From Sediminispirochaeta bajacaliforniensis DSM 16054 (GTDB lineage Bacteria; Spirochaetota; Spirochaetia; DSM-16054; Sediminispirochaetaceae): a stretch of DNA of 64,000 bases. The translations under genes were made by a program, and so were the position numbers. This document shows, piece by piece, positions 1 to 64,000 of this stretch (the first letter of the stretch is position 1; each line of letters opens with the position of its first letter). The stretch covers positions 1-64,000 of the forward strand of contig NZ_KB899421.1 in assembly GCF_000378205.1 (NCBI RefSeq), given 5' to 3'. The notes beneath the pieces are model-generated. The model saw only the letters and a list, made by a program, of their open reading frames with translations, made no database searches and was not told where the DNA came from.

Positions 1-1514
1 GCCTCTGCCTCTGCGGGGACCTCTACATCTTCGAACGGCTCTTCTATCTCGTCGAGAAAATCTTCCGGTGCGGCTTCGGGTTCAAGAGATTCCAGTTCGA
101 TCTCCGGCTCAAGCTCAACTTCGGGTTCGACCGGCTTTTCGTGTTCAATCGGTTCTTCGTGTTCCGGAAGGTCGAAGTCGGTCAAGCCGTCGATATCGCT
201 CTCCAGGTCACCGAGGTCAAGCTCCTCTTCGGAGGTTTCAAAGTCGCTGAGGTCGAGCTCTTCGATCTCGGGAAGATCGTCGAACTGATCGAGTTCAGTC
301 TCGCTCTCGTCGGCGGATTCGGATTCGGGTTCTGCTTCCGGAAGTTCGATCTCGGCTTCTGAGGTTTCCGGCTCAGCCTCAGTCTCAACCTCTTCCAGGC
401 TTATCTCTTCGGGCAGCTCTTCGACAGGCAGTTCCTCTGGAGATTCGCTGGAATCGGCGGAGACGGGAAGATCAGCGGCTTCTTCTTCAAGAGCTTCGAA
501 GGGGCCCATTTCTTCGGTTACATCGGCGGTGTTGAGGATATTATCCAGTTCATCACCGGTGAGGGCTATGGTTTCATCTTCATCATCCTCAAAGAACCCA
601 GCGACCTCATCCTTTTCTGCCTTTGCCGGAGTCTCTTCATCTTGCATTTCAGAAGGAGAGGGCGGTCCAACCTCTTCGTGTTCTTTTTTGCGAAGAACCG
701 AAAGTTCTTTTCGGAGACTTGTAAGTTCATCTTTGATACTGAGTAGTTCTTGTTCTATTTTGGAAAGAACTGCGCCTTCCGCGAGAGGTGTCTCTTTTTC
801 CCCTTTTATGTCTATCCCGAAATCATCTTCAAAGGCGCTTATATCATCGAATTCGGTGAGATCATCGATACTTTCATCATCTTCTTTTGTATCGGAGGTG
901 GGTATTTCTATCTCCTCAAGTTCGGGAAGTTCTTCTCCGTAATCTTTCTGATCCAATTCGCCGATGTTCAATTCTTCGATTTCGGTCTCGAAATCCTCAT
1001 CGATGAGTTTGAGGTCTGCTTCATCCGATTGCTGGGGCATTGTCTCTTCTGAGTCCGAAAGAATTGCTTCGGCTTCCATATCAAGCTGATCGAGATCAAT
1101 ATCTTCAATATCGCTATCAATTGCCTTGTTTGAAGATGATGCTGAATCAATTGTAAAGGTATCGTCATTTAAATCATCTATTTCATTGGTGAAAATTTCT
1201 TCATCGGCATCAAGCGTCTCATCGAAGTCGAGATCGAGGTCGAAGACCTCTTCATCGGATGATATGTTGTCGCTTGTCCCCCGTTCCCTCTCATCTCGTT
1301 CCTTATCAAGATCGCCTAAAAGGGCTTCTTCTTCGTCCGAGATATTTGATAGAGAAGTTTCCTGAGGGATGTCGAGGTCTTCGAGCTCGAAGTTTTCGTC
1401 TTCCGATTCTTCCAGAGGAATTTCTTCCGGGGCTGTCTTTACCCAAACACCGTACTGCTCAAGTTCGAGTTCGTCGTCGATGTTATCAAAATTGTTTTTT
1501 TGATCGCTTGCCAT
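1..1514 (-). CDS. Long acidic, Glu/Asp-rich protein (C-terminus beyond window)
   Basis: The frame is open for 504 codons from the ATG at 1514 to the window edge, so the C-terminus is missing. A good Shine-Dalgarno (CAGGAG) lies just upstream. The protein is extremely acidic, built of Glu/Asp/Leu/Ile runs interrupted by Ser and Pro, and looks largely disordered. Two spots are less repetitive: near residues 20-30 the motif EQYGVWVKTAPE, and near residue 310 ETIALTGDELDNIL. A short coiled-coil-like stretch with heptad Leu/Ile and mixed charge lies near residues 245-280. No signal peptide or membrane segment is visible. I have a weak impression of similar YGVWVK and LTxxELDNIL motifs in other spirochaetal proteins, but I cannot name the family. 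It is divergent from the ftsB-like gene. The many Ser-rich open frames on the opposite strand are shadows of its acidic codons. Confidence 0.85.
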   Translation of the reverse strand, partial: MASDQKNNFDNIDDELELEQYGVWVKTAPEEIPLEESEDENFELEDLDIPQETSLSNISDEEEALLGDLDKERDERERGTSDNISSDEEVFDLDLDFDETLDADEEIFTNEIDDLNDDTFTIDSASSSNKAIDSDIEDIDLDQLDMEAEAILSDSEETMPQQSDEADLKLIDEDFETEIEELNIGELDQKDYGEELPELEEIEIPTSDTKEDDESIDDLTEFDDISAFEDDFGIDIKGEKETPLAEGAVLSKIEQELLSIKDELTSLRKELSVLRKKEHEEVGPPSPSEMQDEETPAKAEKDEVAGFFEDDEDETIALTGDELDNILNTADVTEEMGPFEALEEEAADLPVSADSSESPEELPVEELPEEISLEEVETEAEPETSEAEIELPEAEPESESADESETELDQFDDLPEIEELDLSDFETSEEELDLGDLESDIDGLTDFDLPEHEEPIEHEKPVEPEVELEPEIELESLEPEAAPEDFLDEIEEPFEDVEVPAEAE

Positions 1515-1659
1515 TGCTCGCTCCTGATTCCTATTCCACACTATTTCCTCTATCGGAAGAAAGCTGCGCTTACATAAACCTATTTTGAAGATTAACAGAT
1601 CAAAAAGAAAATAACAATGTGAAAATGACCTCATAAGCATAACTCTACCTGCCGTTAAT

Positions 1660-2109
1660 GTGTATATGAAGCGTGTATGGTCGTTTTTACTTGGCGTGTA
1701 TGTGGCTGGGATGGCCTATGGTGGCTTGACTCTTATTTGGGGGCCAAAGGGGTATCTACAGTATCAGCATTTGCTTGCATATAAGGTTAAGTTGGAAGCA
1801 AATGTGAACCAGCTTGAGGATTATCATAGTGATTTGGCTCTACATGCAAAATCACTTGCATCTGATAGAAAGGCGGTAATGCTTGCAGCCAGAGAGTTGG
1901 GATATTATCAGGATGATGAAGGACGGATTGTTCTTGAAAATGGATATAAACCGACCTCCTCTGGTAGCTTTGCGGTAGGAGCCTTTATCAAGCCCTACGA
2001 GAGTGAACAATCCCCTGTTTTTGTTCTTAAGCTTGTTGCTATTTTTATGGGGGCTGTTGTTACATTGTTGACTTGGAATTTTTTTACTTCGGAAGGGAAA
2101 AAAAGATGA
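1660..2109 (+). CDS. FtsB/DivIC-like septum formation initiator protein
   Basis: A 149-residue protein with an N-terminal membrane segment (about residues 8-28), a short coiled coil (about 45-75) and the family-typical segment ending in RELGYYQDDEGRIVL. It has a second hydrophobic segment near the C-terminus (about 120-142), which classical FtsB lacks. FtsB/DivIC proteins bridge early and late divisome components at the septum. The start could be either of two ATGs six bases apart; neither has a clear Shine-Dalgarno. The stop overlaps the start of the YrdC-family gene (ATGA), implying translational coupling. The family call rests on topology and the LGYY-type motif; the exact role is inferred. 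Confidence 0.7.
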   Translation: MYMKRVWSFLLGVYVAGMAYGGLTLIWGPKGYLQYQHLLAYKVKLEANVNQLEDYHSDLALHAKSLASDRKAVMLAARELGYYQDDEGRIVLENGYKPTSSGSFAVGAFIKPYESEQSPVFVLKLVAIFMGAVVTLLTWNFFTSEGKKR

Positions 2110-2681
2110 CGCGGCGGATATCGAGGAATGATCCCAATCTTTTAGACGTCCTGACCGAAGTCCTGCTTCGGGGTGAACCGGTCATCATGCCCTGCGATAC
2201 TATATATGGTATTGTCGGAATAGTGCCCGCAAGTGAAAAAAAAATCAGAGCTTTAAAGGACCGGTCGGAGACAAATCCATTTTTGCAGCTAATAAACTTT
2301 TCTCTGCTTCCCCGTGTGGTTCGAGGGGATGTTCCCGAGCGATTAATGCGATATTGGCCGGGAGCCCTGACCCTTATCCTCGATGCCGTTGGGGGCGGTA
2401 CGGTAGGGGTGCGAATACCAGATGACGAGCTTCTTCAACATTGCATCGAAAGGGTTGGCATGCCATTATACTCAACAAGTGTAAACAAAAGTGGACAACC
2501 TAATATTAATGCTATTGAAGAGATTGTGGCATTATTTGGGAGTCGGGTGGAGTTGATTGTTGATGCGGGAATCATGGGGCAGGGACAGGCCTCTACGATC
2601 ATTAATGCACGAAGTAAGCCCTATGTTCTTCTAAGACAGGGGGCGGTGCGTGTAGATGGTATAAAAAACCAGACAACCTAA
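2106..2681 (+). CDS. tsaC: Sua5/YrdC/YwlC family threonylcarbamoyl-AMP synthase
   Basis: A 191-residue YrdC-fold protein. The family makes L-threonylcarbamoyl-AMP from threonine, bicarbonate and ATP, the first step of the t6A37 modification of ANN-decoding tRNAs. The conserved N-terminal block (MPCDTIYGIVG, then KDRSETNPF where many members have KxRP) and the central WPGALTLIL and SVNKSG blocks are present. It is the short form without the C-terminal Sua5 domain. The ATG at 2106 sits in an ATGA overlap with the preceding gene and has GGAAGG upstream. Its stop codon lies in the loop of an intrinsic terminator, so the transcript ends right behind translation. Confidence 0.85.
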   Translation: MTRRISRNDPNLLDVLTEVLLRGEPVIMPCDTIYGIVGIVPASEKKIRALKDRSETNPFLQLINFSLLPRVVRGDVPERLMRYWPGALTLILDAVGGGTVGVRIPDDELLQHCIERVGMPLYSTSVNKSGQPNINAIEEIVALFGSRVELIVDAGIMGQGQASTIINARSKPYVLLRQGAVRVDGIKNQTT

Positions 2682-2707
2682 TAATTGTTGTCTGGTTTTC
2701 TTTTTTT
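2665..2707. terminator. Bidirectional intrinsic terminator
   Basis: A perfect 13-bp stem (2665-2677 with 2687-2699) with a 9-base loop. It has a T run on the right (2701-2707) and an A run on the left, so it can terminate both the rightward ftsB-yrdC transcript and the leftward DUF1015 transcript. The TAA stop of the YrdC-family gene is in the loop. Confidence 0.93.
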
Positions 2708-2717
2708 CTGCTTTTGC

Positions 2718-4049
2718 TTATCTGGTGATTTTTCTTGCTTCCACGTAAAAACGCTTCTCATGGGCCTCTCCCATTGAAAAGGTTTTTCTGGGAAGTGCAC
2801 CGTCGAGAATAACGGTTTTAAAGAAGTCTCCCTTATCCAGGGCGGGAAGAAGGATACCGCAGTTACCAGGTTTCCTTCCCAGTTTGATCGTTACATCTTC
2901 ACCGTGTATGTAATCAACCGAGGTTCCCTTGTGTGCGAAAAGGTAGGAATCCATAACGGCTTGTACCGTACCCGCAGCAATGGTCGAATTCGAATCCTTT
3001 ACCTCAATGACGCCGATTTGCTCTTCATCGACATAGCCAATTCGCTGAATTTCATCCTTGGTCTTAATGCTTTCCATGATAGCATCGACAGAGTCAAGTT
3101 CCTTGAAATTGACCGTCCCCACGCTCGAGAAGGCCTCAAGAAACTCTTTCGTATCTATAGCAAAGAGGACCCGATGAATCGGTTCGAAGATGAGGCCTTC
3201 ATCATAGATGTTTTCCACTTCAACCAAAGCCCAGCGGGCCGGATGATTCATAATATCGGAATCAGAAGCCTTGTTTGCTTTTATCTCTTCCCAGACAGCC
3301 TTTGCCGTTGCTAAACTGTGGTTGCCGTCTCCCATAGCAAAGAGGAGAACATCTTTGCTTCCGTAGCGCTTTTCGAAGATCTTTGGATCGGCAAGCTTTG
3401 TTAGTGCAGCTGCGATGGATTCCATACGACTTTGATCGATTTTATATCCTGTAAGATGACCGCCATCTTTCATGAGATCGAAGTCGTAGATTTTCTGGAG
3501 GCGATCAAGTTGGGTAGTAAGCGGTTCGATAACGGTTTTATCGGGGTCGTCGATGAGAACCATGATATGCGGCAACTCGAGAGGTGCACCTATTCGGATT
3601 TTCTTTCTGGGGGGGATTCGTTCTATGATCGTTCCTTCCGTCGCACGTATCAGGGTTGTGGAATCTTTGGAATAGTCATACGCTTCAAGATCGAGAGCCA
3701 CCATGAGTCCCCAGCGGCGGGGGCTGGTTCCTGTTTCCCGTTTGACTAGAAAAAAGGAGGGTTCATGTTCGGTAAGCACGCCGTCCGCAAGGTAGGCTTT
3801 CATAGCGTTCTGAATATTTTTGATTCGCTCCTGCGCATCGTTGTCTTCCAGGTAGCATTCAGGAAAAATCAGCTTAAAGGTCGACGGTACAGCGTCGGTT
3901 ATATGGGCAACCTCTTCCCAATATTCCGGCTCGGACGTGTATTGGTCGCAGGCAACGACGGCCCATTTGGACATGTCGATGTCCGAATTCGGCATAACAA
4001 TGGCAGGGGCGGCGACCCCCACTGCGGCAAGTTTGTCTTTGAAAGCCAT
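2718..4049 (-). CDS. DUF1015 family protein
   Basis: A 443-residue soluble protein that I recognise as DUF1015 (COG4198) from its overall pattern: an N-terminal VVACDQYTSEPEYWEEV block, a central LVKRETGT block and the signature GDGNHSLATAK. The biochemical role of the family is not established to my knowledge; some members sit near serine biosynthesis genes, but nothing like that is adjacent here. The start is ATG at 4049 with AAGGAG seven bases upstream. It is convergent with the YrdC-family gene through a shared terminator and divergent from the thiamine pyrophosphokinase gene across a 98-bp spacer that contains a spaced inverted repeat. Confidence 0.85.
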   Translation of the reverse strand: MAFKDKLAAVGVAAPAIVMPNSDIDMSKWAVVACDQYTSEPEYWEEVAHITDAVPSTFKLIFPECYLEDNDAQERIKNIQNAMKAYLADGVLTEHEPSFFLVKRETGTSPRRWGLMVALDLEAYDYSKDSTTLIRATEGTIIERIPPRKKIRIGAPLELPHIMVLIDDPDKTVIEPLTTQLDRLQKIYDFDLMKDGGHLTGYKIDQSRMESIAAALTKLADPKIFEKRYGSKDVLLFAMGDGNHSLATAKAVWEEIKANKASDSDIMNHPARWALVEVENIYDEGLIFEPIHRVLFAIDTKEFLEAFSSVGTVNFKELDSVDAIMESIKTKDEIQRIGYVDEEQIGVIEVKDSNSTIAAGTVQAVMDSYLFAHKGTSVDYIHGEDVTIKLGRKPGNCGILLPALDKGDFFKTVILDGALPRKTFSMGEAHEKRFYVEARKITR

Positions 4050-4071
4050 GGCTTACTCCTTCATCAATTTA

Positions 4072-4129
4072 CTGGCATATTATCTACGAAAAGGAAAAAA
4101 AACAAGCATAAAACTGTTGATTATGCCAG
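4072..4129. promoter_or_regulatory. Spaced inverted repeat between divergent genes
   Basis: CTGGCATA at 4072-4079 and its exact reverse complement TATGCCAG at 4122-4129 flank an AT-rich spacer between the divergent DUF1015 and thiN starts. The centre-to-centre distance is 50 bp, about five helical turns. This could be a paired operator serving both genes, but an 8-bp match is not strong evidence alone. Confidence 0.3.
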
Positions 4130-4147
4130 AGTAAGGAATTTGGATGT

Positions 4148-4774
4148 ATGAAACGAGCTTTTTTATTTATTGGCGGCGAGGGACCGATCGGTGATACTCT
4201 TCCCGAATTCCCCACTTCTTCGGATATGGTGATTGCCGCCGACTCGGGAATTGACTTGGCCGTCGCTTACGATGTTAGTGTGGATTATGCCGTTGGTGAT
4301 TTTGATTCTATAAAGAATAAATCTCTGCTTAATACGCTTGAAGATGGACATGTTATCATCTACGATCGAGATAAGGATCTGACCGACACGGAAATTGCCG
4401 TCTCCCATGCCCGGAATCTTGGCTGTGATGAATTGATCGTAATCGGCGGAGGCGGTGGGCGTGTCGATCATCTTCTCGCCCTTTTTGCCCTTTTCGATCG
4501 AGATTGGACTCCTAAAAGATGGTATGCCTCTTTTGGATCGGTCTTTTTGATAGAGAAAGAGAACTCTTTCTCTTTGCCTGTGGGGACCACGGTCAGTTGT
4601 TTTCCTGTCGGAGAGCAGGCGTGTTCCCCCTGGAGCCGTGGGCTCAAATGGGAACTTGATACCTTATTTTGGCAGAGGGGCAGTTTCGGTATAAGTAACG
4701 AGGTCAAAGAATCCTGTTTCCAAATAGGGGTCCACAGCGGTAGAATGATTTTCATTATTCCTGTTGATGAATAA
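4148..4774 (+). CDS. thiN: Thiamine pyrophosphokinase
   Basis: A 208-residue enzyme that transfers pyrophosphate from ATP to thiamine, giving thiamine diphosphate. Diagnostic motifs are present: AADSGIDLA, GDFDSI (metal and ATP binding), DLTDTEIA and GGGGGRVDHLL. The C-terminal beta-sandwich thiamine-binding region follows with weaker conservation, as usual for the family. The start is ATG at 4148. It is followed 18 bp later by a large spirochaetal gene on the same strand, probably co-transcribed. No TPP riboswitch is visible upstream; the 98-bp spacer is too short for a typical one. Confidence 0.9.
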   Translation: MKRAFLFIGGEGPIGDTLPEFPTSSDMVIAADSGIDLAVAYDVSVDYAVGDFDSIKNKSLLNTLEDGHVIIYDRDKDLTDTEIAVSHARNLGCDELIVIGGGGGRVDHLLALFALFDRDWTPKRWYASFGSVFLIEKENSFSLPVGTTVSCFPVGEQACSPWSRGLKWELDTLFWQRGSFGISNEVKESCFQIGVHSGRMIFIIPVDE

Positions 4775-4792
4775 TGATGAAGGGAGAAAAGC

Positions 4793-6586
4793 TTGGCAGG
4801 TCAAGTGGGGAAAGATGGAGATCGGCGTTCTGTCTTTTTTGAGTTAAGCAGATCGCTTTCTTCGACCGAAAGAGATGAGCTTCTCAATTCGATCAATAAA
4901 AGCTTGAAGATGAACACTCCAAGGGGCAGTGAGCCTCCCTCTTCGTCGGATACTGATGAGCTGAATCTTCGCTTGATGCAGGAGTTCAAGCGGATCTCGC
5001 TTTGGGAACGCTTCATGCTTTGGCTGAAAAAGCATCTGACAGGGAAGGGGTACGAGGCCCTTATGCTGGAGATGAAGCTTGATCGACTAAAGCGCACCAT
5101 TCGAAAGAATAATCAAAGCCTTACGGGTTTTGAAACCAGGGACCTCAAGCCGGGCTTCGCCCAGGAGCTTTGGCCCCTTTACGAAGATTCTTTACTGCTC
5201 TATTCCTGTTTCGATAAGCTGTTCGGTAAAAGTGGTCTGTTCCGTGATGTTATGATTTCGCTTTTTCAGAATGAATTAAAAGAGTCGATCAAATCTCCTG
5301 AGCAGGTATATTCCAGAGAAGAGATGATTGAGGTGTTTCGCCGGGAAGGAAGCGATGAGGCTGTCAGACGAAAAGGGGCCGAGCTTCTCGATGAAGAACT
5401 TGAGCAGGTAATAGATAAACAGCTGCTCAAGAGGCTGGAATCAGCCGTTGCTCCCATCCTCGCCGCCGACAGGCTTGTAAGATTTCCCTTTAAGCGTATG
5501 TTCGGGGCCTTCGGGGTTGTCGGCGTAGATCCTATGGATATGTATCAGGCGACCGGCAATATTCCCACCTTCCGTAATGCTACCGCCGTTACCATGCTTG
5601 ACCAGCTTGAACAACTTTTTCATGGTCTCTACCTCTTGTCGATTACGGTGGAAAGCGATCCCCTGACGCTTAATGTTGCCGATATCGTTCTGTCTGTTTG
5701 TAGAAAGCGTAGTGCACGGGAAGAAGAGAGCGAGGCCTTTCTTTCACATTTCAAGCATCTGGTGGAAACCACAGAAAGCTTTCTGGATGCCTCTTCTCTC
5801 CCCGAGCTGATCCGCTTTTTTCGACGTGATCCCTACTACAAGATACGTATCGTTCAGGAAAAAATGGACCTCAAGGCCTTTTTTCGTACGACACGGAAAA
5901 TCATCATGCGGGAATATATTGAGGAAGAGCTCCCCGGAGTTCGTGATGAAGCAACGGATCGCAATATTCGGGAAATTTTTGCAGAAGGCGACGTAGAACG
6001 CTTGAAGAATTATCGTACCTATCAATCAATTGCCTACGATGAATTGGCCCTGCCCATGTTTTTGTTTCAGCGATCTCTCGCTCTTTTATATGCCTTTTGC
6101 ACAAAGAACTATCGCAATGATATCCAGGAAACGGTTCAGATCCTTGACAGGGGGCTCTATGCTCTCAATCGTGTTGAACGTGATCGTTTATTGATGCATG
6201 CAAGTGCAATCGAGGATGTCGAAGAGGAAATACGCAAGCTTGATCATTCCCTTTCCAGCGAGGAAAGTGATGGGAAACTCTTCCAGCGCCTTCGGTTTTC
6301 CATGGGAGGGGATCAGGGTCAGTCCCGGATGTTTCGGTCCCTGGTCCAGCAGAAGGATAGCGAAGCGGCCTCCATTGTTCGTAGGGGATGTGAGGCCGTG
6401 GATGGTTTGAAGCGGATATTCGAGGACACGCTGAAGATCAGAAATGAATCGGGAACACAGGCCCTTAATCAGCACTATTTTGTCAAGGGAACTCCGGTAG
6501 CCTTACGATCGATTGTCGATCGCAATATTGCCACCCTGCGGCGTTTCTCCTTTGTTATGCAGCAGATCAAGCGAATGGAGTCGTAA
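4793..6586 (+). CDS. Large alpha-helical protein, spirochaetal (DUF5312-like)
   Basis: A 597-residue protein, mostly charged and helical, without signal peptide or clear membrane segments. It starts at TTG 4793 with AAGGGAG six bases upstream; there is no in-frame ATG nearby. A basic, Trp-rich segment near residue 70 (WERFMLWLKKHL) could be an amphipathic membrane-contacting helix. I believe it belongs to a conserved spirochaetal family (DUF5312-type), but the recognition is tentative and no function is known. Its last 20 bases overlap the convergent HIT-family gene. Confidence 0.75.
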   Translation: MAGQVGKDGDRRSVFFELSRSLSSTERDELLNSINKSLKMNTPRGSEPPSSSDTDELNLRLMQEFKRISLWERFMLWLKKHLTGKGYEALMLEMKLDRLKRTIRKNNQSLTGFETRDLKPGFAQELWPLYEDSLLLYSCFDKLFGKSGLFRDVMISLFQNELKESIKSPEQVYSREEMIEVFRREGSDEAVRRKGAELLDEELEQVIDKQLLKRLESAVAPILAADRLVRFPFKRMFGAFGVVGVDPMDMYQATGNIPTFRNATAVTMLDQLEQLFHGLYLLSITVESDPLTLNVADIVLSVCRKRSAREEESEAFLSHFKHLVETTESFLDASSLPELIRFFRRDPYYKIRIVQEKMDLKAFFRTTRKIIMREYIEEELPGVRDEATDRNIREIFAEGDVERLKNYRTYQSIAYDELALPMFLFQRSLALLYAFCTKNYRNDIQETVQILDRGLYALNRVERDRLLMHASAIEDVEEEIRKLDHSLSSEESDGKLFQRLRFSMGGDQGQSRMFRSLVQQKDSEAASIVRRGCEAVDGLKRIFEDTLKIRNESGTQALNQHYFVKGTPVALRSIVDRNIATLRRFSFVMQQIKRMES

Positions 6587-7061
6587 GCCCGGAAAGTGCT
6601 TTTTTTAGCCGTTCACAACTTACCTCTGGGCTTTCCACAAGAACCCTCTTTCCTGCCAGTAAATCGGCAATTCCCGTTTCTCTTGGATAACGGGGAATGA
6701 TGTGACGATGGATGTGGTCGATGGATGCTCCGGCCGTAAGCCCCATGTTATAGCCGATATTATAACCGGATGGGGCGTAAACTGCATCCAGAAGGTTTAG
6801 GCAGCTTCTTGTAATCCTATCCAGTTTTGCTTCCTGCTCACCTGTAAGTTCCCTGATGTCGGTAAGATGTCTTCGGGGAAAGATAAAAAGGTGGCCGGGA
6901 TTGTATGGATAAAGATTTACACTAACCAGGAAATCTTCATCTTCCCAGATGCAAAGATTGACAACGTCGTCACGTTTTTCGACGATTGAGCAGAGGATGC
7001 AGCCTGGATATTTTTCTCCTTTAACGTATTTCATTTTTTCAAAATTAAAAAAGTATTCCAT
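6567..7061 (-). CDS. HIT-family nucleotide hydrolase/transferase
   Basis: A 164-residue histidine-triad protein. It carries an N-terminal CxxC (CILC) that with downstream residues usually binds zinc in this branch, the NLYPYNPGHLFIFPRRH block, and the triad HIHRHIIPR. The family includes AP4A phosphorylase-like and Fhit-like enzymes acting on dinucleoside polyphosphates or nucleotidyl adducts; the substrate cannot be read from the sequence. The start is ATG at 7061, with an alternative ATG nine codons in; neither has a strong Shine-Dalgarno. It is the last gene of a leftward HAD, SPFH-like, HIT run. Confidence 0.88.
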   Translation of the reverse strand: MEYFFNFEKMKYVKGEKYPGCILCSIVEKRDDVVNLCIWEDEDFLVSVNLYPYNPGHLFIFPRRHLTDIRELTGEQEAKLDRITRSCLNLLDAVYAPSGYNIGYNMGLTAGASIDHIHRHIIPRYPRETGIADLLAGKRVLVESPEVSCERLKKALSGLTTPFA

Positions 7062-7070
7062 GTTTTTTAT

Positions 7071-7874
7071 TCACTCGTCCGGAGTTTCCGAGAGAAGGTC
7101 TTCAATCGAGATAAGATTTGGATCTTCCGCCCGGCTGAGTACCAGCTTGAGCAAGCCTGGATAGGTGCTCAAGAGCCTGCCATACTCCTCGAGAACAGCG
7201 AGACGCTCCTTACGCGATACACTCCATAGGCGTTCTTTTGAAAGGGCCTCTCGTTCCGCCGCCTCGGTGGTGGATAGCCGGTCGAAATAGAGCTTCTTTG
7301 CCATTTCATAGAGTTCCTTGTCGGGGAAGTGCCATGAAAGGATGGATATATTGGAGAATTCAAGTTCGGGGAAGGATGAGGAAAGATCTTCGTCAATGCC
7401 TATCCGATCGGGGTGCTGTGCAAGATAAGCAGATGCCGCATCGAGCACTTTGGCCTCTCTCGCTGTATACCAATCATTTAGGGTTTCCTGTGTCAGCCCC
7501 TCGTCTTTGACAAGATGAGGAAGCTCTTCAGGCCGTATCCGATAGGAAAGAGAGAGTTTAATGGTATAGTCGAAGGAGACCTCGTCGGGAAGAATCCCCG
7601 CATAGAGTTTTCCGGAAGGAAGCGTTCCCGATGATTCGATACTCCTATTTCGAGGCGTAAGATCGAAGAGGTGAAGCTTCATGTTTCCGGGTATGAGTCG
7701 TTCCGCTTCCCAGTAGAAAACCCCCGGTTTATATACGTTAGGGGCATAGCCGCTGGTCTTGGTAAAGAGAACGGCATAGTGGTTTTCGGGAATCAGATTT
7801 TGGATCCAACCGAAATAGAACACAACTCCGCCGAGTATAAGCAGGAGAATAAAAACAACAAGGATTTTTTTCAT
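7071..7874 (-). CDS. Membrane-anchored protein with SPFH/band-7-like N-terminus
   Basis: A 267-residue protein with one N-terminal membrane segment (about residues 4-24) and the rest outside the cytoplasm. After the anchor, the pattern NHYAVLFTKTSGYAPNVYKPGVFYW and the later region resemble the SPFH/band 7 fold, where YAV is followed by G.y...l.pG. It lacks the long C-terminal coiled coil of flotillins or HflK/C, having only a shorter charged helix (about 190-240). The start is ATG at 7874 inside an ATGA overlap with the upstream HAD gene, so the two are coupled. Function unknown; SPFH proteins generally organise membrane complexes or proteases. Confidence 0.72.
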   Translation of the reverse strand: MKKILVVFILLLILGGVVFYFGWIQNLIPENHYAVLFTKTSGYAPNVYKPGVFYWEAERLIPGNMKLHLFDLTPRNRSIESSGTLPSGKLYAGILPDEVSFDYTIKLSLSYRIRPEELPHLVKDEGLTQETLNDWYTAREAKVLDAASAYLAQHPDRIGIDEDLSSSFPELEFSNISILSWHFPDKELYEMAKKLYFDRLSTTEAAEREALSKERLWSVSRKERLAVLEEYGRLLSTYPGLLKLVLSRAEDPNLISIEDLLSETPDE

Positions 7875-8827
7875 GTGAAAGCTCCTTCGTCAAACATCAA
7901 GGGTATTTGCATAAGCTGGGTGACGACCGCATCGGGCCGAATCGTACGGCATTCCGGGACTTCTCGTCGTAACCTGAGACTTCGCTTATCTCCGGCAAAC
8001 AATATCGTTTTGCAGCCGCACTGCGATGCGGCAAGGATATCATTTCTTATATCGTTACCGACATACACTACCTCTTCGGGACGAATATGGTACACATCTT
8101 CAAGCTTTTCCAAGACCGGACGAAACATATTCGCCGATGGCTTTGCAACATGATGTTCGTATGAGTAGAAAAGAAGTTCAGAGGCGAATCCGAGATCGGT
8201 TTCGTCACCGCCGAAGAGCGCCTTGAAAGAGAGCGGGGTATAAAATTGCGCATTAGAGACAATCCCCATCGGCATAGGACGGCGTGTGAGAGTATCAAAG
8301 AGATCCAGTGCTCCGGGCATCGGCCATATCTTGTTTGTCGAAAGTTCATAACGGAGGGCCACAATAGAAAATGATGCCTCGTCGGCAGCCCCTTTGAGTC
8401 TGCCTTCCTCCTTGAGCCTGTCGATTACACGTTCCCATATACGGCGGATATCTACTTCTGGGACATCGATCCCGGCCAACCTCCGCGTGTTGTGTTCGCG
8501 TAAAATTTCTTCGAGATACACTTCGAAGACTCTTTCCGGAGTTTTGTCACCGGAGAGCAGAAAACCGCTATTGATCAGTGCCTCTGCCGCAGCCATGGCC
8601 CGCCGGGCCTTATCGCCGTCGGTATCTGATGCCTGAGAGATATCTCCACTGGCACTAATAAAAAGGGTACCGTAGATATCAAAGAGGCAAGCCCTGATCC
8701 CGGTCATTTGTGTTAACATCGGCCGAAGATCCGTTGATATTGGCTCGAGAGGAGAAAGTTGTTCTCGTATAATGGAAATCAGTACATCACGAAACACAAG
8801 CACATTGTACGATGGAACTTGTTTCAT
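7871..8827 (-). CDS. HAD-superfamily hydrolase
   Basis: A 318-residue haloacid-dehalogenase-type hydrolase. Motif I is CLFDIYGTLFIS, motif II is GIVSNA and motif IV is VYVGNDIRNDI, with a helical cap between. The N-terminal extension ending LRPMLTQMTGIRA before motif I is typical of one HAD branch, so I keep it. I chose the ATG at 8827; a TTG lies four codons upstream. The first motif-I Asp and the following D-x-Y pattern suggest phosphatase chemistry, but the substrate is unknown. Only 30 bp separate this start from the divergent small membrane gene, so their promoters must overlap coding sequence. Confidence 0.85.
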   Translation of the reverse strand: MKQVPSYNVLVFRDVLISIIREQLSPLEPISTDLRPMLTQMTGIRACLFDIYGTLFISASGDISQASDTDGDKARRAMAAAEALINSGFLLSGDKTPERVFEVYLEEILREHNTRRLAGIDVPEVDIRRIWERVIDRLKEEGRLKGAADEASFSIVALRYELSTNKIWPMPGALDLFDTLTRRPMPMGIVSNAQFYTPLSFKALFGGDETDLGFASELLFYSYEHHVAKPSANMFRPVLEKLEDVYHIRPEEVVYVGNDIRNDILAASQCGCKTILFAGDKRSLRLRREVPECRTIRPDAVVTQLMQIPLMFDEGAFT

Positions 8828-8857
8828 TCGCAACTGCAATTGTGCTACTATTAGCCT

Positions 8858-9202
8858 ATGAAGAGCATCTCCGGAAAGAAACCTTTAGGCCTCTCTCAGT
8901 CACTGATAAGGTTAATCGACTCCTTCAGGATATGGCTTTTCCATTTGATACTTATATTTCTTTTCTTTTTCGTGGCTGGTTCGATTCAGGAGCTTTCCGA
9001 CGACAATCTCTTTCTTTTACTCGAGTGTATTCGCATTGCCGCCTATTTTTATATCGTCTTTACCCTGATCTATCAGGGTATGCTCTTTTTTGTGAGACCC
9101 TGCCGATTTCTTTCACGGATTCGCTCTCTATTCGGGTTGCTTATCGTTCTGCTTGTCTATGTTGGCGAAAGCTATCTCCTGGCCTGGTTTGGCGGAATTT
9201 GA
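8858..9202 (+). CDS. Small integral membrane protein, unknown function
   Basis: A 114-residue protein with three predicted membrane segments (about residues 24-45, 55-77 and 88-112), separated by short basic loops. I do not recognise a family. The start is ATG at 8858, without a Shine-Dalgarno. The stop is two bases before the start of map, so the two genes are probably co-transcribed. Supported by length, hydrophobicity pattern and tight spacing rather than by homology. Confidence 0.7.
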   Translation: MKSISGKKPLGLSQSLIRLIDSFRIWLFHLILIFLFFFVAGSIQELSDDNLFLLLECIRIAAYFYIVFTLIYQGMLFFVRPCRFLSRIRSLFGLLIVLLVYVGESYLLAWFGGI

Positions 9203-9204
9203 GT

Positions 9205-9954
9205 ATGAAAGGGGTGGCTGTTCGAAATCCCTCGGAAATTGCACGATTGCGCCTTGCTTCGAGAATCGTGGGAGAGATTCTCAGCGCTTTGGAGCCCATT
9301 ATGGTCCCGGGCATAAGTACGGGAAAGATTTCGCTCTTCTGTGAGAAGCATTTGAGACGCCTAAACGCTCAATCGGCTTCTTCCCTGCTTGGTTTTCCAG
9401 GAACGGTCTGTACGTCGGTAAATGCAGTCGCCGTACACGGCATTCCTGGTGATCGAATTTTACAGGGGGGGGATATCGTGACAGTCGACCTTTCTCTTGA
9501 AATCGGCGGCTGGTTTGGTGATGGGGCCGTCACCTTCGGCATTGGAAAGGTATCTCCTGAGGTCGGGCGTCTTTTGCGGGTTGCAAAAAAGGCAACTATC
9601 GCTGGAATAACCGCGACACGTCCCGGGCTAGATAGTCTTGAGATTGGAAGGGCCGTGGAACGCTATGTCGATGCAATGGGCATGTCCGTCATTGCCGACT
9701 GTCTGGGCCATGGTATCGGCCGTAGCCTTCACGAACCTCCCGTTATCCCCTTTTGCAGCTATAAAGGAAAGGGCTTCCGTCTTGAAGAAGGGATGGTATT
9801 TACGATTGAACCAGTGGTCACTCTTGCCGCCTCTGGTTTGGTAGAAGCGGGAGACGGCTGGAGCAAGCTCACCTCCACAGGCCTTCCTGCTGCTCAGTGG
9901 GAGCATACCGTTCTCGTGACCCGAAGCGGTTGCGAAGTCTTGACGGTAGGGTAA
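9205..9954 (+). CDS. map: Methionine aminopeptidase, type I
   Basis: A 249-residue pita-bread metalloprotease that removes the initiator Met from new proteins. The metal ligands are in place: the two Asp in VTVDLSLEIGGWFGDGA, the His in GHGIGRSLHEPP, and the Glu in FTIEPV and in the C-terminal QWEHTVLVT. The substrate His appears in AVHGIP. The ATG at 9205 is the natural start; a longer frame upstream overlaps the small membrane gene and is not needed for the fold. This is the short form with no N-terminal SH3 or zinc-finger extension. Confidence 0.93.
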   Translation: MKGVAVRNPSEIARLRLASRIVGEILSALEPIMVPGISTGKISLFCEKHLRRLNAQSASSLLGFPGTVCTSVNAVAVHGIPGDRILQGGDIVTVDLSLEIGGWFGDGAVTFGIGKVSPEVGRLLRVAKKATIAGITATRPGLDSLEIGRAVERYVDAMGMSVIADCLGHGIGRSLHEPPVIPFCSYKGKGFRLEEGMVFTIEPVVTLAASGLVEAGDGWSKLTSTGLPAAQWEHTVLVTRSGCEVLTVG

Positions 9955-10044
9955 CAGCCTTTTCCTTTACGATTTTTGTTTGACTTATGTTAGGATAGGG
10001 TCGATACCATCCTTGCGGTCTCCGATTCCGGACAGTAGCTAATT

Positions 10045-10059
10045 GTTACACTTTGTTAC
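10045..10059 (-). promoter_or_regulatory. Direct repeat GTAAC-N5-GTAAC, candidate response-regulator box
   Basis: On the minus strand GTAAC occurs twice with a 10-bp period (10055-10059 and 10045-10049). This is the layout of OmpR-family binding sites and close to the enterobacterial CpxR box GTAAA-N5-GTAAA. It lies about 80-95 bp before the LTxxQ lipoprotein gene that heads the regulator/kinase operon. The repeat is seen directly; its role is inferred. Confidence 0.45.
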
Positions 10060-10096
10060 CTTGCCGAAATATTCTGGAAACGGTACGGCACTACCA

Positions 10097-10102
10097 TATA
10101 AC
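10097..10102 (+). promoter_or_regulatory. Candidate -10 element (TATAAC) for the Cpx-like operon
   Basis: TATAAC lies 36 bp before the ATG at 10139, with no good -35 at 16-18 bp. A weak -35 is typical of activator-dependent promoters, and the GTAAC repeat would be centred near -57 relative to the predicted start. A TTGACT at 9980 has only a poor partner. Confidence 0.3.
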
Positions 10103-10138
10103 CATCTACCACATATAAGGAAATTGATGGAGGTTTAT

Positions 10139-10582
10139 ATGGCACAAAAAAAATCTCATGGGATCGTATTCCTGTTGGCTACTTTATGCTTGTTGGCTAC
10201 CCTTAGCGGCTGTGCGGGAGTGAGAACATCCAGAATCGAACGCTTCCAGACCAAGAGGGATGATCGCATTGTTTCCAAGATTTCGACCGAGCTTGATTTA
10301 ACTGCTTCGCAAGAAGAACTTTTGGAAGAGGTACGTAGTAATATCGAACAGCTGGTTCAGACTACAACGATTCTGAGTCCGGAAGAGAAGGAATATCTGA
10401 GGGACGCTATAGCTTCCGAAGAACTGGAGATTGATAGCCTTCTGCAGATACGAAAGATTCATGAGGCCGACATTGCCCGTCTGCACGAAGAAATTTTCGG
10501 AGAAATAAAACGCTTTCATGCGGCTCTTAGCCAGGGGCAGAGAGACAAACTTGCGGATATGCTTGTCGAACGAATGAAATGA
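10139..10582 (+). CDS. CpxP/Spy-like LTxxQ lipoprotein
   Basis: A 147-residue lipoprotein: signal peptide with lipobox LSGC (Cys25), then an all-helical periplasmic domain with two LTxxQ-type motifs, LTASQ (54-58) and LSQGQ (130-134), the hallmark of the CpxP/Spy/CnrX-like family. The ATG at 10139 has GGAGG six bases upstream; a longer frame to 10043 has no start of that quality. In enterobacteria CpxP is a soluble periplasmic inhibitor of CpxA and an envelope chaperone; here the protein is lipidated. It is followed 43 bp later by an OmpR-type regulator and a sensor kinase, the cpxP-cpxR-cpxA gene set in one direction. The role as sensor accessory is inference from family and context. Confidence 0.82.
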   Translation: MAQKKSHGIVFLLATLCLLATLSGCAGVRTSRIERFQTKRDDRIVSKISTELDLTASQEELLEEVRSNIEQLVQTTTILSPEEKEYLRDAIASEELEIDSLLQIRKIHEADIARLHEEIFGEIKRFHAALSQGQRDKLADMLVERMK

Positions 10583-10625
10583 TATACAATGAGGATGCAT
10601 AGATAAAACTTGCGTGGGGGCCATA

Positions 10626-11324
10626 GTGGAAGAGCGAGTTCTCCTTCTCGACGACGACCAGAAAATGAATTCGCTGCTCATTCGCTATCTTGAACAGTTT
10701 GGTTTTCGGGTAACTGCGTTTACCCATCCAAAAGAAGCGTTGATGGCCCTTAAAAGTCAGCATTTCGATATCGCAATTCTTGACGTTATGCTTCCTGATA
10801 TGGACGGCTTTGCTGTTTGCAAGAGAATCAGGAAAGAGTGGGACCTCCCGGTTGTTATGCTGACGGCACGAGGGGAACTTTCCGATAAGGTTCTTGGTCT
10901 GGAACTCGGAAGTGATGATTATATGGCCAAGCCCTTTGAGCCTCGTGAACTGGTTGCCCGCATGCGTGCCATTTTACGTCGAAAGCGTTTTGCCGCAAAC
11001 GGCAGGGGATCATCGGTAATTCTACGGGTAGGGTCTGTTACCCTGAATCGTGATACCTATAGTGCTAGCCTTTCAGGACGTCCTTTGAGGCTTACCGGGG
11101 CCGAGTTTCGTCTTCTCGATATCTTTCTGTCGGCTCCCGGTCAGATATTCTCCCGCGATATCCTTATGGACAGGATGAAAGGAGGAGAGCCGGGCCCCTT
11201 CGATCGTTCCATCGACATTCTAGTCAGTCGCCTGCGTGCAAGGCTTGACGATGATCCTGCCGATCCTCGTTTTATCAAGACCATCCGTGGGGCCGGTTAT
11301 CTTTTCATGGAAAATGGTTCATGA
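10626..11324 (+). CDS. OmpR/CpxR-type response regulator
   Basis: A 232-residue two-domain regulator. The receiver domain has the acidic pocket (LLDDDQ), phospho-acceptor Asp53 in ILDVMLPDMDG, the Thr in MLTARG and the Lys in AKPF. The C-terminal winged-helix DNA-binding domain has the family-typical LTGAEFRLLDIF and the closing TIRGAGYLF. I chose GTG at 10626 with GGGGG five bases upstream; a GTG at 10614 is in frame but lacks a ribosome site. It overlaps the kinase gene by ATGA. A plausible target is the GTAAC repeat at 10045-10059. Confidence 0.93.
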   Translation: MEERVLLLDDDQKMNSLLIRYLEQFGFRVTAFTHPKEALMALKSQHFDIAILDVMLPDMDGFAVCKRIRKEWDLPVVMLTARGELSDKVLGLELGSDDYMAKPFEPRELVARMRAILRRKRFAANGRGSSVILRVGSVTLNRDTYSASLSGRPLRLTGAEFRLLDIFLSAPGQIFSRDILMDRMKGGEPGPFDRSIDILVSRLRARLDDDPADPRFIKTIRGAGYLFMENGS

Positions 11325-12622
11325 ATCTGATTCACTCATTTCGCGGCAAACTCTATCTGACGATTCTGTTTTCCGCTCTTTTGATGATGTTTTCCATTCT
11401 CCTCTTTTTTGGGGTTCAATATCGTTTTCAGGCAAAAGCCGATAACGCTTCGGCGCTTGTTTCCTTTTATCGCCGCAATATTGCCGATATGGGTGCGCGA
11501 CCCAATAAAGAAATGGGAATGGCTCTTTCTAAGCGTTTGGGTATCGATATCATTTTTTTTGCTGATGATGGCTATCAATGGGAGAGCACTGCTGATCAAG
11601 AAGTGATTCGCTTTGCGGAAATAACCATGCACAATAGGAAAGGGGATAATAGAGGCCTTTTCAAGGGAAAACTGTATGTGGGGTTGAAGGACACCCGTGG
11701 ATACTTTTTCTTTTATGGCAATCTTTTGTTTAATCTGGAGAGACTTCGCATCTTTCTCGGAATCTTACTCATAGTAGGGCTTTTTTCCTACCTAATCGTT
11801 TTTCTGCTTCTTAGAATATTTCTTTTTCCGCTTAAGGAACTTGAACAAGGAGTTGGCGCTCTTAAGAGCGGTGACCTTTCGTATAGAATCAGAGTCATTG
11901 GAGAAGATGAAATTGGTGAATTGTCCGCAGCATTTAATCACATGGCCGACCAAATTCAGAAGATGCTTTCCGATAAAGAACAGCTGTTGTTGGATGTCAG
12001 CCATGAGTTGAAAACGCCTATCGCACGTATGAAAGTCGGGCTCGAATTTCTAAAAGACGAAGAACTTCGTAACAGCTTTCGTGACGACCTCGATGAGTTG
12101 GATATTAAGGTTAAAGAACTACTCAACACGGCACGATTGGATACCCCTTATGGAACACCTCAAAAAAAGCGAGTCGATATTGTTAATTTTTTAGAAACCA
12201 TAGTCGCGGGATTTCCAAAAGAGAGCCCGGGTATTCTATTCCGTCCAGGTGATCAGCCGCCGCTCTTCGCGGCAATCGATCCCGATCTTTTTCAAACAGC
12301 CTGTACAAATATTCTGGAAAATGCACTTCGCTACTCGTCCTCCGCTTCTTCTCCCGTTGAAGTTTCATGCCGAAAAAGGCGAGAAGAAATCATCATTGAA
12401 TTCCTCGACCATGGCCCCGGTATACCCGAGAACGATATAGATCGGGTTTTTGAACCCTTTTATCGTGTCGATTCATCCAGGGATAAGCGGACAGGCGGCT
12501 TTGGCTTAGGCCTTTATCTTGTCAGAAAAATCGTTATTGCACACGACGGGTTTGTCGAACTGGAAAGTGGGGTGGGTAAGGGGACGCTGGTTCGCATTAG
12601 GATATCGCAGATAAGTCGTTGA
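11321..12622 (+). CDS. Sensor histidine kinase (CpxA-like architecture)
   Basis: A 433-residue membrane kinase. It has TM1 (about 9-31), a periplasmic domain of about 105 residues, TM2 (about 142-170), HAMP (about 170-220), HisKA with phospho-acceptor His228 in VSHELKTP, and an HATPase domain with N box (NILENALRYS), G1 (DHGPGIPE), F box (FEPFYR) and G2 (GGFGLGLYLV). The arrangement matches CpxA/EnvZ-type sensors. The start overlaps the regulator stop, so production is coupled. The signal is unknown; the upstream LTxxQ lipoprotein is the obvious candidate for a modulator. Confidence 0.93.
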   Translation: MNLIHSFRGKLYLTILFSALLMMFSILLFFGVQYRFQAKADNASALVSFYRRNIADMGARPNKEMGMALSKRLGIDIIFFADDGYQWESTADQEVIRFAEITMHNRKGDNRGLFKGKLYVGLKDTRGYFFFYGNLLFNLERLRIFLGILLIVGLFSYLIVFLLLRIFLFPLKELEQGVGALKSGDLSYRIRVIGEDEIGELSAAFNHMADQIQKMLSDKEQLLLDVSHELKTPIARMKVGLEFLKDEELRNSFRDDLDELDIKVKELLNTARLDTPYGTPQKKRVDIVNFLETIVAGFPKESPGILFRPGDQPPLFAAIDPDLFQTACTNILENALRYSSSASSPVEVSCRKRREEIIIEFLDHGPGIPENDIDRVFEPFYRVDSSRDKRTGGFGLGLYLVRKIVIAHDGFVELESGVGKGTLVRIRISQISR

Positions 12623-12692
12623 TAAGCGAACTTGACAAAGAGGAGGAAATTCTCTAAAGGGAGATATCAGAAACATCGGTACGGAGGATGCC

Positions 12693-13130
12693 TTGTCTAT
12701 CCAAAGAAAAATCATTGTGGATTACATAAAGGCAGGATCTTTGGCAATTTTGACAGGTTCGATTTATGCCGTTGCCATCAAATTTCGCATTGTCCTCCTT
12801 CTTCTCTGTATGCCCGATATGCAAGTCGCATCGCCGGAACCGGAAAACGAACGGCTTCTCCTTGTTTTGTTTGGTGCCATTCTTGCAGGCATTGGTAAAT
12901 CATTAGCGTTCATGAATAGAGGCTCAACCGGTGACGAGGATATCGCAAGTGTTTATGTTTCGGAGAAGTTGAGAAAACCAGTTGGTAAGATCAGTATTAT
13001 CGCTGGCAGTATCTCTACTGTGTATGGAGTGGTTCTCAACTATATAAAGGTCCAGGACCCAGCGATCGTCGTAAATACACTATACAAAAAGCAATGGGAT
13101 ACTATTGCTATAAAGCCGAAGAGAGGATAG
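12693..13130 (+). CDS. Small membrane protein, unknown function
   Basis: A 145-residue protein with likely membrane segments near residues 13-40, 54-72 and 95-115. It starts at TTG 12693 with GGAGG five bases upstream; an ATG overlaps the ribosome site too closely to be used. I do not recognise it. It begins a run of envelope genes of unknown function behind the Cpx-like kinase and could be read through from that operon, as no terminator is visible between them. Confidence 0.62.
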   Translation: MSIQRKIIVDYIKAGSLAILTGSIYAVAIKFRIVLLLLCMPDMQVASPEPENERLLLVLFGAILAGIGKSLAFMNRGSTGDEDIASVYVSEKLRKPVGKISIIAGSISTVYGVVLNYIKVQDPAIVVNTLYKKQWDTIAIKPKRG

Positions 13131-13161
13131 CGTGTAAGCTATTGAGAAAGAGGCTTTTGTC

Positions 13162-13365
13162 ATGAAGATAGTACTTTTCATTTTACTTGTATTTGTTATA
13201 ACTACATCTTTTTCCTGTAGTGTCTTCAAGGAAGAAGATGATGATTCGAACATACTATTAATGTCTATGGGGAAAGTATCGCCGGAAAGAGGCTCTGTTT
13301 CTGTACCTCAGATTTCATCTGCCGCGTCATCCGATACAGCAGAGAAAAGAATACAGTTTTTTTGA
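13162..13365 (+). CDS. Small putative lipoprotein
   Basis: A 67-residue product with an N-terminal hydrophobic segment ending in a lipobox-like TSFSC, followed by an acidic EEDDDS stretch, which often favours outer-membrane placement in diderms. The ATG at 13162 has GAGG at a suitable distance. No family recognised. It lies 31 bp behind the membrane-protein gene and 45 bp before the DUF4421-like gene. Confidence 0.6.
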   Translation: MKIVLFILLVFVITTSFSCSVFKEEDDDSNILLMSMGKVSPERGSVSVPQISSAASSDTAEKRIQFF

Positions 13366-13410
13366 TGACGCTCTTGTGCCTGCTAAAAAGGAAAGGAACA
13401 GAGGCATAGT

Positions 13411-14319
13411 TTGCTACACCGAAAGAAATATTATCTCATAGCAATGTTTTTCCTTGTTTTTGTATCTCTTTATGGATTTAGTGAGGCGAGGGATCCTTCT
13501 TATATTGGGGATTATGAACAGCGAGTGACCTTATATGGAAAGATGTATCAGAATCTACTCGAACTATCAATCGAGGGAAATGATGATCTTTCTTACAATG
13601 CCAACAATCCAGCTGGCTTAGGCGTTGGAATTTCTTGCAGGGATTATCGTCTCAGTTTGGAGTTTTGCCATGATATTGGCGTTACAGCGGACAAAGAATA
13701 TCCAAAGACCCAAATTTTTGACTTGCAAGTTCATAAATATACCGATCATTTTATTTTTGATATTCTCTTTCAGCAGTACAAAGGTTTTTATCGGGACGAT
13801 GGAACAACTCTCTTCACCTATCCAGGCCTTTCCCTATTTTTAACGGGGGTAACGGGACAGTATGTTTTTAATTCCAAATACTTTTCGAGTCGTGCAGCAT
13901 ATGCATTGACCGAAAAGCAGTTAAAATCTGCCGGAACGTTTCTATTAGGCTCCAGCTTCTATTATTATTCAGTAAATACAGATGAAATTCATGATGATAT
14001 CCTCCATTCCGTACAAGGCTTCCAGTGTGGCGTGAATGCCGGCTATGCCTATAACTGGGTTGTGAGAAAAAAGTGGTTGATTAATCTGTCGTTATCAATC
14101 GGGGTCGATATAAATAATAGCAGTATTGATACATTTTTTGATCACAATCTTAGAATAGCACCTCTCGTTTTACCCAAGTTTTCATGCTCGTATAATAAGG
14201 AGTCATGGTCTTTGGGAATGGTTTTTATAGCAAATACAATTACCGCGATTATGGAAGAGGATGCAGATCTCGAGCTCGATAGTGGCAGGTTAAACGTGGT
14301 TTTCCTGAAACGGCTATAG
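13411..14319 (+). CDS. DUF4421-like outer-membrane protein
   Basis: A 302-residue exported protein with a signal peptide (about 1-26) and alternating beta strands rich in aromatic residues, consistent with a beta barrel. The segments SYNANNPAGLGVGIS, dKeypKTqiFDLQvhkY and QQYKGFYRDD match what I know of DUF4421, a family in Bacteroidetes and spirochaetes. The start is TTG 13411 behind GAGG. The gene is visibly more AT-rich than neighbouring core genes. Function unknown. Confidence 0.68.
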   Translation: MLHRKKYYLIAMFFLVFVSLYGFSEARDPSYIGDYEQRVTLYGKMYQNLLELSIEGNDDLSYNANNPAGLGVGISCRDYRLSLEFCHDIGVTADKEYPKTQIFDLQVHKYTDHFIFDILFQQYKGFYRDDGTTLFTYPGLSLFLTGVTGQYVFNSKYFSSRAAYALTEKQLKSAGTFLLGSSFYYYSVNTDEIHDDILHSVQGFQCGVNAGYAYNWVVRKKWLINLSLSIGVDINNSSIDTFFDHNLRIAPLVLPKFSCSYNKESWSLGMVFIANTITAIMEEDADLELDSGRLNVVFLKRL

Positions 14320-14321
14320 CT

Positions 14322-14350
14322 GGGCCCCTATTATGCCCTTTTTGTTTTGT
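14322..14350 (+). terminator. Weak candidate terminator
   Basis: A short GGGC/GCCC stem (14322-14325 with 14335-14338) is followed by TTTTTGTTTTG. The stem is only 4 bp, so this is a weak call. Confidence 0.3.
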
Positions 14351-14449
14351 TTTTCTTCAAAAAATATGATACTATTTTGATAAGGTATTTGCTTGTTGTT
14401 TGCTGTTTGTCGCCTTAGTAAGCAATGGATCGCAATAAGGAGTAACGAT

Positions 14450-15379
14450 TTGGCTGCTATATCACGAATTTACGTTATAGGATCCGGTTCCATGGGAATG
14501 CCTCTTGCGGCGTTTTTATCCGCAAATAACATACAGGTGACTGCAGTCCGCACGAGTGTAGAGGGGATCCCGCCGACTAACGAGAGTGTCACAGTCGAAT
14601 TATCGGCCGGAAAATCCCTTCAGGCGAACGTCAAAATGGTTTCATTATCTGAGATCGAAAGCGTTGATGAAGGATTTCTTCTCCTCACTGCGAAGGCCAC
14701 AGCAAATAGCAGTATCGCTGATTCATTGAAAACAAAATTTTCAAAGCTCCCAATAGTCGTGATGCAAAACGGAATTGGCGTAGAACAAGCATATATCGAT
14801 GCAGGTTTTCCGAAAATTTATCGTTGTGTACTATATGCAACTGGCCAAACCATTCAAAAATATCATTACCGATTTCGCGAAGTTTCAGAGTCTCCGATAG
14901 GTATCGTAAAGGGGGATACTGGGGAAGCACAGGCTATTATCGATCAAATCTCAACACCGACTTTTCGCTTTCGCTACGTCGAAAGCATTGACAGAGAGGC
15001 TTGGAAAAAGGCAATTATAAATGCGGCTTTTAATTCGATCTGCCCACTAATTAATGTTGATAACGGTATTTTCCACCGAGATGAGCACGTCGCAATGATT
15101 GCCGAAGCAATCATCGACGAAGCGAGCTCGGTTGCTGCAAAAATCGGAATTCGATTTAAGGAAAGAGAATTGTTCGATCAATTACTGCTCATCAGCCAGC
15201 GTTCCGATGGACAACTCATTTCAACACTTCAGGATATTAACAATGGGCGGGAGACAGAAATAGAGTTCCTAAATCTGGCGATTGCACGAATCGGAAATGA
15301 AATGTCTCCTCCGATCGACGCACGAGTCACACGTATTTTAGGAGAGATGATTTTAGCAAAATCTAAAAGTACTATTTGA
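14450..15379 (+). CDS. Ketopantoate reductase (ApbA/PanE) family protein
   Basis: A 309-residue NADP-dependent 2-dehydropantoate 2-reductase-like enzyme. It has an N-terminal Rossmann fold with IGSGSMGMPLA, then VVMQNGIGVE, and the C-terminal helical block REAWKKAIINAAFNSICPL carrying the conserved Lys and Asn residues of the family. I start it at TTG 14450, seven bases after AAGGAG; the frame runs 19 codons further upstream without a ribosome site. Members of this family also reduce other 2-oxo acids, and with no pantothenate genes nearby the substrate stays open. Confidence 0.82.
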   Translation: MAAISRIYVIGSGSMGMPLAAFLSANNIQVTAVRTSVEGIPPTNESVTVELSAGKSLQANVKMVSLSEIESVDEGFLLLTAKATANSSIADSLKTKFSKLPIVVMQNGIGVEQAYIDAGFPKIYRCVLYATGQTIQKYHYRFREVSESPIGIVKGDTGEAQAIIDQISTPTFRFRYVESIDREAWKKAIINAAFNSICPLINVDNGIFHRDEHVAMIAEAIIDEASSVAAKIGIRFKERELFDQLLLISQRSDGQLISTLQDINNGRETEIEFLNLAIARIGNEMSPPIDARVTRILGEMILAKSKSTI

Positions 15380-15384
15380 AAGGT

Positions 15385-15444
15385 ATGTCATGAAAAAAAT
15401 GACATGCAGGCAAAAAAGCAAGTATTTTGCCTGCAACATGACAT
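15385..15444 (+). repeat. Nested inverted repeats with alternative pairings
   Basis: A 10-bp stem (GCAGGCAAAA 15406-15415 with 15425-15434) is nested inside ATGTCATG (15385-15392) and CATGACAT (15437-15444). The left arm can pair instead with ATGACAT directly before the inner stem. It sits just behind the PanE-family stop. No T run follows, so it may be a factor-dependent terminator or an RNA stabiliser. Confidence 0.45.
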
Positions 15445-15563
15445 CTGTATCACCAGGATTCTGAACACTATAAAACTTTTACATATATTACAAAGCGCTT
15501 CATATTTCCTTCATCTTTCACAATTAACCTTTTCTTAATTGATTTCAACAAGGAGAAATGCCT

Positions 15564-15677
15564 ATGTCAATTCCAATTAAGAAAAAAAGGCTGGTAAAGT
15601 TGTCACTTGAGACAGGTTTGATGTTTTTTACACTTATCGTTCTGATAGTAAGTTGTTCGCATACCGAACGATCCTGA
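15564..15677 (+). CDS. 37-residue lipoprotein signal peptide, probably a truncated gene
   Basis: Starts at ATG 15564 with AAGGAG eight bases upstream and encodes a basic N-terminus, a hydrophobic stretch and the lipobox LIVSC, then stops after only HTERS. A perfect expression start with almost no mature protein suggests the 5' end of a broken lipoprotein gene, although a tiny lipoprotein cannot be excluded. The following 340 bp on this strand hold no convincing continuation. Confidence 0.5.
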   Translation: MSIPIKKKRLVKLSLETGLMFFTLIVLIVSCSHTERS

Positions 15678-15947
15678 CCGGTCGTCCTGGAGGGTGGTCC
15701 CGGTGGTGGACCATAAGGAGTTTCTTATGAAGGAGTAATATTCAGTGGAATGAATGCTATTATGTTTTGAAAGAGGCTTGTATGACATTTTAAATCCTGT
15801 TTTCACGTTATAGTTGCGCTGGAGCGCTACGAATTTCGGCTTATATAAACCCCCTTTTAAAATTATCTTTGCCAGCTGTGAATCCACATCAGTCATATAT
15901 CCAACCAATTGACCTTTTAATGCACTGACGGACAAGGAATCATGCAC
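15603..15947 (-). pseudogene. Possible HIRAN-like domain remnant
   Basis: The minus-strand frame (GTG at 15947) reads HDSLSVSALKGQLVGYMTD followed by VDSQLAKIILKGGLYKPKFVAL. This resembles the second half of HIRAN domains, where small D-containing and hydrophobic positions lead into vGY, then LA.ll..G. The N-terminal strand of the domain is missing, there is no ribosome site, and the frame overlaps the truncated lipoprotein on the other strand. Region 15678-16017 otherwise holds nothing I can assign. Treat as a weak remnant call. Confidence 0.25.
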
Positions 15948-16017
15948 GGATTGGCAAGACAGTCCAATTTTGAAAATCCTATAATGAGCTATCTATAATT
16001 TTAAGGAGGATCATAAA

Positions 16018-17202
16018 TTGGTTCGTAAAAATTATCTGTTTTTTTTAATAATTCCACTGCTTGTTATTATAGGATGCAAGAATCCCACTGGAAATGATAC
16101 GGACACAGCCGAGTCATTATGGTATAAAGTAAGTGCAGCCAACGGAAGCACCGAAGATATGTTTGGATTCTCCGTGGATATCGAGGGAGACTATGCGGTA
16201 GTAGGGGCTAGGGGATATGACCATTACGCCGGAACGGCCTATGTATTCCATAAAACCGGTCCAAACAGCTGGGACAATGGAACCCAGCTGGAGTTTACGG
16301 GGTTTGACAATGGCTTCGGCTGGTCGGTCTCCATCAGCGGTGATTATGTCTTGGTGGGTTGCCGATATGGCAATCACAATATAGGCGAGGCCTATATATA
16401 TCAAAGGACTGGTACAAACAGCTGGGGCAACAGACAGGTTCTTAATCCAAGTGATGCTACGTCAAAAATCAACTTTGGGCTTTCTGTCTCTCTGGACGGA
16501 GACTATGCCGCCATTGGCACATACACTGGTGAATCCGTCTATGTGTATAAGAAAGGGAGCAATGGATGGAGCAATCCCAGTGAAACAATCCTGAAATCAA
16601 CCAAATCGAGAGCTGAGAAATTTGGTTACTCAATTTCTCTTGATGGAGATACTCTTGCTATAGGTGCTTATGAGAACGATCTCGTAGGAGCGTATGTATA
16701 TGAAAGGTATGGGGACAATGCCTGGGGAAATATATATGTTATAGCTGTCCCCGAGAAAAGCAATAATCGTGATTTCGGTATAAGTGTTGCTGTGGACGAT
16801 GGGTATCTGATCGTTGGGGACACCGCCTTTGGCGACCAGGGCCAGGGAGCGGCATTCGTATACGAACGGTCCAGCGGCGGTAACATCTGGGAAAAACCTG
16901 CTAAGCTGACCGCCCCGGACGGTGCGCCCGGTGATAATTTCGGAACTGTGGCCATCAGCGGCGACACCATTCTGGTGGGAGCTGAAAACGCAGTCATCGG
17001 TGGCAATAGTTCTCAGGGAGCTGTCTATAGGTACAGTAGAACCGGAAGCAACACTTGGGATTTTGCCAAAAAACTCGCAGACAGCAACGGATCGGAAAAG
17101 GATTATTACTACAAAGCCGCACTGGATAACACAGCTCTGATCATTGGAGCATGGGGTGCAGAGAACTACAAAGGGTCAGCTTCCATCTATCGATATAAGT
17201 AA
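16018..17202 (+). CDS. FG-GAP repeat lipoprotein, seven-bladed beta-propeller
   Basis: A 394-residue lipoprotein: TTG start at 16018 with a perfect AAGGAGG eight bases upstream, a signal peptide with lipobox IIGC (Cys20), then seven repeats of about 50 residues each with the core FG.SV...GDy..vGa and a following GaaYvy strand. The blades begin FGFSVDIEGD, FGWSVSISGD, FGLSVSLDGD, FGYSISLDGD, FGISVAVDDG, FGTVAISGD and a degenerate YYYKAALDN. Seven blades would close an integrin-like propeller on the cell surface or in the periplasm. Such propellers bind proteins or glycans; the ligand is unknown. A decayed FGE-like gene follows. Confidence 0.85.
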   Translation: MVRKNYLFFLIIPLLVIIGCKNPTGNDTDTAESLWYKVSAANGSTEDMFGFSVDIEGDYAVVGARGYDHYAGTAYVFHKTGPNSWDNGTQLEFTGFDNGFGWSVSISGDYVLVGCRYGNHNIGEAYIYQRTGTNSWGNRQVLNPSDATSKINFGLSVSLDGDYAAIGTYTGESVYVYKKGSNGWSNPSETILKSTKSRAEKFGYSISLDGDTLAIGAYENDLVGAYVYERYGDNAWGNIYVIAVPEKSNNRDFGISVAVDDGYLIVGDTAFGDQGQGAAFVYERSSGGNIWEKPAKLTAPDGAPGDNFGTVAISGDTILVGAENAVIGGNSSQGAVYRYSRTGSNTWDFAKKLADSNGSEKDYYYKAALDNTALIIGAWGAENYKGSASIYRYK

Positions 17203-17257
17203 TATGCAATGATTGGTAAACCCGGGTTCGGCGATAAAAGAAATCAAGGAGTAAGAA

Positions 17258-18291
17258 ATGTAAAGGATAGTAGTCTATTTAGGGATTATAATGCTTGCCT
17301 TGGTAATGACGCATGCCCTTAATCCAGTTAATGATAAGCCGGATACCGGAGACGAGTCTGTCGTAAATTCGACGAATTATAAAGCCGAAGGTGTGTCGTT
17401 TACTTCATGTGCCTGGCGGGGCCTGACCTTTCCCATCGGCGTTAATGACGATGGCAGAGCCACCGTTTCTCACACCTTCCAAATCGCAGATACTGAGACA
17501 AGCTATGAATTGTGGGAAAAGGTGTACCAGTGGGCGACAAGCGGAAGCGGAGGGGCCCCAGGAGACGGACAGTACTTTTTTGCCAACGTCGGGACTCAGG
17601 GGGACGGCAGCCCTGAAGATACAAAAAAGCATCCGGTAACCATGATAAACTGGCGGGACAGTATCGTTTGGTGTAATGCTCTTACCGAATGGTATAATGC
17701 TAACGCTGGAACAGACTATGACTGTGTGTACACCTATTCAAATACGATTATCCGTGATTCCAGAGACAGCAACGCCGCAGCCTGCGATGGAGTTGCAGCA
17801 AGCTCCACAGCCAACGGTTTCAGGCTTCTGACTTCCGATGCATATGAGTGCGCGGCACGCTATCGGGACGGTACACGCTGGACTTACGGAGACCATGCGA
17901 GCGGTGATGATTCCGGTGCCTGTTATGATGATGGAGATATTCTTGGAGGACAGGAACTCTCTGAGGTCTTTGGCAATTATGCCTGGTATTCTCGTAATTG
18001 AGTTATTAACAACAAGTATAGTTCTCACGCAGTGGCAACGGCAGGAAACAAGGGCGGGGAGGTCCGGAGTGGAAATGCCCAATGCCCTGGGGCTTTATGA
18101 TATTATGATATGAGCGGTAATGTGTGGGAGTATTGCTTTGAACGAGGCAAAAGAAATATAGCTATCGAATACCTCGGGGCGGCAGCTGGAATTTCCCAAG
18201 TAGAAGCTTGTAAATCGGCGATTTGTCGGAAACCGCCCTATACTACGAGAATAATGAGATGGGCTTCCGTTTTGCAAGAACAGCAAACTGA
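17258..18291 (+). pseudogene. Decayed formylglycine-generating-enzyme-like (SUMF1) protein gene
   Basis: Pieces of one FGE-sulfatase-type domain lie in three frames. The original start appears to be ATG 17258 behind AAGGAG, but codon 2 is TAA (17261-17263); the frame then reads a signal-peptide-like segment and the FGE N-terminus (TFQIADTETSYELWEKV, MINWRDSIVWCNAL, NGFRLLTSDAYECAAR). It stops at 18001 after FGNYAWYS; the expected NALGLYD continues in another frame. An 8-bp tandem duplication TATGATAT (18096-18103, 18104-18111) then shifts the frame so MSGNVWEYC follows, and the closing RGGSWNFPSRSL and MGFRFAR are in yet another frame with an internal TAA. Later translation from ATG 17291 would give only a truncated product. 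Confidence 0.85.
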
Positions 18292-18305
18292 TGATCTCTT
18301 AGGCT

Positions 18306-19268
18306 TCAGCCGTTCTCTATTCGAAGGGAGGATAGATAACGGCTGGGGCTGACGTTAAATAGCTCTTTAAAGCACCGGGAAAAATGTGCAGGATCATTGA
18401 AGCCCCACCGCAGGGCTATATCGGTTATTGTCCGGTTTGTGTTCCGGCTTTTGATGATTTCCTGTCGGCAGCGCTCCAGGCGCTGCTGACGAATCATCCG
18501 TGAAACGGAAGTCTCGGTAGAAGAAAAGAGCTGGTGAAGAGAACGAAGGCTGAGCCCGAAGGTCTCTGCGATTTTTCCGGGATTTAAATCAGGATCATCC
18601 AGATTTTTTTCGATATAGGAGGCTATCTGATTAAACAGTTCCGATCTATAAGCCTGAGGGGGCATCGGATTTAGGCGGAGAAGCCAGGTTGTCAGGAGTT
18701 CCAGAGTAGTATCAGTAATTACCGAAGCCGTGTTTCGATCGAGGACATCCATACGGCTGCTTAAAGTCATCAGATTTGAATGAATAAACGGTCCAAGTCC
18801 TTCCCTCCCGTTGAATACCTTCCCCACCATTTGGGTTACCTGGGGAAAAAGCTCTTCCAAAAATACTTTCTCTACGAATAAAGTGTTTTTCGCAATTTCA
18901 GTAAATGAATGGAAAGAGAGGGCTTCGCTAGTATCCCAGAGATAGATATCACTATCAGAAACCCTTTGATGTATCCCCCGCCGGGTGATGATCTCCTTAC
19001 CCTTCTGTACTGTAAGGATACCATAATAAGCGGAATTTCCTTTTATTGCCTGAGATGACGACCGGCTGCCGCTGCAGGGAGAGTAACAGCGGCAGCTGCT
19101 CAACATAAAACGTCCGAGACCTCGCATGCGGAGATCAGCATCGATCTCATCATTGCCCTCATTGAGGTTCCAACCCATATGGGACAGGTTAACGGCTTCA
19201 TACCAAGCATCAAATCGCTGTCTTTTTGAGATCTCTTTAGTAATTAAAGTTATTTGTTCATCAAACAT
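18306..19268 (-). CDS. AraC-family transcriptional regulator
   Basis: A 320-residue regulator. The C-terminal 100 residues carry two helix-turn-helix motifs with family hallmarks (PGKIAETFGLSLRSLHQLF; then ITDIALRWGFNDPAHFSRCFKELFNVSPSRY). The N-terminal half resembles the AraC_binding_2 (FeaR-like) ligand domain. Around residue 58 lies an unusual Cys cluster, SCRCYSPC, that could sense metal or redox state. The start is ATG 19268; a candidate promoter ends about 14 bases upstream. It is convergent with the FGE pseudogene. The target is unknown. Confidence 0.88.
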   Translation of the reverse strand: MFDEQITLITKEISKRQRFDAWYEAVNLSHMGWNLNEGNDEIDADLRMRGLGRFMLSSCRCYSPCSGSRSSSQAIKGNSAYYGILTVQKGKEIITRRGIHQRVSDSDIYLWDTSEALSFHSFTEIAKNTLFVEKVFLEELFPQVTQMVGKVFNGREGLGPFIHSNLMTLSSRMDVLDRNTASVITDTTLELLTTWLLRLNPMPPQAYRSELFNQIASYIEKNLDDPDLNPGKIAETFGLSLRSLHQLFSSTETSVSRMIRQQRLERCRQEIIKSRNTNRTITDIALRWGFNDPAHFSRCFKELFNVSPSRYLSSLRIENG

Positions 19269-19281
19269 ATATTCCAGCTAT

Positions 19282-19309
19282 AATATACTGCAGTTACAGA
19301 GAAAAACAA
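19282..19309 (-). promoter_or_regulatory. Candidate promoter for the AraC-family gene
   Basis: On the minus strand TTGTTT (19304-19309), a 16-bp spacer and TATATT (19282-19287). The predicted transcript start leaves a leader of only about 7 bases before the ATG at 19268. The stretch 19310-19451 shows no gene. Confidence 0.3.
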
Positions 19310-19451
19310 AACTTTTACACTGATCTTCCTGAACATTTGATATGTAATCCGCTTCTATTAAAATTGGGCAATCCATACCTTCGGGATTATCATAGGGCAA
19401 TAAAAAAAGACGGGTGAACTCTCATATAATTATCCTGACAACTCGGAATAG

Positions 19452-19685
19452 TCAATTGTCGAAAATACAGCACCGTCACCCAATAAGCTTAGGGCACTAC
19501 TCAAGGAAAAAGCCTTAACAGGTTCGCAGGCGGCTAAAATTGCAGGTGTTAACCCCCGCACAATTAGAAAGTGGGTAGGGGGAGAGAGGTATACCAACAG
19601 TCGCTTGGCGATTGCTGCTTTTAGCCAAGGAGAACACGCAATAACTTTTCGTTATTACAATTCTGAAGAAAGCCGTTCCATATGA
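19452..19685 (+). pseudogene. Helix-turn-helix domain fragment without a start codon
   Basis: Between an in-frame TAG (19449-19451) and TGA (19683-19685) the frame reads a clear HTH: KLRALLKEKALTGSQAAKIAG, then VNPRTIRKWVGGERYTNSR. There is no ATG, GTG or TTG before the domain and no ribosome site, so this is probably the surviving part of a small phage- or plasmid-type DNA-binding protein. It lies beside the truncated integrase, inside the presumed element. Confidence 0.45.
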
Positions 19686-19763
19686 TCCGTTTTTCACCCG
19701 TCCCATGGGAGAGGCCTATCTCCTAAGTTACTTTGCCGAGGCTCTATGCCCCGACTTTGCTTG

Positions 19764-20312
19764 TCAAAAAATTTTTCTGAGCTTCCGCAATTTGCCGTAA
19801 ATGCTCCGGCAAAAATAATCGGTCATCTCCTGCGAGTCGTGTCCGGTGAATTTCCGTATCACATCGTCAGATACTCCGTTATGACGTAGCAGGGTATTGA
19901 GAAATCGCCGAGCTGAATGAAAAGTTATATTCCTTTCGTCTCGCTCTATCCCCATCTCGTCCATTCTCTTGTACATCCACTCTCTCAGCTCTGGCATATT
20001 TGGGATTTCCCTCACACCTTTATCTTCCACCGGCATTCGCTTTTTAAGCTTGCTATGGTACTGCTTTGAGATTTGGAGATAAGAGAGCATAACTGTTTTA
20101 TCTCCCCGGACAATCTCAGAGTCAATAACATCATCGGCGAAAAGTCCACATACTTCGCCGATTCGCAAGCCCGCCATAAAAGCTACTTTCATCGCTGTAT
20201 AGTAGATTCGATCTTTGTCGCTTGATATTCCCGAGTCTTCGAGAAGTTTTTCCACTTCATCTATACTCAAGGCTCCGTATCTATTTTTGTCGACCGATAA
20301 AGGCTTGACCAT
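19764..20312 (-). pseudogene. Tyrosine recombinase (integrase), N-terminally truncated
   Basis: The 182 residues form just the catalytic domain of a phage-type integrase: Arg in GLRIGEVCGL, then HSARRFLNTLLR, HDSQ and the presumed nucleophile Tyr in MTDYFCRS. The usual N-terminal arm- and core-binding domains are absent. The frame is open only about 17 codons upstream of the ATG (in NRLNICPALWR, plausible linker) before a TGA, close to the ssrA 3' end. The ATG has GGAGG directly abutting it, too close to work well. Its position 90 bp from the tmRNA 3' end, in the same orientation, fits an element integrated at ssrA that has since decayed. Confidence 0.75.
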
Positions 20313-20401
20313 CCTCCATAGAGCAGGGCAGATATTGAGCCTATTCTGCTTACACTGGATGTATCATAGATCTAAATACTTAATATATCAACATTTAGCC
20401 A

Positions 20402-20426
20402 TGGAGGTGGCGGGAATCGAACCCGC
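20402..20426 (-). other. Presumed attachment site at the ssrA 3' end
   Basis: The last 25 bases of the tmRNA gene (T arm and acceptor strand) are the classical target of ssrA-specific integrases, and a truncated integrase starts 90 bp beyond. I looked for a second copy of this segment to the left within the window and did not see one, so the other att end is lost or outside. Confidence 0.4.
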
Positions 20427-20754
20427 GTCCTACCGGGCAACCCACAAGTATCTACAAGCTTAGTTTTGTCTTAACTTTCGGCAGACATACGGTGACAAAA
20501 CAAACCACAGCCGACCTGAGACTGCTAAAATGTCCCCTTTAGGCCGCAGCCGAACAAAAAGGGTAAGTCCCACTTTCTTACAAGCTACCGTATCCCTAAG
20601 GACATCGTGATACGGGCCCGTAGCCGACTTACGCGGCTAATGCGTAATCTGCGTCGTTGGCAGTTATACAGTTTGCCCTGGATTAAGGAGGAGAAGGGCA
20701 CCTCCGCTTGCAACCGGTGAGTGTACATCCGACAGTCGAAACCGGAACACCCCC
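20402..20754 (-). ncRNA. ssrA: tmRNA
   Basis: A minus-strand gene of about 353 bases. The 5' end GGGGGTG pairs with CACCTCC at the 3' end to form the tRNA-like acceptor; the T arm GCGGGTTCGATTCCCGC precedes it. The 5' region GTTCCGGTTTCGACTG is typical of tmRNA. The terminal CCA is not encoded. The tag reading frame (20661 down to the TAA at 20629) encodes ANDADYALAA, close to the E. coli tag ANDENYALAA. tmRNA with SmpB rescues stalled ribosomes and tags products for proteolysis; smpB lies 1.3 kb away. The 3' end is a common integration target, here next to an integrase remnant. Confidence 0.95.
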
Positions 20755-20768
20755 CTATAACCTGTTTG

Positions 20769-20798
20769 AAAATACACCGCTTTACCGGGAAAATCAAG
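20769..20798 (-). promoter_or_regulatory. Candidate promoter for ssrA
   Basis: Minus strand TTGATT (20793-20798), 18-bp spacer, TATTTT (20769-20774). The expected start is about 8 bases upstream of the mature 5' end, which RNase P would trim. Confidence 0.4.
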
Positions 20799-20852
20799 TG
20801 GCGGGAAAAAAGAATTGCCCTTCCTTAGACTTTTGCATACGTTATAACTGGT

Positions 20853-21980
20853 ATGAACGCTATCAAAGACGGTAACTTTGCGGAGTGTGAGCTTGTCATC
20901 AATCCAAGTCGTTATCCGCAATATGCAAAGCTTTTACGGAAAATTTTGCGGCATTCGAATTTTGCACGAATCATAGAAAGCGAAAGTCGGGACCATTTCA
21001 TACGCTGCATCCGGGAATTCAGGCAGGGAGACAGACGCTATCTCCTGGTTTGGGGAGGCGACGGTACCGCACACGACACCATAAATACCCTCGTCGACCG
21101 GAGTGAACAACTGTGCAGCGATAATGCGCCTCGCAACGATGCCCAGGCCTTCGGTTTTTTACGGGGAGGCAGCGGTAACGGTATACAGGACTCCTATGAG
21201 GTGCCCTTCCGACTCAAACACCAGCTCATGACCTACGCCGAGAGTGTGGCAAATGATTATGTCGAACCGGTGGACCTTTTATCGGTGACCAGCTTTGAAT
21301 CCGGACAAGAACATGTTGAATATGGGCAATTGGTAGGATTAGGCTTCGATGCAAAAGTCCTTGAATATCGCAATCAAAAAATTCGGCGAAGCGGTAAACA
21401 AGCGGGCCACCCTCGTCCGGGCTTGTTGAACTATTTCAGGGCGGCTTTACAAACTTTCGGGGAAGGTTTTGACGAACGCCCGTTGAACATTATGCTCTCG
21501 GATGGAAAATATGCCTTCCGCGGGTACCGGGTCAATGCGGAATTTCCGTTCGATCACTTGGAACGAAAAACGCCGGTTCCCATGTTGGAGGTGGGGACCC
21601 GGCCCTATTACGGAAAGCTCTTCAAGGTCTGTCCCGACGTCGTCTGCAACGACGGAAAAATCGATCTTTATCTATTTAATTTTCAGGACCACCTTTCAAT
21701 CGTAAAAAACAGCATTCTCCTCTGGAAGGGCGAACACGATAAAATCAACAAGAAATTAATAAAAAAAGGCAAACCCGTAATAGAACGCTATGAAGTTTCA
21801 TCTGTGCTCATTCGTGGCTCCTATCCATTCCGCTACCACATCGACGGAGAACTAAAAAATGCAGGCCCGGATCCGACAGGAGATGGCTATTCAATCAAGG
21901 TGACGGTCTGTCCAAAAGCGATGCGCTTCCTGGTTCCCGGAACCTTTTATAGGAAGTTTCATCCGGACTTTTCCGAATAA
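20853..21980 (+). CDS. Diacylglycerol/lipid kinase family protein
   Basis: A 375-residue member of the DAGK catalytic-domain family. The nucleotide-binding loop WGGDGTAHDTIN is followed by FGFLRGGSGNG, where many members have P.GTgND. The C-terminal half has the beta-sandwich lipid-binding domain typical of the fold and ends with FRYHIDGEL. The family phosphorylates diacylglycerol, sphingoid bases or related lipids at the membrane. The substrate cannot be read. The start ATG 20853 is divergent from ssrA; it is convergent with smpB 26 bp downstream. Confidence 0.85.
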   Translation: MNAIKDGNFAECELVINPSRYPQYAKLLRKILRHSNFARIIESESRDHFIRCIREFRQGDRRYLLVWGGDGTAHDTINTLVDRSEQLCSDNAPRNDAQAFGFLRGGSGNGIQDSYEVPFRLKHQLMTYAESVANDYVEPVDLLSVTSFESGQEHVEYGQLVGLGFDAKVLEYRNQKIRRSGKQAGHPRPGLLNYFRAALQTFGEGFDERPLNIMLSDGKYAFRGYRVNAEFPFDHLERKTPVPMLEVGTRPYYGKLFKVCPDVVCNDGKIDLYLFNFQDHLSIVKNSILLWKGEHDKINKKLIKKGKPVIERYEVSSVLIRGSYPFRYHIDGELKNAGPDPTGDGYSIKVTVCPKAMRFLVPGTFYRKFHPDFSE

Positions 21981-22006
21981 CATGAACGTTGCGCAGGCCC
22001 AAAAGG

Positions 22007-22465
22007 CTATCTGTCCCGAATATCCCGATCAGCGTCCCGGCGGAGGTCTCTCTGCTTTATAGCATCCCGTTTGTCGTGTAGCTTTTTACCCTTCCCCAGG
22101 CCCATTTCCACTTTTACCCGGCCATGTTTCAGATAAAATCGTAAAGGCACCAAGGTAAAGCCCTTTTCGTCCACTTTCCGACGCAGCTTCTCGATTTCTC
22201 GTTTATGGGCAAGTAGACGCCTGTTACGATCGGGGTCATGGTTGTAGATATTTCCGAAGGCGTAGGGGCTAATATGAAGACCGCAGAGGTGAAATTGTCC
22301 CCTTTCTATCTTTCCGTAGGCATCGGTAAAGGAGAATTTTCCGGTGCGAAGCGACTTAACCTCGGTTCCTCTAAGCTCTATACCACATTCAAGCGTCTCC
22401 TCGATTGTGTAGAGAAATCGAGCCTTTCGATTGTTTGCCAGCTGCTTTATGCTGTTATCGTCCAT
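22007..22465 (-). CDS. smpB: SsrA-binding protein SmpB
   Basis: A 152-residue tmRNA partner. It has the oligonucleotide-binding barrel with NRKARFLY, ECGIELRGTEVKSLR, the central HISPY block and LRFYLKHGRVKVEMGLGKGKKLHDKR, then the basic C-terminal tail that enters the empty mRNA channel. The true start is ATG 22465 (MDDNSIK) with AAGGAA upstream; a longer frame includes 26 codons from the end of the preceding gene. It lies 17 bp behind the PEGA/FGE-like gene and near ssrA itself. Confidence 0.95.
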   Translation of the reverse strand: MDDNSIKQLANNRKARFLYTIEETLECGIELRGTEVKSLRTGKFSFTDAYGKIERGQFHLCGLHISPYAFGNIYNHDPDRNRRLLAHKREIEKLRRKVDEKGFTLVPLRFYLKHGRVKVEMGLGKGKKLHDKRDAIKQRDLRRDADRDIRDR

Positions 22466-22482
22466 GTGTTCCTTTTTCTCCG

Positions 22483-24099
22483 TTACTGCCCCGTAGGTTT
22501 CGCCGCAATGACCGGACGAAATCCGAGAAAGGGGGTACACCATTGCGGTTCCTGACTAGCCTTTTCATATATAGAAACGAGATCGCTTCGATTGGCCCAG
22601 CTACCGCCTCTCACAACACGCTCGGCCCCCTTCCAGCCCTTCGGAAGATCAAGTGTTACTCCCGACGCCTGGTAGAGCCGGTCGAGGGGAAGATACCAGT
22701 TGGCTGTCCACTCCCAAAGATTGCCTTCAAGATCCGCGATCCCCAATTTCCCCTGTCGCTCAAAACGTGCAGGTAGAACCTGCGCTTCCGTATCGGCAAA
22801 TACGGCCCTCGGGGTTCCGTTTCGCAAAGCGGCAAGTTCCCATTCCGTCTCACTGGGGAGTCGAACCTCCCAGCTATCACGCATGGAAGCGGGAAGTGTA
22901 TCTTCCAGCCATTGACAAAATGCCTGGGCGGCAAACCAGCTTACCCCCGAAAGGGGGGTATCATCGGGCAGATCGGAGAATCTTCCTCTCGCAGCCCAGT
23001 CCGAAAGGTACTCCTCGTCCACCGCTCCTGAGGCCATAAGATTATCACGCTTCTCCGGTGTCCATTCGGGATGCTCACGCAAAAAGGCACGATAGTCTCC
23101 AACGGTGACCTCTCGTGCGGCCATGTAAAAGCCAGATACCGAAGCCTTGATGGGAAGGCTATCACGAGCGGCCCGATCAAAGGGAAGGGTGGGACCGGTC
23201 ATCGAGGGATCACCTGCCATGAAGCTTCCTCCGGAGACAGACGCGAAACGGATTCCGCCGAGGTTCAGGCTTGAAGGTTCGGGCCGAGGTTCATCACGAA
23301 GGATTGTTCCTCCGGCGCGCTTCATGTCGGAATAATTCACCCTCACGGCCTCAGGTTTTTCCGCCTTTCCGAAGGAAAGTTCCAGCAGTCCAGGATCAAC
23401 TCCCGTAGCTTCGGCCGCCTCTTTTATTAAGACAGAAAGGCCTTCACGTTCTGAAGCAAATTCGATTCCATCATGTTTTTTCAGAAGGATAAAGGCGTAA
23501 TAAAAATCATGGAGTATCGTTTCATTGCTAATATTGGGTGTGAGCTTGTATAACATATCATACAAGTCCTCGGTCGAGAACGTACCGATTTTTACCATAT
23601 CGGAAAAAACAGGGGTAATGAGCGGAGGGGCCTGGTAATTTTCGCGATAGGTGTCGATAAGGGCGTAGCCTGAAAGCTGGGAGAAAAGATCGGCAAAAAC
23701 TTCATCGCTGTCAACTACGCGATATTGTATCTCATAGTGTGATTTTTTCGGGGCAAAAAGAGAAGCAAAGAGCCGGCCTCCGGTTATCAAGTCCTGTTCG
23801 TCAAACTGATATCCCTTCTTTTTCAAGATCAGGCTATGCGATCCTTTCTTGATGAAATCCGTAAGGGGAGTAGCACCTATATAACGGCCATCCAGCAAAA
23901 CCGCGGCACCAGGAGGGAGCGAATCAATGGTAACCTTTTCACCGGGATTTTTTATACCGGGAAGGAGGAGCAGTACAAAGAGTAGTGCGATTACAACCAA
24001 CGCGTAGATCACCGAAAGATATACACCAGGACGGATCCCGAATACCTTTGGCAGTTTTACTTCCACCGGCTTCTCATCCGGCCCTTTTTCACCTTTCAT
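22483..24099 (-). CDS. Membrane protein with PEGA domain and FGE-like (SUMF1) domain
   Basis: A 538-residue protein. It has a short cytoplasmic N-terminus, one membrane segment (about 28-50), a PEGA domain (about 55-110: VTIDSLPPGAAVLLDGRYIG, TPL, KKGYQ), a helical middle part, and a C-terminal formylglycine-generating-enzyme-like domain (about 285-535: REVTVGDYRAF, GVSWFAAQAFCQWLE, RLPSETEWELAAL, LEGNLWEW, VVRGGSWANRSD, LGFRPV). Whether it oxidises a sulfatase cysteine is doubtful; many bacterial members of this fold are binding or structural modules. I start it at ATG 24099. There is no Shine-Dalgarno, and a TTGACA/TACTCT promoter places the transcript start on the ATG, so the message may be leaderless. 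Confidence 0.87.
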   Translation of the reverse strand: MKGEKGPDEKPVEVKLPKVFGIRPGVYLSVIYALVVIALLFVLLLLPGIKNPGEKVTIDSLPPGAAVLLDGRYIGATPLTDFIKKGSHSLILKKKGYQFDEQDLITGGRLFASLFAPKKSHYEIQYRVVDSDEVFADLFSQLSGYALIDTYRENYQAPPLITPVFSDMVKIGTFSTEDLYDMLYKLTPNISNETILHDFYYAFILLKKHDGIEFASEREGLSVLIKEAAEATGVDPGLLELSFGKAEKPEAVRVNYSDMKRAGGTILRDEPRPEPSSLNLGGIRFASVSGGSFMAGDPSMTGPTLPFDRAARDSLPIKASVSGFYMAAREVTVGDYRAFLREHPEWTPEKRDNLMASGAVDEEYLSDWAARGRFSDLPDDTPLSGVSWFAAQAFCQWLEDTLPASMRDSWEVRLPSETEWELAALRNGTPRAVFADTEAQVLPARFERQGKLGIADLEGNLWEWTANWYLPLDRLYQASGVTLDLPKGWKGAERVVRGGSWANRSDLVSIYEKASQEPQWCTPFLGFRPVIAAKPTGQ

Positions 24100-24105
24100 G
24101 GCACA

Positions 24106-24156
24106 AGAGTATCTGTCGACTGTGAGCTTGTCAACGATGCTCTGTTGTGGTAGGTT
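24106..24156. promoter_or_regulatory. Overlapping divergent promoters, both apparently leaderless
   Basis: Minus strand: TTGACA (24129-24134), 17-bp spacer, TACTCT (24106-24111), with ATG 24099 seven bases further. Plus strand: TTGTCA (24128-24133), 17-bp spacer, TAGGTT (24151-24156), with ATG 24164 eight bases further. The -35 boxes share the same bases, so polymerase can serve only one direction at a time. The plus-strand -10 is weak. Confidence 0.42.
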
Positions 24157-24163
24157 GCTGTTT

Positions 24164-25138
24164 ATGGAACGATGGATCGATTCGGTTGAACGCACGACGG
24201 AACGTTATTTGACCTGGAGAAAACGAAGGCATCTTGCACGACAGGCCAAACAGGCAAAAAAAAATGTTATAGTCGACTGGATCGAGGCCTTTTTATGGGC
24301 CGCCATGGTTGTCTTGTTGATTAACCAGTATCTTTTTCAGGCCTATCAAATCCCCTCCGGTTCAATGATCGATACCTTGTTGATCAAAGATCGTATCTTT
24401 GTCAATAAGCTTATTTATGGACCGGAATTAGTTCCCGGGACCGCTAAGCTTTCCAGTCCTATTAAACCGAAGCGAAACGAAGTTATTATTTTCGAAAACC
24501 CCAGTTACCTTTCCAAGGGTAGTGTATTCGATGTTTTTCAACGTATCATTTATATGTTGACATTTTCTCTTGTCGATATCGATAGCGATCCCAGCGGTGC
24601 ACCTCGTCCTCATTTTCTCATCAAACGTGCCGTTGGCGTCGAGGGGGATCGCATCACCGTTGACCGCGGAGAGGTGTACATAAAACCGAAAGGTTTATCT
24701 TCTTACCTTCCGGAGAAAGAGTTTCGCACGCTTGCCGGTTATGACGATCCCACCCGTAGAATGATTGCAGCCGATGACTACCCGGCGATCGAAGCCTCCG
24801 CCATGCAGGAAGCCTACGGTCTTATCGGCTTGGCGGCTCCTGCTTCACTCTCGCAGCGGGTGGATGGCGGCCCTGCTACCACCACCGATATGTTCCAGCA
24901 GATGAAAGCTCGCCTAAGGGTTCTCTACCAGGCTTATCCCGGGGAATCCCGCTATGGAGAAGCCTGGAGGCAGCAGGAAACCGGATGGTATATTCCAAAG
25001 GGGTGGATTTTCCCCATGGGTGATAATCGTGACAACTCAAGGGATGCCCGCTATTTTGGGCCTGTATCGTTGAAAAAAGTGTTGGGTCGGGCAATGTTCA
25101 AGTATTGGCCCTTGGGAAGGATCGGAGCCATTCGGTGA
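24164..25138 (+). CDS. lepB: Signal peptidase I, active form
   Basis: A 324-residue type I signal peptidase with one membrane anchor (about 36-58). Catalytic Ser67 lies in IPSGSM and the general base Lys154 in IKRAVGVEGD; the C-terminal box GDNRDNSRDAR is intact. It cleaves signal peptides of exported proteins at the outer face of the inner membrane. The region between the two catalytic residues and the last box is longer than in E. coli-like enzymes, with an insert rich in Ala/Gln (about 195-270). I chose ATG 24164. The stop overlaps a GTG of the next gene, a paralogue. Confidence 0.92.
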   Translation: MERWIDSVERTTERYLTWRKRRHLARQAKQAKKNVIVDWIEAFLWAAMVVLLINQYLFQAYQIPSGSMIDTLLIKDRIFVNKLIYGPELVPGTAKLSSPIKPKRNEVIIFENPSYLSKGSVFDVFQRIIYMLTFSLVDIDSDPSGAPRPHFLIKRAVGVEGDRITVDRGEVYIKPKGLSSYLPEKEFRTLAGYDDPTRRMIAADDYPAIEASAMQEAYGLIGLAAPASLSQRVDGGPATTTDMFQQMKARLRVLYQAYPGESRYGEAWRQQETGWYIPKGWIFPMGDNRDNSRDARYFGPVSLKKVLGRAMFKYWPLGRIGAIR

Positions 25139-25143
25139 TCGGA

Positions 25144-25896
25144 ATGAGTAAACGTTCTGCTGCTTTGCGTTATTACCGAAGTTATCGTCCGGAAAGTAAA
25201 CTTCGAAAAGCGATCAGACGTATCATTCGTTTTCTTCTTCTCCTTTTTATTGCGAAAATAATCCTCACGTCGTTTTTACTTTCTTCGTATGTTGTACGGA
25301 CAGAGGCCATGGAGCCCTCATTGAAAAAAGGAGAACGAGTACTTGCCACGCCCCTTTTATATGGTGGTTTTATTCCCTTTACGTCAATGCGTTTCCCTGA
25401 ACTTCGGCTACCGAACTACGGTGAAATGGTGCTTTATCAGACACCTGTTTCGGAAACCAATCCATGGTGGATCAATATTATCTCGGAGCTATGGTTTTTT
25501 ATAACGGGAGAACAGAGTCACAGACTGCCTTTCTCGGAAGATCCCGTCGATGCCCGACTTGCCATTGGACGAATCATTGCCAGGCCTGGCGATACGGTAA
25601 AAATTGATCATGGTATCATCATGGTAAAAAAGAAAGGTGAAAGCAATTTTTTTGAAGAACATACGGCAATTCGAAAAGAATATCGGACACAACATCAGCT
25701 TCTTCCCGAAGGCTGGGATCGGAACTTACCGTTCTCCAATGAAATGGATGCTCGTACACTGGGTGATGAGGATTTTTTCATTGTAAATGACAATCGAACG
25801 ATTTTTTCCGACAGCAGATTGTGGGGGGTACAAAAGGCTCCCCTGATTCAGGCAAAGGTGCTGTTTTCATATTGGCCGCGCTTCTCCCTTCATTAA
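25144..25896 (+). CDS. Signal peptidase I paralogue lacking both catalytic residues
   Basis: A 250-residue protein with the S26A architecture: membrane anchor (about 26-48), then VVRTEAMEPSLKKGERVL aligning with the IPSGSMxPTL box, IGRIIARPGDTVKI aligning with the KRvvGlpGD box, and NDNRTIFSDSRLWG aligning with GDNRxxSxDSR. The nucleophile Ser is Ala55 and the general-base Lys is Gly142, so peptidase activity is not expected. The rest of the fold is well kept, which argues for a selected function rather than decay. It follows lepB immediately, suggesting a partner or regulator of the active enzyme; that is inference. Confidence 0.85.
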   Translation: MSKRSAALRYYRSYRPESKLRKAIRRIIRFLLLLFIAKIILTSFLLSSYVVRTEAMEPSLKKGERVLATPLLYGGFIPFTSMRFPELRLPNYGEMVLYQTPVSETNPWWINIISELWFFITGEQSHRLPFSEDPVDARLAIGRIIARPGDTVKIDHGIIMVKKKGESNFFEEHTAIRKEYRTQHQLLPEGWDRNLPFSNEMDARTLGDEDFFIVNDNRTIFSDSRLWGVQKAPLIQAKVLFSYWPRFSLH

Positions 25897-25900
25897 AGCA

Positions 25901-27079
25901 ATGAATCTTTCCGTTAACGATCTTTCCTTATATATCCACGTTCCTTTTTGCTTCGATAAGTGTGACTATTGTGATTTTTTCAGTATTCCCCATCACGGTC
26001 GGCCTGATAACCGGTTGCTTGAGAGGGAGTTCCGTCTGATAGAAGCCATGGGCTCCAGATGGCTTCGCCGATTACAGTGCAGGAGCCTAGAAACCATCTA
26101 TATCGGCGGAGGCACACCCTCATCGATAGGATTGGATCGTCTTGAAAGGCTTTTGAGTATCATTGCAAACCTCATAAAAAAAGAGGGGATTGCCTTCGAA
26201 GGTGAGTATACCATGGAAGCCAATCCAAGAGATATTTCCGACGATCTCATTGAGCTTTTGGAAAGCTACAAGATCAACCGTCTCAGTCTCGGCCTCCAGT
26301 CGCTCAATGACCGGGACCTTAGGGCCATAGGCAGAAGCGGAAGCAGGGCGCAATCCTTAAACGCCCTTAGCGTGCTTTCCTCCCGCTGGAAGGGACGCTT
26401 TTCCCTTGATATCATTGCGGGTATTCCGGGCCAGAAAAGCGAAAGCATCGATGAGATCGTCGAAACAGCGGTCGAATCTGGAGCCGATCACCTTTCTATC
26501 TACCAACTCACCATTGAAGAGGGGACTCCTCTTGCAAGAAAGATAGCCCAGGGGCTTCGTCGTGCGCCGCAGGATGAAGATTATCTTCGTCTCTTTAAGC
26601 ACGCCGTCGAAACAGCCGAAAAAACGGGTTTTAAACGATATGAGGTTTCGGCATTTGCACGCAAGGGTTGTGAAAGCAAGCATAATCTACGCTATTGGTA
26701 TCTGCGCCCCTATCTTGGGCTTGGAAGCGGCGCGGTATCGACCCTGCCGCTTGCTGACGGGAGGGCTCTGCGTTTTTGTACCGGAAAGGGGCGTTATATG
26801 AAAGAAATTCTTTCGCATAGACAACGCTTTACCGAAGCTCTCATGACAGGCTTTCGTCTGGTAGCAGGTGTTGATGAAAGCATGATTTCCGGCACTGGAA
26901 TTCCCGACCATCCTTTTCGACTCATCAGAAAGACCATTACCGATTACCGGAAGCGCGGACTTTTGTTCATGAAAAACGGAAGGATGGGACTTACACATCA
27001 GGGGCTCGACCTTTTAGACCGTTTTCTTCTTGATTGCCTTGTAGAACTTGATATCACCTGGCCCGAGAATCGATCTTGA
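25901..27079 (+). CDS. hemW: HemW-type radical SAM protein (heme chaperone)
   Basis: A 392-residue radical SAM protein with the cluster motif CFDKCDYC (CxxxCxxC) near residue 17, IYIGGGTPS, the GLQSLNDRDL block and, near residue 260, HNLRYW, the HNxxYW heme-binding signature that separates HemW from the coproporphyrinogen dehydrogenase HemN. Older annotation calls these oxygen-independent coproporphyrinogen oxidase. The start ATG lies 4 bp behind the peptidase paralogue. The -35 box of the next operon overlaps its stop. Confidence 0.9.
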   Translation: MNLSVNDLSLYIHVPFCFDKCDYCDFFSIPHHGRPDNRLLEREFRLIEAMGSRWLRRLQCRSLETIYIGGGTPSSIGLDRLERLLSIIANLIKKEGIAFEGEYTMEANPRDISDDLIELLESYKINRLSLGLQSLNDRDLRAIGRSGSRAQSLNALSVLSSRWKGRFSLDIIAGIPGQKSESIDEIVETAVESGADHLSIYQLTIEEGTPLARKIAQGLRRAPQDEDYLRLFKHAVETAEKTGFKRYEVSAFARKGCESKHNLRYWYLRPYLGLGSGAVSTLPLADGRALRFCTGKGRYMKEILSHRQRFTEALMTGFRLVAGVDESMISGTGIPDHPFRLIRKTITDYRKRGLLFMKNGRMGLTHQGLDLLDRFLLDCLVELDITWPENRS

Positions 27080-27105
27080 CAGCGCATTTTCGGGCGTGAT
27101 AGATT
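27076..27105 (+). promoter_or_regulatory. Promoter for the yebC-ruvCAB-queA operon
   Basis: Consensus TTGACA (27076-27081), 18-bp spacer, TAGATT (27100-27105), about 33 bases of leader, then AAGGAG (27129-27134) and ATG 27145. The -35 overlaps the hemW stop codon. Confidence 0.6.
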
Positions 27106-27144
27106 TTTATTTTAAAGCAGCATTTTTTAAGGAGTAGAGAGTAT

Positions 27145-27891
27145 ATGTCAGGCCATAGTAAATGGGCTTCGATCAAGCATAAAAAGGGTGCCATCGATGC
27201 TAAACGGGGAAAAGCCTTCACAAAAATCATCAAGGAGATTACTGTTGCGGCCCGAATGGGCGGAGGCGACCCCGAAGCAAATCCTCGGCTCAGAACCGCC
27301 GTTCTAAAAGCCAAAAGCGCAAACATGCCGAAGGACAATGTCGAGCGCGCCATTAAGAAGGGAACAGGAGATCTCGAAGGGGTCGATTATGTTGAACTGG
27401 CCTATGAGGCATACGGCCCTGGCGGCGTAGCGATTCTCATTGATGCTCTTACCGATAATAAAAACCGAACTGCTGCGGATGTGCGAAGTATCCTGACCAA
27501 AGGCGGTGGGAACCTCGGGGAATCGGGTTGTGTTTCTTATCTTTTCCAACGCAAAGGTATCATCAATTACTCTGCGGAGAGCTACACCGAAGAGGCAATT
27601 TTCGAGGTTGCCCTGGAGGCTGGAGCGGAAGATGTTTCCACCGAGGGAGACTCGATCGAAGTCATGACCGCTCCGGAGGATTTTGAACCGGTTCTGAAGG
27701 CCCTCCAGGCTGCAGGTTTTGAAGAAGAGCTCGCTGAGGTAAATAAGGTTCCCGATTCGACCGTCACCCTTGATGAGGAAAAGACCAGAAAGGCTCTCAG
27801 GCTTATCGAACGACTGGATGACCACGATGATGTTCAGTCTGTGGCGACAAACCTGGATATTCCCGAAGGCTTCGACCCGGACGAAGAATGA
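27145..27891 (+). CDS. yebC: YebC/PmpR family protein
   Basis: A 248-residue protein with the diagnostic N-terminus [22 protein letters not shown] and the blocks [10 protein letters not shown] and [14 protein letters not shown]. The family is annotated as transcriptional regulators; members of the TACO1/YebC type also help ribosomes through difficult sequences such as proline runs. The ATG has AAGGAG upstream. It overlaps ruvC by ATGA; the yebC-ruvC-ruvA-ruvB order is widely conserved. Confidence 0.95.
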
Positions 27892-28391
27892 CCAGGATAC
27901 TCGGCCTTGATCCCGGTTTTGCCGAGACCGGCTGGGGAGTCGTAGAGGCCGAAGGTAACCGTTTCCGCCATGTCGATCACGGTGCCATCCGAACAAAAGC
28001 GAAAGAGCAAGTCGGATTCCGTTTGTCTGCAATTTACGATGCCGTAAAGAGCCTTGTCGAACAGTATCGACCCGAATGCTGCGGAATCGAAGAACTCTAT
28101 TTTGCAAAAAATATTACCAGCGCCTTTCCTGTCGCTCAGGCAAGAGGGGTGCTGTTGCTTGTGCTGGAGCAGCATTCCATTGTAACCGAAAGTTATTCTC
28201 CGCCGCTTATCAAGCAGACGATTACAGGAGTCGGCAGGGCGGAGAAACGGCAGGTTCAGGAAATGGTTCGGCTCTTGCTTGGATTGACGGAAATTCCCAA
28301 ACCGGATCATGCGGCTGATGCTTTGGCCGCAGCATTAACTCATGCAAGTTTTCGTTTTTCGTCATTACGGGGAGTGCGGAGGGATATATGA
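27888..28391 (+). CDS. ruvC: Holliday junction resolvase RuvC
   Basis: A 167-residue endonuclease with an RNase H-like fold. Catalytic acidic residues are visible: Asp in [13 protein letters not shown], Glu in GIEELYF, and the closing Asp/His group in [14 protein letters not shown]. It cuts four-way junctions in concert with RuvAB. It overlaps both neighbours by four bases, so the whole ruv set is translationally coupled. Confidence 0.96.
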
Positions 28392-28996
28392 TAGAGAGCT
28401 TGACGGGCACGATAACGGGAAGGCAGGGTACCGTGCTCTTTTTATCCACCGGGGCAATCGAATGGGTCCTTGAAGCCACCTCATCGGCTGCAATGAAATT
28501 TGCCTCCTCAAAGGAAACCGTACAAATTCCTGTTCACCTTATCCATCGTGAAGATGCCATGTTGCTCTTTGCTTTTGCATCAAAAAAGGAACGGAACCTT
28601 TTTCGCGAGCTTTTAAAGGTATCGGGGATAGGTCCCAAACAAGCAGTAAGGATTTTATCGGGGATGGAAGCCGACCGTTTTATCGCCGCCCTTGAAAACG
28701 AAGATGTGGATCTGCTTTCCTCCATCCCCGGAGTCGGGAAAAAGAGTGCGGGGAAGATTATTCTCGCCCTTCGTGGTAAGCTTACGCCTGCGGAAGAAGA
28801 GGGGGAAGCAGGAGATGAGAGCCTTCCCTTCAAGGAGCTTGTGGAAGCCCTTAACGGTATGGGATTCGATCGTAAGCTTGCAGAAAAGGCTTTAAAGGCG
28901 GCTTTGAACGAATTAGAGCCCGAGCGCTTTGAACATGATCATGAAAAGCTTGAACGAGAGCTCTTTAGGGCGGCAATTGTGAGGCTAAGCAGCTAA
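28388..28996 (+). CDS. ruvA: Holliday junction branch-migration protein RuvA
   Basis: A 202-residue tetramer-forming junction-binding protein. It has an N-terminal OB fold beginning MIESLTGTI, two helix-hairpin-helix motifs ([14 protein letters not shown] and [14 protein letters not shown]), an acidic linker and a C-terminal domain (VEALNGMGF) that contacts RuvB. Its last base is the first of ruvB. Confidence 0.96.
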
Positions 28997-30042
28997 TGTC
29001 CGATAATAATCCAGACTCCTTTCTTGAAGCCGAGTATCGCGAAGAGGATGCCCTTGAGGGACGACTTCGTCCTCAGCGGCTGAAGGAGTTTCAGGGGCAA
29101 CGGGCCCTTAAAGAAAATCTTTCGGTTTTTATATCGGCGGCAAAGGAACGGCAGGAAAGCCTGGATCATGTTTTTCTTTCAGGTCCCCCGGGACTGGGTA
29201 AAACGACCCTTGCCGGAATTCTCGCCAATGAGATGGGAGCCGAATTCAAGGTAACCAGCGCTCCGGCCCTGGAGAAGCCCAAGGACCTCGCAGGTATTCT
29301 CACCACCCTTGGCGAGGGTAATGTTTTTTTTATCGATGAGGTGCACAGGCTCAAACCGGCCCTCGAAGAGATGCTTTACATTGCCATGGAGGATTTCGAG
29401 ATTGATTGGATTGTGGGGCAGGGCCCCGCGGCCCGGACCATACGGATTCCTCTTCCGCCCTTTACCCTTATCGGAGCCACTACGAAAGCGGGACAGGTAA
29501 CAGGGCCCCTCTTCTCCCGTTTCGGCATCACGGTCAGAATGGACTTCTATACCGAGGCGGATTTAAAGGCCATCATCGCCCGTTCCGCATCGATTTTGTC
29601 GGTTTCGATCGGCGAAGATGCGGTTGCCGCCATCGCACAATGCTCACGAGGAACGCCGAGGGTCGCCAATCGATTACTTCGAAGAATGCGTGATTTCGCC
29701 CAGATCCTTGGAAACGGTTCTATCGATGCCGGAATCGTATCAGAAGGCTTGAGGCGGCTGGAGATCGACCATTTCGGGCTCGAAAAGCATGACAGAGAAA
29801 TCTTACGTACCATTATCGAACAGTACGACGGAGGACCTGTGGGTGCTGAAACCCTGGCCATCAGCGTCGGCGAGGCAGTGGAAAGCCTTGAAGACTTTTA
29901 CGAGCCATTTCTTATCCAACGAGGCTTCCTCCAGCGTACTCCCCGGGGAAGAACGGCGACTCCTCTTGCTTATCGACATCTTGGTATAGACCCAAACACA
30001 GGAAGGAGTAAGAAGGTTGAAGACCAGCGATTTCTCTTTTGA
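28996..30042 (+). CDS. ruvB: Holliday junction helicase RuvB
   Basis: A 348-residue AAA+ motor. Walker A is [11 protein letters not shown], Walker [10 protein letters not shown], sensor 1 IGATTKAG, and the Arg finger region FSRFGI; the C-terminal winged helix ([15 protein letters not shown]) binds DNA. It overlaps the queA start by 26 bases. Confidence 0.97.
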
Positions 30043-31057
30043 TCTTCCCGAAGAATTAATAGCACAAACCCCGTCGAAAAAGAGGGGGGCAAGCAGGATG
30101 CTGGTCGTCGACCGAAAAAGCGGAACCTTTCGTCACCTCCACACCTCGGATTTTCCGGAGATTGTGGAAGATGATGTCTTGCTTGTTATAAACGATTCAA
30201 AGGTTCGTAAAGCACGCTTATTCGGCAGCTCCGAGACCGGGGGAACGGTTGAATTTCTCCTCCTTCATCCCGATTCCCAGGATCAGTGTCTTTGGACTGC
30301 AATGGTCTCAAAGGCAAAAAAGCAGCGTCCCGGCAAGCGTTTCCTGTTTCCTCAAGGCATAGAAGGTATCATCGAGGCCGCGCACGGGGACAGCACAGGG
30401 CCGTATCGTCGGGTCCGTTTTTCCGTCCCCATAGATGATGCATATTTCGAGGTCAACGGCCATATTCCCTTGCCGCCCTATATAAGAAGGGAAGATACCG
30501 AACTGGATGAGGAGCGCTACCAAACCGTCTATGCACAGCATCCAGGATCGGTAGCGGCCCCTACAGCGGGCTTACACTTTACCGAGGAAACCTTTACGGC
30601 CTTGAAAAACCGCTCTGTCCCCGTGGCCCGGCTAACGCTTCATGTGGGCCTCGGGACCTTTCTCCCTGTCCGCAGCGAAGAGATTACCGATCACGAAATG
30701 CACCGTGAGCGTTATGAGATTTCCCAAGATGCAGCCGATACGATTAATAGAGCGAAGCACGACGGGCGAAAGATCGTTGCGGTGGGAACCACATCGGTCA
30801 GGACCCTTGAATCTGCCTGGGATACCGAAAATGGCTGCATACGGGCAGGAAGTGCCGAAACACAGCTGTTCATCTACCCCGGTTATACCTTCAAGGTGGT
30901 AGATCGCCTTTTTACCAATTTTCATACCCCGAAGTCGACGCTCCTGATGCTGGTCAGCGCCTTTGCCGGAAAAGCGTTGATAGATGCCGCCTATGCCGAG
31001 GCATTGAAAGAGCGATATCGTTTTTTCAGCTATGGTGATGCAATGTATATTCAATAG
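30017..31057 (+). CDS. queA: S-adenosylmethionine:tRNA ribosyltransferase-isomerase QueA
   Basis: A 346-residue enzyme that moves the ribosyl part of SAM onto preQ1-tRNA to form epoxyqueuosine. The N-terminus [16 protein letters not shown], the block [15 protein letters not shown] and [11 protein letters not shown], and the C-terminal [19 protein letters not shown] are characteristic. It starts at TTG 30017 with AAGGAG eight bases upstream, inside the end of ruvB. tgt, the earlier queuosine step, is at 55.1 kb. Its end overlaps a convergent gene by seven bases. Confidence 0.95.
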
Positions 31058-31656
31058 GTGGATTGATCCATCTTTTCAAAGGCGTCTCTTACTTTCTGAA
31101 GACGTGCAAGGTCCAGAGCGATAAACTCACCGTAGTCCAGCTCTCCCTGATCGATGCGGTAGACTTCATCCTCCCATTCTTCGACCTCATCAAGGTGCAC
31201 ATAGTCGACGGTGTGAAGCTTTGCCCACCAGGTTAGCGCCTCTTTCCAATAGGAAAGGGCGGCCTTATAGCAGCTTTCGGCAGTCTCCAAGGAGTCGAGG
31301 TTTGCAGATTTCCAGGGATAGTTGTAAAAATAGGCTTCCCGTTTATCGTATTTCGATGCAAGTCCCCGATACTGTTTCACCAGCTCCAGGTTTACATGCA
31401 TATAAAAAAGCGTTCGGTAGCGCTGCCACTCCTTTCTGTCGTCGATACGGGCCAGTGCGTTCAGGGGATTTGCAAAGGGAGAGCGTAAGGCCCGTTCCAG
31501 GTACCAGATATTCTCCTGATACTCTTCGGGATAACGGTAGAGATTTTGGTGATAGAGGCGGTAGAATTGTTCAGCAAATTCTATTTTGTAGGCCGATCCC
31601 GCAACGGGAAGAAAGATCATCAGAATTAGGCATAGAAAGCAACATCGCACCCTCAT
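31051..31656 (-). CDS. Exported spirochaetal protein of unknown function
   Basis: A 201-residue protein with a signal peptide (about 1-20, ending VAGSA) and a mature part rich in Tyr, Trp and Leu that appears helical, with repeated short helices around FAEQFYRLYHQNLY and NPLNALARID. I believe similar proteins occur in treponemes, always of unknown role. I start it at ATG 31656; a longer frame upstream is the tail of tmk. It follows tmk by seven bases. Confidence 0.72.
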   Translation of the reverse strand: MRVRCCFLCLILMIFLPVAGSAYKIEFAEQFYRLYHQNLYRYPEEYQENIWYLERALRSPFANPLNALARIDDRKEWQRYRTLFYMHVNLELVKQYRGLASKYDKREAYFYNYPWKSANLDSLETAESCYKAALSYWKEALTWWAKLHTVDYVHLDEVEEWEDEVYRIDQGELDYGEFIALDLARLQKVRDAFEKMDQSTY

Positions 31657-31663
31657 ATGCTTA

Positions 31664-32284
31664 TTATCGACCGTCGCGCACAATACTCCACACTTTTTCG
31701 GCAAGCACCTCTTTCGCAAGTGTTCCGTCGAGACGATGAATCTTCATCCTTCTCTTGGCATAAAGGTCAAGGGTATGCTCATAGCGTTCACGCACCCGTT
31801 CCTGTAAAGCAAGAGTTTCGAAGATATCACGCTGATCACGATCCGACATGCGGCGTTCGCACTCTTCGGGAGCGAGGTCTATATAGATCAGCCGTTCGGG
31901 AAGGGGGAAAATGCTATTTATCTCATACACAATGTCGAAATCGACATCAAGGGATTGATATGCTAAACTCGAAAAAAGATAACGATCTCCAATGACAGCT
32001 ATATGCTTATCGAGCCATGAGAGAATACCGCCTTTTCCAAAGAGGTGTTCATAGCGGTCGGCAACAAAGAGTCGGGCAAGAGTCTCGGGATGGTATGGTA
32101 GCTGCCCGGCGAGGACCTTTCTGATGACTACGCCGATCTCGGAAGCGGTCGGTTCAAAGGTCAGCTGTACCGCTTTTCCCTTCAGCTTACAGCGATCGGC
32201 AAGGAGTAAGGCTTGAGTAGTGGTTCCGGCTCCATCGAGGCCCTCGAATACCGTGTATCCGCTAAGAATTTTCTGCTCTTTCAT
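31664..32284 (-). CDS. tmk: Thymidylate kinase
   Basis: A 206-residue P-loop kinase that phosphorylates dTMP. The P-loop is FEGLDGAGTTTQ, followed by the substrate-binding DRY motif (GDRYLFSSLAYQ) and a LID region with ERRMSDRDQRD. The start is ATG 32284. The usual phosphate loop has GSGKTT; the GTTT variant here is common in treponemal enzymes as far as I recall. It is divergent from the tamB operon across about 165 bp. Confidence 0.88.
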   Translation of the reverse strand: MKEQKILSGYTVFEGLDGAGTTTQALLLADRCKLKGKAVQLTFEPTASEIGVVIRKVLAGQLPYHPETLARLFVADRYEHLFGKGGILSWLDKHIAVIGDRYLFSSLAYQSLDVDFDIVYEINSIFPLPERLIYIDLAPEECERRMSDRDQRDIFETLALQERVRERYEHTLDLYAKRRMKIHRLDGTLAKEVLAEKVWSIVRDGR

Positions 32285-32451
32285 GACGAAACCTTACCCG
32301 CTTTCCCATCTCTTGTCGATAATGTATGATGGAAAAGAGGGAGAATTGGCAATATCTTTAGAAGGGATATATCTCCCGTACTTGCAGGGTTAGGAAACTG
32401 AAAGGGATTACGTTCTCAATAAAACTCCATACAATTGCCGTTTTTCTTTTT

Positions 32452-35400
32452 TTGGTAGCGGCAACGACGGCTCTGTTTTTCCCTCTTCAGCGGCGTCTTG
32501 ATACCCTCATGGAGTCATGGCAGAGACAAACCATAGCCGCGGTTGAGAAACGATTCGGATATACCATCAATTATGAACGCATCAGGCCCACTATCCTGGT
32601 TCGTTTGGAAATTTTCAATGCACGAATGAGTGATGGCTCGGATACTCTTCTGAGTCTTCAGCGTCTTTCGGTAAAATACAATATCATTCGTCTGCTACGA
32701 GGGGACATCGAAGGTGCCGTCAGCAAGATAATTCTTGTTAATACAACCCTTCATATCGATGCCGAAAAGGATAGTAAGCTTCTTTCCATTTTCTCTTCGG
32801 ATAAACCACAAAGCAAAACCTCACTCACGGCGGCACCTTCGCCTCGGCTTCCGTCGGTTCCCGATTTAACCATACGCGGAAACAATGTCAATATCGACTA
32901 TAGTAGCAGTAGGTTCTCATTGTCGGTAGAAAACCTCTTTTTTTCATTGCAGGGCGGGCAGTCTCCGCATTTTTCTTCCAGAGGCAGGATTACGTTTTCA
33001 CTGAAAGGAGCCGAACAAGCTTCCATTGCCACCCCCTTTCAGGCTTTGATCACGGCGGAGGGAACGTGGAAAAGTAGTGACACTGCAGGAGTCACCATCG
33101 GTCTTCGTGATCTCCAGTCTCCATTCATGACGATTCCTACGGTACGGTTTCATGCCAGCCTGGATGGCGAAACACTCATTGTTGAGAAAGCGGCGGATCG
33201 TATTCCCCTCGACCTTAGTCTGCGTCATGATTTTTCCGAGTCTGCCACACAGCTTGAAATTCTATCAGAGGCCTTTGTCCCATCATCGTTTCTATCCCTT
33301 CGGGGGGATTATGATTCGATTAACCCTTGGCTGCGCAATAGTTACAGCGGTAAAATGGAGGTACGATACGATAAGAATCATTCCAGGCTGACGTATTCGA
33401 CGGATATGGCCGCGCAGTTGCGTTATATCTCCGGGGTTGAATTGCCATTTCCCCTCAATCATCATGTTCAGATTGCGGCAACTGGTGATGAAAAGGGAAT
33501 GAAAATAGACCTTTTGCGTGTTACATCTTCGGATATGGATTTTCGTCTTTCAGGTACGGCGCTGTTTTCCCCCCTCGTTTTTGATTTGGATTTTGATATC
33601 GGTCGTTTGGCCATTGACGAAAATCTTATTTCTGGGAAGGGGCGCCTTTCGTATAATCGAGATGGATTGGTTCTTACATCGGATCATATTTCATACAACG
33701 ATATCAAGCTTTCTAAGCTCGAGACATGGCTTTCGTTTGACTCGGCCGGAAGCAGCGATTTTTCTCTACGCATGACGGTTCCGGATGAAAATAGCGACAA
33801 ACAGGGACATATCGCTGCAGAAGGAGAATTTAGATGGAAAGATTCCTTTTACCTTGAAAGCTCTCTTTCCATTCAATCAGTGCCACTTGCAAATTTTTAT
33901 TCCGAACTTCAGCGGAGAGGGGTTGAGATCCCCTCTTTTCTCCCTCCTCCTTATCTTGATATGGATGGCTTTTTTTCCACAGACAAGAAGCGACTGAGCT
34001 ATTCGGTCGTAGGTCTGAGGATCACCGATGGATCTGCCGATCACTATCTAAGCCTCAGCGGCGCGGGAACTCTCGATGAACATACCATAAGGAACTTTGA
34101 TCTCCGTTGGGGTGATTATGTCGCAGGAGGAAGCAGTACCTTCTATATCAGGGATCAGGCCCTTCTTGCGGAAAGCGATATCACCGTCAATCAAATTTCC
34201 TATGGATTTACCGCATATTACAACTTCGGCAAAAGTTTGGTCCTCTCCGGAGATCATGGAAGCCGTCTTATTGCCCGATTTAAGGACGACGGCCTTTATC
34301 TTGCGGCGGAAGCAGATGCCTTTCCCCTGCCGATTAAACTAAAAGAAGCGGCTGACCTCTCATTCTCTCTCCACGGTCGTTATCGGTCCCCGTCTTCATG
34401 GCGGCTCGTAGTGGATACGTTTCGTTTTACATCGTTTTTTGCCTTCGAAGGATCGGGTAGCATAGGAAACAACGCCGCTTTTCTTACCAATATCTCCTAT
34501 CAAAGGGAAGGAGCACCGCTTCGGGGATCGATAAGTGCTTCTTATCCCGATAATAGTCCTCTGAAAGCGCAGGGATGGGTATCGCTTAGCGATCCGAAAA
34601 ATGAAGAAACCTACCTCGGGGCTTTTTCTTTGGATCCCAACGGCTTTTCCGCAAATTTCGACATACAAAATGCACCGCTTTCCAGATTTACAATAAAGAA
34701 ACCACAAGGGAAAATATCCGGAAAACTTATTGCAAAGGGCCCCTATCGTGATCCGGATTTTTCGGTCGATCTTGCCTTGGCAGAGGGGCAACAGGCCGAC
34801 AAACCCCTGGAACTTGAGGTGCGGGCTGAAAAAAAAGGAAGTGAGCTTCAGCTCAAGTACGGACGGGGACGCTTTGGAAATCATATTTTTCAGAAAATAT
34901 CAGGCCTTCTCATGCTCAATGACGGGCACATTACCCTTTCAGGTGAATATCGCCCCTATTATCAAAAAAAATTGCAGTCGGTTGGATTTTTACTTGAGGG
35001 GCAAACAGCCCCGGTCAATCGACTTTCGGCATTAGCCGACATCGCTCAATCACCGCTCTCGATGGGAGTAACTCTGGATCCTATTCTTACCTCCGACGGG
35101 ACCATGGATTCTCAACACTACGAACTCAAAAAAGAAGAAGGTACTATCTCCGTTACAGGAGGACCGCAAGAGGCAATCAACGGGTATTATCGTAAGGGAG
35201 GAGATTTTTATTTAGGCCTTTCCGACCCACTGCCCATAGTTGGCAACGTAAACGGCCACCTGGTTGAAAAAGAAATCTCCGCCGACATTTCACTTGAGTC
35301 CGCCGATCTGTCACTTTTGGACGGTATTGCCGATATCGGTTTCTTTGCCCTCCACGACGGAAGGGCCGAAGGAAGTCTGCATATCGAAGGGTCAATCAAT

Positions 35401-36738
35401 GATCCTTCCTTTTCGGGAGCAATCTCCATCCAAGAGGCAAGGGCATCCAGCTCCCTTTTCCCGAACGAACTTTCTCTCTTTGATGCCTATGTGCGTATGA
35501 CCGATAAAGAGGTATCGCTCATTGCCGAGCCCATTCGATCGGGGAACGCCACCCTTGATGTTTCCCTCGGCCTGGTAATAGAACGATGGCTTCCCAGAAA
35601 TTATAGCATCACCATACGTCCGGAAGGAGAGAATGGTGTAAAAACCGAGTATGCTATTTCCGGAGGTGGCGTAGATGTAACCGGCTATACCCGCGGTATC
35701 TTCGAAATCTCAGGATCTGCTACAACCCTGAACCTCTCCGGTGATCTTGTCTTGAATGATGCCTCTATCACCTTGCAAAATAAGCAGAACCAAAAAACAA
35801 AGAGCAATCAGGAGACAAAACAACGAAGAAAGCGCGATTTCACTCTTGACCTGAAGATTACAAGCGGTAAACGAGTCGAATTCTTTTGGCCGACGATAAA
35901 CTTTCCTATTTTGAGAAGCTTTGCGGAAACCGAACAATCGGTCATCATCCGATTTGATTCGGCCGAACGTTCTTTCGGACTAAAGGGTTCCATAGGGATT
36001 CAAGGTGGAGAAATTTCCTACCTCCAAAGAAACTTCCTCATTACAAAGGGTGATATTGAGTTCAATGAAAACGCGGACCGTTTTGATCCGAGGCTATCTG
36101 TAGAGGCTGTCTTGCGTGAGATCGATGATGATGGTAAGCCCTTAAAAATCTATCTAACGGTGGATGATCAGCCTTTGAGTAAATTCGAACCAAAATTCAG
36201 CTCTGATCCTGCCATGAGCGATGCTGAAATCATTACAATTCTCGGAGCTTCGCTGCCGAGCAGGATCGGAAGTGAGGCCATAGACCTCACAACCAGTCTT
36301 GCCCTTACAGGTTCACTGGTAACCCAGCTGGGTATCATCGGGACCTTTGAATCCAGAGTCAAAGATGTTCTCAATGTTGATCTGTTTTCTATTCGGACCC
36401 AAATGATTCAGAATTTAATTATTGACAGGTTAGGCAGCGCCCTGGGAAATGAAGACTATGAAGGAAGCGATCTAAGTCAATACCTTGACAACACCACGAT
36501 CTTTCTGGGAAAGTACTTTGGCAATGATCTGTTTATACAGGGAACACTACAAATTCAGGCAAATCAGGTTACGGATCAAATTGTGAATAAAAACGATTTG
36601 TACATCAATTCCGAAATCAGCCTGGAGTGGAAAACGCCTCTTTTTCTTCTGGAATTGGCAATAGAACCGGATTTCGAGAATCCTATCGACACTCTTGACA
36701 ATACCAGTCTGGGCTTGTCATGGAGCTTTTCGTATTGA
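32452..36738 (+). CDS. tamB: TamB-like translocation and assembly module protein
   Basis: A protein of at least 1428 residues: N-terminal membrane anchor, a very long run of beta strands of the AsmA/TamB bridging type, and a C-terminal DUF490 domain with FWPTINFPILR, GIQGGEISYLQRNFLITKGDIEF and SDAEIITILG. TamB-family proteins span the periplasm as a groove and help outer-membrane assembly or lipid transport. The coordinate given is the first TTG, but the hydrophobic anchor begins upstream (SIKLHTIAVFLFLVAATTALFF), with the frame open to at least 32398 and no ATG, GTG or TTG there. The true start may be a rare codon such as ATT 32407 after AAAGGG. It lies 27 bp before bamA. Confidence 0.88.
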   Translation: MVAATTALFFPLQRRLDTLMESWQRQTIAAVEKRFGYTINYERIRPTILVRLEIFNARMSDGSDTLLSLQRLSVKYNIIRLLRGDIEGAVSKIILVNTTLHIDAEKDSKLLSIFSSDKPQSKTSLTAAPSPRLPSVPDLTIRGNNVNIDYSSSRFSLSVENLFFSLQGGQSPHFSSRGRITFSLKGAEQASIATPFQALITAEGTWKSSDTAGVTIGLRDLQSPFMTIPTVRFHASLDGETLIVEKAADRIPLDLSLRHDFSESATQLEILSEAFVPSSFLSLRGDYDSINPWLRNSYSGKMEVRYDKNHSRLTYSTDMAAQLRYISGVELPFPLNHHVQIAATGDEKGMKIDLLRVTSSDMDFRLSGTALFSPLVFDLDFDIGRLAIDENLISGKGRLSYNRDGLVLTSDHISYNDIKLSKLETWLSFDSAGSSDFSLRMTVPDENSDKQGHIAAEGEFRWKDSFYLESSLSIQSVPLANFYSELQRRGVEIPSFLPPPYLDMDGFFSTDKKRLSYSVVGLRITDGSADHYLSLSGAGTLDEHTIRNFDLRWGDYVAGGSSTFYIRDQALLAESDITVNQISYGFTAYYNFGKSLVLSGDHGSRLIARFKDDGLYLAAEADAFPLPIKLKEAADLSFSLHGRYRSPSSWRLVVDTFRFTSFFAFEGSGSIGNNAAFLTNISYQREGAPLRGSISASYPDNSPLKAQGWVSLSDPKNEETYLGAFSLDPNGFSANFDIQNAPLSRFTIKKPQGKISGKLIAKGPYRDPDFSVDLALAEGQQADKPLELEVRAEKKGSELQLKYGRGRFGNHIFQKISGLLMLNDGHITLSGEYRPYYQKKLQSVGFLLEGQTAPVNRLSALADIAQSPLSMGVTLDPILTSDGTMDSQHYELKKEEGTISVTGGPQEAINGYYRKGGDFYLGLSDPLPIVGNVNGHLVEKEISADISLESADLSLLDGIADIGFFALHDGRAEGSLHIEGSINDPSFSGAISIQEARASSSLFPNELSLFDAYVRMTDKEVSLIAEPIRSGNATLDVSLGLVIERWLPRNYSITIRPEGENGVKTEYAISGGGVDVTGYTRGIFEISGSATTLNLSGDLVLNDASITLQNKQNQKTKSNQETKQRRKRDFTLDLKITSGKRVEFFWPTINFPILRSFAETEQSVIIRFDSAERSFGLKGSIGIQGGEISYLQRNFLITKGDIEFNENADRFDPRLSVEAVLREIDDDGKPLKIYLTVDDQPLSKFEPKFSSDPAMSDAEIITILGASLPSRIGSEAIDLTTSLALTGSLVTQLGIIGTFESRVKDVLNVDLFSIRTQMIQNLIIDRLGSALGNEDYEGSDLSQYLDNTTIFLGKYFGNDLFIQGTLQIQANQVTDQIVNKNDLYINSEISLEWKTPLFLLELAIEPDFENPIDTLDNTSLGLSWSFSY

Positions 36739-36765
36739 TAATGATGACTATGCTAAGGAGTTTTT

Positions 36766-39309
36766 ATGCGATTTAAGCGCCTTCTCTCAATACTGTTGAT
36801 TCTTACTGCCGTAACACTTAACCTTGCGGCACAATCATCCGAATCGTGGTATCTCAACAAGCCGATTGAAGATATTCGTTTCGAGGGCCTTTCTCATGTC
36901 AAACTTTCGGATCTTAAAGGTATCACACAGCAATACGTGGGAGAGGCTTTAACCGAAGGTCGCCTGATTGATTTGCAGAGTAAACTTTACGCCCTCAATT
37001 TTTTTCAACGCTTTTCTGTAGATGCGGAGGAGGGGCGCAATGGAAAGAACAGCGTTGTTTTGGTGCTTACCGTTACAGAACGGCCCATTGTTGATGAGAT
37101 TATTATCGAGGGAAATAAGAAGGTCCGAACCGGTGAGATCCTCGATGCGGTGCAATTGAAGCGGGATGATATTGTTACTACGGTAAAGATCAAGGCCGAT
37201 GAAAAGGCCATAGAGGAGCTTTATCGGGGAAAGGGTTATCCCGAAATATCGGTATCCTCCAGTACGCAGCTGAATGAAGCGACGAACACCATGAAAGTGA
37301 CCTTCACGGTTGCCGAGGGAAGTCAGGTACGGGTTCAGGAGATCAGATTTTCCGGAAATGAATTTGTTTCAAGTGATACGCTGCGCGGAAAACTGACATC
37401 AAAAGAACGGTCTCTCTTTTCCAGTGGGATCCTGAAAGAAGCCTCCCTTCAGCAGGATCGTTCGGCCATCGAACGTTTCTATCGGGAACAGGGGTACATC
37501 GATGCAAAGGTCGTAAATATCGGCAAGGAGGTTGCCTCCGTTGAAAACGGAAGACAACTCATGATCCTGACCTTTTATATCAATGAGGGAAGACAGTGGA
37601 AATTCGGGGGCATCACGTTCAACGGGAATCAGTTGTACTCAGACGATGAGCTCGGCACCTATATAAGGCTTGAACCGGGAGACGTAATCAATTATCCGCT
37701 TTTTCAGGCCGATCTTGCCCAGATTTCCGACCTTTATTTCAATGACGGCTATATTTTCAATGCCATCGTACCTAAAGAAAATCGTAACGAACAGGAAGGA
37801 ACCATAGATTTTCTTCTCAACATCACGGAAAAGGGACGAGCCCATATTGAAGATGTCATTCTCAAGGGCAATGAAAAGACAAAGGATTTTGTTCTCTATC
37901 GGGAAATTCCTCTCGAGACTGGTGATGTATTCAGCAAGGATAAGGTACTCCAGGCAATGCAGAACCTGTATAACACGGGTCTGTTCTCCGCGGTCTCTCC
38001 CGAAACCCCATATGGCAGTGCAGAGGGGTTGATGGATCTTGTCTTTACGGTTGAAGAGGCAAGGACGACCGATATTCAGTTCGGGATCACCTTTACCGGC
38101 GGAGTGAGTGAGTATCCCATTGTCGGTTTTCTCCAGTGGACCGACCATAATTTCAGAGGTGCGGGACAGGAGCTTTCCATAGGGGCGCAGGTTTCAAATA
38201 GTGAACAAAGTATCACCTTCGGTTTCAGCGATAACTGGCTTTTTGACAAACGTTTTTCGGGTGGTGTCAATTTTTCTTTCGCGCATAACCTCTACGACAA
38301 TGTACTTCAGGATGCCGAAGGGCCCACGTTTACGGAAGAACAGTACGATAATGATGAAGCGGCTCCCGATCCCTACACCTCCCGCGAAGAGTATGAGAAT
38401 GCCATCGACGACGGCAAATCGATCGATGATGCCTATCTGATGAAGTATGACCAATGGAAAATCAGTTTGGGAGCCAACGGGGGCTACACCTTTCATACCG
38501 ATTATGGAAGGGTCGGCCTGCAAAGCGGTTTGACTTCTTCCATCAGTTACGTTGACTACGACCCTGATCTCTATACACCATACAATCCCTCCATCAGAGA
38601 AAACCTACATACCTGGCTTCTGACGAATAAACTCTGGGCCAGCGTCAACTGGGATACCCGTGACTATATCTACAGTCCAACCAGGGGAGGCCTCTTGAGC
38701 GAAACCCTCACGTATACCGGAGGCCTTTTATTCGGAAGTACTCATTACATTAAGACACAGACAAAAGCTCAGAGGTTTTTACAACTCTTCGACATTCCAG
38801 TGGGAAAGGAGTGGAGTTTTCGTACCATCCTCGCCGCCCAAAGCAACTTATCGTTTATTCTTCCCCAATGGTACTACGATTCGGACACAGGAGAGTGGAC
38901 AAGCGGAGTGCATGCATCCGATAGTCAATTGCTCTATACCGATGGTATGACCATTGCCAGGGGATGGGATATCGATAAGGGAAACGAGGCACTCTGGGAT
39001 AACTGGGTTGAACTAAGAATTCCCATAAGCGAAAAACTACTTTGGTCGGACCTCTATTTCAGCACCACCGGTGTATGGGACGATCTCGATATGTTTCCCG
39101 AAATGGGAATCGAGGATTTCAAGTTTTCCATGGGAGGCGGTATCAGGCTTATTATTCCCGGTTTACCCTTGGGACTCTACCTGGTCAAAACCTTCAGTTT
39201 TGATGAGGGAGGTAATGTTCAGTGGGATGGAGGACCTATTTTTTCCGATCCCGATGATGACACAAAGGGGCTGAAGCTGGTACTCTCTCTTACGACGGGA
39301 CTCTTTTAG
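36766..39309 (+). CDS. bamA: Outer-membrane protein assembly factor BamA
   Basis: An 847-residue Omp85 protein: signal peptide (1-22), five POTRA repeats (about 30-420, marked by IRFEGL, IIIEGNKKV, IRFSGNEF, ITFNGNQLY and VILKGNEKT) and a C-terminal 16-strand barrel (about 430-847) ending in Phe as expected for an outer-membrane signal. The barrel carries MTIARGWD where most members have the lid-lock VRGF/Y. A long acidic loop (about 525-560) is inserted in the barrel and is likely surface exposed. It folds and inserts outer-membrane proteins. Its stop overlaps the Shine-Dalgarno of the Skp-like gene. Confidence 0.96.
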   Translation: MRFKRLLSILLILTAVTLNLAAQSSESWYLNKPIEDIRFEGLSHVKLSDLKGITQQYVGEALTEGRLIDLQSKLYALNFFQRFSVDAEEGRNGKNSVVLVLTVTERPIVDEIIIEGNKKVRTGEILDAVQLKRDDIVTTVKIKADEKAIEELYRGKGYPEISVSSSTQLNEATNTMKVTFTVAEGSQVRVQEIRFSGNEFVSSDTLRGKLTSKERSLFSSGILKEASLQQDRSAIERFYREQGYIDAKVVNIGKEVASVENGRQLMILTFYINEGRQWKFGGITFNGNQLYSDDELGTYIRLEPGDVINYPLFQADLAQISDLYFNDGYIFNAIVPKENRNEQEGTIDFLLNITEKGRAHIEDVILKGNEKTKDFVLYREIPLETGDVFSKDKVLQAMQNLYNTGLFSAVSPETPYGSAEGLMDLVFTVEEARTTDIQFGITFTGGVSEYPIVGFLQWTDHNFRGAGQELSIGAQVSNSEQSITFGFSDNWLFDKRFSGGVNFSFAHNLYDNVLQDAEGPTFTEEQYDNDEAAPDPYTSREEYENAIDDGKSIDDAYLMKYDQWKISLGANGGYTFHTDYGRVGLQSGLTSSISYVDYDPDLYTPYNPSIRENLHTWLLTNKLWASVNWDTRDYIYSPTRGGLLSETLTYTGGLLFGSTHYIKTQTKAQRFLQLFDIPVGKEWSFRTILAAQSNLSFILPQWYYDSDTGEWTSGVHASDSQLLYTDGMTIARGWDIDKGNEALWDNWVELRIPISEKLLWSDLYFSTTGVWDDLDMFPEMGIEDFKFSMGGGIRLIIPGLPLGLYLVKTFSFDEGGNVQWDGGPIFSDPDDDTKGLKLVLSLTTGLF

Positions 39310-39318
39310 GAGGATACA

Positions 39319-39882
39319 ATGATGAACTACATAAAAGGCAGAACGCAGAAAGCGGTTTTCCTGATTACACTTATGGTGATGGCTTTGTGGGGAGGGACCA
39401 GTGCCCTTGTAGCCGAAAAGCTGACCATGGTTGCGGTCGTCGATCTGACTAAGATTGTCAGCGACTATTTCAAAGAATCTACCGAGTGGCGGGAGATTGA
39501 TGAGCTGACCAAAAAAATGGAAGAAACGGTTCGTCAGAGGATGGATGAAATCAACGCCCTCAAGCAGCAGAAGATTGAAGCTGAGAATGCAAACGATGAT
39601 CTCCTCGTTCTTAAACTTGAGGAACAGATCAGAAAAAAACAGGAATATCTGCAAGAGTACAACAAGATCATGTCGGATAGGATACAGAGCAAAAAAGAAA
39701 ATTTGCTAACAAGTTCGGATTTCTCCAGAGAGATCATCAAGACGGTCCAGTACATAGCGGAAAGTGAGGGATATTCCATCGTTTTCAGAAAAAAAGATCC
39801 TAATATTCTCTATTACAATTACGAAGTCGATATCACCAATAAGGTTCTGGACCATCTCCGCAGGACCGCCGGTTCCCGATAG
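39319..39882 (+). CDS. OmpH/Skp-family periplasmic chaperone
   Basis: A 187-residue exported protein with a signal peptide (about 1-32), then the short strand MVAVVDLTKIVSDYF, a long charged coiled coil (about 60-135) and a closing strand region (SEGYSIVFRKKDPNILYYN). This is the Skp layout, a trimer with tentacle-like arms that holds unfolded outer-membrane proteins on their way to BamA. There are tandem ATGs at 39319 and 39322 behind AGGAGG. The position next to bamA supports the call. Confidence 0.88.
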   Translation: MMNYIKGRTQKAVFLITLMVMALWGGTSALVAEKLTMVAVVDLTKIVSDYFKESTEWREIDELTKKMEETVRQRMDEINALKQQKIEAENANDDLLVLKLEEQIRKKQEYLQEYNKIMSDRIQSKKENLLTSSDFSREIIKTVQYIAESEGYSIVFRKKDPNILYYNYEVDITNKVLDHLRRTAGSR

Positions 39883-39897
39883 CAAAGCCTTTTAGCC

Positions 39898-42483
39898 ATG
39901 GCCTCGGAAACCCCCATGATGCAGCAATACCGGAGCCTCAAAGAGAGGCACCGGGATGCTGTTCTCTTTTTTCGTCTCGGTGATTTCTATGAGATGTTTG
40001 AACGGGATGCGGCAGAGGTGTCGGCCATTCTCGGACTGACCCTTACAAAGCGGAACGGGTTACCGATGTGTGGAATCCCCTACCATGCCGCCGGCACCTA
40101 CATCCCCAGACTCCTTCGGGCCGGAAGGAAGATCGCCATCTGCGAACAGATTGCACTTCCTCAAGGCGGGAAAGGGATCGCGAAGCGGGAAGTGGTGGAA
40201 GTCATCACTCCAGGGACCGTTGTCGATGAAGATTTCCTTGATCGGGGAAGGAACAACTATCTTGCTTCCCTGGGACAGATAGAAGGGGCCCTCTCATTTT
40301 CTTATATCGACCTTTCCACCGGTGAGTTTGCGGTAACACTTCTTGGAAAGGAAAACCGCTTCGAAAAGCTGCGCAAAGAGCTTGCCAGATTACAGCCGTC
40401 CGAGTTACTGGTTCAGGAAAGTCTACTCGAAGATGAACCGGAGACGGCCCGAATTTTGGAAGAGCGGCAGATTCTGATAAACCGTTATCCCGACTGGTCC
40501 TATGACCTTGGTGACAGTGAAGCCCGCCTGCGCAGACTTTTTGGTGTAACTAACCTTAAGGGGTTCGGCATCCTTCCTGATGACCATGCCGTTTACTCCT
40601 GTGGTACGCTCCTGGGGTATTTATCCGAGACGGCACATGACCATCTTCGTCACATAAGTTCGATAGTGCGTTATGAAGAGAGTGATTTCGTCGGTCTTGA
40701 TGAATCAACTCAGCGAAATCTGGAAATCGTTTCAAATATGCGTGACGCCTCCAGTGCGTATACACTTTTCCAGGTTTTGGACAAAACACGTACGGCTCCC
40801 GGTGCAAGAACGCTGAGAAGCAGGCTTCTGCATCCTCTTCGGGATATGAAGGCGATTACGCTCCGACTGGATAAGGTGGAGGAACTCTACAGAAACCAGA
40901 TGGTCCTTTCGTCACTACGAAAAAAGCTTTCCGGAGTCCTTGATCTGGAGCGACTTTCGGCCAGAATCGCTCTTGGAAAGGCACATGCCAAAGACCTTGC
41001 TGCAGTTGCTTCCACGAGCACTGTTATCCTCGAAATCGACCAAGAATTCGGGGAGATGAGGGTTCCCGACTCATGGATGCTAGCCCCGGAGATCCGTTCC
41101 GCTGCCGGAGAACTGGCAAAGGAACTGCGCAGGGCAATCTGCGATGATCCCTCGGTACTATTGACCGAGGGGAATATGATACGGGAGGGTTACAGTGAGG
41201 AACTTGATCGCCTCAGGTTGCTAAAGCGAGATAGTCGTAAGGTTTTGGCAGACTACCTCGAAGATGAAAAGAACAGGAGTGGAATCGCCAACCTAAAAAT
41301 CAAATACAATAAGATTATTGGACATTTTATTGAGGTTACGAAGGGAAACTTATCACTCGTTCCCGAGCATTTCATTAGACGTCAGTCTCTTGTAGGTGCT
41401 GAACGCTTTACCACCGAACGGCTGGGGGAGCTTGAGACGGAACTAAACAGTGCATCGGAAAAAATGATCCAGTTGGAAAAAGAACTTTTCCTTTCTCTTC
41501 GAGAGTCCTGTGCCAGGCGTCTTCCCTTGCTTCACACCCTTGCCGAGTATATCTGCGATATCGATTTTTTTCAGGCCCTTGCCTATGCGGCAACCATCCA
41601 CGGTTATGTACGGCCGGACATTAATACCGGCAACGATATCGTCATACGGGAAGGACGGCATCCCGTTGTAGAGGCGGGACTTAACGCCGGAGAATTCATC
41701 CCGAATTCCATCGATATCGGGGCAAAGAAAAGCTTCGCATTGATAACAGGACCCAACATGGCCGGTAAATCGACCTACCTCAGGCAGACGGCCCTCATTG
41801 TTCTGATGGCCCAGTGCGGTTCCTTCGTTCCTGCAATGGAAGCTAATATTGGTATCGTCGATAGAATTTTCTGTAGGGTTGGGGCCTCAGACAATCTTGC
41901 ACGAGGAGAGTCGACCTTTCTTGTTGAAATGAATGAAACGGCCTATATACTCAGGACCGCGGGTGAGAAGAGCCTCGTTATCATGGATGAGGTCGGTCGG
42001 GGGACCAGTACGACCGACGGCCTTGCAATTGCATGGGCTGTCTCCGAAGCACTCATTGAACGAAAGACAAAAACCCTTTTCGCAACCCATTTTCATGAAC
42101 TAAGCGAACTTCAACAAGATTCGATACAAAAACTTCGCCTTATGGTCAAGGAAGAGGGAGATCGGGTGATCTTTTTAAAGAAGGTCGAAGAGGGGTGTGC
42201 TGCCGGTTCCTACGGTATCCATGTCGCTTCTCTTGCCGGTGTCCCGGATCCCGTTCTTTCCCGAGCCAGACAGATTTTGGCTGAACTTGAACATAGGGAT
42301 CGTCCGATTCCCAAAGGGATGGCCCCTCAAAAGGGACCGCAAAAAAGTGATCTGCTTTTCAATGAAACCGAATTGATCGAAAGTGAGATTATGAGTATTG
42401 ATCTCGACAGCTTAACGCCGAAAAAGGCCCTTGATATTTTGTATCGATGGAAAGAAGAGCTTGGTTCGGGAAGAATGAAGTAA
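39898..42483 (+). CDS. mutS: DNA mismatch repair protein MutS
   Basis: An 861-residue mismatch sensor. It has N-terminal domain I with the mismatch-reading FYEMF motif, connector, lever and clamp domains, then the ATPase with Walker A GPNMAGKST, Walker B VIMDEVGRGTST and FATHFHEL. The C-terminal tail is short. It starts at ATG 39898, 15 bp after the Skp-like gene, so mismatch repair is transcribed with outer-membrane assembly. Confidence 0.97.
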   Translation: MASETPMMQQYRSLKERHRDAVLFFRLGDFYEMFERDAAEVSAILGLTLTKRNGLPMCGIPYHAAGTYIPRLLRAGRKIAICEQIALPQGGKGIAKREVVEVITPGTVVDEDFLDRGRNNYLASLGQIEGALSFSYIDLSTGEFAVTLLGKENRFEKLRKELARLQPSELLVQESLLEDEPETARILEERQILINRYPDWSYDLGDSEARLRRLFGVTNLKGFGILPDDHAVYSCGTLLGYLSETAHDHLRHISSIVRYEESDFVGLDESTQRNLEIVSNMRDASSAYTLFQVLDKTRTAPGARTLRSRLLHPLRDMKAITLRLDKVEELYRNQMVLSSLRKKLSGVLDLERLSARIALGKAHAKDLAAVASTSTVILEIDQEFGEMRVPDSWMLAPEIRSAAGELAKELRRAICDDPSVLLTEGNMIREGYSEELDRLRLLKRDSRKVLADYLEDEKNRSGIANLKIKYNKIIGHFIEVTKGNLSLVPEHFIRRQSLVGAERFTTERLGELETELNSASEKMIQLEKELFLSLRESCARRLPLLHTLAEYICDIDFFQALAYAATIHGYVRPDINTGNDIVIREGRHPVVEAGLNAGEFIPNSIDIGAKKSFALITGPNMAGKSTYLRQTALIVLMAQCGSFVPAMEANIGIVDRIFCRVGASDNLARGESTFLVEMNETAYILRTAGEKSLVIMDEVGRGTSTTDGLAIAWAVSEALIERKTKTLFATHFHELSELQQDSIQKLRLMVKEEGDRVIFLKKVEEGCAAGSYGIHVASLAGVPDPVLSRARQILAELEHRDRPIPKGMAPQKGPQKSDLLFNETELIESEIMSIDLDSLTPKKALDILYRWKEELGSGRMK

Positions 42484-42510
42484 TTTCTCTACTTTCTGCA
42501 TATAGGGTAT

Positions 42511-43257
42511 ATGGACCCTCTTCTTATCGAGGCCTTGCAGCTCTTGTTTCCGTCGCAATGTCTTCTGTGTGGAAGACCCTACATCCCCGATATCTTCCCA
42601 CACCACGGAGGAGAACGGTGGGCTCCCGTTCCTCTCTGCCGGACGTGCTTACAGGAGTTGGAACAGGAATTACTTGAACAGGGATGTAGCATCTGCGGAA
42701 GTCCCCTCGTCTCGGAGCAAACTATTTGTATGAGCTGCAGAAGACATTTTCCTTCCCTTCCGTCTTTTCGTTCCAATAGACCCCTTTTCCTCTATCGGGG
42801 AAAGGCAAAAGAACTGCTTCGCTGGTATAAGTTTAAGAACCGACGAGATCTCGCGCCGCTCTTTGCCTATTTTTTTGCCCAACGGGTCATAAAACCATTT
42901 GGAAGCCAGATCACCCTCGTTCCTGTTCCCTTCAGATCGGCAGGAAAGCGCAGCAGGGGCTGGGACCCTGTGGAAACAATCTGCCGCATTCTTTCCCATC
43001 ACTATGGCTACAGCGTGGCATATCTTCTCAAAAGACGTGGCAATCGTCAGCAAAAGCAGATGACCGCTGCCGAACGAGAGGGAAATATGCAAAAGGCTAT
43101 TGTTATGAGACGGCGAAGGAGTCACCTTTCAGCCGAGTCCCATTATCTTATCATTGACGATGTTATGACAACCGGCGCAACGCTCCAGGCGTGTGCCGCG
43201 GCTCTCAGAGATAGCGGGGCAGAAAAAATCTCGGCAACGACCATAGTGGTGGATTGA
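42511..43257 (+). CDS. comF: ComF-family phosphoribosyltransferase-like protein
   Basis: A 248-residue ComF/GntX protein. The N-terminal part has Cys pairs (CLLC, CRTC, CSIC, CMSC) forming one or two zinc fingers, and the C-terminal part is a PRTase fold with the PRPP loop LIIDDVMTTGATL and VPVPFRSAGKRSRGWD. In competent bacteria ComF supports DNA uptake at the inner membrane; in others its role is not known. It is the last gene of the tamB run. Confidence 0.9.
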   Translation: MDPLLIEALQLLFPSQCLLCGRPYIPDIFPHHGGERWAPVPLCRTCLQELEQELLEQGCSICGSPLVSEQTICMSCRRHFPSLPSFRSNRPLFLYRGKAKELLRWYKFKNRRDLAPLFAYFFAQRVIKPFGSQITLVPVPFRSAGKRSRGWDPVETICRILSHHYGYSVAYLLKRRGNRQQKQMTAAEREGNMQKAIVMRRRRSHLSAESHYLIIDDVMTTGATLQACAAALRDSGAEKISATTIVVD

Positions 43258-43282
43258 CTATTATCATGTGTGCTGTTATCTT
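43254..43282 (+). promoter_or_regulatory. Candidate promoter for the rimP-nusA-infB operon
   Basis: TTGACT (43254-43259) overlaps the comF stop, followed by a 17-bp spacer and TATCTT (43277-43282). It would start a short leader that runs straight into the terminator at 43311-43336. Confidence 0.4.
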
Positions 43283-43310
43283 ATATCTAACATTTCAGCA
43301 TGCGGTCTGG

Positions 43311-43336
43311 AAGGAGTCGAAAGCGACTCCTTTTTT
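43311..43336 (+). terminator. Intrinsic terminator in front of rimP (possible attenuator)
   Basis: AAGGAGTCG (43311-43319) pairs with CGACTCCTT (43324-43332) around a 4-base AAAG loop, followed by TTTT continuing the T run. Only 18 bases separate the end of the T run from the rimP GTG, too few for a promoter, so the operon must be transcribed through this hairpin. Confidence 0.85.
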
Positions 43337-43354
43337 ATTGCGGGAAAAAAGAAC

Positions 43355-43828
43355 GTGGAATACTTTTCAAAACATCAGCAAGGTCCCCTTACCGGGGAGC
43401 TTGAGCCAATTATTGAAGGACTCGGCTATAAGACGGTGGAAGTTGCCGCAAAGAAAACCGGTTCACGCCATCATGTTTCCGTCATTATCAGCGGTGGAGA
43501 CTCCGGTATAGGTTTGACGGACTGTGAGAAGGTGCATAAAGCCATTCTTCCCCGACTTGAAATTCTCCTTGATGATAGGGATATCTATGTAGAAGTCTCA
43601 TCACCGGGTATTTCAAGGAATCTGAAATGTGGTGCCGAATTTGGCATATTTGTTGGTTCGCTTGTGCGCCTCCTTTTGGAAGGAGAAAACGAGTGGATTG
43701 TCGGACGAATCATGAAATCCGACGAACGAAAGGTTGTCATTGAAATGTCCGATGGGAAGAAAGAAGATTACTTGTACGACACGATACGTAAAGCAAAACT
43801 TGTGGATATACAGGAGGCAAAGAAATAG
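43355..43828 (+). CDS. rimP: Ribosome maturation factor RimP
   Basis: A 157-residue two-domain protein needed for late 30S assembly. The N-terminal alpha/beta domain (ELEPIIEGLGYKTVEV, LTDCEKVHKAI, DIYVEVSSPGISRNLK) is followed by the Sm-like C-terminal barrel. I take GTG 43355 as start, just after the terminator, with GGGA upstream; the frame extends through the hairpin but that part shows no conservation. It is followed without gap by nusA. Confidence 0.9.
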   Translation: MEYFSKHQQGPLTGELEPIIEGLGYKTVEVAAKKTGSRHHVSVIISGGDSGIGLTDCEKVHKAILPRLEILLDDRDIYVEVSSPGISRNLKCGAEFGIFVGSLVRLLLEGENEWIVGRIMKSDERKVVIEMSDGKKEDYLYDTIRKAKLVDIQEAKK

Positions 43829-45319
43829 ATGGCCGCTGGTTTGGCAGAAGCAATCCGCTCCCTGGTTCAGGATCGGGGAATATCGGAAGAACTGGTAAGG
43901 AAAACCATTGAGGATTTTCTCCTTGCCGCTTATAAACGCAAATTTGGTACTACGGAGAATGCCGTTGTACGTTTTAGTGAGGATGGTAACGAGGTAGCGA
44001 TTTTTGCTGCAAAAGAAATTGTCGAAAATGTTGAGGATCCGGTTACGGAAATGCCTCTGAAAGAAGCATTGACCTATAATGAAGAATGTGAAATCGGTGA
44101 TGAGCTGCTTATTGAGATAAATCCGAAAGAGTTTGATCGTGTTGCCGTCCAGAGTGCAAAACAGAAAGCGAAACAAACCTTGCGGGAAATCCAGAAGGAT
44201 ACCCTCTATTCCGAATTTAAGGAAAAAGAGGGAGAAATGGTTATTGGTTATTATCAACGTGAACGTAACGGCAATATCTTTGTTGATCTTGGTAAAATCG
44301 AGGGAATTCTTCCCCGGCGCTATCAATCCCCTCGGGAGGTATATCGCCCCAACGATCGTATCAAGGCCCTTATTTACGAGGTAAGTAAATCCCCTTCCGG
44401 GCTCCAAATCGTTCTATCGAGAACCCACACCGATTTTGTGAAGCGCATCTTTGAACTGGAAGTTCCGGAGGTCTACGACAAAACCGTAGAAATTTTTAAA
44501 ATTGTACGTGAGCCGGGATATCGGACCAAGATTGCTGTCTACTCAAACAGGGATGATGTAGATCCCGTCGGTGCATGTGTCGGTATGAAAGGCGTGCGTA
44601 TCCAGGCCGTGGTACGAGAGCTTGAAGGTGAAAAGATCGATATCCTGAAATACGACATTGATGCTCGCTCCTTCATTAAAAATGCACTCAGCCCAGCCGA
44701 GGTCCAAAACGTTGTCATCCTTGATGAGGCAAAACGTCAGGCTTTGGCCGTGGTAGAGGAGAATCAACTTTCCCTCGCCATCGGAAAGCAGGGCTTAAAT
44801 GTGCGTCTTGCAAATCGTCTTGTCGACTGGAATATCGATGTAAAGACTATTGAGCAGTTTGAAGAGATGGATCTCTCTGCAGAGACAAAGAAGGAGCTAA
44901 ATGCGCTCTTTAACGATGTCGAAGAGGATGATGAGAACGTCGAGGAAATCAGCCGTATTTCGGAGCTTCCGGGTATCAGCGAACGACTTTCGGAAATCCT
45001 CATGCAAAACGGCGTTGAACTTATCGAGACCTTGGTCGGGCTTTCGGGAGAGGATCTTTCAAGACTGGAAGGTGTTACGGTACAGGATGTCGAAACAATA
45101 CAAAACATTATTTCCGAAAATGTCGACATCATTGAGGAGCAGGAAGAGGAAGCCGTTGCCCAAACCGAGAGCCATGAACACCCCGCCGAGGAAACATACG
45201 AGTGTCCCGAATGCGGACACCCGATTACCATAGATATGACCTCTTGCCCAAACTGCGGCGTAGGTTTAAGCTTTGAAGTCGAAGACGACAATGATGAAGA
45301 CGAAGAAGAGGAGGAATAA
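43829..45319 (+). CDS. nusA: Transcription factor NusA with C-terminal zinc ribbon
   Basis: A 496-residue NusA: N-terminal RNA-polymerase-binding domain, S1 domain (about 135-200), two KH domains (about 200-350; GACVGMKGVRIQAV and AIGKQGLNVRLA), then a single helix-hairpin-helix unit (about 375-425). Unusually, it ends with a four-cysteine zinc ribbon (Cys459, 462, 473, 476: CPEC and CPNC) and a tail of almost only Asp/Glu. NusA modulates pausing, termination and antitermination. The gene lies behind a leader terminator, which fits self-control of the operon. Confidence 0.95.
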   Translation: MAAGLAEAIRSLVQDRGISEELVRKTIEDFLLAAYKRKFGTTENAVVRFSEDGNEVAIFAAKEIVENVEDPVTEMPLKEALTYNEECEIGDELLIEINPKEFDRVAVQSAKQKAKQTLREIQKDTLYSEFKEKEGEMVIGYYQRERNGNIFVDLGKIEGILPRRYQSPREVYRPNDRIKALIYEVSKSPSGLQIVLSRTHTDFVKRIFELEVPEVYDKTVEIFKIVREPGYRTKIAVYSNRDDVDPVGACVGMKGVRIQAVVRELEGEKIDILKYDIDARSFIKNALSPAEVQNVVILDEAKRQALAVVEENQLSLAIGKQGLNVRLANRLVDWNIDVKTIEQFEEMDLSAETKKELNALFNDVEEDDENVEEISRISELPGISERLSEILMQNGVELIETLVGLSGEDLSRLEGVTVQDVETIQNIISENVDIIEEQEEEAVAQTESHEHPAEETYECPECGHPITIDMTSCPNCGVGLSFEVEDDNDEDEEEEE

Positions 45320-45353
45320 GATTCCTCTCTAACGGGAGTAGTAAAGGAACTGT

Positions 45354-47915
45354 ATGGCTGAAGAACAAGATAAGAAGCAGAAACCGAAAGCAACCCTCAT
45401 CAAGCATCGAAAACCGTCGGCAGGTTCTTTCTCACAGGAAGATCGCACGGATAAGAACGACAAGAAAAAGGTTGTCGTTGTAAAAAAGAAGACGAAGAAA
45501 ACCGTGCCGAAGGTTGTTGCAAAGAAAGAGGAGCCTGTACCGGTCGAACAGGAAAAGCAAGCCGTCAGTTCCCCTCAGGCACCTCGGACAGCGGATTCCG
45601 GTCGGGGAACAGGAACAGAAGATAGGCCGCCCCAAAGACCGAGGCAAAACACTCATCCCCAGACGAATTCCCGCCCTAATGGTTCACAGGATCGTCGCCC
45701 TTATAATAATCGTGATAATCGTGACAACAACAGGGATAATCGGGATAATCGCGGTTTCCAAAATAGGAACTCAAACCGGGAAGGCGGAAGCGATCAGCGA
45801 CGATCGTTTGACCGCAGACCGAGCGGTCCTGATTCCTCCCAGCAGAGGCGCGGCGGAGGTCCGGCTCCGAGACGACAGGGTGGAGCCCCTACCGGCGGAC
45901 CACGCAGAGGTCCATCGGGACCTCCCCCCCGAGGCCCTCGTCGCGGCCCGGGCACAGCTCCTCAGGGTGGACAAAGAAGAGGACCCGGATCTGCACCTGC
46001 CGGGGGTAAGTCTACGGACGATAGTCTGAGTGCAGGAAAAAAGCAGGGTGGAAAAAAATTCTACAAGGCTAAGAAAAAGACTGCCTATCAGAAATCAAAG
46101 AGGGATGATGTTCAGGAAAAATCCTTCCAGATAAAGAAAAAGCAGGTGAAGCGGGCCAATCCCGTACCGAAAGAAATTGAGATCATGGAGGTCATTACGG
46201 TATCTGAGTTGGCTCGTAAGATGAACCTTAAGGCATCAGAGCTCATCGGTAAGTTGATGGAAATGGGGATGATGGTTACCATTAATCAACAGATCGATGC
46301 CGAGACCGCCGAGATTCTCGCTTCCGAATATAGCTGCAACGTTAAGATTGTCAGCTTGTACGATGAAACTCTCATCGAGACTGAAAAAGACAATGATGAA
46401 GACCTTCGGGAACGTCCTCCGATTGTTACCGTCATGGGACATGTCGATCATGGAAAAACCAAACTGCTCGATGCCATACGTTCCACAAATGTGGTGGCAG
46501 GTGAGTTCGGCGGTATTACCCAGCATATTGGTGCATATAAGGTAAAGGTCAGGGATCATGAGGTTGTCTTCCTCGATACTCCCGGTCATGAAGCTTTTAC
46601 CCTCATGCGAGCAAGAGGGGCTCAGATTACCGATATTGTTATTCTTGTTGTTGCTGCAAACGATGGTGTAATGCCTCAAACGATCGAAGCTATCCACCAT
46701 GCAAAGGAAGCCAAGGTTCCCATCATCGTTGCCGTCAACAAGGTCGATCTTGCCGATGCAAATATCGATCGGGTGAAACAGCAGCTTTCCGAGTACGATC
46801 TTATCCCGGAAGCTTGGGGAGGAAGTACGCTTTTCTGCGAGATTTCCGCCCTGAAAAAGACGGGAATCGACAGCCTGCTCGAAACGGTCCTTCTCCAGGC
46901 CGAACTCCTTGAACTAAAGGCAAATTATACATGCCGGGCCGAGGGAAAGGTCATCGAGTCCAAGGTTGACCATGGCCGGGGTATCGTCTCGACGGTTATT
47001 GTCCAGCGAGGAACGCTTCGGGTTGGTGACGCCTTTGTCGCGGGAGTCTATCCGGGAAAGGTGCGGGCGCTGTTCAATGATAAGGGTGAAAAAATCGACG
47101 AGGCACCACCGGCGACTCCGGTTGAGATTCTCGGTTTTACCGGAATTCCCGATGCGGGGAGTCCCTTTCAGGTTACAGAAACCGAACGTCAGGCTCGTCA
47201 GGTGGGTGCCAAGCGCCAGGAGCTCGAGAAACAGGGTGAGGCTCAGAATGTTAAAAAGATCACCCTCGACAACCTCTACGATTCCATCCAGGAAGGATCC
47301 ATTCAGGAGCTTAAGGTCGTCGTTAAGGGTGATGTCCACGGTTCGGTAGAGGCCCTGCAGACGGCACTGGAAAAACTCTCTACGAAGGAGATTCATCTTG
47401 TCGTTATCCATGCAGCAGCAGGTGCCATCGTCGAGAACGACGTCAATCTTGCTGCAGCTTCGAATGCAATTATCGTTGGCTTCCACGTTCGTCCGACTCC
47501 GAAGGCCCAGATGATCGCCGAACGGGAAAAGGTCGATATAAGGAAATATAATGTCATTTACGACGCGGTCGAGGACATTCGGTCGGCAATGGAAGGAATG
47601 TTGGCACCCGACCTTCAGGAGGAGGTTATCGGTACCGTCGAAGTTCGAGATACCTTCAAGGTCCCGAAGATCGGGGTTATCGCCGGTTGCTACGTCACCA
47701 ATGGAAAGGCGAGACGGAATGCTCTCGTTCGGGTCTATCGTGAGCATATCGAAATTCACTCAGGTAAGATCAGTTCGTTGAAGCGTTTTAAAGACGATGC
47801 AAAAGAAGTCGATGCAGGATACGAATGTGGTCTCGGTGTTGAAAACTTCAACGATCTCAAGGTTGGTGACACCCTGGAGGTTTACGAAGTTCGCGAAATA
47901 GCAAAGAAGCTATAG
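45354..47915 (+). CDS. infB: Translation initiation factor IF-2
   Basis: An 853-residue GTPase that places initiator tRNA on the 30S subunit. The G domain begins near residue 355 with VMGHVDHGKT, then DTPGHEAF and NKVD; domains II to IV follow. Before it lies a Lys-rich start (about 1-60) and a long low-complexity region (about 80-225) built of Arg, Gly, Asn, Asp and Pro, including RGG-like repeats (GGPRRGP, RGPRRGP, GGQRRGP) and an NRDN repeat. The conserved IF2_N block (EVITVSELARKMNL) starts near 280. RbfA follows at eight bases. Confidence 0.97.
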   Translation: MAEEQDKKQKPKATLIKHRKPSAGSFSQEDRTDKNDKKKVVVVKKKTKKTVPKVVAKKEEPVPVEQEKQAVSSPQAPRTADSGRGTGTEDRPPQRPRQNTHPQTNSRPNGSQDRRPYNNRDNRDNNRDNRDNRGFQNRNSNREGGSDQRRSFDRRPSGPDSSQQRRGGGPAPRRQGGAPTGGPRRGPSGPPPRGPRRGPGTAPQGGQRRGPGSAPAGGKSTDDSLSAGKKQGGKKFYKAKKKTAYQKSKRDDVQEKSFQIKKKQVKRANPVPKEIEIMEVITVSELARKMNLKASELIGKLMEMGMMVTINQQIDAETAEILASEYSCNVKIVSLYDETLIETEKDNDEDLRERPPIVTVMGHVDHGKTKLLDAIRSTNVVAGEFGGITQHIGAYKVKVRDHEVVFLDTPGHEAFTLMRARGAQITDIVILVVAANDGVMPQTIEAIHHAKEAKVPIIVAVNKVDLADANIDRVKQQLSEYDLIPEAWGGSTLFCEISALKKTGIDSLLETVLLQAELLELKANYTCRAEGKVIESKVDHGRGIVSTVIVQRGTLRVGDAFVAGVYPGKVRALFNDKGEKIDEAPPATPVEILGFTGIPDAGSPFQVTETERQARQVGAKRQELEKQGEAQNVKKITLDNLYDSIQEGSIQELKVVVKGDVHGSVEALQTALEKLSTKEIHLVVIHAAAGAIVENDVNLAAASNAIIVGFHVRPTPKAQMIAEREKVDIRKYNVIYDAVEDIRSAMEGMLAPDLQEEVIGTVEVRDTFKVPKIGVIAGCYVTNGKARRNALVRVYREHIEIHSGKISSLKRFKDDAKEVDAGYECGLGVENFNDLKVGDTLEVYEVREIAKKL

Positions 47916-47922
47916 GAACCCG

Positions 47923-48273
47923 ATGGCTGAAAACATACGGCTGAGAAGGGTCGAATCTTCCATTCAAAATGAGATTGGAATGATGATCCTTCGGCAGATG
48001 ATTAAGGACCCCCGTGTTACCGAAACTATGACGGTAACACGGGTGGAAGTTTCCAAGGATATCGCCTATGCAAAGGTATATATCTCATCGCTGGCGGGGG
48101 AGCACTCCCTTGAAGAGGGAGTGCAGGCGCTTAATCACGCTGCCGGTTTTATTCAGGCTCGCGTAGCCCGTCAAATAAAGACGAAAAATACCCCAAAACT
48201 CCGTTTTTTTGAAGATCATTCGATCGAACTTGGAGTCGAGATGACCAGGAAGCTTGAGGAGTTGGACCGCTAA
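47923..48273 (+). CDS. rbfA: Ribosome-binding factor A
   Basis: A 116-residue KH-fold protein for 30S maturation and cold adaptation. It has the typical SSIQNEIGMMIL start, DPRVTETMTVTRVEVSKDIAYAKVYIS core and HAAGFIQARVARQIKTKNTPKLRFFEDHSIELG end. It sits between infB and truB as in many bacteria. Confidence 0.95.
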   Translation: MAENIRLRRVESSIQNEIGMMILRQMIKDPRVTETMTVTRVEVSKDIAYAKVYISSLAGEHSLEEGVQALNHAAGFIQARVARQIKTKNTPKLRFFEDHSIELGVEMTRKLEELDR

Positions 48274-48274
48274 G

Positions 48275-49174
48275 TTGAGATCCTCTGGGCTTATTCTTAT
48301 AGATAAACCCGAAGGAGTTACCTCTTTCGGAGCACTGTATCCAATAAAAAAACGACTCGGAAAAGGAATAAAAGTCGGTCATACAGGAACGCTTGATAAA
48401 TTTGCCTCTGGTCTGCTCGTTGTATGCGCCGGAAGCTACACACGGCTTGCCGGTTTTATCACGACGGAAGATAAAAGCTACGAAGCAACCATTCTTTTCG
48501 GCAGTCAAACCGACACTCTCGACCCCGAAGGGCGCGTTATTCGCCAAGAGCCGCTCCCTTGTCGGGATAAGCTTTTTTCCGTAATTCATGACTTCACTGG
48601 TAATATATTACAGAAGCCGCCGTTTTTTTCGGCACTTCATGTAAAGGGAGAGCGGGCCTATAAACGTGCTCTGCGCGGAGAATCGGTGGAGATGACTCCA
48701 CGGCATGTGACAATTCATAATCTTGAAATTATGGCTTTCGATGGGAAGAAAGCCGTAATCAGGGTAACCTGCTCAAAAGGAACCTATATACGATCCCTTG
48801 CCAGAGATATTGCCCTTGCTGCCGGATCTTGTGGCTACCTTCTTTCCCTTCGGAGGACCCAACTGGGACGGTTTGCGGTTTGTGATGCGGTCGCCCCGGA
48901 ACTCTTTGATCCCGATCGCCATCTTGCAGGTGGGTATCGATGGTTCTCCGAGATGCAGGATCGCTTTGCCGTTGCCCGTGTCGATGGGGCCATGCACAGG
49001 CGTATCACCAACGGAATTATGCCTCCACAGACTTTTCTCTCCAAGCTATTTACGGCCGAAACGGAAAGGGCTTTGGATCGGCATTACCTCCTTTTTTCCG
49101 AAGAAGGAGCACTTGCTGCTTCTCTCAATCGTAGCGAAAAGGGGTTTGCCTTTGACTTTGTGGTTGGAACATAG
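48275..49174 (+). CDS. truB: tRNA pseudouridine-55 synthase TruB
   Basis: A 299-residue enzyme making pseudouridine 55 in the T loop of tRNAs. It has GLILIDKPEGVTSF, the catalytic Asp in GHTGTLDKFASGLLVV, and LRRTQLGRFAV; the C-terminal region is degenerate. I start it at TTG 48275, directly behind the rbfA stop; another TTG at 48254 is inside rbfA and in frame. Confidence 0.93.
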   Translation: MRSSGLILIDKPEGVTSFGALYPIKKRLGKGIKVGHTGTLDKFASGLLVVCAGSYTRLAGFITTEDKSYEATILFGSQTDTLDPEGRVIRQEPLPCRDKLFSVIHDFTGNILQKPPFFSALHVKGERAYKRALRGESVEMTPRHVTIHNLEIMAFDGKKAVIRVTCSKGTYIRSLARDIALAAGSCGYLLSLRRTQLGRFAVCDAVAPELFDPDRHLAGGYRWFSEMQDRFAVARVDGAMHRRITNGIMPPQTFLSKLFTAETERALDRHYLLFSEEGALAASLNRSEKGFAFDFVVGT

Positions 49175-49183
49175 GAAAGCAAG

Positions 49184-49981
49184 ATGGGTATCTACTCCTG
49201 GGCAGAATTCATAGAAGATCCGCCGCATATTTCGCAGCAGTCGACAATCAGTGTAGGGGTCTTCGACGGGGTCCATGCCGGGCATAAACTGCTTATTTCT
49301 TGCATGGAGCGTTTCCCTCATACTCAGAAATGGATCTTTACCTTTTCCGAAAATCCGCGCCGTATATTGCGTTCCGGACACTTTCCCGGTGATCTTATGA
49401 CAAGGTTCCAGAAGATAGAGGAGCTTAAGCGCTTGGGAATCACCAATATCGTTCTCATTGACTTTTCCAATGATTTCAGTAAACTGACAGGGAAAGATTT
49501 CTTTACTGCGATTATCAAGCGTATCCCGGTACAGGCCGTTGTGCTTGGCGATAATTTTCGTTGCGGGAGAGGCGGTTCTGCCAGTGCGTACGATGTTCGG
49601 GGTTTTCTGACATCCCGTAACATCGAGGTAATGATTCCACAGCCTTTGGCATGGCGGAACAGAACAATAAGCAGTACGCGTATCCGAGCGGCAATTCAGG
49701 AAGGCGATTTTGTCTCCGTTCGGATGATGACAGAAAGAGCTTTCACTCTCGACGTGGCCGACCTACCTCAACGTATGGGAGTAAAAGCCATTACCATAGA
49801 CAAAAAGGATGTACAGCAGGTCCTGCCGCCACCAGGGTCCTATCAGGTGTACATTTCGAAAAACGGTGAGCAAGCCGTTTTAACGACGCTTTCTATTGAT
49901 GAAGCGTTCGTCAGATGGATCAGGCCCAACTGCTACAAAGGTCCTGTCCACAATATTCAATTCGTAACGAACGAGGAGTGA
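49184..49981 (+). CDS. ribF: RibF-like FAD synthetase without a recognisable riboflavin kinase domain
   Basis: A 265-residue protein. The N-terminal nucleotidyltransferase domain is complete: GVFDGVHAGHKLL (HxGH), VLGDNFRCGRG, ISSTRIRAAIQEGD. RibF is usually about 310 residues, with a C-terminal kinase domain marked by GR.LGFPTAN and a GVY motif; here the last 80 residues lack those signatures and look like a shrunken beta domain. It probably keeps FMN adenylylation but not riboflavin phosphorylation. Its stop overlaps the ribosome-site region of rpsO. Confidence 0.85.
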   Translation: MGIYSWAEFIEDPPHISQQSTISVGVFDGVHAGHKLLISCMERFPHTQKWIFTFSENPRRILRSGHFPGDLMTRFQKIEELKRLGITNIVLIDFSNDFSKLTGKDFFTAIIKRIPVQAVVLGDNFRCGRGGSASAYDVRGFLTSRNIEVMIPQPLAWRNRTISSTRIRAAIQEGDFVSVRMMTERAFTLDVADLPQRMGVKAITIDKKDVQQVLPPPGSYQVYISKNGEQAVLTTLSIDEAFVRWIRPNCYKGPVHNIQFVTNEE

Positions 49982-49990
49982 CGTACAATC

Positions 49991-50257
49991 ATGTTGACCA
50001 AGGAAAAGAAGCTGGAGATCATCAAAGAGTTTGGCGGAAATGAGAAAAATAGTGGTTCGACCGAAGTTCAGGTGGCCCTTCTTACCGCTCGGATTGAAGA
50101 CTTGACCGAGCATTTCAAGACACATAAAAAAGACCACGCGAGCAGGAGAGGTCTGCTCAAACTTGTAGGCCAGCGAAGAAAACTTTTGAAATACCTTAAG
50201 CGTGTTAACCTTGACGGGTATAGGGCGCTGATCGAAAAGCTCAACCTCAGAAAATAG
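49991..50257 (+). CDS. rpsO: Small ribosomal subunit protein uS15
   Basis: An 88-residue primary 16S-binding protein, with the typical [43 protein letters not shown] run. GAGGAG lies about 11 bases before the ATG. Immediately followed by pnp; this pair is widely conserved and co-regulated in other bacteria. Confidence 0.98.
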
Positions 50258-50274
50258 TTATAAGGATTTATTAC

Positions 50275-52368
50275 ATGCCACATCAAGTAACAGTTTCTAT
50301 CGGTGGAAGGGATTTGATTCTGGAAACCGGACGAATGGCGAAGCAGGCAAACGGTGCCGTATTTGCCAAATATGAGGGTAGTGCGGTTCTTGCAACCGTC
50401 TGCTGCGGAAGTAGTCCCATGGAGAGTCTTGATTTTGTACCTCTCCAGGTAGAATATAATGAGAAATATTATGCCGCCGGGAAGATACCCGGTGGCTTTC
50501 TAAAACGAGAAGGACGACCGAAGGATAAAGAAATTCTTGTAAGTCGTCTTATCGATCGCCCTATGAGGCCTCTTTTTTCCAAAGACTTCAAGCGGGAACT
50601 CCAAATCATCCCGACAACGGTGAGTGCTGATCAGATTAATCCACCCGATATTGTCGCCATGAACGCCGCGAGTGCCGCGGTTTGCGTATCTGATATTCCC
50701 TTTGCCGGCCCCGTGGGTGCCGTACGTATTGCCAATGTCGATGACGAGCTGATCATCAACCCAAGCTTCGATCAGATATCCCGATGTACCTTGGAAATTG
50801 TGGTAAGTGGTACCAAAGATGGTATTACCATGGTAGAAGGTGGTGCAAAAGAGGTTCCTGAAGAACTCCTGCTGTCGGCCATCGCACTTGCCGAACCGGC
50901 CATCAAAAAGCTTTGTGAAGCCCAGGAACAGCTTATGGCTCTGGCCGGCAAAGAGAAACTTCCTCTGGTCGTTGAAGAGAAGAAACTTGAAAGACGACAG
51001 GAGATGTGGGATTTTGCTTATCCCAAGATGGAAGCCGCCTGTTTTGTAAAGGGCAAGATGAACCGGGGTGCTGCCGTTAAGACCGTGAAGACGGAAACGG
51101 CGGAGGCTTTTGCCGGCGATTTGAATGAAGATAATGAACGCCTTTTCAATGCCCTGATGGAAGAGATGGAAACAAAGGTGGTCCGCAGTTCTATTCTCGA
51201 TAAGGGAGTACGAACCGACGGACGGGACCTTGAAACCGTTCGCCCCATCACCTGTGAAGTGGGGATTCTTGACAGAGCCCACGGAAGTGCCCTTTTTACC
51301 AGAGGAGAGACCCAGTCTCTTGCGGTGACGACCCTGGGAACCGTCTACGACGAGCAGATGATGGACAATATCGATGGTGATAAGACCTACGAAAATTTCA
51401 TGCTCCATTACAACTTCCCACCCTTTTCGGTTGGAGAAACGGGGCGTCTTACCACAGGTAGACGGGAGATAGGCCATGGGCATTTGGCCCACAGAGCCCT
51501 TGAAGCCGTTTTACCCCAGAAAAAGGATTTTCCCTATACCATACGTGTGGTAAGTGAGATCCTCGAATCCAACGGCTCTTCTTCAATGGCCACCGTTTGC
51601 GGCGGAACCTTGAGCCTGCTTCATGCCGGAGTTCCCATAAGAAAGCCTGTCGCCGGTATTGCCATGGGCTTGGTTAGTGAAGGGGATCGGGCAGCCGTTC
51701 TCACCGACATCCTTGGTGAGGAAGATCACCTCGGTGACATGGATTTTAAGGTTGCCGGAACCGAAGACGGTATAACCGCCTTTCAGATGGATATAAAAAT
51801 TGCCGGAATATCAAGTGATCTGATGAAGCGTGCTCTCGAGCAGGCCAAAAAGGGCAGAATGCATATCCTCGGTATCATGAATGCGACCCTCAAAGAACCG
51901 GTAAGTGATGTCTCCGACTTTGCCCCGAAGATTCTTTCCTTGAAGGTCGATGTCGACAAGATTGGTGCCATTATCGGCCCCGGAGGAAAAACCATAAAAG
52001 CCATTGCCGAACAGAGCGGTTCCGAGGTCAATATCGATGATAACGGTACCGTTACAATCTTCGGAAAAACAAAAGAAAAAGCCGAGAAGGCCAGAGAATT
52101 TATCAAGGCAATTGTGGAAGAACCCGAAGTAGGAAAGATCTATGAGGGAACGGTCAAGCGTATCATGGATTTTGGTGCTTTCGTTGAAATTCTTCCCGGT
52201 AAAGAGGGCTTATGCCACATCTCGAAGCTCTCCAGAAAACGGGTGAATTCGGTAAGCGATGTTTTGGCCGTTGATCAGAAGATTCCGGTGAAGTTGATTG
52301 AGATCGATCGACAGGGTCGGCTCAATCTCAGCTACATCGATGCTTTGGAAGCCGAAGAGGCGAAATGA
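50275..52368 (+). CDS. pnp: Polyribonucleotide nucleotidyltransferase (PNPase)
   Basis: A 697-residue phosphorolytic 3'-5' exoribonuclease: two RNase PH domains separated by an all-helical domain, the second with [15 protein letters not shown] and [15 protein letters not shown], then KH ([12 protein letters not shown]) and S1 ([20 protein letters not shown]) domains. It degrades mRNA as a trimer, alone or in degradosomes. AAGG precedes the ATG in a 17-bp gap to rpsO. Confidence 0.98.
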
Positions 52369-52401
52369 TTTCGATATAATAGGGAAAGGCGGTTCGGTCT
52401 A

Positions 52402-52839
52402 ATGACGAAGATTATTGTTCACGGAACATTTGATGCACAGCTGATGCCTCAGTATGCTTCGGCCCATGCTTCCGGAGCCGATCTTCATGCCGATATCGCC
52501 GAGCCCGTAATCCTGCCGCCGGGGGAGCGCGCAATGATTCCCACCGGTGTCCGGGTTCAGATTCCCGAGGGTTTTGAAGCCCAGGTGCGTCCCCGGTCGG
52601 GACTTGCTGCCCGTAACGGACTGACGGTGCTTAACACCCCCGGAACCATTGATTGCGATTACCGGGGAGAGATTAAAATCATCCTCATCAACCTAGGGCA
52701 TGAATCCTTCTCTGTTGAACCGGGGATGAGGATTGCACAACTGGTGTTTGCTCCCGTTGTACAGGCTGAGTTCATACAAATAGAAGAGTTGGAACAGTCC
52801 GATCGTGGGCATGGGGGCTTCGGCTCAACAGGAATATGA
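52402..52839 (+). CDS. dut: dUTP diphosphatase
   Basis: A 145-residue trimeric dUTPase removing dUTP and supplying dUMP for thymidylate synthesis. All five motifs are visible: [44 protein letters not shown] and the C-terminal GHGGFGSTG. Its end overlaps lptF by ATGA, an odd pairing of nucleotide and envelope genes. Confidence 0.96.
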
Positions 52840-53981
52840 TCCTCCGGCATACATCCTTACGGTTTCGGATTGCCGATGCATACATACTGAAAGAGTTCTT
52901 TTTCTCTTTCTGTATTGCCTTCATTTTTTTCTTTTTTATCTTTTTCGTGAATCAGTTGCTTCTACTTGCAGAGGAAGTTCTATCGAAGAGAGTAGGAGTA
53001 ACGAAAGTCTTTCTTTTAATCCTCTATTCGCTTCCTGCCATTCTTGCCTTTACCTTTCCCTTTTCCGCTCTGCTCGGCACCGTCATGGCTATAGGACGAT
53101 TTTCCTCCGATAATGAGATTACCGCTTTTCGGGCCCTTGGCGTTTCCCATCTCAGACTTTTTTTCCCCGTCATGTTGCTCGGCCTTATATTATCCGGAAT
53201 TTCTTTTTTTTCAAATGATGTTCTTCTTCCGAGGGGGACGGTCCAGTTCGGAAGACTATACCGCGATATTCTCTATTCGAATCCGGCCCTGGAATTGGAG
53301 CCTTATGCTGTCAGGCGCTATAAAGATACCGTTCTGGTAACCGGTGCAATCTCAGATAGGGAAATTTCCGATCTTGTGATCCTTGACCATGACGAAGATC
53401 AGAACGAAAGAATGCTTTCGGCAAAAAGAGCATATCTCGAGCAGGATGAAAAGGAAAACGGCGTTATCAGCCTCAGACTTGAAGAGGTATTGGGTCATAC
53501 GGCAAAGAAAGGGGAGGGGGATTTCGACTATTTTACCGCCGATACGATGGAATATAATATTCTCCTATCCTCCTTTACCTATTCCATTAACAACCTGACC
53601 CCCAGAGAAATGAGTACGGCTGCTCTGTATGGGGAAATTCAGACGATGGAAGCGAAGAAAAAGGAAGAGCAGAACATAAAACGCTTTGACCGCACTCTGC
53701 AGCTGTATAGAATCGAATTCTATAAAAAGCTTGCAATTCCCCTCGGCTGTTTTACCTTTATGTTTTTTGCTTTTCCAGCAGGCCTCTTACCAAAGAGAAG
53801 TGGAAGATGGGTCGGCTTTGTGCTGGGCTTATTTGCCGCGGCTTTTTACTGGATGCTTCTGATTGTCGGTCAGACAATCGGTGTCCGCTTTCAAGTATCA
53901 GCGGCCCTGGCCATGTGGTTTCCAAATATCTTCATAGCCTTTATCGGATTGTTGATATACCTTTCAAGGAGCCATCGATGA
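52836..53981 (+). CDS. lptF: LptF/LptG family permease (first copy)
   Basis: A 381-residue YjgP/YjgQ permease: three membrane segments, a periplasmic beta-jellyroll (about 130-275), then three more segments. The conserved N-terminal core ([31 protein letters not shown]) couples to an LptB-type ATPase. With its partner it extracts lipid from the inner membrane in the Lpt pathway. It overlaps dut and the second permease by four bases each. Confidence 0.92.
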
Positions 53982-55060
53982 AAAAGCTTGATCTGATGGT
54001 TCTACGGGCATTTTTCCATATGTTACTTCTTTCGCTCATCCTCTTTTCCTTTGTTGTTGTTCTGGTGGAACTCTTCTCAAATCTCTGGCGCTACCTGCAG
54101 AACGATGCAGTGCTTGCTGAGATACTTTTCACGTCACTTCTCTATTATCCCAAGGCGCTTACCCTTGCCCTACCGCCCTCGATACTCTTTGCAATCGCCT
54201 TCACCCTCGGATCATATCAGGCGAATAACGAGTTGCTGGCACTATTTTCATCCGGAATATCACTCCTCCGCTTTGCGGTGCCGATTATCGCCTTGTCTGC
54301 TCTTTTATCTGTTGGTAGTTACTTTTTTCAGGAACACCTTGTTATCCCGAAAAGCGCTCAGAAGCAAATACTGACCGACCGCCTTTCCGGACGTTCGTCC
54401 GTGGGCAATAACAATAATGTCGTCATTCTTTCCGGTGAGGGAAGATTTCTTTACAAGATAGATTACTATAATGCTAAAAATGAGTCCCTAACCGGAGTCA
54501 GCGTACTCATACGCGATTCACAAGGTAACTTCAAGAAGCGAATAGAAAGTGAATGGGCTCAGTATGATGAATCGGGGTTGTGGGTGTTTCATCGGGTAAG
54601 ACTTTTTGAAGTTTTATCTGATAAGAGAGTTACGGAGCAATTTTTTCTCACCTATCGAAATCCCGAACTTTCGGAATCTCCCTCGAGTTTCCGGAAACAG
54701 ATTGGATCGGTTAATGAGCTGCAAAGGAAAGAGGCCAAAGTATGGATCGAACGGCTTCGTAAGAGCGGTAGTGAACGCTATCACAAGGAGTTGACGGCAT
54801 ACTACGAACGTTTTTCGTTTTCCCTTACGCCGTTAATTGTTACCCTTCTCTCCATCTCGTTAAGTGGATATTTCAAAAAAAATATTTTGCTTATGAGCCT
54901 GCTTTCCAGCGTCATCGTTTCCGTGTTATATTATGTTAGCGAAATGGTCCTGGTACTTTTTGCCCAGTTGGGAATCATCAGACCGATTACCGGGGCATGG
55001 ACCAGCGCTCTTCTTTTTCTCTGTATCTCACTTTTTCTCCTGAAAAAGGCAAAATCTTAA
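53978..55060 (+). CDS. lptG: LptF/LptG family permease (second copy)
   Basis: A 360-residue permease of the same topology (three TM, periplasmic beta domain about 125-260, three TM), with the core LPPSILFAIAFTLGSYQANNELLALFSSGIS. AAGGAG precedes the ATG that overlaps the lptF stop. lptF/lptG pairs form the membrane part of the lipopolysaccharide extractor. No LPS genes are in the window, and many spirochaetes lack LPS, so the cargo is open. Confidence 0.92.
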   Translation: MKKLDLMVLRAFFHMLLLSLILFSFVVVLVELFSNLWRYLQNDAVLAEILFTSLLYYPKALTLALPPSILFAIAFTLGSYQANNELLALFSSGISLLRFAVPIIALSALLSVGSYFFQEHLVIPKSAQKQILTDRLSGRSSVGNNNNVVILSGEGRFLYKIDYYNAKNESLTGVSVLIRDSQGNFKKRIESEWAQYDESGLWVFHRVRLFEVLSDKRVTEQFFLTYRNPELSESPSSFRKQIGSVNELQRKEAKVWIERLRKSGSERYHKELTAYYERFSFSLTPLIVTLLSISLSGYFKKNILLMSLLSSVIVSVLYYVSEMVLVLFAQLGIIRPITGAWTSALLFLCISLFLLKKAKS

Positions 55061-55077
55061 ATAGCGGAGTATTTTTC

Positions 55078-56202
55078 ATGCTCACAATAGACCATAACGA
55101 TACGCTTACGGCTGCGCGGACGGGAACACTTGCCTTGCCGCACGGAACAATTGAGGTTCCTGCCTTTATGCCCGTCGGAACAAACGGAACGGTAAAAGCG
55201 ATTAGCCATGCAGCCGTCGACAATATGGGCTACCGCCTGATCCTCGGAAATACCTACCATCTCTATCTCAGACCAGGGAAGGAGGTATTTGAGACATATG
55301 GAGGTCTTCACGCCTTCTCCTCCTGGCCCCACAATATCCTCACCGACAGTGGAGGTTTTCAGGTTTTTAGTCTTGCACCCTTTCGAAAAATACGTGATGA
55401 GGGAGTTCGTTTTCGAAGTCACATAGACGGATCCTACCACCACCTTACGCCCGAAAGTGTGGTTGAATTTCAAAGGACCCTTGGTAGCGATATCATGATG
55501 TGCCTTGACGAATGTACACCACCTGAAATCAGCTACAAAAAGGCCATTGAAGCATGCCGCCGAACAACAGCTTGGGCGAAACGAAGCAAGGCGCGTTGGG
55601 ATATAGAGCGGGAAGCGGGGTTTGAGGGAAAGCTGTTCGGCATCATTCAAGGTAATTTTTTCAAAGACCTTCGGAAGATCAGCAGCGAAGAAATTATCGA
55701 ACTTGATTTCCCCGGTATTGCCATTGGCGGTCTTTCAGTAGGAGAACCAAAAGAAACATTCGAAGAGTACCTTGCCTATACCTCACAATTCCTTCCACCG
55801 GAAAAACCACGGTATCTCATGGGAATCGGAACCCCCGACTACATTTTTGCCGCAGTGGAAAACGGTATCGACCTTTTCGATTGTGTGTTTGCAACACGTA
55901 CGGCAAGAAATGGGACAGTGTTTACGAAAGACGGTATGATAAACCTGAAAAAAGCCGGGCATGCATTGGATAAAGGTCCCATCGAGGAGGGGTGTACCTG
56001 CCAGGCATGCACCAGGTACTCGCGTGGCTATATGCGCCATCTGTTTAAAGCCGGAGAGCTCTTCGGCCCCATGCTGGCGACCGAACACAACCTCCAGTTC
56101 CTCTATGACCTTATGGTCGAGATCAGACACTCAATTCGTGAAGATCGATTTTCCTCTTTCAAGAAGGACTTTCTCGACCGATATTTGAAAAAAGGAAACT
56201 AA
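55078..56202 (+). CDS. tgt: tRNA-guanine transglycosylase
   Basis: A 374-residue enzyme exchanging guanine 34 for preQ1 in queuosine-type tRNAs. It has the substrate pocket DSGGFQVFS, nucleophile region DLFDCVFATRTARNG, and the zinc site GCTCQACTRYSRGY with a downstream His (ATEHN). I start at ATG 55078 (CGGAG upstream); the longer frame overlaps lptG. Together with queA at 30.0 kb it covers two queuosine steps. Confidence 0.96.
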   Translation: MLTIDHNDTLTAARTGTLALPHGTIEVPAFMPVGTNGTVKAISHAAVDNMGYRLILGNTYHLYLRPGKEVFETYGGLHAFSSWPHNILTDSGGFQVFSLAPFRKIRDEGVRFRSHIDGSYHHLTPESVVEFQRTLGSDIMMCLDECTPPEISYKKAIEACRRTTAWAKRSKARWDIEREAGFEGKLFGIIQGNFFKDLRKISSEEIIELDFPGIAIGGLSVGEPKETFEEYLAYTSQFLPPEKPRYLMGIGTPDYIFAAVENGIDLFDCVFATRTARNGTVFTKDGMINLKKAGHALDKGPIEEGCTCQACTRYSRGYMRHLFKAGELFGPMLATEHNLQFLYDLMVEIRHSIREDRFSSFKKDFLDRYLKKGN

Positions 56203-56207
56203 ATCGA

Positions 56208-57794
56208 ATGAAGCAGCCGGAAACAGCAACTGGCAGACGCGATAGCACCTTCTTTACAATGATTGTCATGTTGTGCACTTTTGTATCCAGAATTCTCGGT
56301 TTTGTTCGTACTGCCGTCATTACGGCAATTTTCGGTGCAGGCGGCAAGGCTGATGTCATAAACGCAACCTTTGCAGTGCCCAATAACCTGAGGAAGCTTT
56401 TGGCCGAGGGGGCCCTCAGCAGTGCCTTTATTCCGGTCCTGAGTGAAACAATCGTCAACGAAGATGCAAAAAGAAGTCGGTCCTCGCTTCTTGTACGAAC
56501 GCTTATCACGTTTCAGTTGCTTATTCTGATCCCCTTTACCATTCTTGCCATCATTTTTGCCGAGCCATTGGTACGTCACGTGGTGACCCAGTTCAAAGAT
56601 CCCGCCCAAATCGCGCTTTCTATCGACCTTTTTCGCTATTTCATCGTTTATCTCCTCCTTATCAGCGTAAGCAGTGTGTTAATGGGGCTCTTGAACAGCC
56701 ACGACCGATTCTTCATTCCGGCATTCACCCCTATCTTTTTTTCCATCTCGGTCATCAGCTCTATTTTGATATTTCATCGGAGCCTGGGGGTGTTCTCTAT
56801 GGCCGTCGGGGTTTTGGCTGGAGGGGTGGGGCAAATCCTCTTTCAGATCCCTCAGGCCATGCGCTTGGGATATCGGTTTTCACCCTCTTTTCACTTTAGA
56901 AGCGATGACTTCGTAAAGATTCTGCATCGCTGGTTGCCGGTACTTGCCACCTCATCAATCTTTACCATCAACCAGCAGATTGCCTATATTTTTGCCTCTG
57001 GCTTAACGACTGGAAGCGTTTCCGCACTCTCATACGCCATGGTGTTTTGGCAGCTTCCCTTTGGGATCTTCTCTGCATCGGTGACCACGGTCTTGTTCCC
57101 GAAGATGAGCAGACAGGCAGGTAATAACGATCTCTCCGGCCTTCGGGATACCCTTCAATACGGTATCCGCTTTCTTTTTGTATTACTTATTCCCTCGGCC
57201 CTGTTCCTCTCTTTTTTCGGCAAGGAGACAATCAGCATGGCCTTGCAACGCGGAAAATTCTATGCCGACGATACCTTTCTGACAGCTTCGGTCTTGACAG
57301 GATACTGTTGGGGACTTTTTAGCGTCGGTGCTTTCAATTTCCTTCAGCGTTTTTTCTATTCCATCCGTAATTACCGTCTTCCATTTATCGTAGCCTGTGT
57401 GGTCGCCACGGTGGATATCATTCTTTCGCTTATTCTGAAAGAAACTGTTCTCGGCGTTACCGGCCTTGCCGTTGCCAATTCCATATCCTTTACCGTTGGA
57501 TTTCTCATTCTGATATTCTTTGCCGCCAAAAAATTGAGAGGCTTCGATTCAAAAATGGTTTTCTCCACCATTAAGAAGGTTTTTCTTTCCATGATCCCCT
57601 TTCTTCTCTTTGCATATGCCGCCAACACCTATTTGGGAGGGTGGTGGGCCACAGGCTCGAATATAAAGGGGGTCGTCTGTCTCGGTGTGGAATTTTGCAT
57701 CTCATCGATTCTCATTCTGATGATGTATAAGCTTATGCAGGTCGAAATGGTCGATCGCATTTTTGCACTTTTGCGGATAAGGAAAAAGCGATGA
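56208..57794 (+). CDS. murJ: Lipid II flippase MurJ (MviN)
   Basis: A 528-residue MOP-superfamily protein with about 14 membrane segments. It has RILGFVRTAVITAIFGAGGKADVINATFAVPNNLRKLLAEGALSSAF-type N-terminal conservation, including the Arg and Asp residues central to lipid II transport. It moves the peptidoglycan precursor across the inner membrane. It starts five bases after tgt and overlaps the HEAT-repeat gene by ATGA. Confidence 0.95.
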   Translation: MKQPETATGRRDSTFFTMIVMLCTFVSRILGFVRTAVITAIFGAGGKADVINATFAVPNNLRKLLAEGALSSAFIPVLSETIVNEDAKRSRSSLLVRTLITFQLLILIPFTILAIIFAEPLVRHVVTQFKDPAQIALSIDLFRYFIVYLLLISVSSVLMGLLNSHDRFFIPAFTPIFFSISVISSILIFHRSLGVFSMAVGVLAGGVGQILFQIPQAMRLGYRFSPSFHFRSDDFVKILHRWLPVLATSSIFTINQQIAYIFASGLTTGSVSALSYAMVFWQLPFGIFSASVTTVLFPKMSRQAGNNDLSGLRDTLQYGIRFLFVLLIPSALFLSFFGKETISMALQRGKFYADDTFLTASVLTGYCWGLFSVGAFNFLQRFFYSIRNYRLPFIVACVVATVDIILSLILKETVLGVTGLAVANSISFTVGFLILIFFAAKKLRGFDSKMVFSTIKKVFLSMIPFLLFAYAANTYLGGWWATGSNIKGVVCLGVEFCISSILILMMYKLMQVEMVDRIFALLRIRKKR

Positions 57795-59173
57795 TCTTTT
57801 TTCAAAGAAAACAGCTCACAATAATGGCATGCTTTTGTTTCTTTATTCTTGTGACATCTTCTTTTGTCCTCCTTTATGCCGAGGAAGGCGATATGAAAAG
57901 CGTCTACGAAGAACGAAAAGAGACGATCGCATATGGTATTGATAGTGAAGTTTCTGACGTTATTGATGCCATCATAAAGGAGAAGGATGATCGCTTTGAG
58001 AAGGAGCTGCTGGATCTCTATCGATCAAGTCTCAATGAAGCTGTCAAGGCAAAGATCATCTCATACTTTGATGCCCTGGATCTCGACTCCGGACGCGATC
58101 TTTTCTTTTCAACTCTCAGCGAAGAATGGGATCAGGATACATCTTTTGATCTCGTATCGGCAGCGATTAGCTATCTGAAAAAGCGCCAGACAAAGGAAAT
58201 TACCACCTTCTTTGCTGAAACCCTTCTTCCTGACAGAAACGATCGAATATCCACTGCCGCTGTCTCAGCAATCGGGGATTCGGGAGACAGCTCTTTTTCT
58301 AAACTACTTGAAGAAGAACTTGACTCTTCCGACCTTTCCGACAGCAAACGCGCCGAACTTATCAGCGCCATAGGAAAGCTTGGTGATGCACATGCGGTTT
58401 CCACACTTGTTGATCTTCTCCTTGACGAGGGAGAGGATAAATCGATTCGCTGGCGTGCCGCCTCGGCTTTGGGAGAAATAGGCGGCGATTCCAGTTTCGA
58501 AGCATTGATGGAGGTCTTCGGCAGCAGCGATCCTATTCTTCGAAGCAGGGCAACCGCTGCGCTGACAAAATTCGATGGCCAGGAGGCCGAACAGGCACTT
58601 ATTCAGGCCTTACGTGATTCGTTCTGGCGCGTGAGGGTGGCGGCGGCCAGGGCCCTTGGTGAACGCAAGTCGGAAGATGCGGTGGATATTCTGATCTATA
58701 AGGCAAAGAGTGACCCAGATATCAAAAATGTTCGATCCGCTGCCGTTGCCGCCCTGGGGGAAATAGGAAGCGGCAAAGCCTCCGCCGTCCTTGTAGAACT
58801 CTACCTCGACAACAAGGTCCCGATGGAAATCAGATCTCAATCGCTGACCGCTCTACTGAAAAGTGACGAAGGGAAAGCCCTCTCTGCTGTGGATTCGATA
58901 GTAAAAGAGGTGACAGAAGACGCACGCCAAAAGGCAATTATCACCGAGACCGCCAAGATTCTATCAATGACAAGATCTGATAGCCTAGAAGATATGTACA
59001 AAAAAATGCTCGCGCTCACTGATCGACAGGAGATGGTTCTTTCCGCCCTTTCCGGTATCAGAATCAACAAAATAACAAGCCTCGAAGGAGAGGTCGAAAA
59101 GCTTACCGGTGAAGAGAATAATGCCCTAATTAGAAAACAGGCTCTCTCGACTCTTGAAGCTCTTCGAAACTAA
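57791..59173 (+). CDS. Exported HEAT-repeat protein
   Basis: A 460-residue protein with a signal peptide (about 1-30) and about ten helical repeats, clearest between residues 195 and 345 (SAIGKLGDAHAVSTLVDLL, RAASALGEIGG, RVAAARALGERKSEDAV, AAVAALGEIGSGKASAVL), which form a HEAT/PBS-lyase-like solenoid. Such solenoids usually bind proteins; here it would act in the periplasm. It is coupled to murJ by a four-base overlap, which hints at an envelope role, but that is inference. Confidence 0.85.
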   Translation: MIFFQRKQLTIMACFCFFILVTSSFVLLYAEEGDMKSVYEERKETIAYGIDSEVSDVIDAIIKEKDDRFEKELLDLYRSSLNEAVKAKIISYFDALDLDSGRDLFFSTLSEEWDQDTSFDLVSAAISYLKKRQTKEITTFFAETLLPDRNDRISTAAVSAIGDSGDSSFSKLLEEELDSSDLSDSKRAELISAIGKLGDAHAVSTLVDLLLDEGEDKSIRWRAASALGEIGGDSSFEALMEVFGSSDPILRSRATAALTKFDGQEAEQALIQALRDSFWRVRVAAARALGERKSEDAVDILIYKAKSDPDIKNVRSAAVAALGEIGSGKASAVLVELYLDNKVPMEIRSQSLTALLKSDEGKALSAVDSIVKEVTEDARQKAIITETAKILSMTRSDSLEDMYKKMLALTDRQEMVLSALSGIRINKITSLEGEVEKLTGEENNALIRKQALSTLEALRN

Positions 59174-59213
59174 ACAAAACAGCCCCCAAAATTTTCTTTT
59201 GCTTTCCCCCTGT

Positions 59214-61247
59214 TCATTTTGGCAACCCGGGTTCATCGATCATGTGCAACATACGATTGAGAGATTCAAGCGGTGAAATCCAGCGATGGAAGCGGAACTC
59301 GATGCTGATCTCATCGTTTACCGCAAAGGTAATTGGCATATCGATACACTCGGATTTCAGCATATCGCCACTACCAAATCCGGGAAACCTATCGGAGGAT
59401 TCAGGTGTGAAAAAGAACTGTTCCCCTTGTCGGATGAGCGTTCCAATTGACGAGGGAACAGGGTAGAGGAAGATAATAAAAGGAGAAGAGGCGGCACCAC
59501 CGACCTTCAGGGTTTCCCCCTCTTTCATCCATTTGATGTTTCGACGTCCGATGAGACGGTTCTGATCACGAACCACCATTTCCACTGCAATTTTGCCCTG
59601 CGCACGTGCGGAGACGATTTCTTTCATCGTATACAGACCACTATCATGACGGGCAGAAGCAGAAAGGCTTACGGTACCCGTACTACGAAGCTTCGGAGGG
59701 ATCTTTGTCTCTACCGTAGTTGTTGTTCTATAGAATTCGGGAAGAGGACGTTCCTGCCGCTGATAGGCCTGCAACGAATCGACAGCCTCTTGCATCCCCT
59801 CCGTCTGCCGGGATTGCGGCAGGTCAAGGGAAACAGGAGTGTTTCTAAAAGCGGGAAGGGCCGCGGTATGCTTTTCAATTTTCGGGATATTGGGGCTCAC
59901 TGAGCTCACGCGCTCCCTCTCTTCCGTTTCGCTATGAATTTCCTTGTCGACTCTGCCCTCTTTGTTATCTTCTTTATTGCCCGATGTCCTTCTGATGAAA
60001 AGGATCACAGGAACAAGGACGACAATCACGACGAGAAAAAAGAGAATCATGCGAAAAGGAGTTCCCCTTCCAACGATTCCTTCTCCTCGCACGACACGCA
60101 CCGAAATAGTCGAAGACCTGGGGAAGGCACGTCCGGCATCACCCAGACGAAGTTCTACATCGATAGTTCCATCTCCTTCCGGAACGGAAGAAGGAAGGGA
60201 AAGATTTAATTTTACTCGTCGCTTATCACCTGGATTCAGTCCTAAGGAGACGGGCTTTTCGAGAGACCGGGTGCCGTTAATCAACAGGTCGTTGATCTTC
60301 ACCGCCGCAGGTCCTTCAAGATGATTTCGTATATCCAGGGGAAGGACAAACTCTTCACCTATTTTCCCCAGGGTGCGGGGGAAAACGATTTCGAGCTGTC
60401 CCGTTGCCCGGTAGGCAAAACCCTCGTCTTCGGGACTATATGGAACGGCTTCAATCCCGAGCTTATCGCTGATGGTAGGTAAAAGGTTATTTCCCGGCTC
60501 CGGTTCCTGTCCCTGATCGGTTCGATCGGTTCCAGAGTCCGAGCCCGTCGCCACCGCTTCCTCCTGCGTCGCTTCAGGACGGATAGATAGACGCTCATCG
60601 GAAGAAGTGTTCTCGGGAGATAAAGCGATATTATCATCATCGGAAGCAAGAGCAATATCACCTGATAGGTCCGATTGCATGGAAGCATCGGAAGCTACAA
60701 TTGGAAATTGAATGATATGGACCTTCCATCCGTTTCGCCGCATGGATGCGGCGATATCTGAAACATCTTCCCCGTTTCTTGAAGAAACGGGATAGGGAGA
60801 ACCAGGAGGGGGATCATGAATACCATCGGTCAAGATAAAAATTTCTTTCTGGGTCTCAAGAGGAAGATCCGAGGTATAGTCGTATAACTCCTTACATGCG
60901 GCAACGAGATCGGTATAATGACCAAGCGGCTGAAGCAGCATCAGCCGGGCTATAACATCCTTGATCTCATCCACCCCTTTTAGCTTTCGGGATATCTCAT
61001 ATTCGGGGCGATCGGAAAAACTCAAAAGATGAAAACTGTCGCCAATCTTCAATTCTTCGGTTAGGATTCGGTGGATCAGGTAGTCACGCGTAGCATCGAA
61101 ATATGAAAACATGCTTTCCGACGTATCGATGAGAACCACCGCGTCGACAGACTGGGCCGTGAGAGCGCCACTTCCCGAAAAGCTAAACAAAAGAAAGATG
61201 GCGACAGGTAACAATACCCGCCGCCTTCCGTCAGACCTTTTTTTCAT
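59214..61247 (-). CDS. VWA-domain membrane protein
   Basis: A 677-residue exported protein: signal peptide (about 1-32), von Willebrand A domain (about 34-205) with the metal site DTSES and the later LTDGIHD, an acidic Ser/Thr-rich linker, a beta domain (about 285-385), one membrane segment (about 398-418, MILFFLVVIVVLVPVILF), and a C-terminal region with further beta structure. The start ATG has GGGGG upstream. VWA domains bind ligands through the metal. No MoxR-type ATPase is nearby. It is convergent with the HEAT-repeat gene and lies 31 bp behind the giant greA. Confidence 0.85.
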   Translation of the reverse strand: MKKRSDGRRRVLLPVAIFLLFSFSGSGALTAQSVDAVVLIDTSESMFSYFDATRDYLIHRILTEELKIGDSFHLLSFSDRPEYEISRKLKGVDEIKDVIARLMLLQPLGHYTDLVAACKELYDYTSDLPLETQKEIFILTDGIHDPPPGSPYPVSSRNGEDVSDIAASMRRNGWKVHIIQFPIVASDASMQSDLSGDIALASDDDNIALSPENTSSDERLSIRPEATQEEAVATGSDSGTDRTDQGQEPEPGNNLLPTISDKLGIEAVPYSPEDEGFAYRATGQLEIVFPRTLGKIGEEFVLPLDIRNHLEGPAAVKINDLLINGTRSLEKPVSLGLNPGDKRRVKLNLSLPSSVPEGDGTIDVELRLGDAGRAFPRSSTISVRVVRGEGIVGRGTPFRMILFFLVVIVVLVPVILFIRRTSGNKEDNKEGRVDKEIHSETEERERVSSVSPNIPKIEKHTAALPAFRNTPVSLDLPQSRQTEGMQEAVDSLQAYQRQERPLPEFYRTTTTVETKIPPKLRSTGTVSLSASARHDSGLYTMKEIVSARAQGKIAVEMVVRDQNRLIGRRNIKWMKEGETLKVGGAASSPFIIFLYPVPSSIGTLIRQGEQFFFTPESSDRFPGFGSGDMLKSECIDMPITFAVNDEISIEFRFHRWISPLESLNRMLHMIDEPGLPK

Positions 61248-61279
61248 TCATTTTCCCCCATATGGAACGTTTTGGGTCC

Positions 61280-63964
61280 TTATGGCATTTCCGCAGCTTC
61301 TATTTTCAATACAGAATAATGATAGACTCTTTCATTGATCTCGAACTCAAGATCCTCACCCTCTTTGTGGTTCCACAGCTTACCTCCGAAGGGACTCAGA
61401 TAACTGATAATATTCTCGTTCGGGTTCGATTCCCATGGACCAAAGAAACTGTATGTCTCTTTCTTCTTTGTATCGAGGTTTTCCAAGGTGACTTTTGTGG
61501 CAAACGATATCTTAGAAGTATCGCGATCGGCCGGATCGAAGATAACGGCACGATCTATCTCATCCTTAAGCTTCTGCATCTGGATATTCAGCAGTTCCTG
61601 CTTCTCTTTTCCAGCCTTGTATTCGGCATTTTCCTTTAGGTCTCCAAGCTCGATGGCCGCCCCAATCTCTTTTGAGGTTTCTTTCATCTCGACATCATTG
61701 ATGTGCTGTAATTGCTGTTTCTTCGCCTCAAAGGTCTTCCGGGTGACAATAAGACCCCTGGAAACGACTTCCGTTACCTTTTCTCCGTAAAACTTGAAGG
61801 AGGGGAAGCGTTCGAGAATCGTATGCTTCAGTTCAATCTTCACCGAGGGATCAAGCTCTTTCACATCATTGATAAGGGTGAAAAGGCGATTAATGGAATC
61901 TTCGTCTGACTTTGCAATATATTCTTCAAGCTTTTTCTCTTTCAAGAGAAAGGTTTGAATTTGGCGGTTCAGTTTTCTGTTTTCCGCCACTTCCCGCTTA
62001 TTGGATATTTCCCGAAAGGTGATGTCCAAGAGGTGGACCATGCCGATCAATACCTTTTCGTATGAAATATCGTAATCCTCATTCCAGCTTTTCTCGTCGA
62101 TATTGCGGGCGACCCAAATAAAGGCTTCCCGTTTGTCGCGGTATTGATCAACCAGATTGGAGAAAAGTTCTTTCAGCTTTTCATCGTGACCCCTGCTTTC
62201 AAGTTCGTCGGGAATATAGCGCGTAAGATAATGAGGGAAAAGACGCACAAAATAGTCGGGCCAGTTCGAAACGCTCTTTTTCAGACGATCAAGGAAGTCC
62301 TTTTTGAGATCGGAGTCGTCGATGGCCTGAAACATTCCTTCGATATCGCCGATTTCCTGAATCAGCTCCTTGAACTTTATGGAGAACCCGGGGTTGAGAA
62401 AAGGGTATTCCCGAATCAAACGGCTGATGATCAGATAACTTGCAACGACCTGTTCATTGACCTGATTGTACGCCTTGAGGAAACCTGCGAAATAGCCGAA
62501 CATCTCTCCGAAATAATCCGATTCGGGATCGGAGTCTTTCAGGAATTCACGCATGATTTTAAGACGGCCAAAAAAGTGCTTTTCAGCTCGAAATCGGTTG
62601 AAGGTTTTCTCTTCGAAACTGATGGGCGTATCCCGCACCACAAAATAATCGACCTTATCGGGAAGATTTCCAAAGGAGGGATCGGTTTTCAAGACCTGTC
62701 GTGCCTGGGTGGACCAGGTCGACCATTCGCCCTGACTCAGAACACTGTCGACCAGTTCCGCTTTTATCTGTTTCATATTGGCGGCATTATCAAAGCTTTT
62801 GATAACCGTCTTCAGGGCCCATGGGATATCCTTCTTGATCTTGTCGTGCAATTTATCCTTGGGCCAGACAACCTTAAGCACCCAGATGTGGTCCTTAGAA
62901 AGGCTGCCCAGGGCACTAACCGCCATTTTCAGGCTCATCTCGTGCCCGCGCTTTCGAGCGAAGTCGATCATGACCGAATCGCCCTTGATCTCCCGAATAC
63001 GTCCGACCCCCCAGGTCCGGTGACAAACGAAATTACCAGCATCAAAGGAGATATGCTTCTCAAAATCGTTGATGGCGTCATGGACGTTTCTCCAATTTTG
63101 GTTAAGATTGGAGAGACGAATATACTCATCAAGATGACTATGATCTTTATACTGCTGTTTAAAACACTCGACGATCTCTTTTCTGGCCCAGAGATTCTTG
63201 GAATCGTAACCGAGGATTCTCTTTAGAATCGTTATGGACTTATCCCAATCCTCGGCCGCACGGTATTCGGCGTAGAGAGCCTCCAGCAACTGGCCGGCAC
63301 GCTCCTCGCTAATGGTCTTTGCAACTTTCCGTTCGATATGGAAAAAGAAATCCCCTTCCTGGGGGATATATTCGATCAACTTTTGCCAAATATCCTTAAC
63401 TTGAGTAAAAAGACGCTTGTTGATGTAACGATGAATTGCCTTTTTATAGAAGTCGACGGCAGCATCAATTTCGCCTTCCTCTTCCTTTTTCTCTGCGAGA
63501 TGGCGGACGATATCTGCTTCTTCGTAGTCAACCTTTATCAGACGTTCCCAAACGGCATACTTTTTTTCCGTTTCATTTTCATGGTCGTAACATTCCGACA
63601 ATGTGCGAAGAGCAAATTTGTTTTCACCGAAATCAAGGATACGGTTACACAGATATTCGACAACCGTCCATTTATGGTTGTCCGAGAAGATGCTAATCAA
63701 CTTAACAAGGTTGGAATCATCAATCTGCTGCCTACTCAGTGCAACAATACCGGCAATATAAAGTGCAATGATACTATTTTTTGTATGGGTCAGATGCTCA
63801 TCACAAAGCTCTTTTGCCTCATCCTGGGCATCCTCATCTTCAAGAGCATCGATAAGGGCATCAAGCTCCTCAAAATTTCCAATAGAATAATTATTCAGGG
63901 TGGCCCTGGTCCATTTTTCCTCATTCAGAAGTTCGCCAATTTTCTGCATCTGCAATTCAGACAT
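61280..63964 (-). CDS. greA: Giant GreA-family transcription elongation factor (fusion)
   Basis: An 894-residue protein whose last 160 residues are a full GreA: a coiled coil carrying GDLKENAEYK, the acidic tip that drives RNA cleavage in backtracked RNA polymerase, then the C-terminal FKBP-like domain. The first 735 residues are extra: a TPR-like helical array (about 1-300), a compact beta module near 315-360 (WGVGRIREIKGDSVMIDFARKRGH, Tudor/KOW- or CarD-like), and another long helical region. Spirochaetes are known to carry such long GreA proteins. GreA alone is about 158 residues. The start is ATG 63964 with GGAG upstream. Nothing is seen in 63965-64000. Confidence 0.92.
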   Translation of the reverse strand: MSELQMQKIGELLNEEKWTRATLNNYSIGNFEELDALIDALEDEDAQDEAKELCDEHLTHTKNSIIALYIAGIVALSRQQIDDSNLVKLISIFSDNHKWTVVEYLCNRILDFGENKFALRTLSECYDHENETEKKYAVWERLIKVDYEEADIVRHLAEKKEEEGEIDAAVDFYKKAIHRYINKRLFTQVKDIWQKLIEYIPQEGDFFFHIERKVAKTISEERAGQLLEALYAEYRAAEDWDKSITILKRILGYDSKNLWARKEIVECFKQQYKDHSHLDEYIRLSNLNQNWRNVHDAINDFEKHISFDAGNFVCHRTWGVGRIREIKGDSVMIDFARKRGHEMSLKMAVSALGSLSKDHIWVLKVVWPKDKLHDKIKKDIPWALKTVIKSFDNAANMKQIKAELVDSVLSQGEWSTWSTQARQVLKTDPSFGNLPDKVDYFVVRDTPISFEEKTFNRFRAEKHFFGRLKIMREFLKDSDPESDYFGEMFGYFAGFLKAYNQVNEQVVASYLIISRLIREYPFLNPGFSIKFKELIQEIGDIEGMFQAIDDSDLKKDFLDRLKKSVSNWPDYFVRLFPHYLTRYIPDELESRGHDEKLKELFSNLVDQYRDKREAFIWVARNIDEKSWNEDYDISYEKVLIGMVHLLDITFREISNKREVAENRKLNRQIQTFLLKEKKLEEYIAKSDEDSINRLFTLINDVKELDPSVKIELKHTILERFPSFKFYGEKVTEVVSRGLIVTRKTFEAKKQQLQHINDVEMKETSKEIGAAIELGDLKENAEYKAGKEKQELLNIQMQKLKDEIDRAVIFDPADRDTSKISFATKVTLENLDTKKKETYSFFGPWESNPNENIISYLSPFGGKLWNHKEGEDLEFEINERVYHYSVLKIEAAEMP

Positions 63965-64000
63965 AATCTGTTCTTCTCCGATTTATGTGGTAAACTGTTC

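What the first reader, a model, noticed from the sequence alone, without database searches (positions are those of the whole stretch)
25144..25896. Catalytically dead signal peptidase I paralogue paired with the active enzyme
The gene directly behind lepB keeps all S26A boxes, but the nucleophile Ser is Ala55 and the general base Lys is Gly142. Both losses together, with the fold, anchor and NDNR/SDSR box kept, suggest a pseudoenzyme under selection, perhaps a substrate-presenting or regulatory subunit of the active peptidase.
Basis: partly seen in the sequence, partly recalled or inferred. Interest (0 to 1): 0.62.

Follow-up and report, generated by a model that had tools for sequence, protein, structure and literature searches.

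The report
Dead signal peptidase conserved in spirochaetes
Next to the enzyme that cuts export signals off secreted proteins, spirochaetes carry a second, look-alike protein whose cutting machinery has been lost again and again while the protein itself is kept, which suggests it handles exported proteins without cutting them.

Summary
ORF 25144-25896 (250 aa, "SpsP" here) is a membrane-anchored signal peptidase I homologue directly behind the intact lepB. Ser is Ala55 and Lys is Gly142; two further active-site positions are also gone (E. coli Gly272 to Asn215, Ser278 to Phe221). The gene is under purifying selection (dN/dS about 0.11 against its sister species).

Positional orthologues sit just upstream of hemW/yebC/ruvCAB in 19 families of the class. 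Among 79 members Ser survives in 41, Lys in 33, both in 19, and both plus Gly272 in only 7. All 71 LepB-type copies keep them. Scaffold residues and the hydrophobic S1/S3 peptide cleft are retained. Parsimony needs at least 12 changes of dyad state. In Treponema-type genomes the adjacent lepB is gone and the degenerate copy stayed.

Best reading: a peptide-binding, non-cutting signal-peptidase fold working alongside whichever active enzyme is present, comparable to S. pyogenes SipA. An obligate complex with the neighbouring LepB is untested and weakened by the lepB losses. Dead homologues are known (S. aureus SpsA, S. pyogenes SipA), so this is a new variant of a known kind. NCBI's model would label it an active enzyme.

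The parts
25144..25896 (+). spsP (name used here): degenerate signal peptidase I paralogue, 250 aa, one N-terminal transmembrane helix and a periplasmic S26 domain
   Evidence: translation; PF10502 66 bits; TIGR02227 75.8 bits; AlphaFold pLDDT 85.5, pTM 0.80
25306..25308 (+). codon GCC, Ala55, at the nucleophile Ser position (E. coli Ser90)
   Evidence: alignments; Ser in 71/71 LepB-type rows, 41/79 SpsP rows
25567..25569 (+). codon GGA, Gly142, at the general-base Lys position (E. coli Lys145)
   Evidence: alignments; Lys in 71/71 LepB-type rows, 33/79 SpsP rows
25786..25788 (+). codon AAT, Asn215, at E. coli Gly272, which must lack a side chain for the catalytic Lys to fit; S. pyogenes SipA also has Asn here
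   Evidence: role from PMC4049620 section 8
25804..25806 (+). codon TTT, Phe221, at E. coli Ser278, which stabilises the catalytic Lys
   Evidence: Ser in 71/71 LepB-type rows, 10/79 SpsP rows; role from PMC4049620
25213..25278 (+). predicted transmembrane part (about residues 24-45) of the N-terminal helix 3-45; N-terminus in the cytoplasm, by analogy with the family
   Evidence: secondary structure of model; topology inferred
24164..25138 (+). lepB: active-type signal peptidase I (324 aa, Ser/Lys, Gly272 and Ser278 equivalents intact), stop codon 5 nt before spsP
25901..27079 (+). hemW-like radical SAM gene (HemN/HemW family), 4 nt after spsP; the conserved downstream neighbour used as positional anchor
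   Evidence: Pfam; synteny
22483..24195 (-). FGE-sulfatase + PEGA domain gene on the opposite strand, upstream of lepB; absent together with lepB from the smpB-spsP interval in Treponema-type genomes
   Evidence: Pfam; synteny

Best explanation
SpsP is a signal-peptidase pseudoenzyme. Shown by sequence: a membrane-anchored S26 fold, a dismantled active site in the window protein, purifying selection, and positional orthologues across the class in which the Ser/Lys dyad was lost many times. Inferred: the retained hydrophobic S1/S3 cleft still binds the Ala-X-Ala region of signal peptides, or a similar extended segment, as an exported protein leaves the Sec channel. SpsP holds or sorts it without cutting, and a separate active signal peptidase (adjacent LepB, or the long LepB in Treponema-type genomes) does the cleavage. 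Whether SpsP hands substrates to LepB, shields some from it, or serves a subset of envelope proteins is not resolved. A stable complex with the neighbouring LepB is possible but not required.
For: Four conserved chemistry positions (Ser90, Lys145, Gly272 and Ser278 equivalents) are lost in the window protein; they are intact in 71/71 LepB-type rows and in 28/28 other S26 rows. Scaffold positions survive in 79 SpsP rows: Met56 76, Arg143 76, Gly149 78, Asp216 75, Arg218 74, Asp223 77, Arg225 72. Peptide-cleft positions, mapped from the SpsB-peptide structures (PMC4704075), stay hydrophobic in 70-79 of 79 rows, against a median of 27% hydrophobic rows per column. SpsP is one clan, SH-aLRT 99, with active-site columns masked. 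dN/dS is 0.11, against lepB 0.08 and hemW 0.09. Synteny with hemW/yebC/ruvCAB is conserved. The AlphaFold model matches SipA best when normalised by target length (TMt 0.73), and all 22 hits at E<=0.001 are signal peptidases or SipA. In SipA the residue at the Ser position is dispensable while the cleft is conserved (PMC4049620).
Against: No substrate, binding or interaction data exist. 19 of 79 orthologues keep both Ser and Lys, and 7 of these also Gly272, so some members may still cut. Attempts to show peptide binding by SipA itself failed in vitro (PMC4049620). SpsP is missing from two families (f10, f12) that still have LepB, so it is not needed for signal-peptide cleavage as such.
Confidence: 0.55

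Rival explanations
1. Obligate regulatory or substrate-presenting subunit of the adjacent LepB: the two form a hetero-oligomeric signal peptidase, a bacterial parallel to multi-subunit eukaryotic signal peptidase complexes.
For: Tandem with 5 nt spacing in the window. LepB and SpsP are adjacent in 42 genomes of the tree set. SpsP always co-occurs with a Ser/Lys LepB-type enzyme in the genomes checked.
Against: In Treponema-type genomes and some members of f4, f11, f13 and f19 the adjacent lepB is missing while spsP stays, so the partner would have to be exchangeable for the long LepB. The mirror-tree correlation (0.70) is not corrected for shared species history and proves nothing.
Confidence: 0.2
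2. Independent SipA-like assembly factor: SpsP binds a particular envelope protein (not a signal peptide) and helps its assembly, unrelated to signal-peptide cleavage.
For: SipA precedent with the same Lys-to-Gly and Gly272-to-Asn exchanges. Retention of SpsP where the neighbouring lepB is missing. Fast evolution, 2.7 times LepB, fits a changing client.
Against: No client is linked to it; neighbours are housekeeping genes. A flagellar sheath link (FlaA) failed: f10 has FlaA without SpsP, and genus g13 of f9 has SpsP without FlaA.
Confidence: 0.17
3. Still a protease that uses other residues (a migrated active site), or that is active in the Ser/Lys-bearing lineages only.
For: 19 of 79 rows keep Ser and Lys, 7 also Gly272, 3 also Ser/Thr at 221. 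An ancestral active enzyme is likely, since LepB, long LepB and other S26 rows are all Ser/Lys.
Against: No new polar position is fixed in SpsP that could replace the dyad; the one invariant Ser (Ser224) is the ordinary DSR Ser of many S26 proteins. Replacements differ between lineages (Ala, Thr, Gly, Val, Asp, Glu, Asn, Gln, Ile for Ser; Arg, Gly, Ala, Val, Leu, Tyr, Phe, Ser for Lys).
Confidence: 0.06
4. Decaying duplicate (pseudogene in the making) kept by operon position.
For: Catalytic residues lost; faster evolution than LepB.
Against: dN/dS 0.11. Intact frame in the rows used. Scaffold residues conserved in over 90% of 79 orthologues. Retained where lepB itself is missing.
Confidence: 0.02

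Closest known systems
Streptococcus pyogenes SipA / LepA (PDB 4n31, 4k8w)
   Same: S26 fold with dead site: Ser90 to Asp, Lys145 to Gly, Gly272 to Asn, Ser278 to Arg; peptide cleft kept (PMC4049620). The window protein has Ala, Gly, Asn, Phe at the same positions. Best structural match by target-normalised TM (0.73).
   Different: SipA lies in a pilus operon and works with a class B sortase in a Gram-positive. SpsP lies in a lepB-hemW-yebC-ruvCAB housekeeping cluster in spirochaetes, with no sortase or pilin nearby, and has its own conserved segment (Glu172, Tyr180, Trp191).
Staphylococcus aureus SpsA (inactive) with SpsB
   Same: An inactive signal peptidase I homologue in a genome with an essential active one; SpsA lacks the catalytic residues and is dispensable (PMC12445088; PMC2721850). 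The tandem arrangement of spsA-spsB is from memory.
   Different: Not shown to be orthologous; function of SpsA unknown. SpsP spans a whole class, shows repeated losses, and is retained where the active neighbour is missing.
Bacterial signal peptidase I LepB (E. coli; window lepB)
   Same: Same fold, N-terminal anchor, boxes and peptide cleft; passes the TIGR02227 equivalog cut-off.
   Different: Catalytic dyad and its supporting residues absent.

Membership tests
Peptidase S26 / signal peptidase I fold | Profile match over the whole domain | tested here: met
   PF10502 66 bits, residues 25-244 on profile 2-168 of 168
Peptidase S26 / signal peptidase I fold | Fold of the periplasmic domain | tested here: met
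   AlphaFold pTM 0.80; the 22 PDB hits with E <= 0.001 are all signal peptidases or SipA
Active signal peptidase I | Ser nucleophile in box B | tested here: not met
   Ala55
Active signal peptidase I | Lys general base in box D | tested here: not met
   Gly142
Active signal peptidase I | Gly272 and Ser278 equivalents supporting the Lys | tested here: not met
   Asn215 and Phe221
Active signal peptidase I | Cleaves pre-proteins | not testable with these tools
   needs an enzyme assay
SipA-type dead signal peptidase | Dead dyad with retained S1/S3 peptide cleft | tested here: met
   cleft positions 49, 51, 56, 60, 141 hydrophobic in 70-79 of 79 rows; window Y, V, M, L, I
SipA-type dead signal peptidase | Located in a sortase-pilin operon and needed for pilus polymerisation | tested here: not met
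   neighbours are lepB, hemW, yebC, ruvC; the pilus role itself was not testable
S. aureus SpsA | Inactive copy accompanying an active signal peptidase | tested here: met
   lepB 24164-25138 is Ser/Lys; spsP follows after 5 nt
S. aureus SpsA | Common descent with SpsA | not tested
   SpsA was not included in the trees

The most novel reading that the evidence does not exclude
Spirochaetes carry a conserved non-catalytic partner of signal peptidase: a class-wide heteromeric signal peptidase, or a signal-peptide chaperone working with it. Freedom from catalysis was reached independently a dozen or more times, including in Treponema- and Borrelia-type genomes, where such copies would be annotated as active signal peptidase I.
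Probability: 0.35. Interest if true: 0.78.

Novelty: new variant of a known kind. Interest (0 to 1): 0.56.

Why it matters
Bacterial signal peptidase I is thought of as a lone enzyme. A conserved dead paralogue across a class that includes Treponema- and Borrelia-type genomes points to an uncharted step in spirochaete protein export, in an envelope with many Sec-exported surface and periplasmic proteins. It also corrects annotation: all 40 family members scanned match NCBI's signal peptidase I equivalog model, and the dead window protein scores well above its cut-off, so catalogues will list it as an active enzyme. The mix of intact, half-lost and fully lost active sites in one orthologous series is a good natural series for asking how an enzyme becomes a pseudoenzyme.

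Tried and rejected
Flagellar link: SpsP is missing from f12, whose 14 genomes have no FlaA (PF04620), which suggested FlaA as client. But f10 has FlaA without SpsP, and g13 of f9 has SpsP without FlaA, so I dropped it.

Pseudogene decay: rejected by dN/dS and conservation.

Migrated catalytic residue: no fixed new candidate.

Lys142-Gly215 covariation within SpsP: not significant (Fisher p = 0.26).

A profile scan of named genomes with 40 diverse members failed for lack of a conserved stretch. The narrower one gave spirochaetal orthologues down to about E 1e-16, then mostly generic signal peptidases of other phyla.

Literature: no paper found on these genes beyond a table naming BB0031 'LepB signal peptidase I' (PMC3757035). 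Terms for TP0185 gave nothing.

The second structure job was not used, since no tool here models complexes or compares two models.

Full report
OBSERVATION. The ORF at 25144-25896 (+) is real: 250 aa, ATG start, 5 nt after the lepB stop and 4 nt before the hemW start. It is a signal peptidase I homologue by Pfam (66 bits) and by NCBI's equivalog model TIGR02227 (75.8 bits, cut-off 47). In alignments with lepB and orthologues, Ala55 stands on the Ser nucleophile and Gly142 on the Lys base, with ungapped anchors on both sides. The same-genus genome G371, 95% identical, has the same pair.

MORE OF THE ACTIVE SITE IS GONE THAN REPORTED. E. coli Gly272 cannot bear a side chain beside the catalytic Lys, and Ser278 stabilises that Lys (PMC4049620). 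In the window protein these are Asn215 and Phe221. S. pyogenes SipA, a solved dead homologue, has Asp, Gly, Asn, Arg at the Ser90, Lys145, Gly272 and Ser278 positions. The window protein has Ala, Gly, Asn, Phe. The Lys-to-Gly and Gly-to-Asn exchanges are the same.

FAMILY. A search of 393 genomes of the phylum, followed by reading 178 S26 domains in detail, gave 79 members of the window gene's group from 19 families, 45 LepB of the window type, 26 of a longer LepB type and 28 other S26 proteins. With active-site columns masked the 79 form one clan, SH-aLRT 99 (quick ML tree, so deep order inside is unsure). They are also positional orthologues: nearly all lie directly before hemW or yebC, with smpB upstream on the other strand.

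RECURRENT LOSS. Ser/Lys is intact in 71/71 LepB-type rows and 28/28 other rows. In the SpsP group Ser is kept in 41/79, Lys in 33/79, both in 19/79, and both plus Gly272 in 7/79. There are 24 dyad combinations counting the intact one, for example Ala/Gly, Thr/Arg, Ser/Arg, Thr/Lys, Ala/Lys, Gly/Lys, Asp/Ala, Glu/Ala. Parsimony needs 12 changes of dyad state; irreversible loss needs 20. Five families (f4, f8, f9, f11, f19) hold both intact and broken members, so several losses do not depend on the deep tree. Treponema-type genomes (f3, 23 rows) all lost the Lys, mostly to Arg. The one whose length (1,139,633 bp) suggests T. pallidum, from memory, has Ser/Arg. Three small genomes that look like Borreliaceae (f5, inferred from size and gene order) have Asp/Ala, Glu/Ala, Glu/Ser.

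STILL UNDER SELECTION. dN/dS between the two sister species is 0.111 for spsP, 0.076 for lepB and 0.088 for hemW (NG86). Across 79 rows the scaffold residues Met56, Arg143, Gly149, Asp150, Asp216, Arg218, Asp223 and Ser224 stand at 94-100%, Arg225 at 91%. SpsP evolves about 2.7 times faster than LepB in the same genomes. The S1/S3 peptide-contact positions known from SpsB-peptide structures (PMC4704075) remain hydrophobic in 70-79 of 79 rows; one further S3 position (SpsB Asp74) is not conserved. SpsP also has conserved residues of its own that LepB-type rows share only partly: Tyr180 (72/79), Trp191, and an N-terminal Ser-Tyr at 13-14 on the presumed cytoplasmic side.

STRUCTURE. AlphaFold with 27 orthologues gives pLDDT 85.5, pTM 0.80, a long N-terminal helix (3-45) and the S26 beta fold. 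All 22 PDB hits at E<=0.001 are signal peptidases or SipA. By target-normalised TM the best is SipA, 0.73. Coordinates could not be inspected, so the residue mapping rests on sequence anchors.

THE NEIGHBOUR CAN BE LOST. In f3 and in some members of f4, f11, f13 and f19, smpB lies directly upstream of spsP: lepB and the FGE/PEGA gene between them are missing, spsP stays. In each of the 19 such genomes examined a longer LepB-type protein (open frames of about 480-700 aa, Ser/Lys) is encoded elsewhere. SpsP is therefore not tied to the adjacent LepB, though in the genomes checked it always occurs with some active-type LepB. LepB occurs without SpsP in f10 and f12, so SpsP is not essential for cleavage as such.

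MECHANISM. Shown: dead active site in the window protein, kept fold and cleft, selection, recurrent loss, co-occurrence with an active-type enzyme. Inferred: SpsP binds signal-peptide or similar extended segments emerging from the Sec channel and holds or sorts them without cutting. Not shown: any ligand, any partner, any phenotype.

NOVELTY. Dead signal peptidase homologues are known: S. aureus SpsA beside SpsB (PMC12445088, PMC2721850) and S. pyogenes SipA (PMC4049620). A class-wide spirochaetal family with repeated dyad loss, kept where its active neighbour is missing, was not found in the literature searched here, which holds only open-licence papers. I rate it a new variant of a known kind.

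Noticed in passing
L133:1409-3244 (-), and similar in L134-L149, L162, L164: A long LepB form (open frames about 480-700 aa, Ser/Lys intact) with a large stretch between boxes D and E replaces the ordinary LepB in Treponema-type genomes and some other families; Pfam splits it into two stretches.
   Followed up: partly
G000:C30:15044-15409 (locus L003): The window's genome has a third S26 protein (open frame 146 aa, Ser/Lys intact) far from this cluster; similar short Ser/Lys copies occur in other families.
   Followed up: no
window 22483-24195 (-): A PEGA + formylglycine-generating-enzyme-like protein sits beside lepB in tandem-bearing genomes and is absent together with lepB from the smpB-spsP interval in Treponema-type genomes.
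   Followed up: partly
G149, G238 (family f9, genus g13): Small genomes (1.5-1.7 Mb) with no FlaA match although they belong to the class; their SpsP keeps Ser/Lys.
   Followed up: no
family f12 genomes (G226, G281, G358, G386 and others): 13 of 14 genomes searched have a single S26 gene (LepB) and one shows none; SpsP is absent in all 14, as is FlaA; genome sizes suggest Sphaerochaetaceae (inferred).
   Followed up: partly
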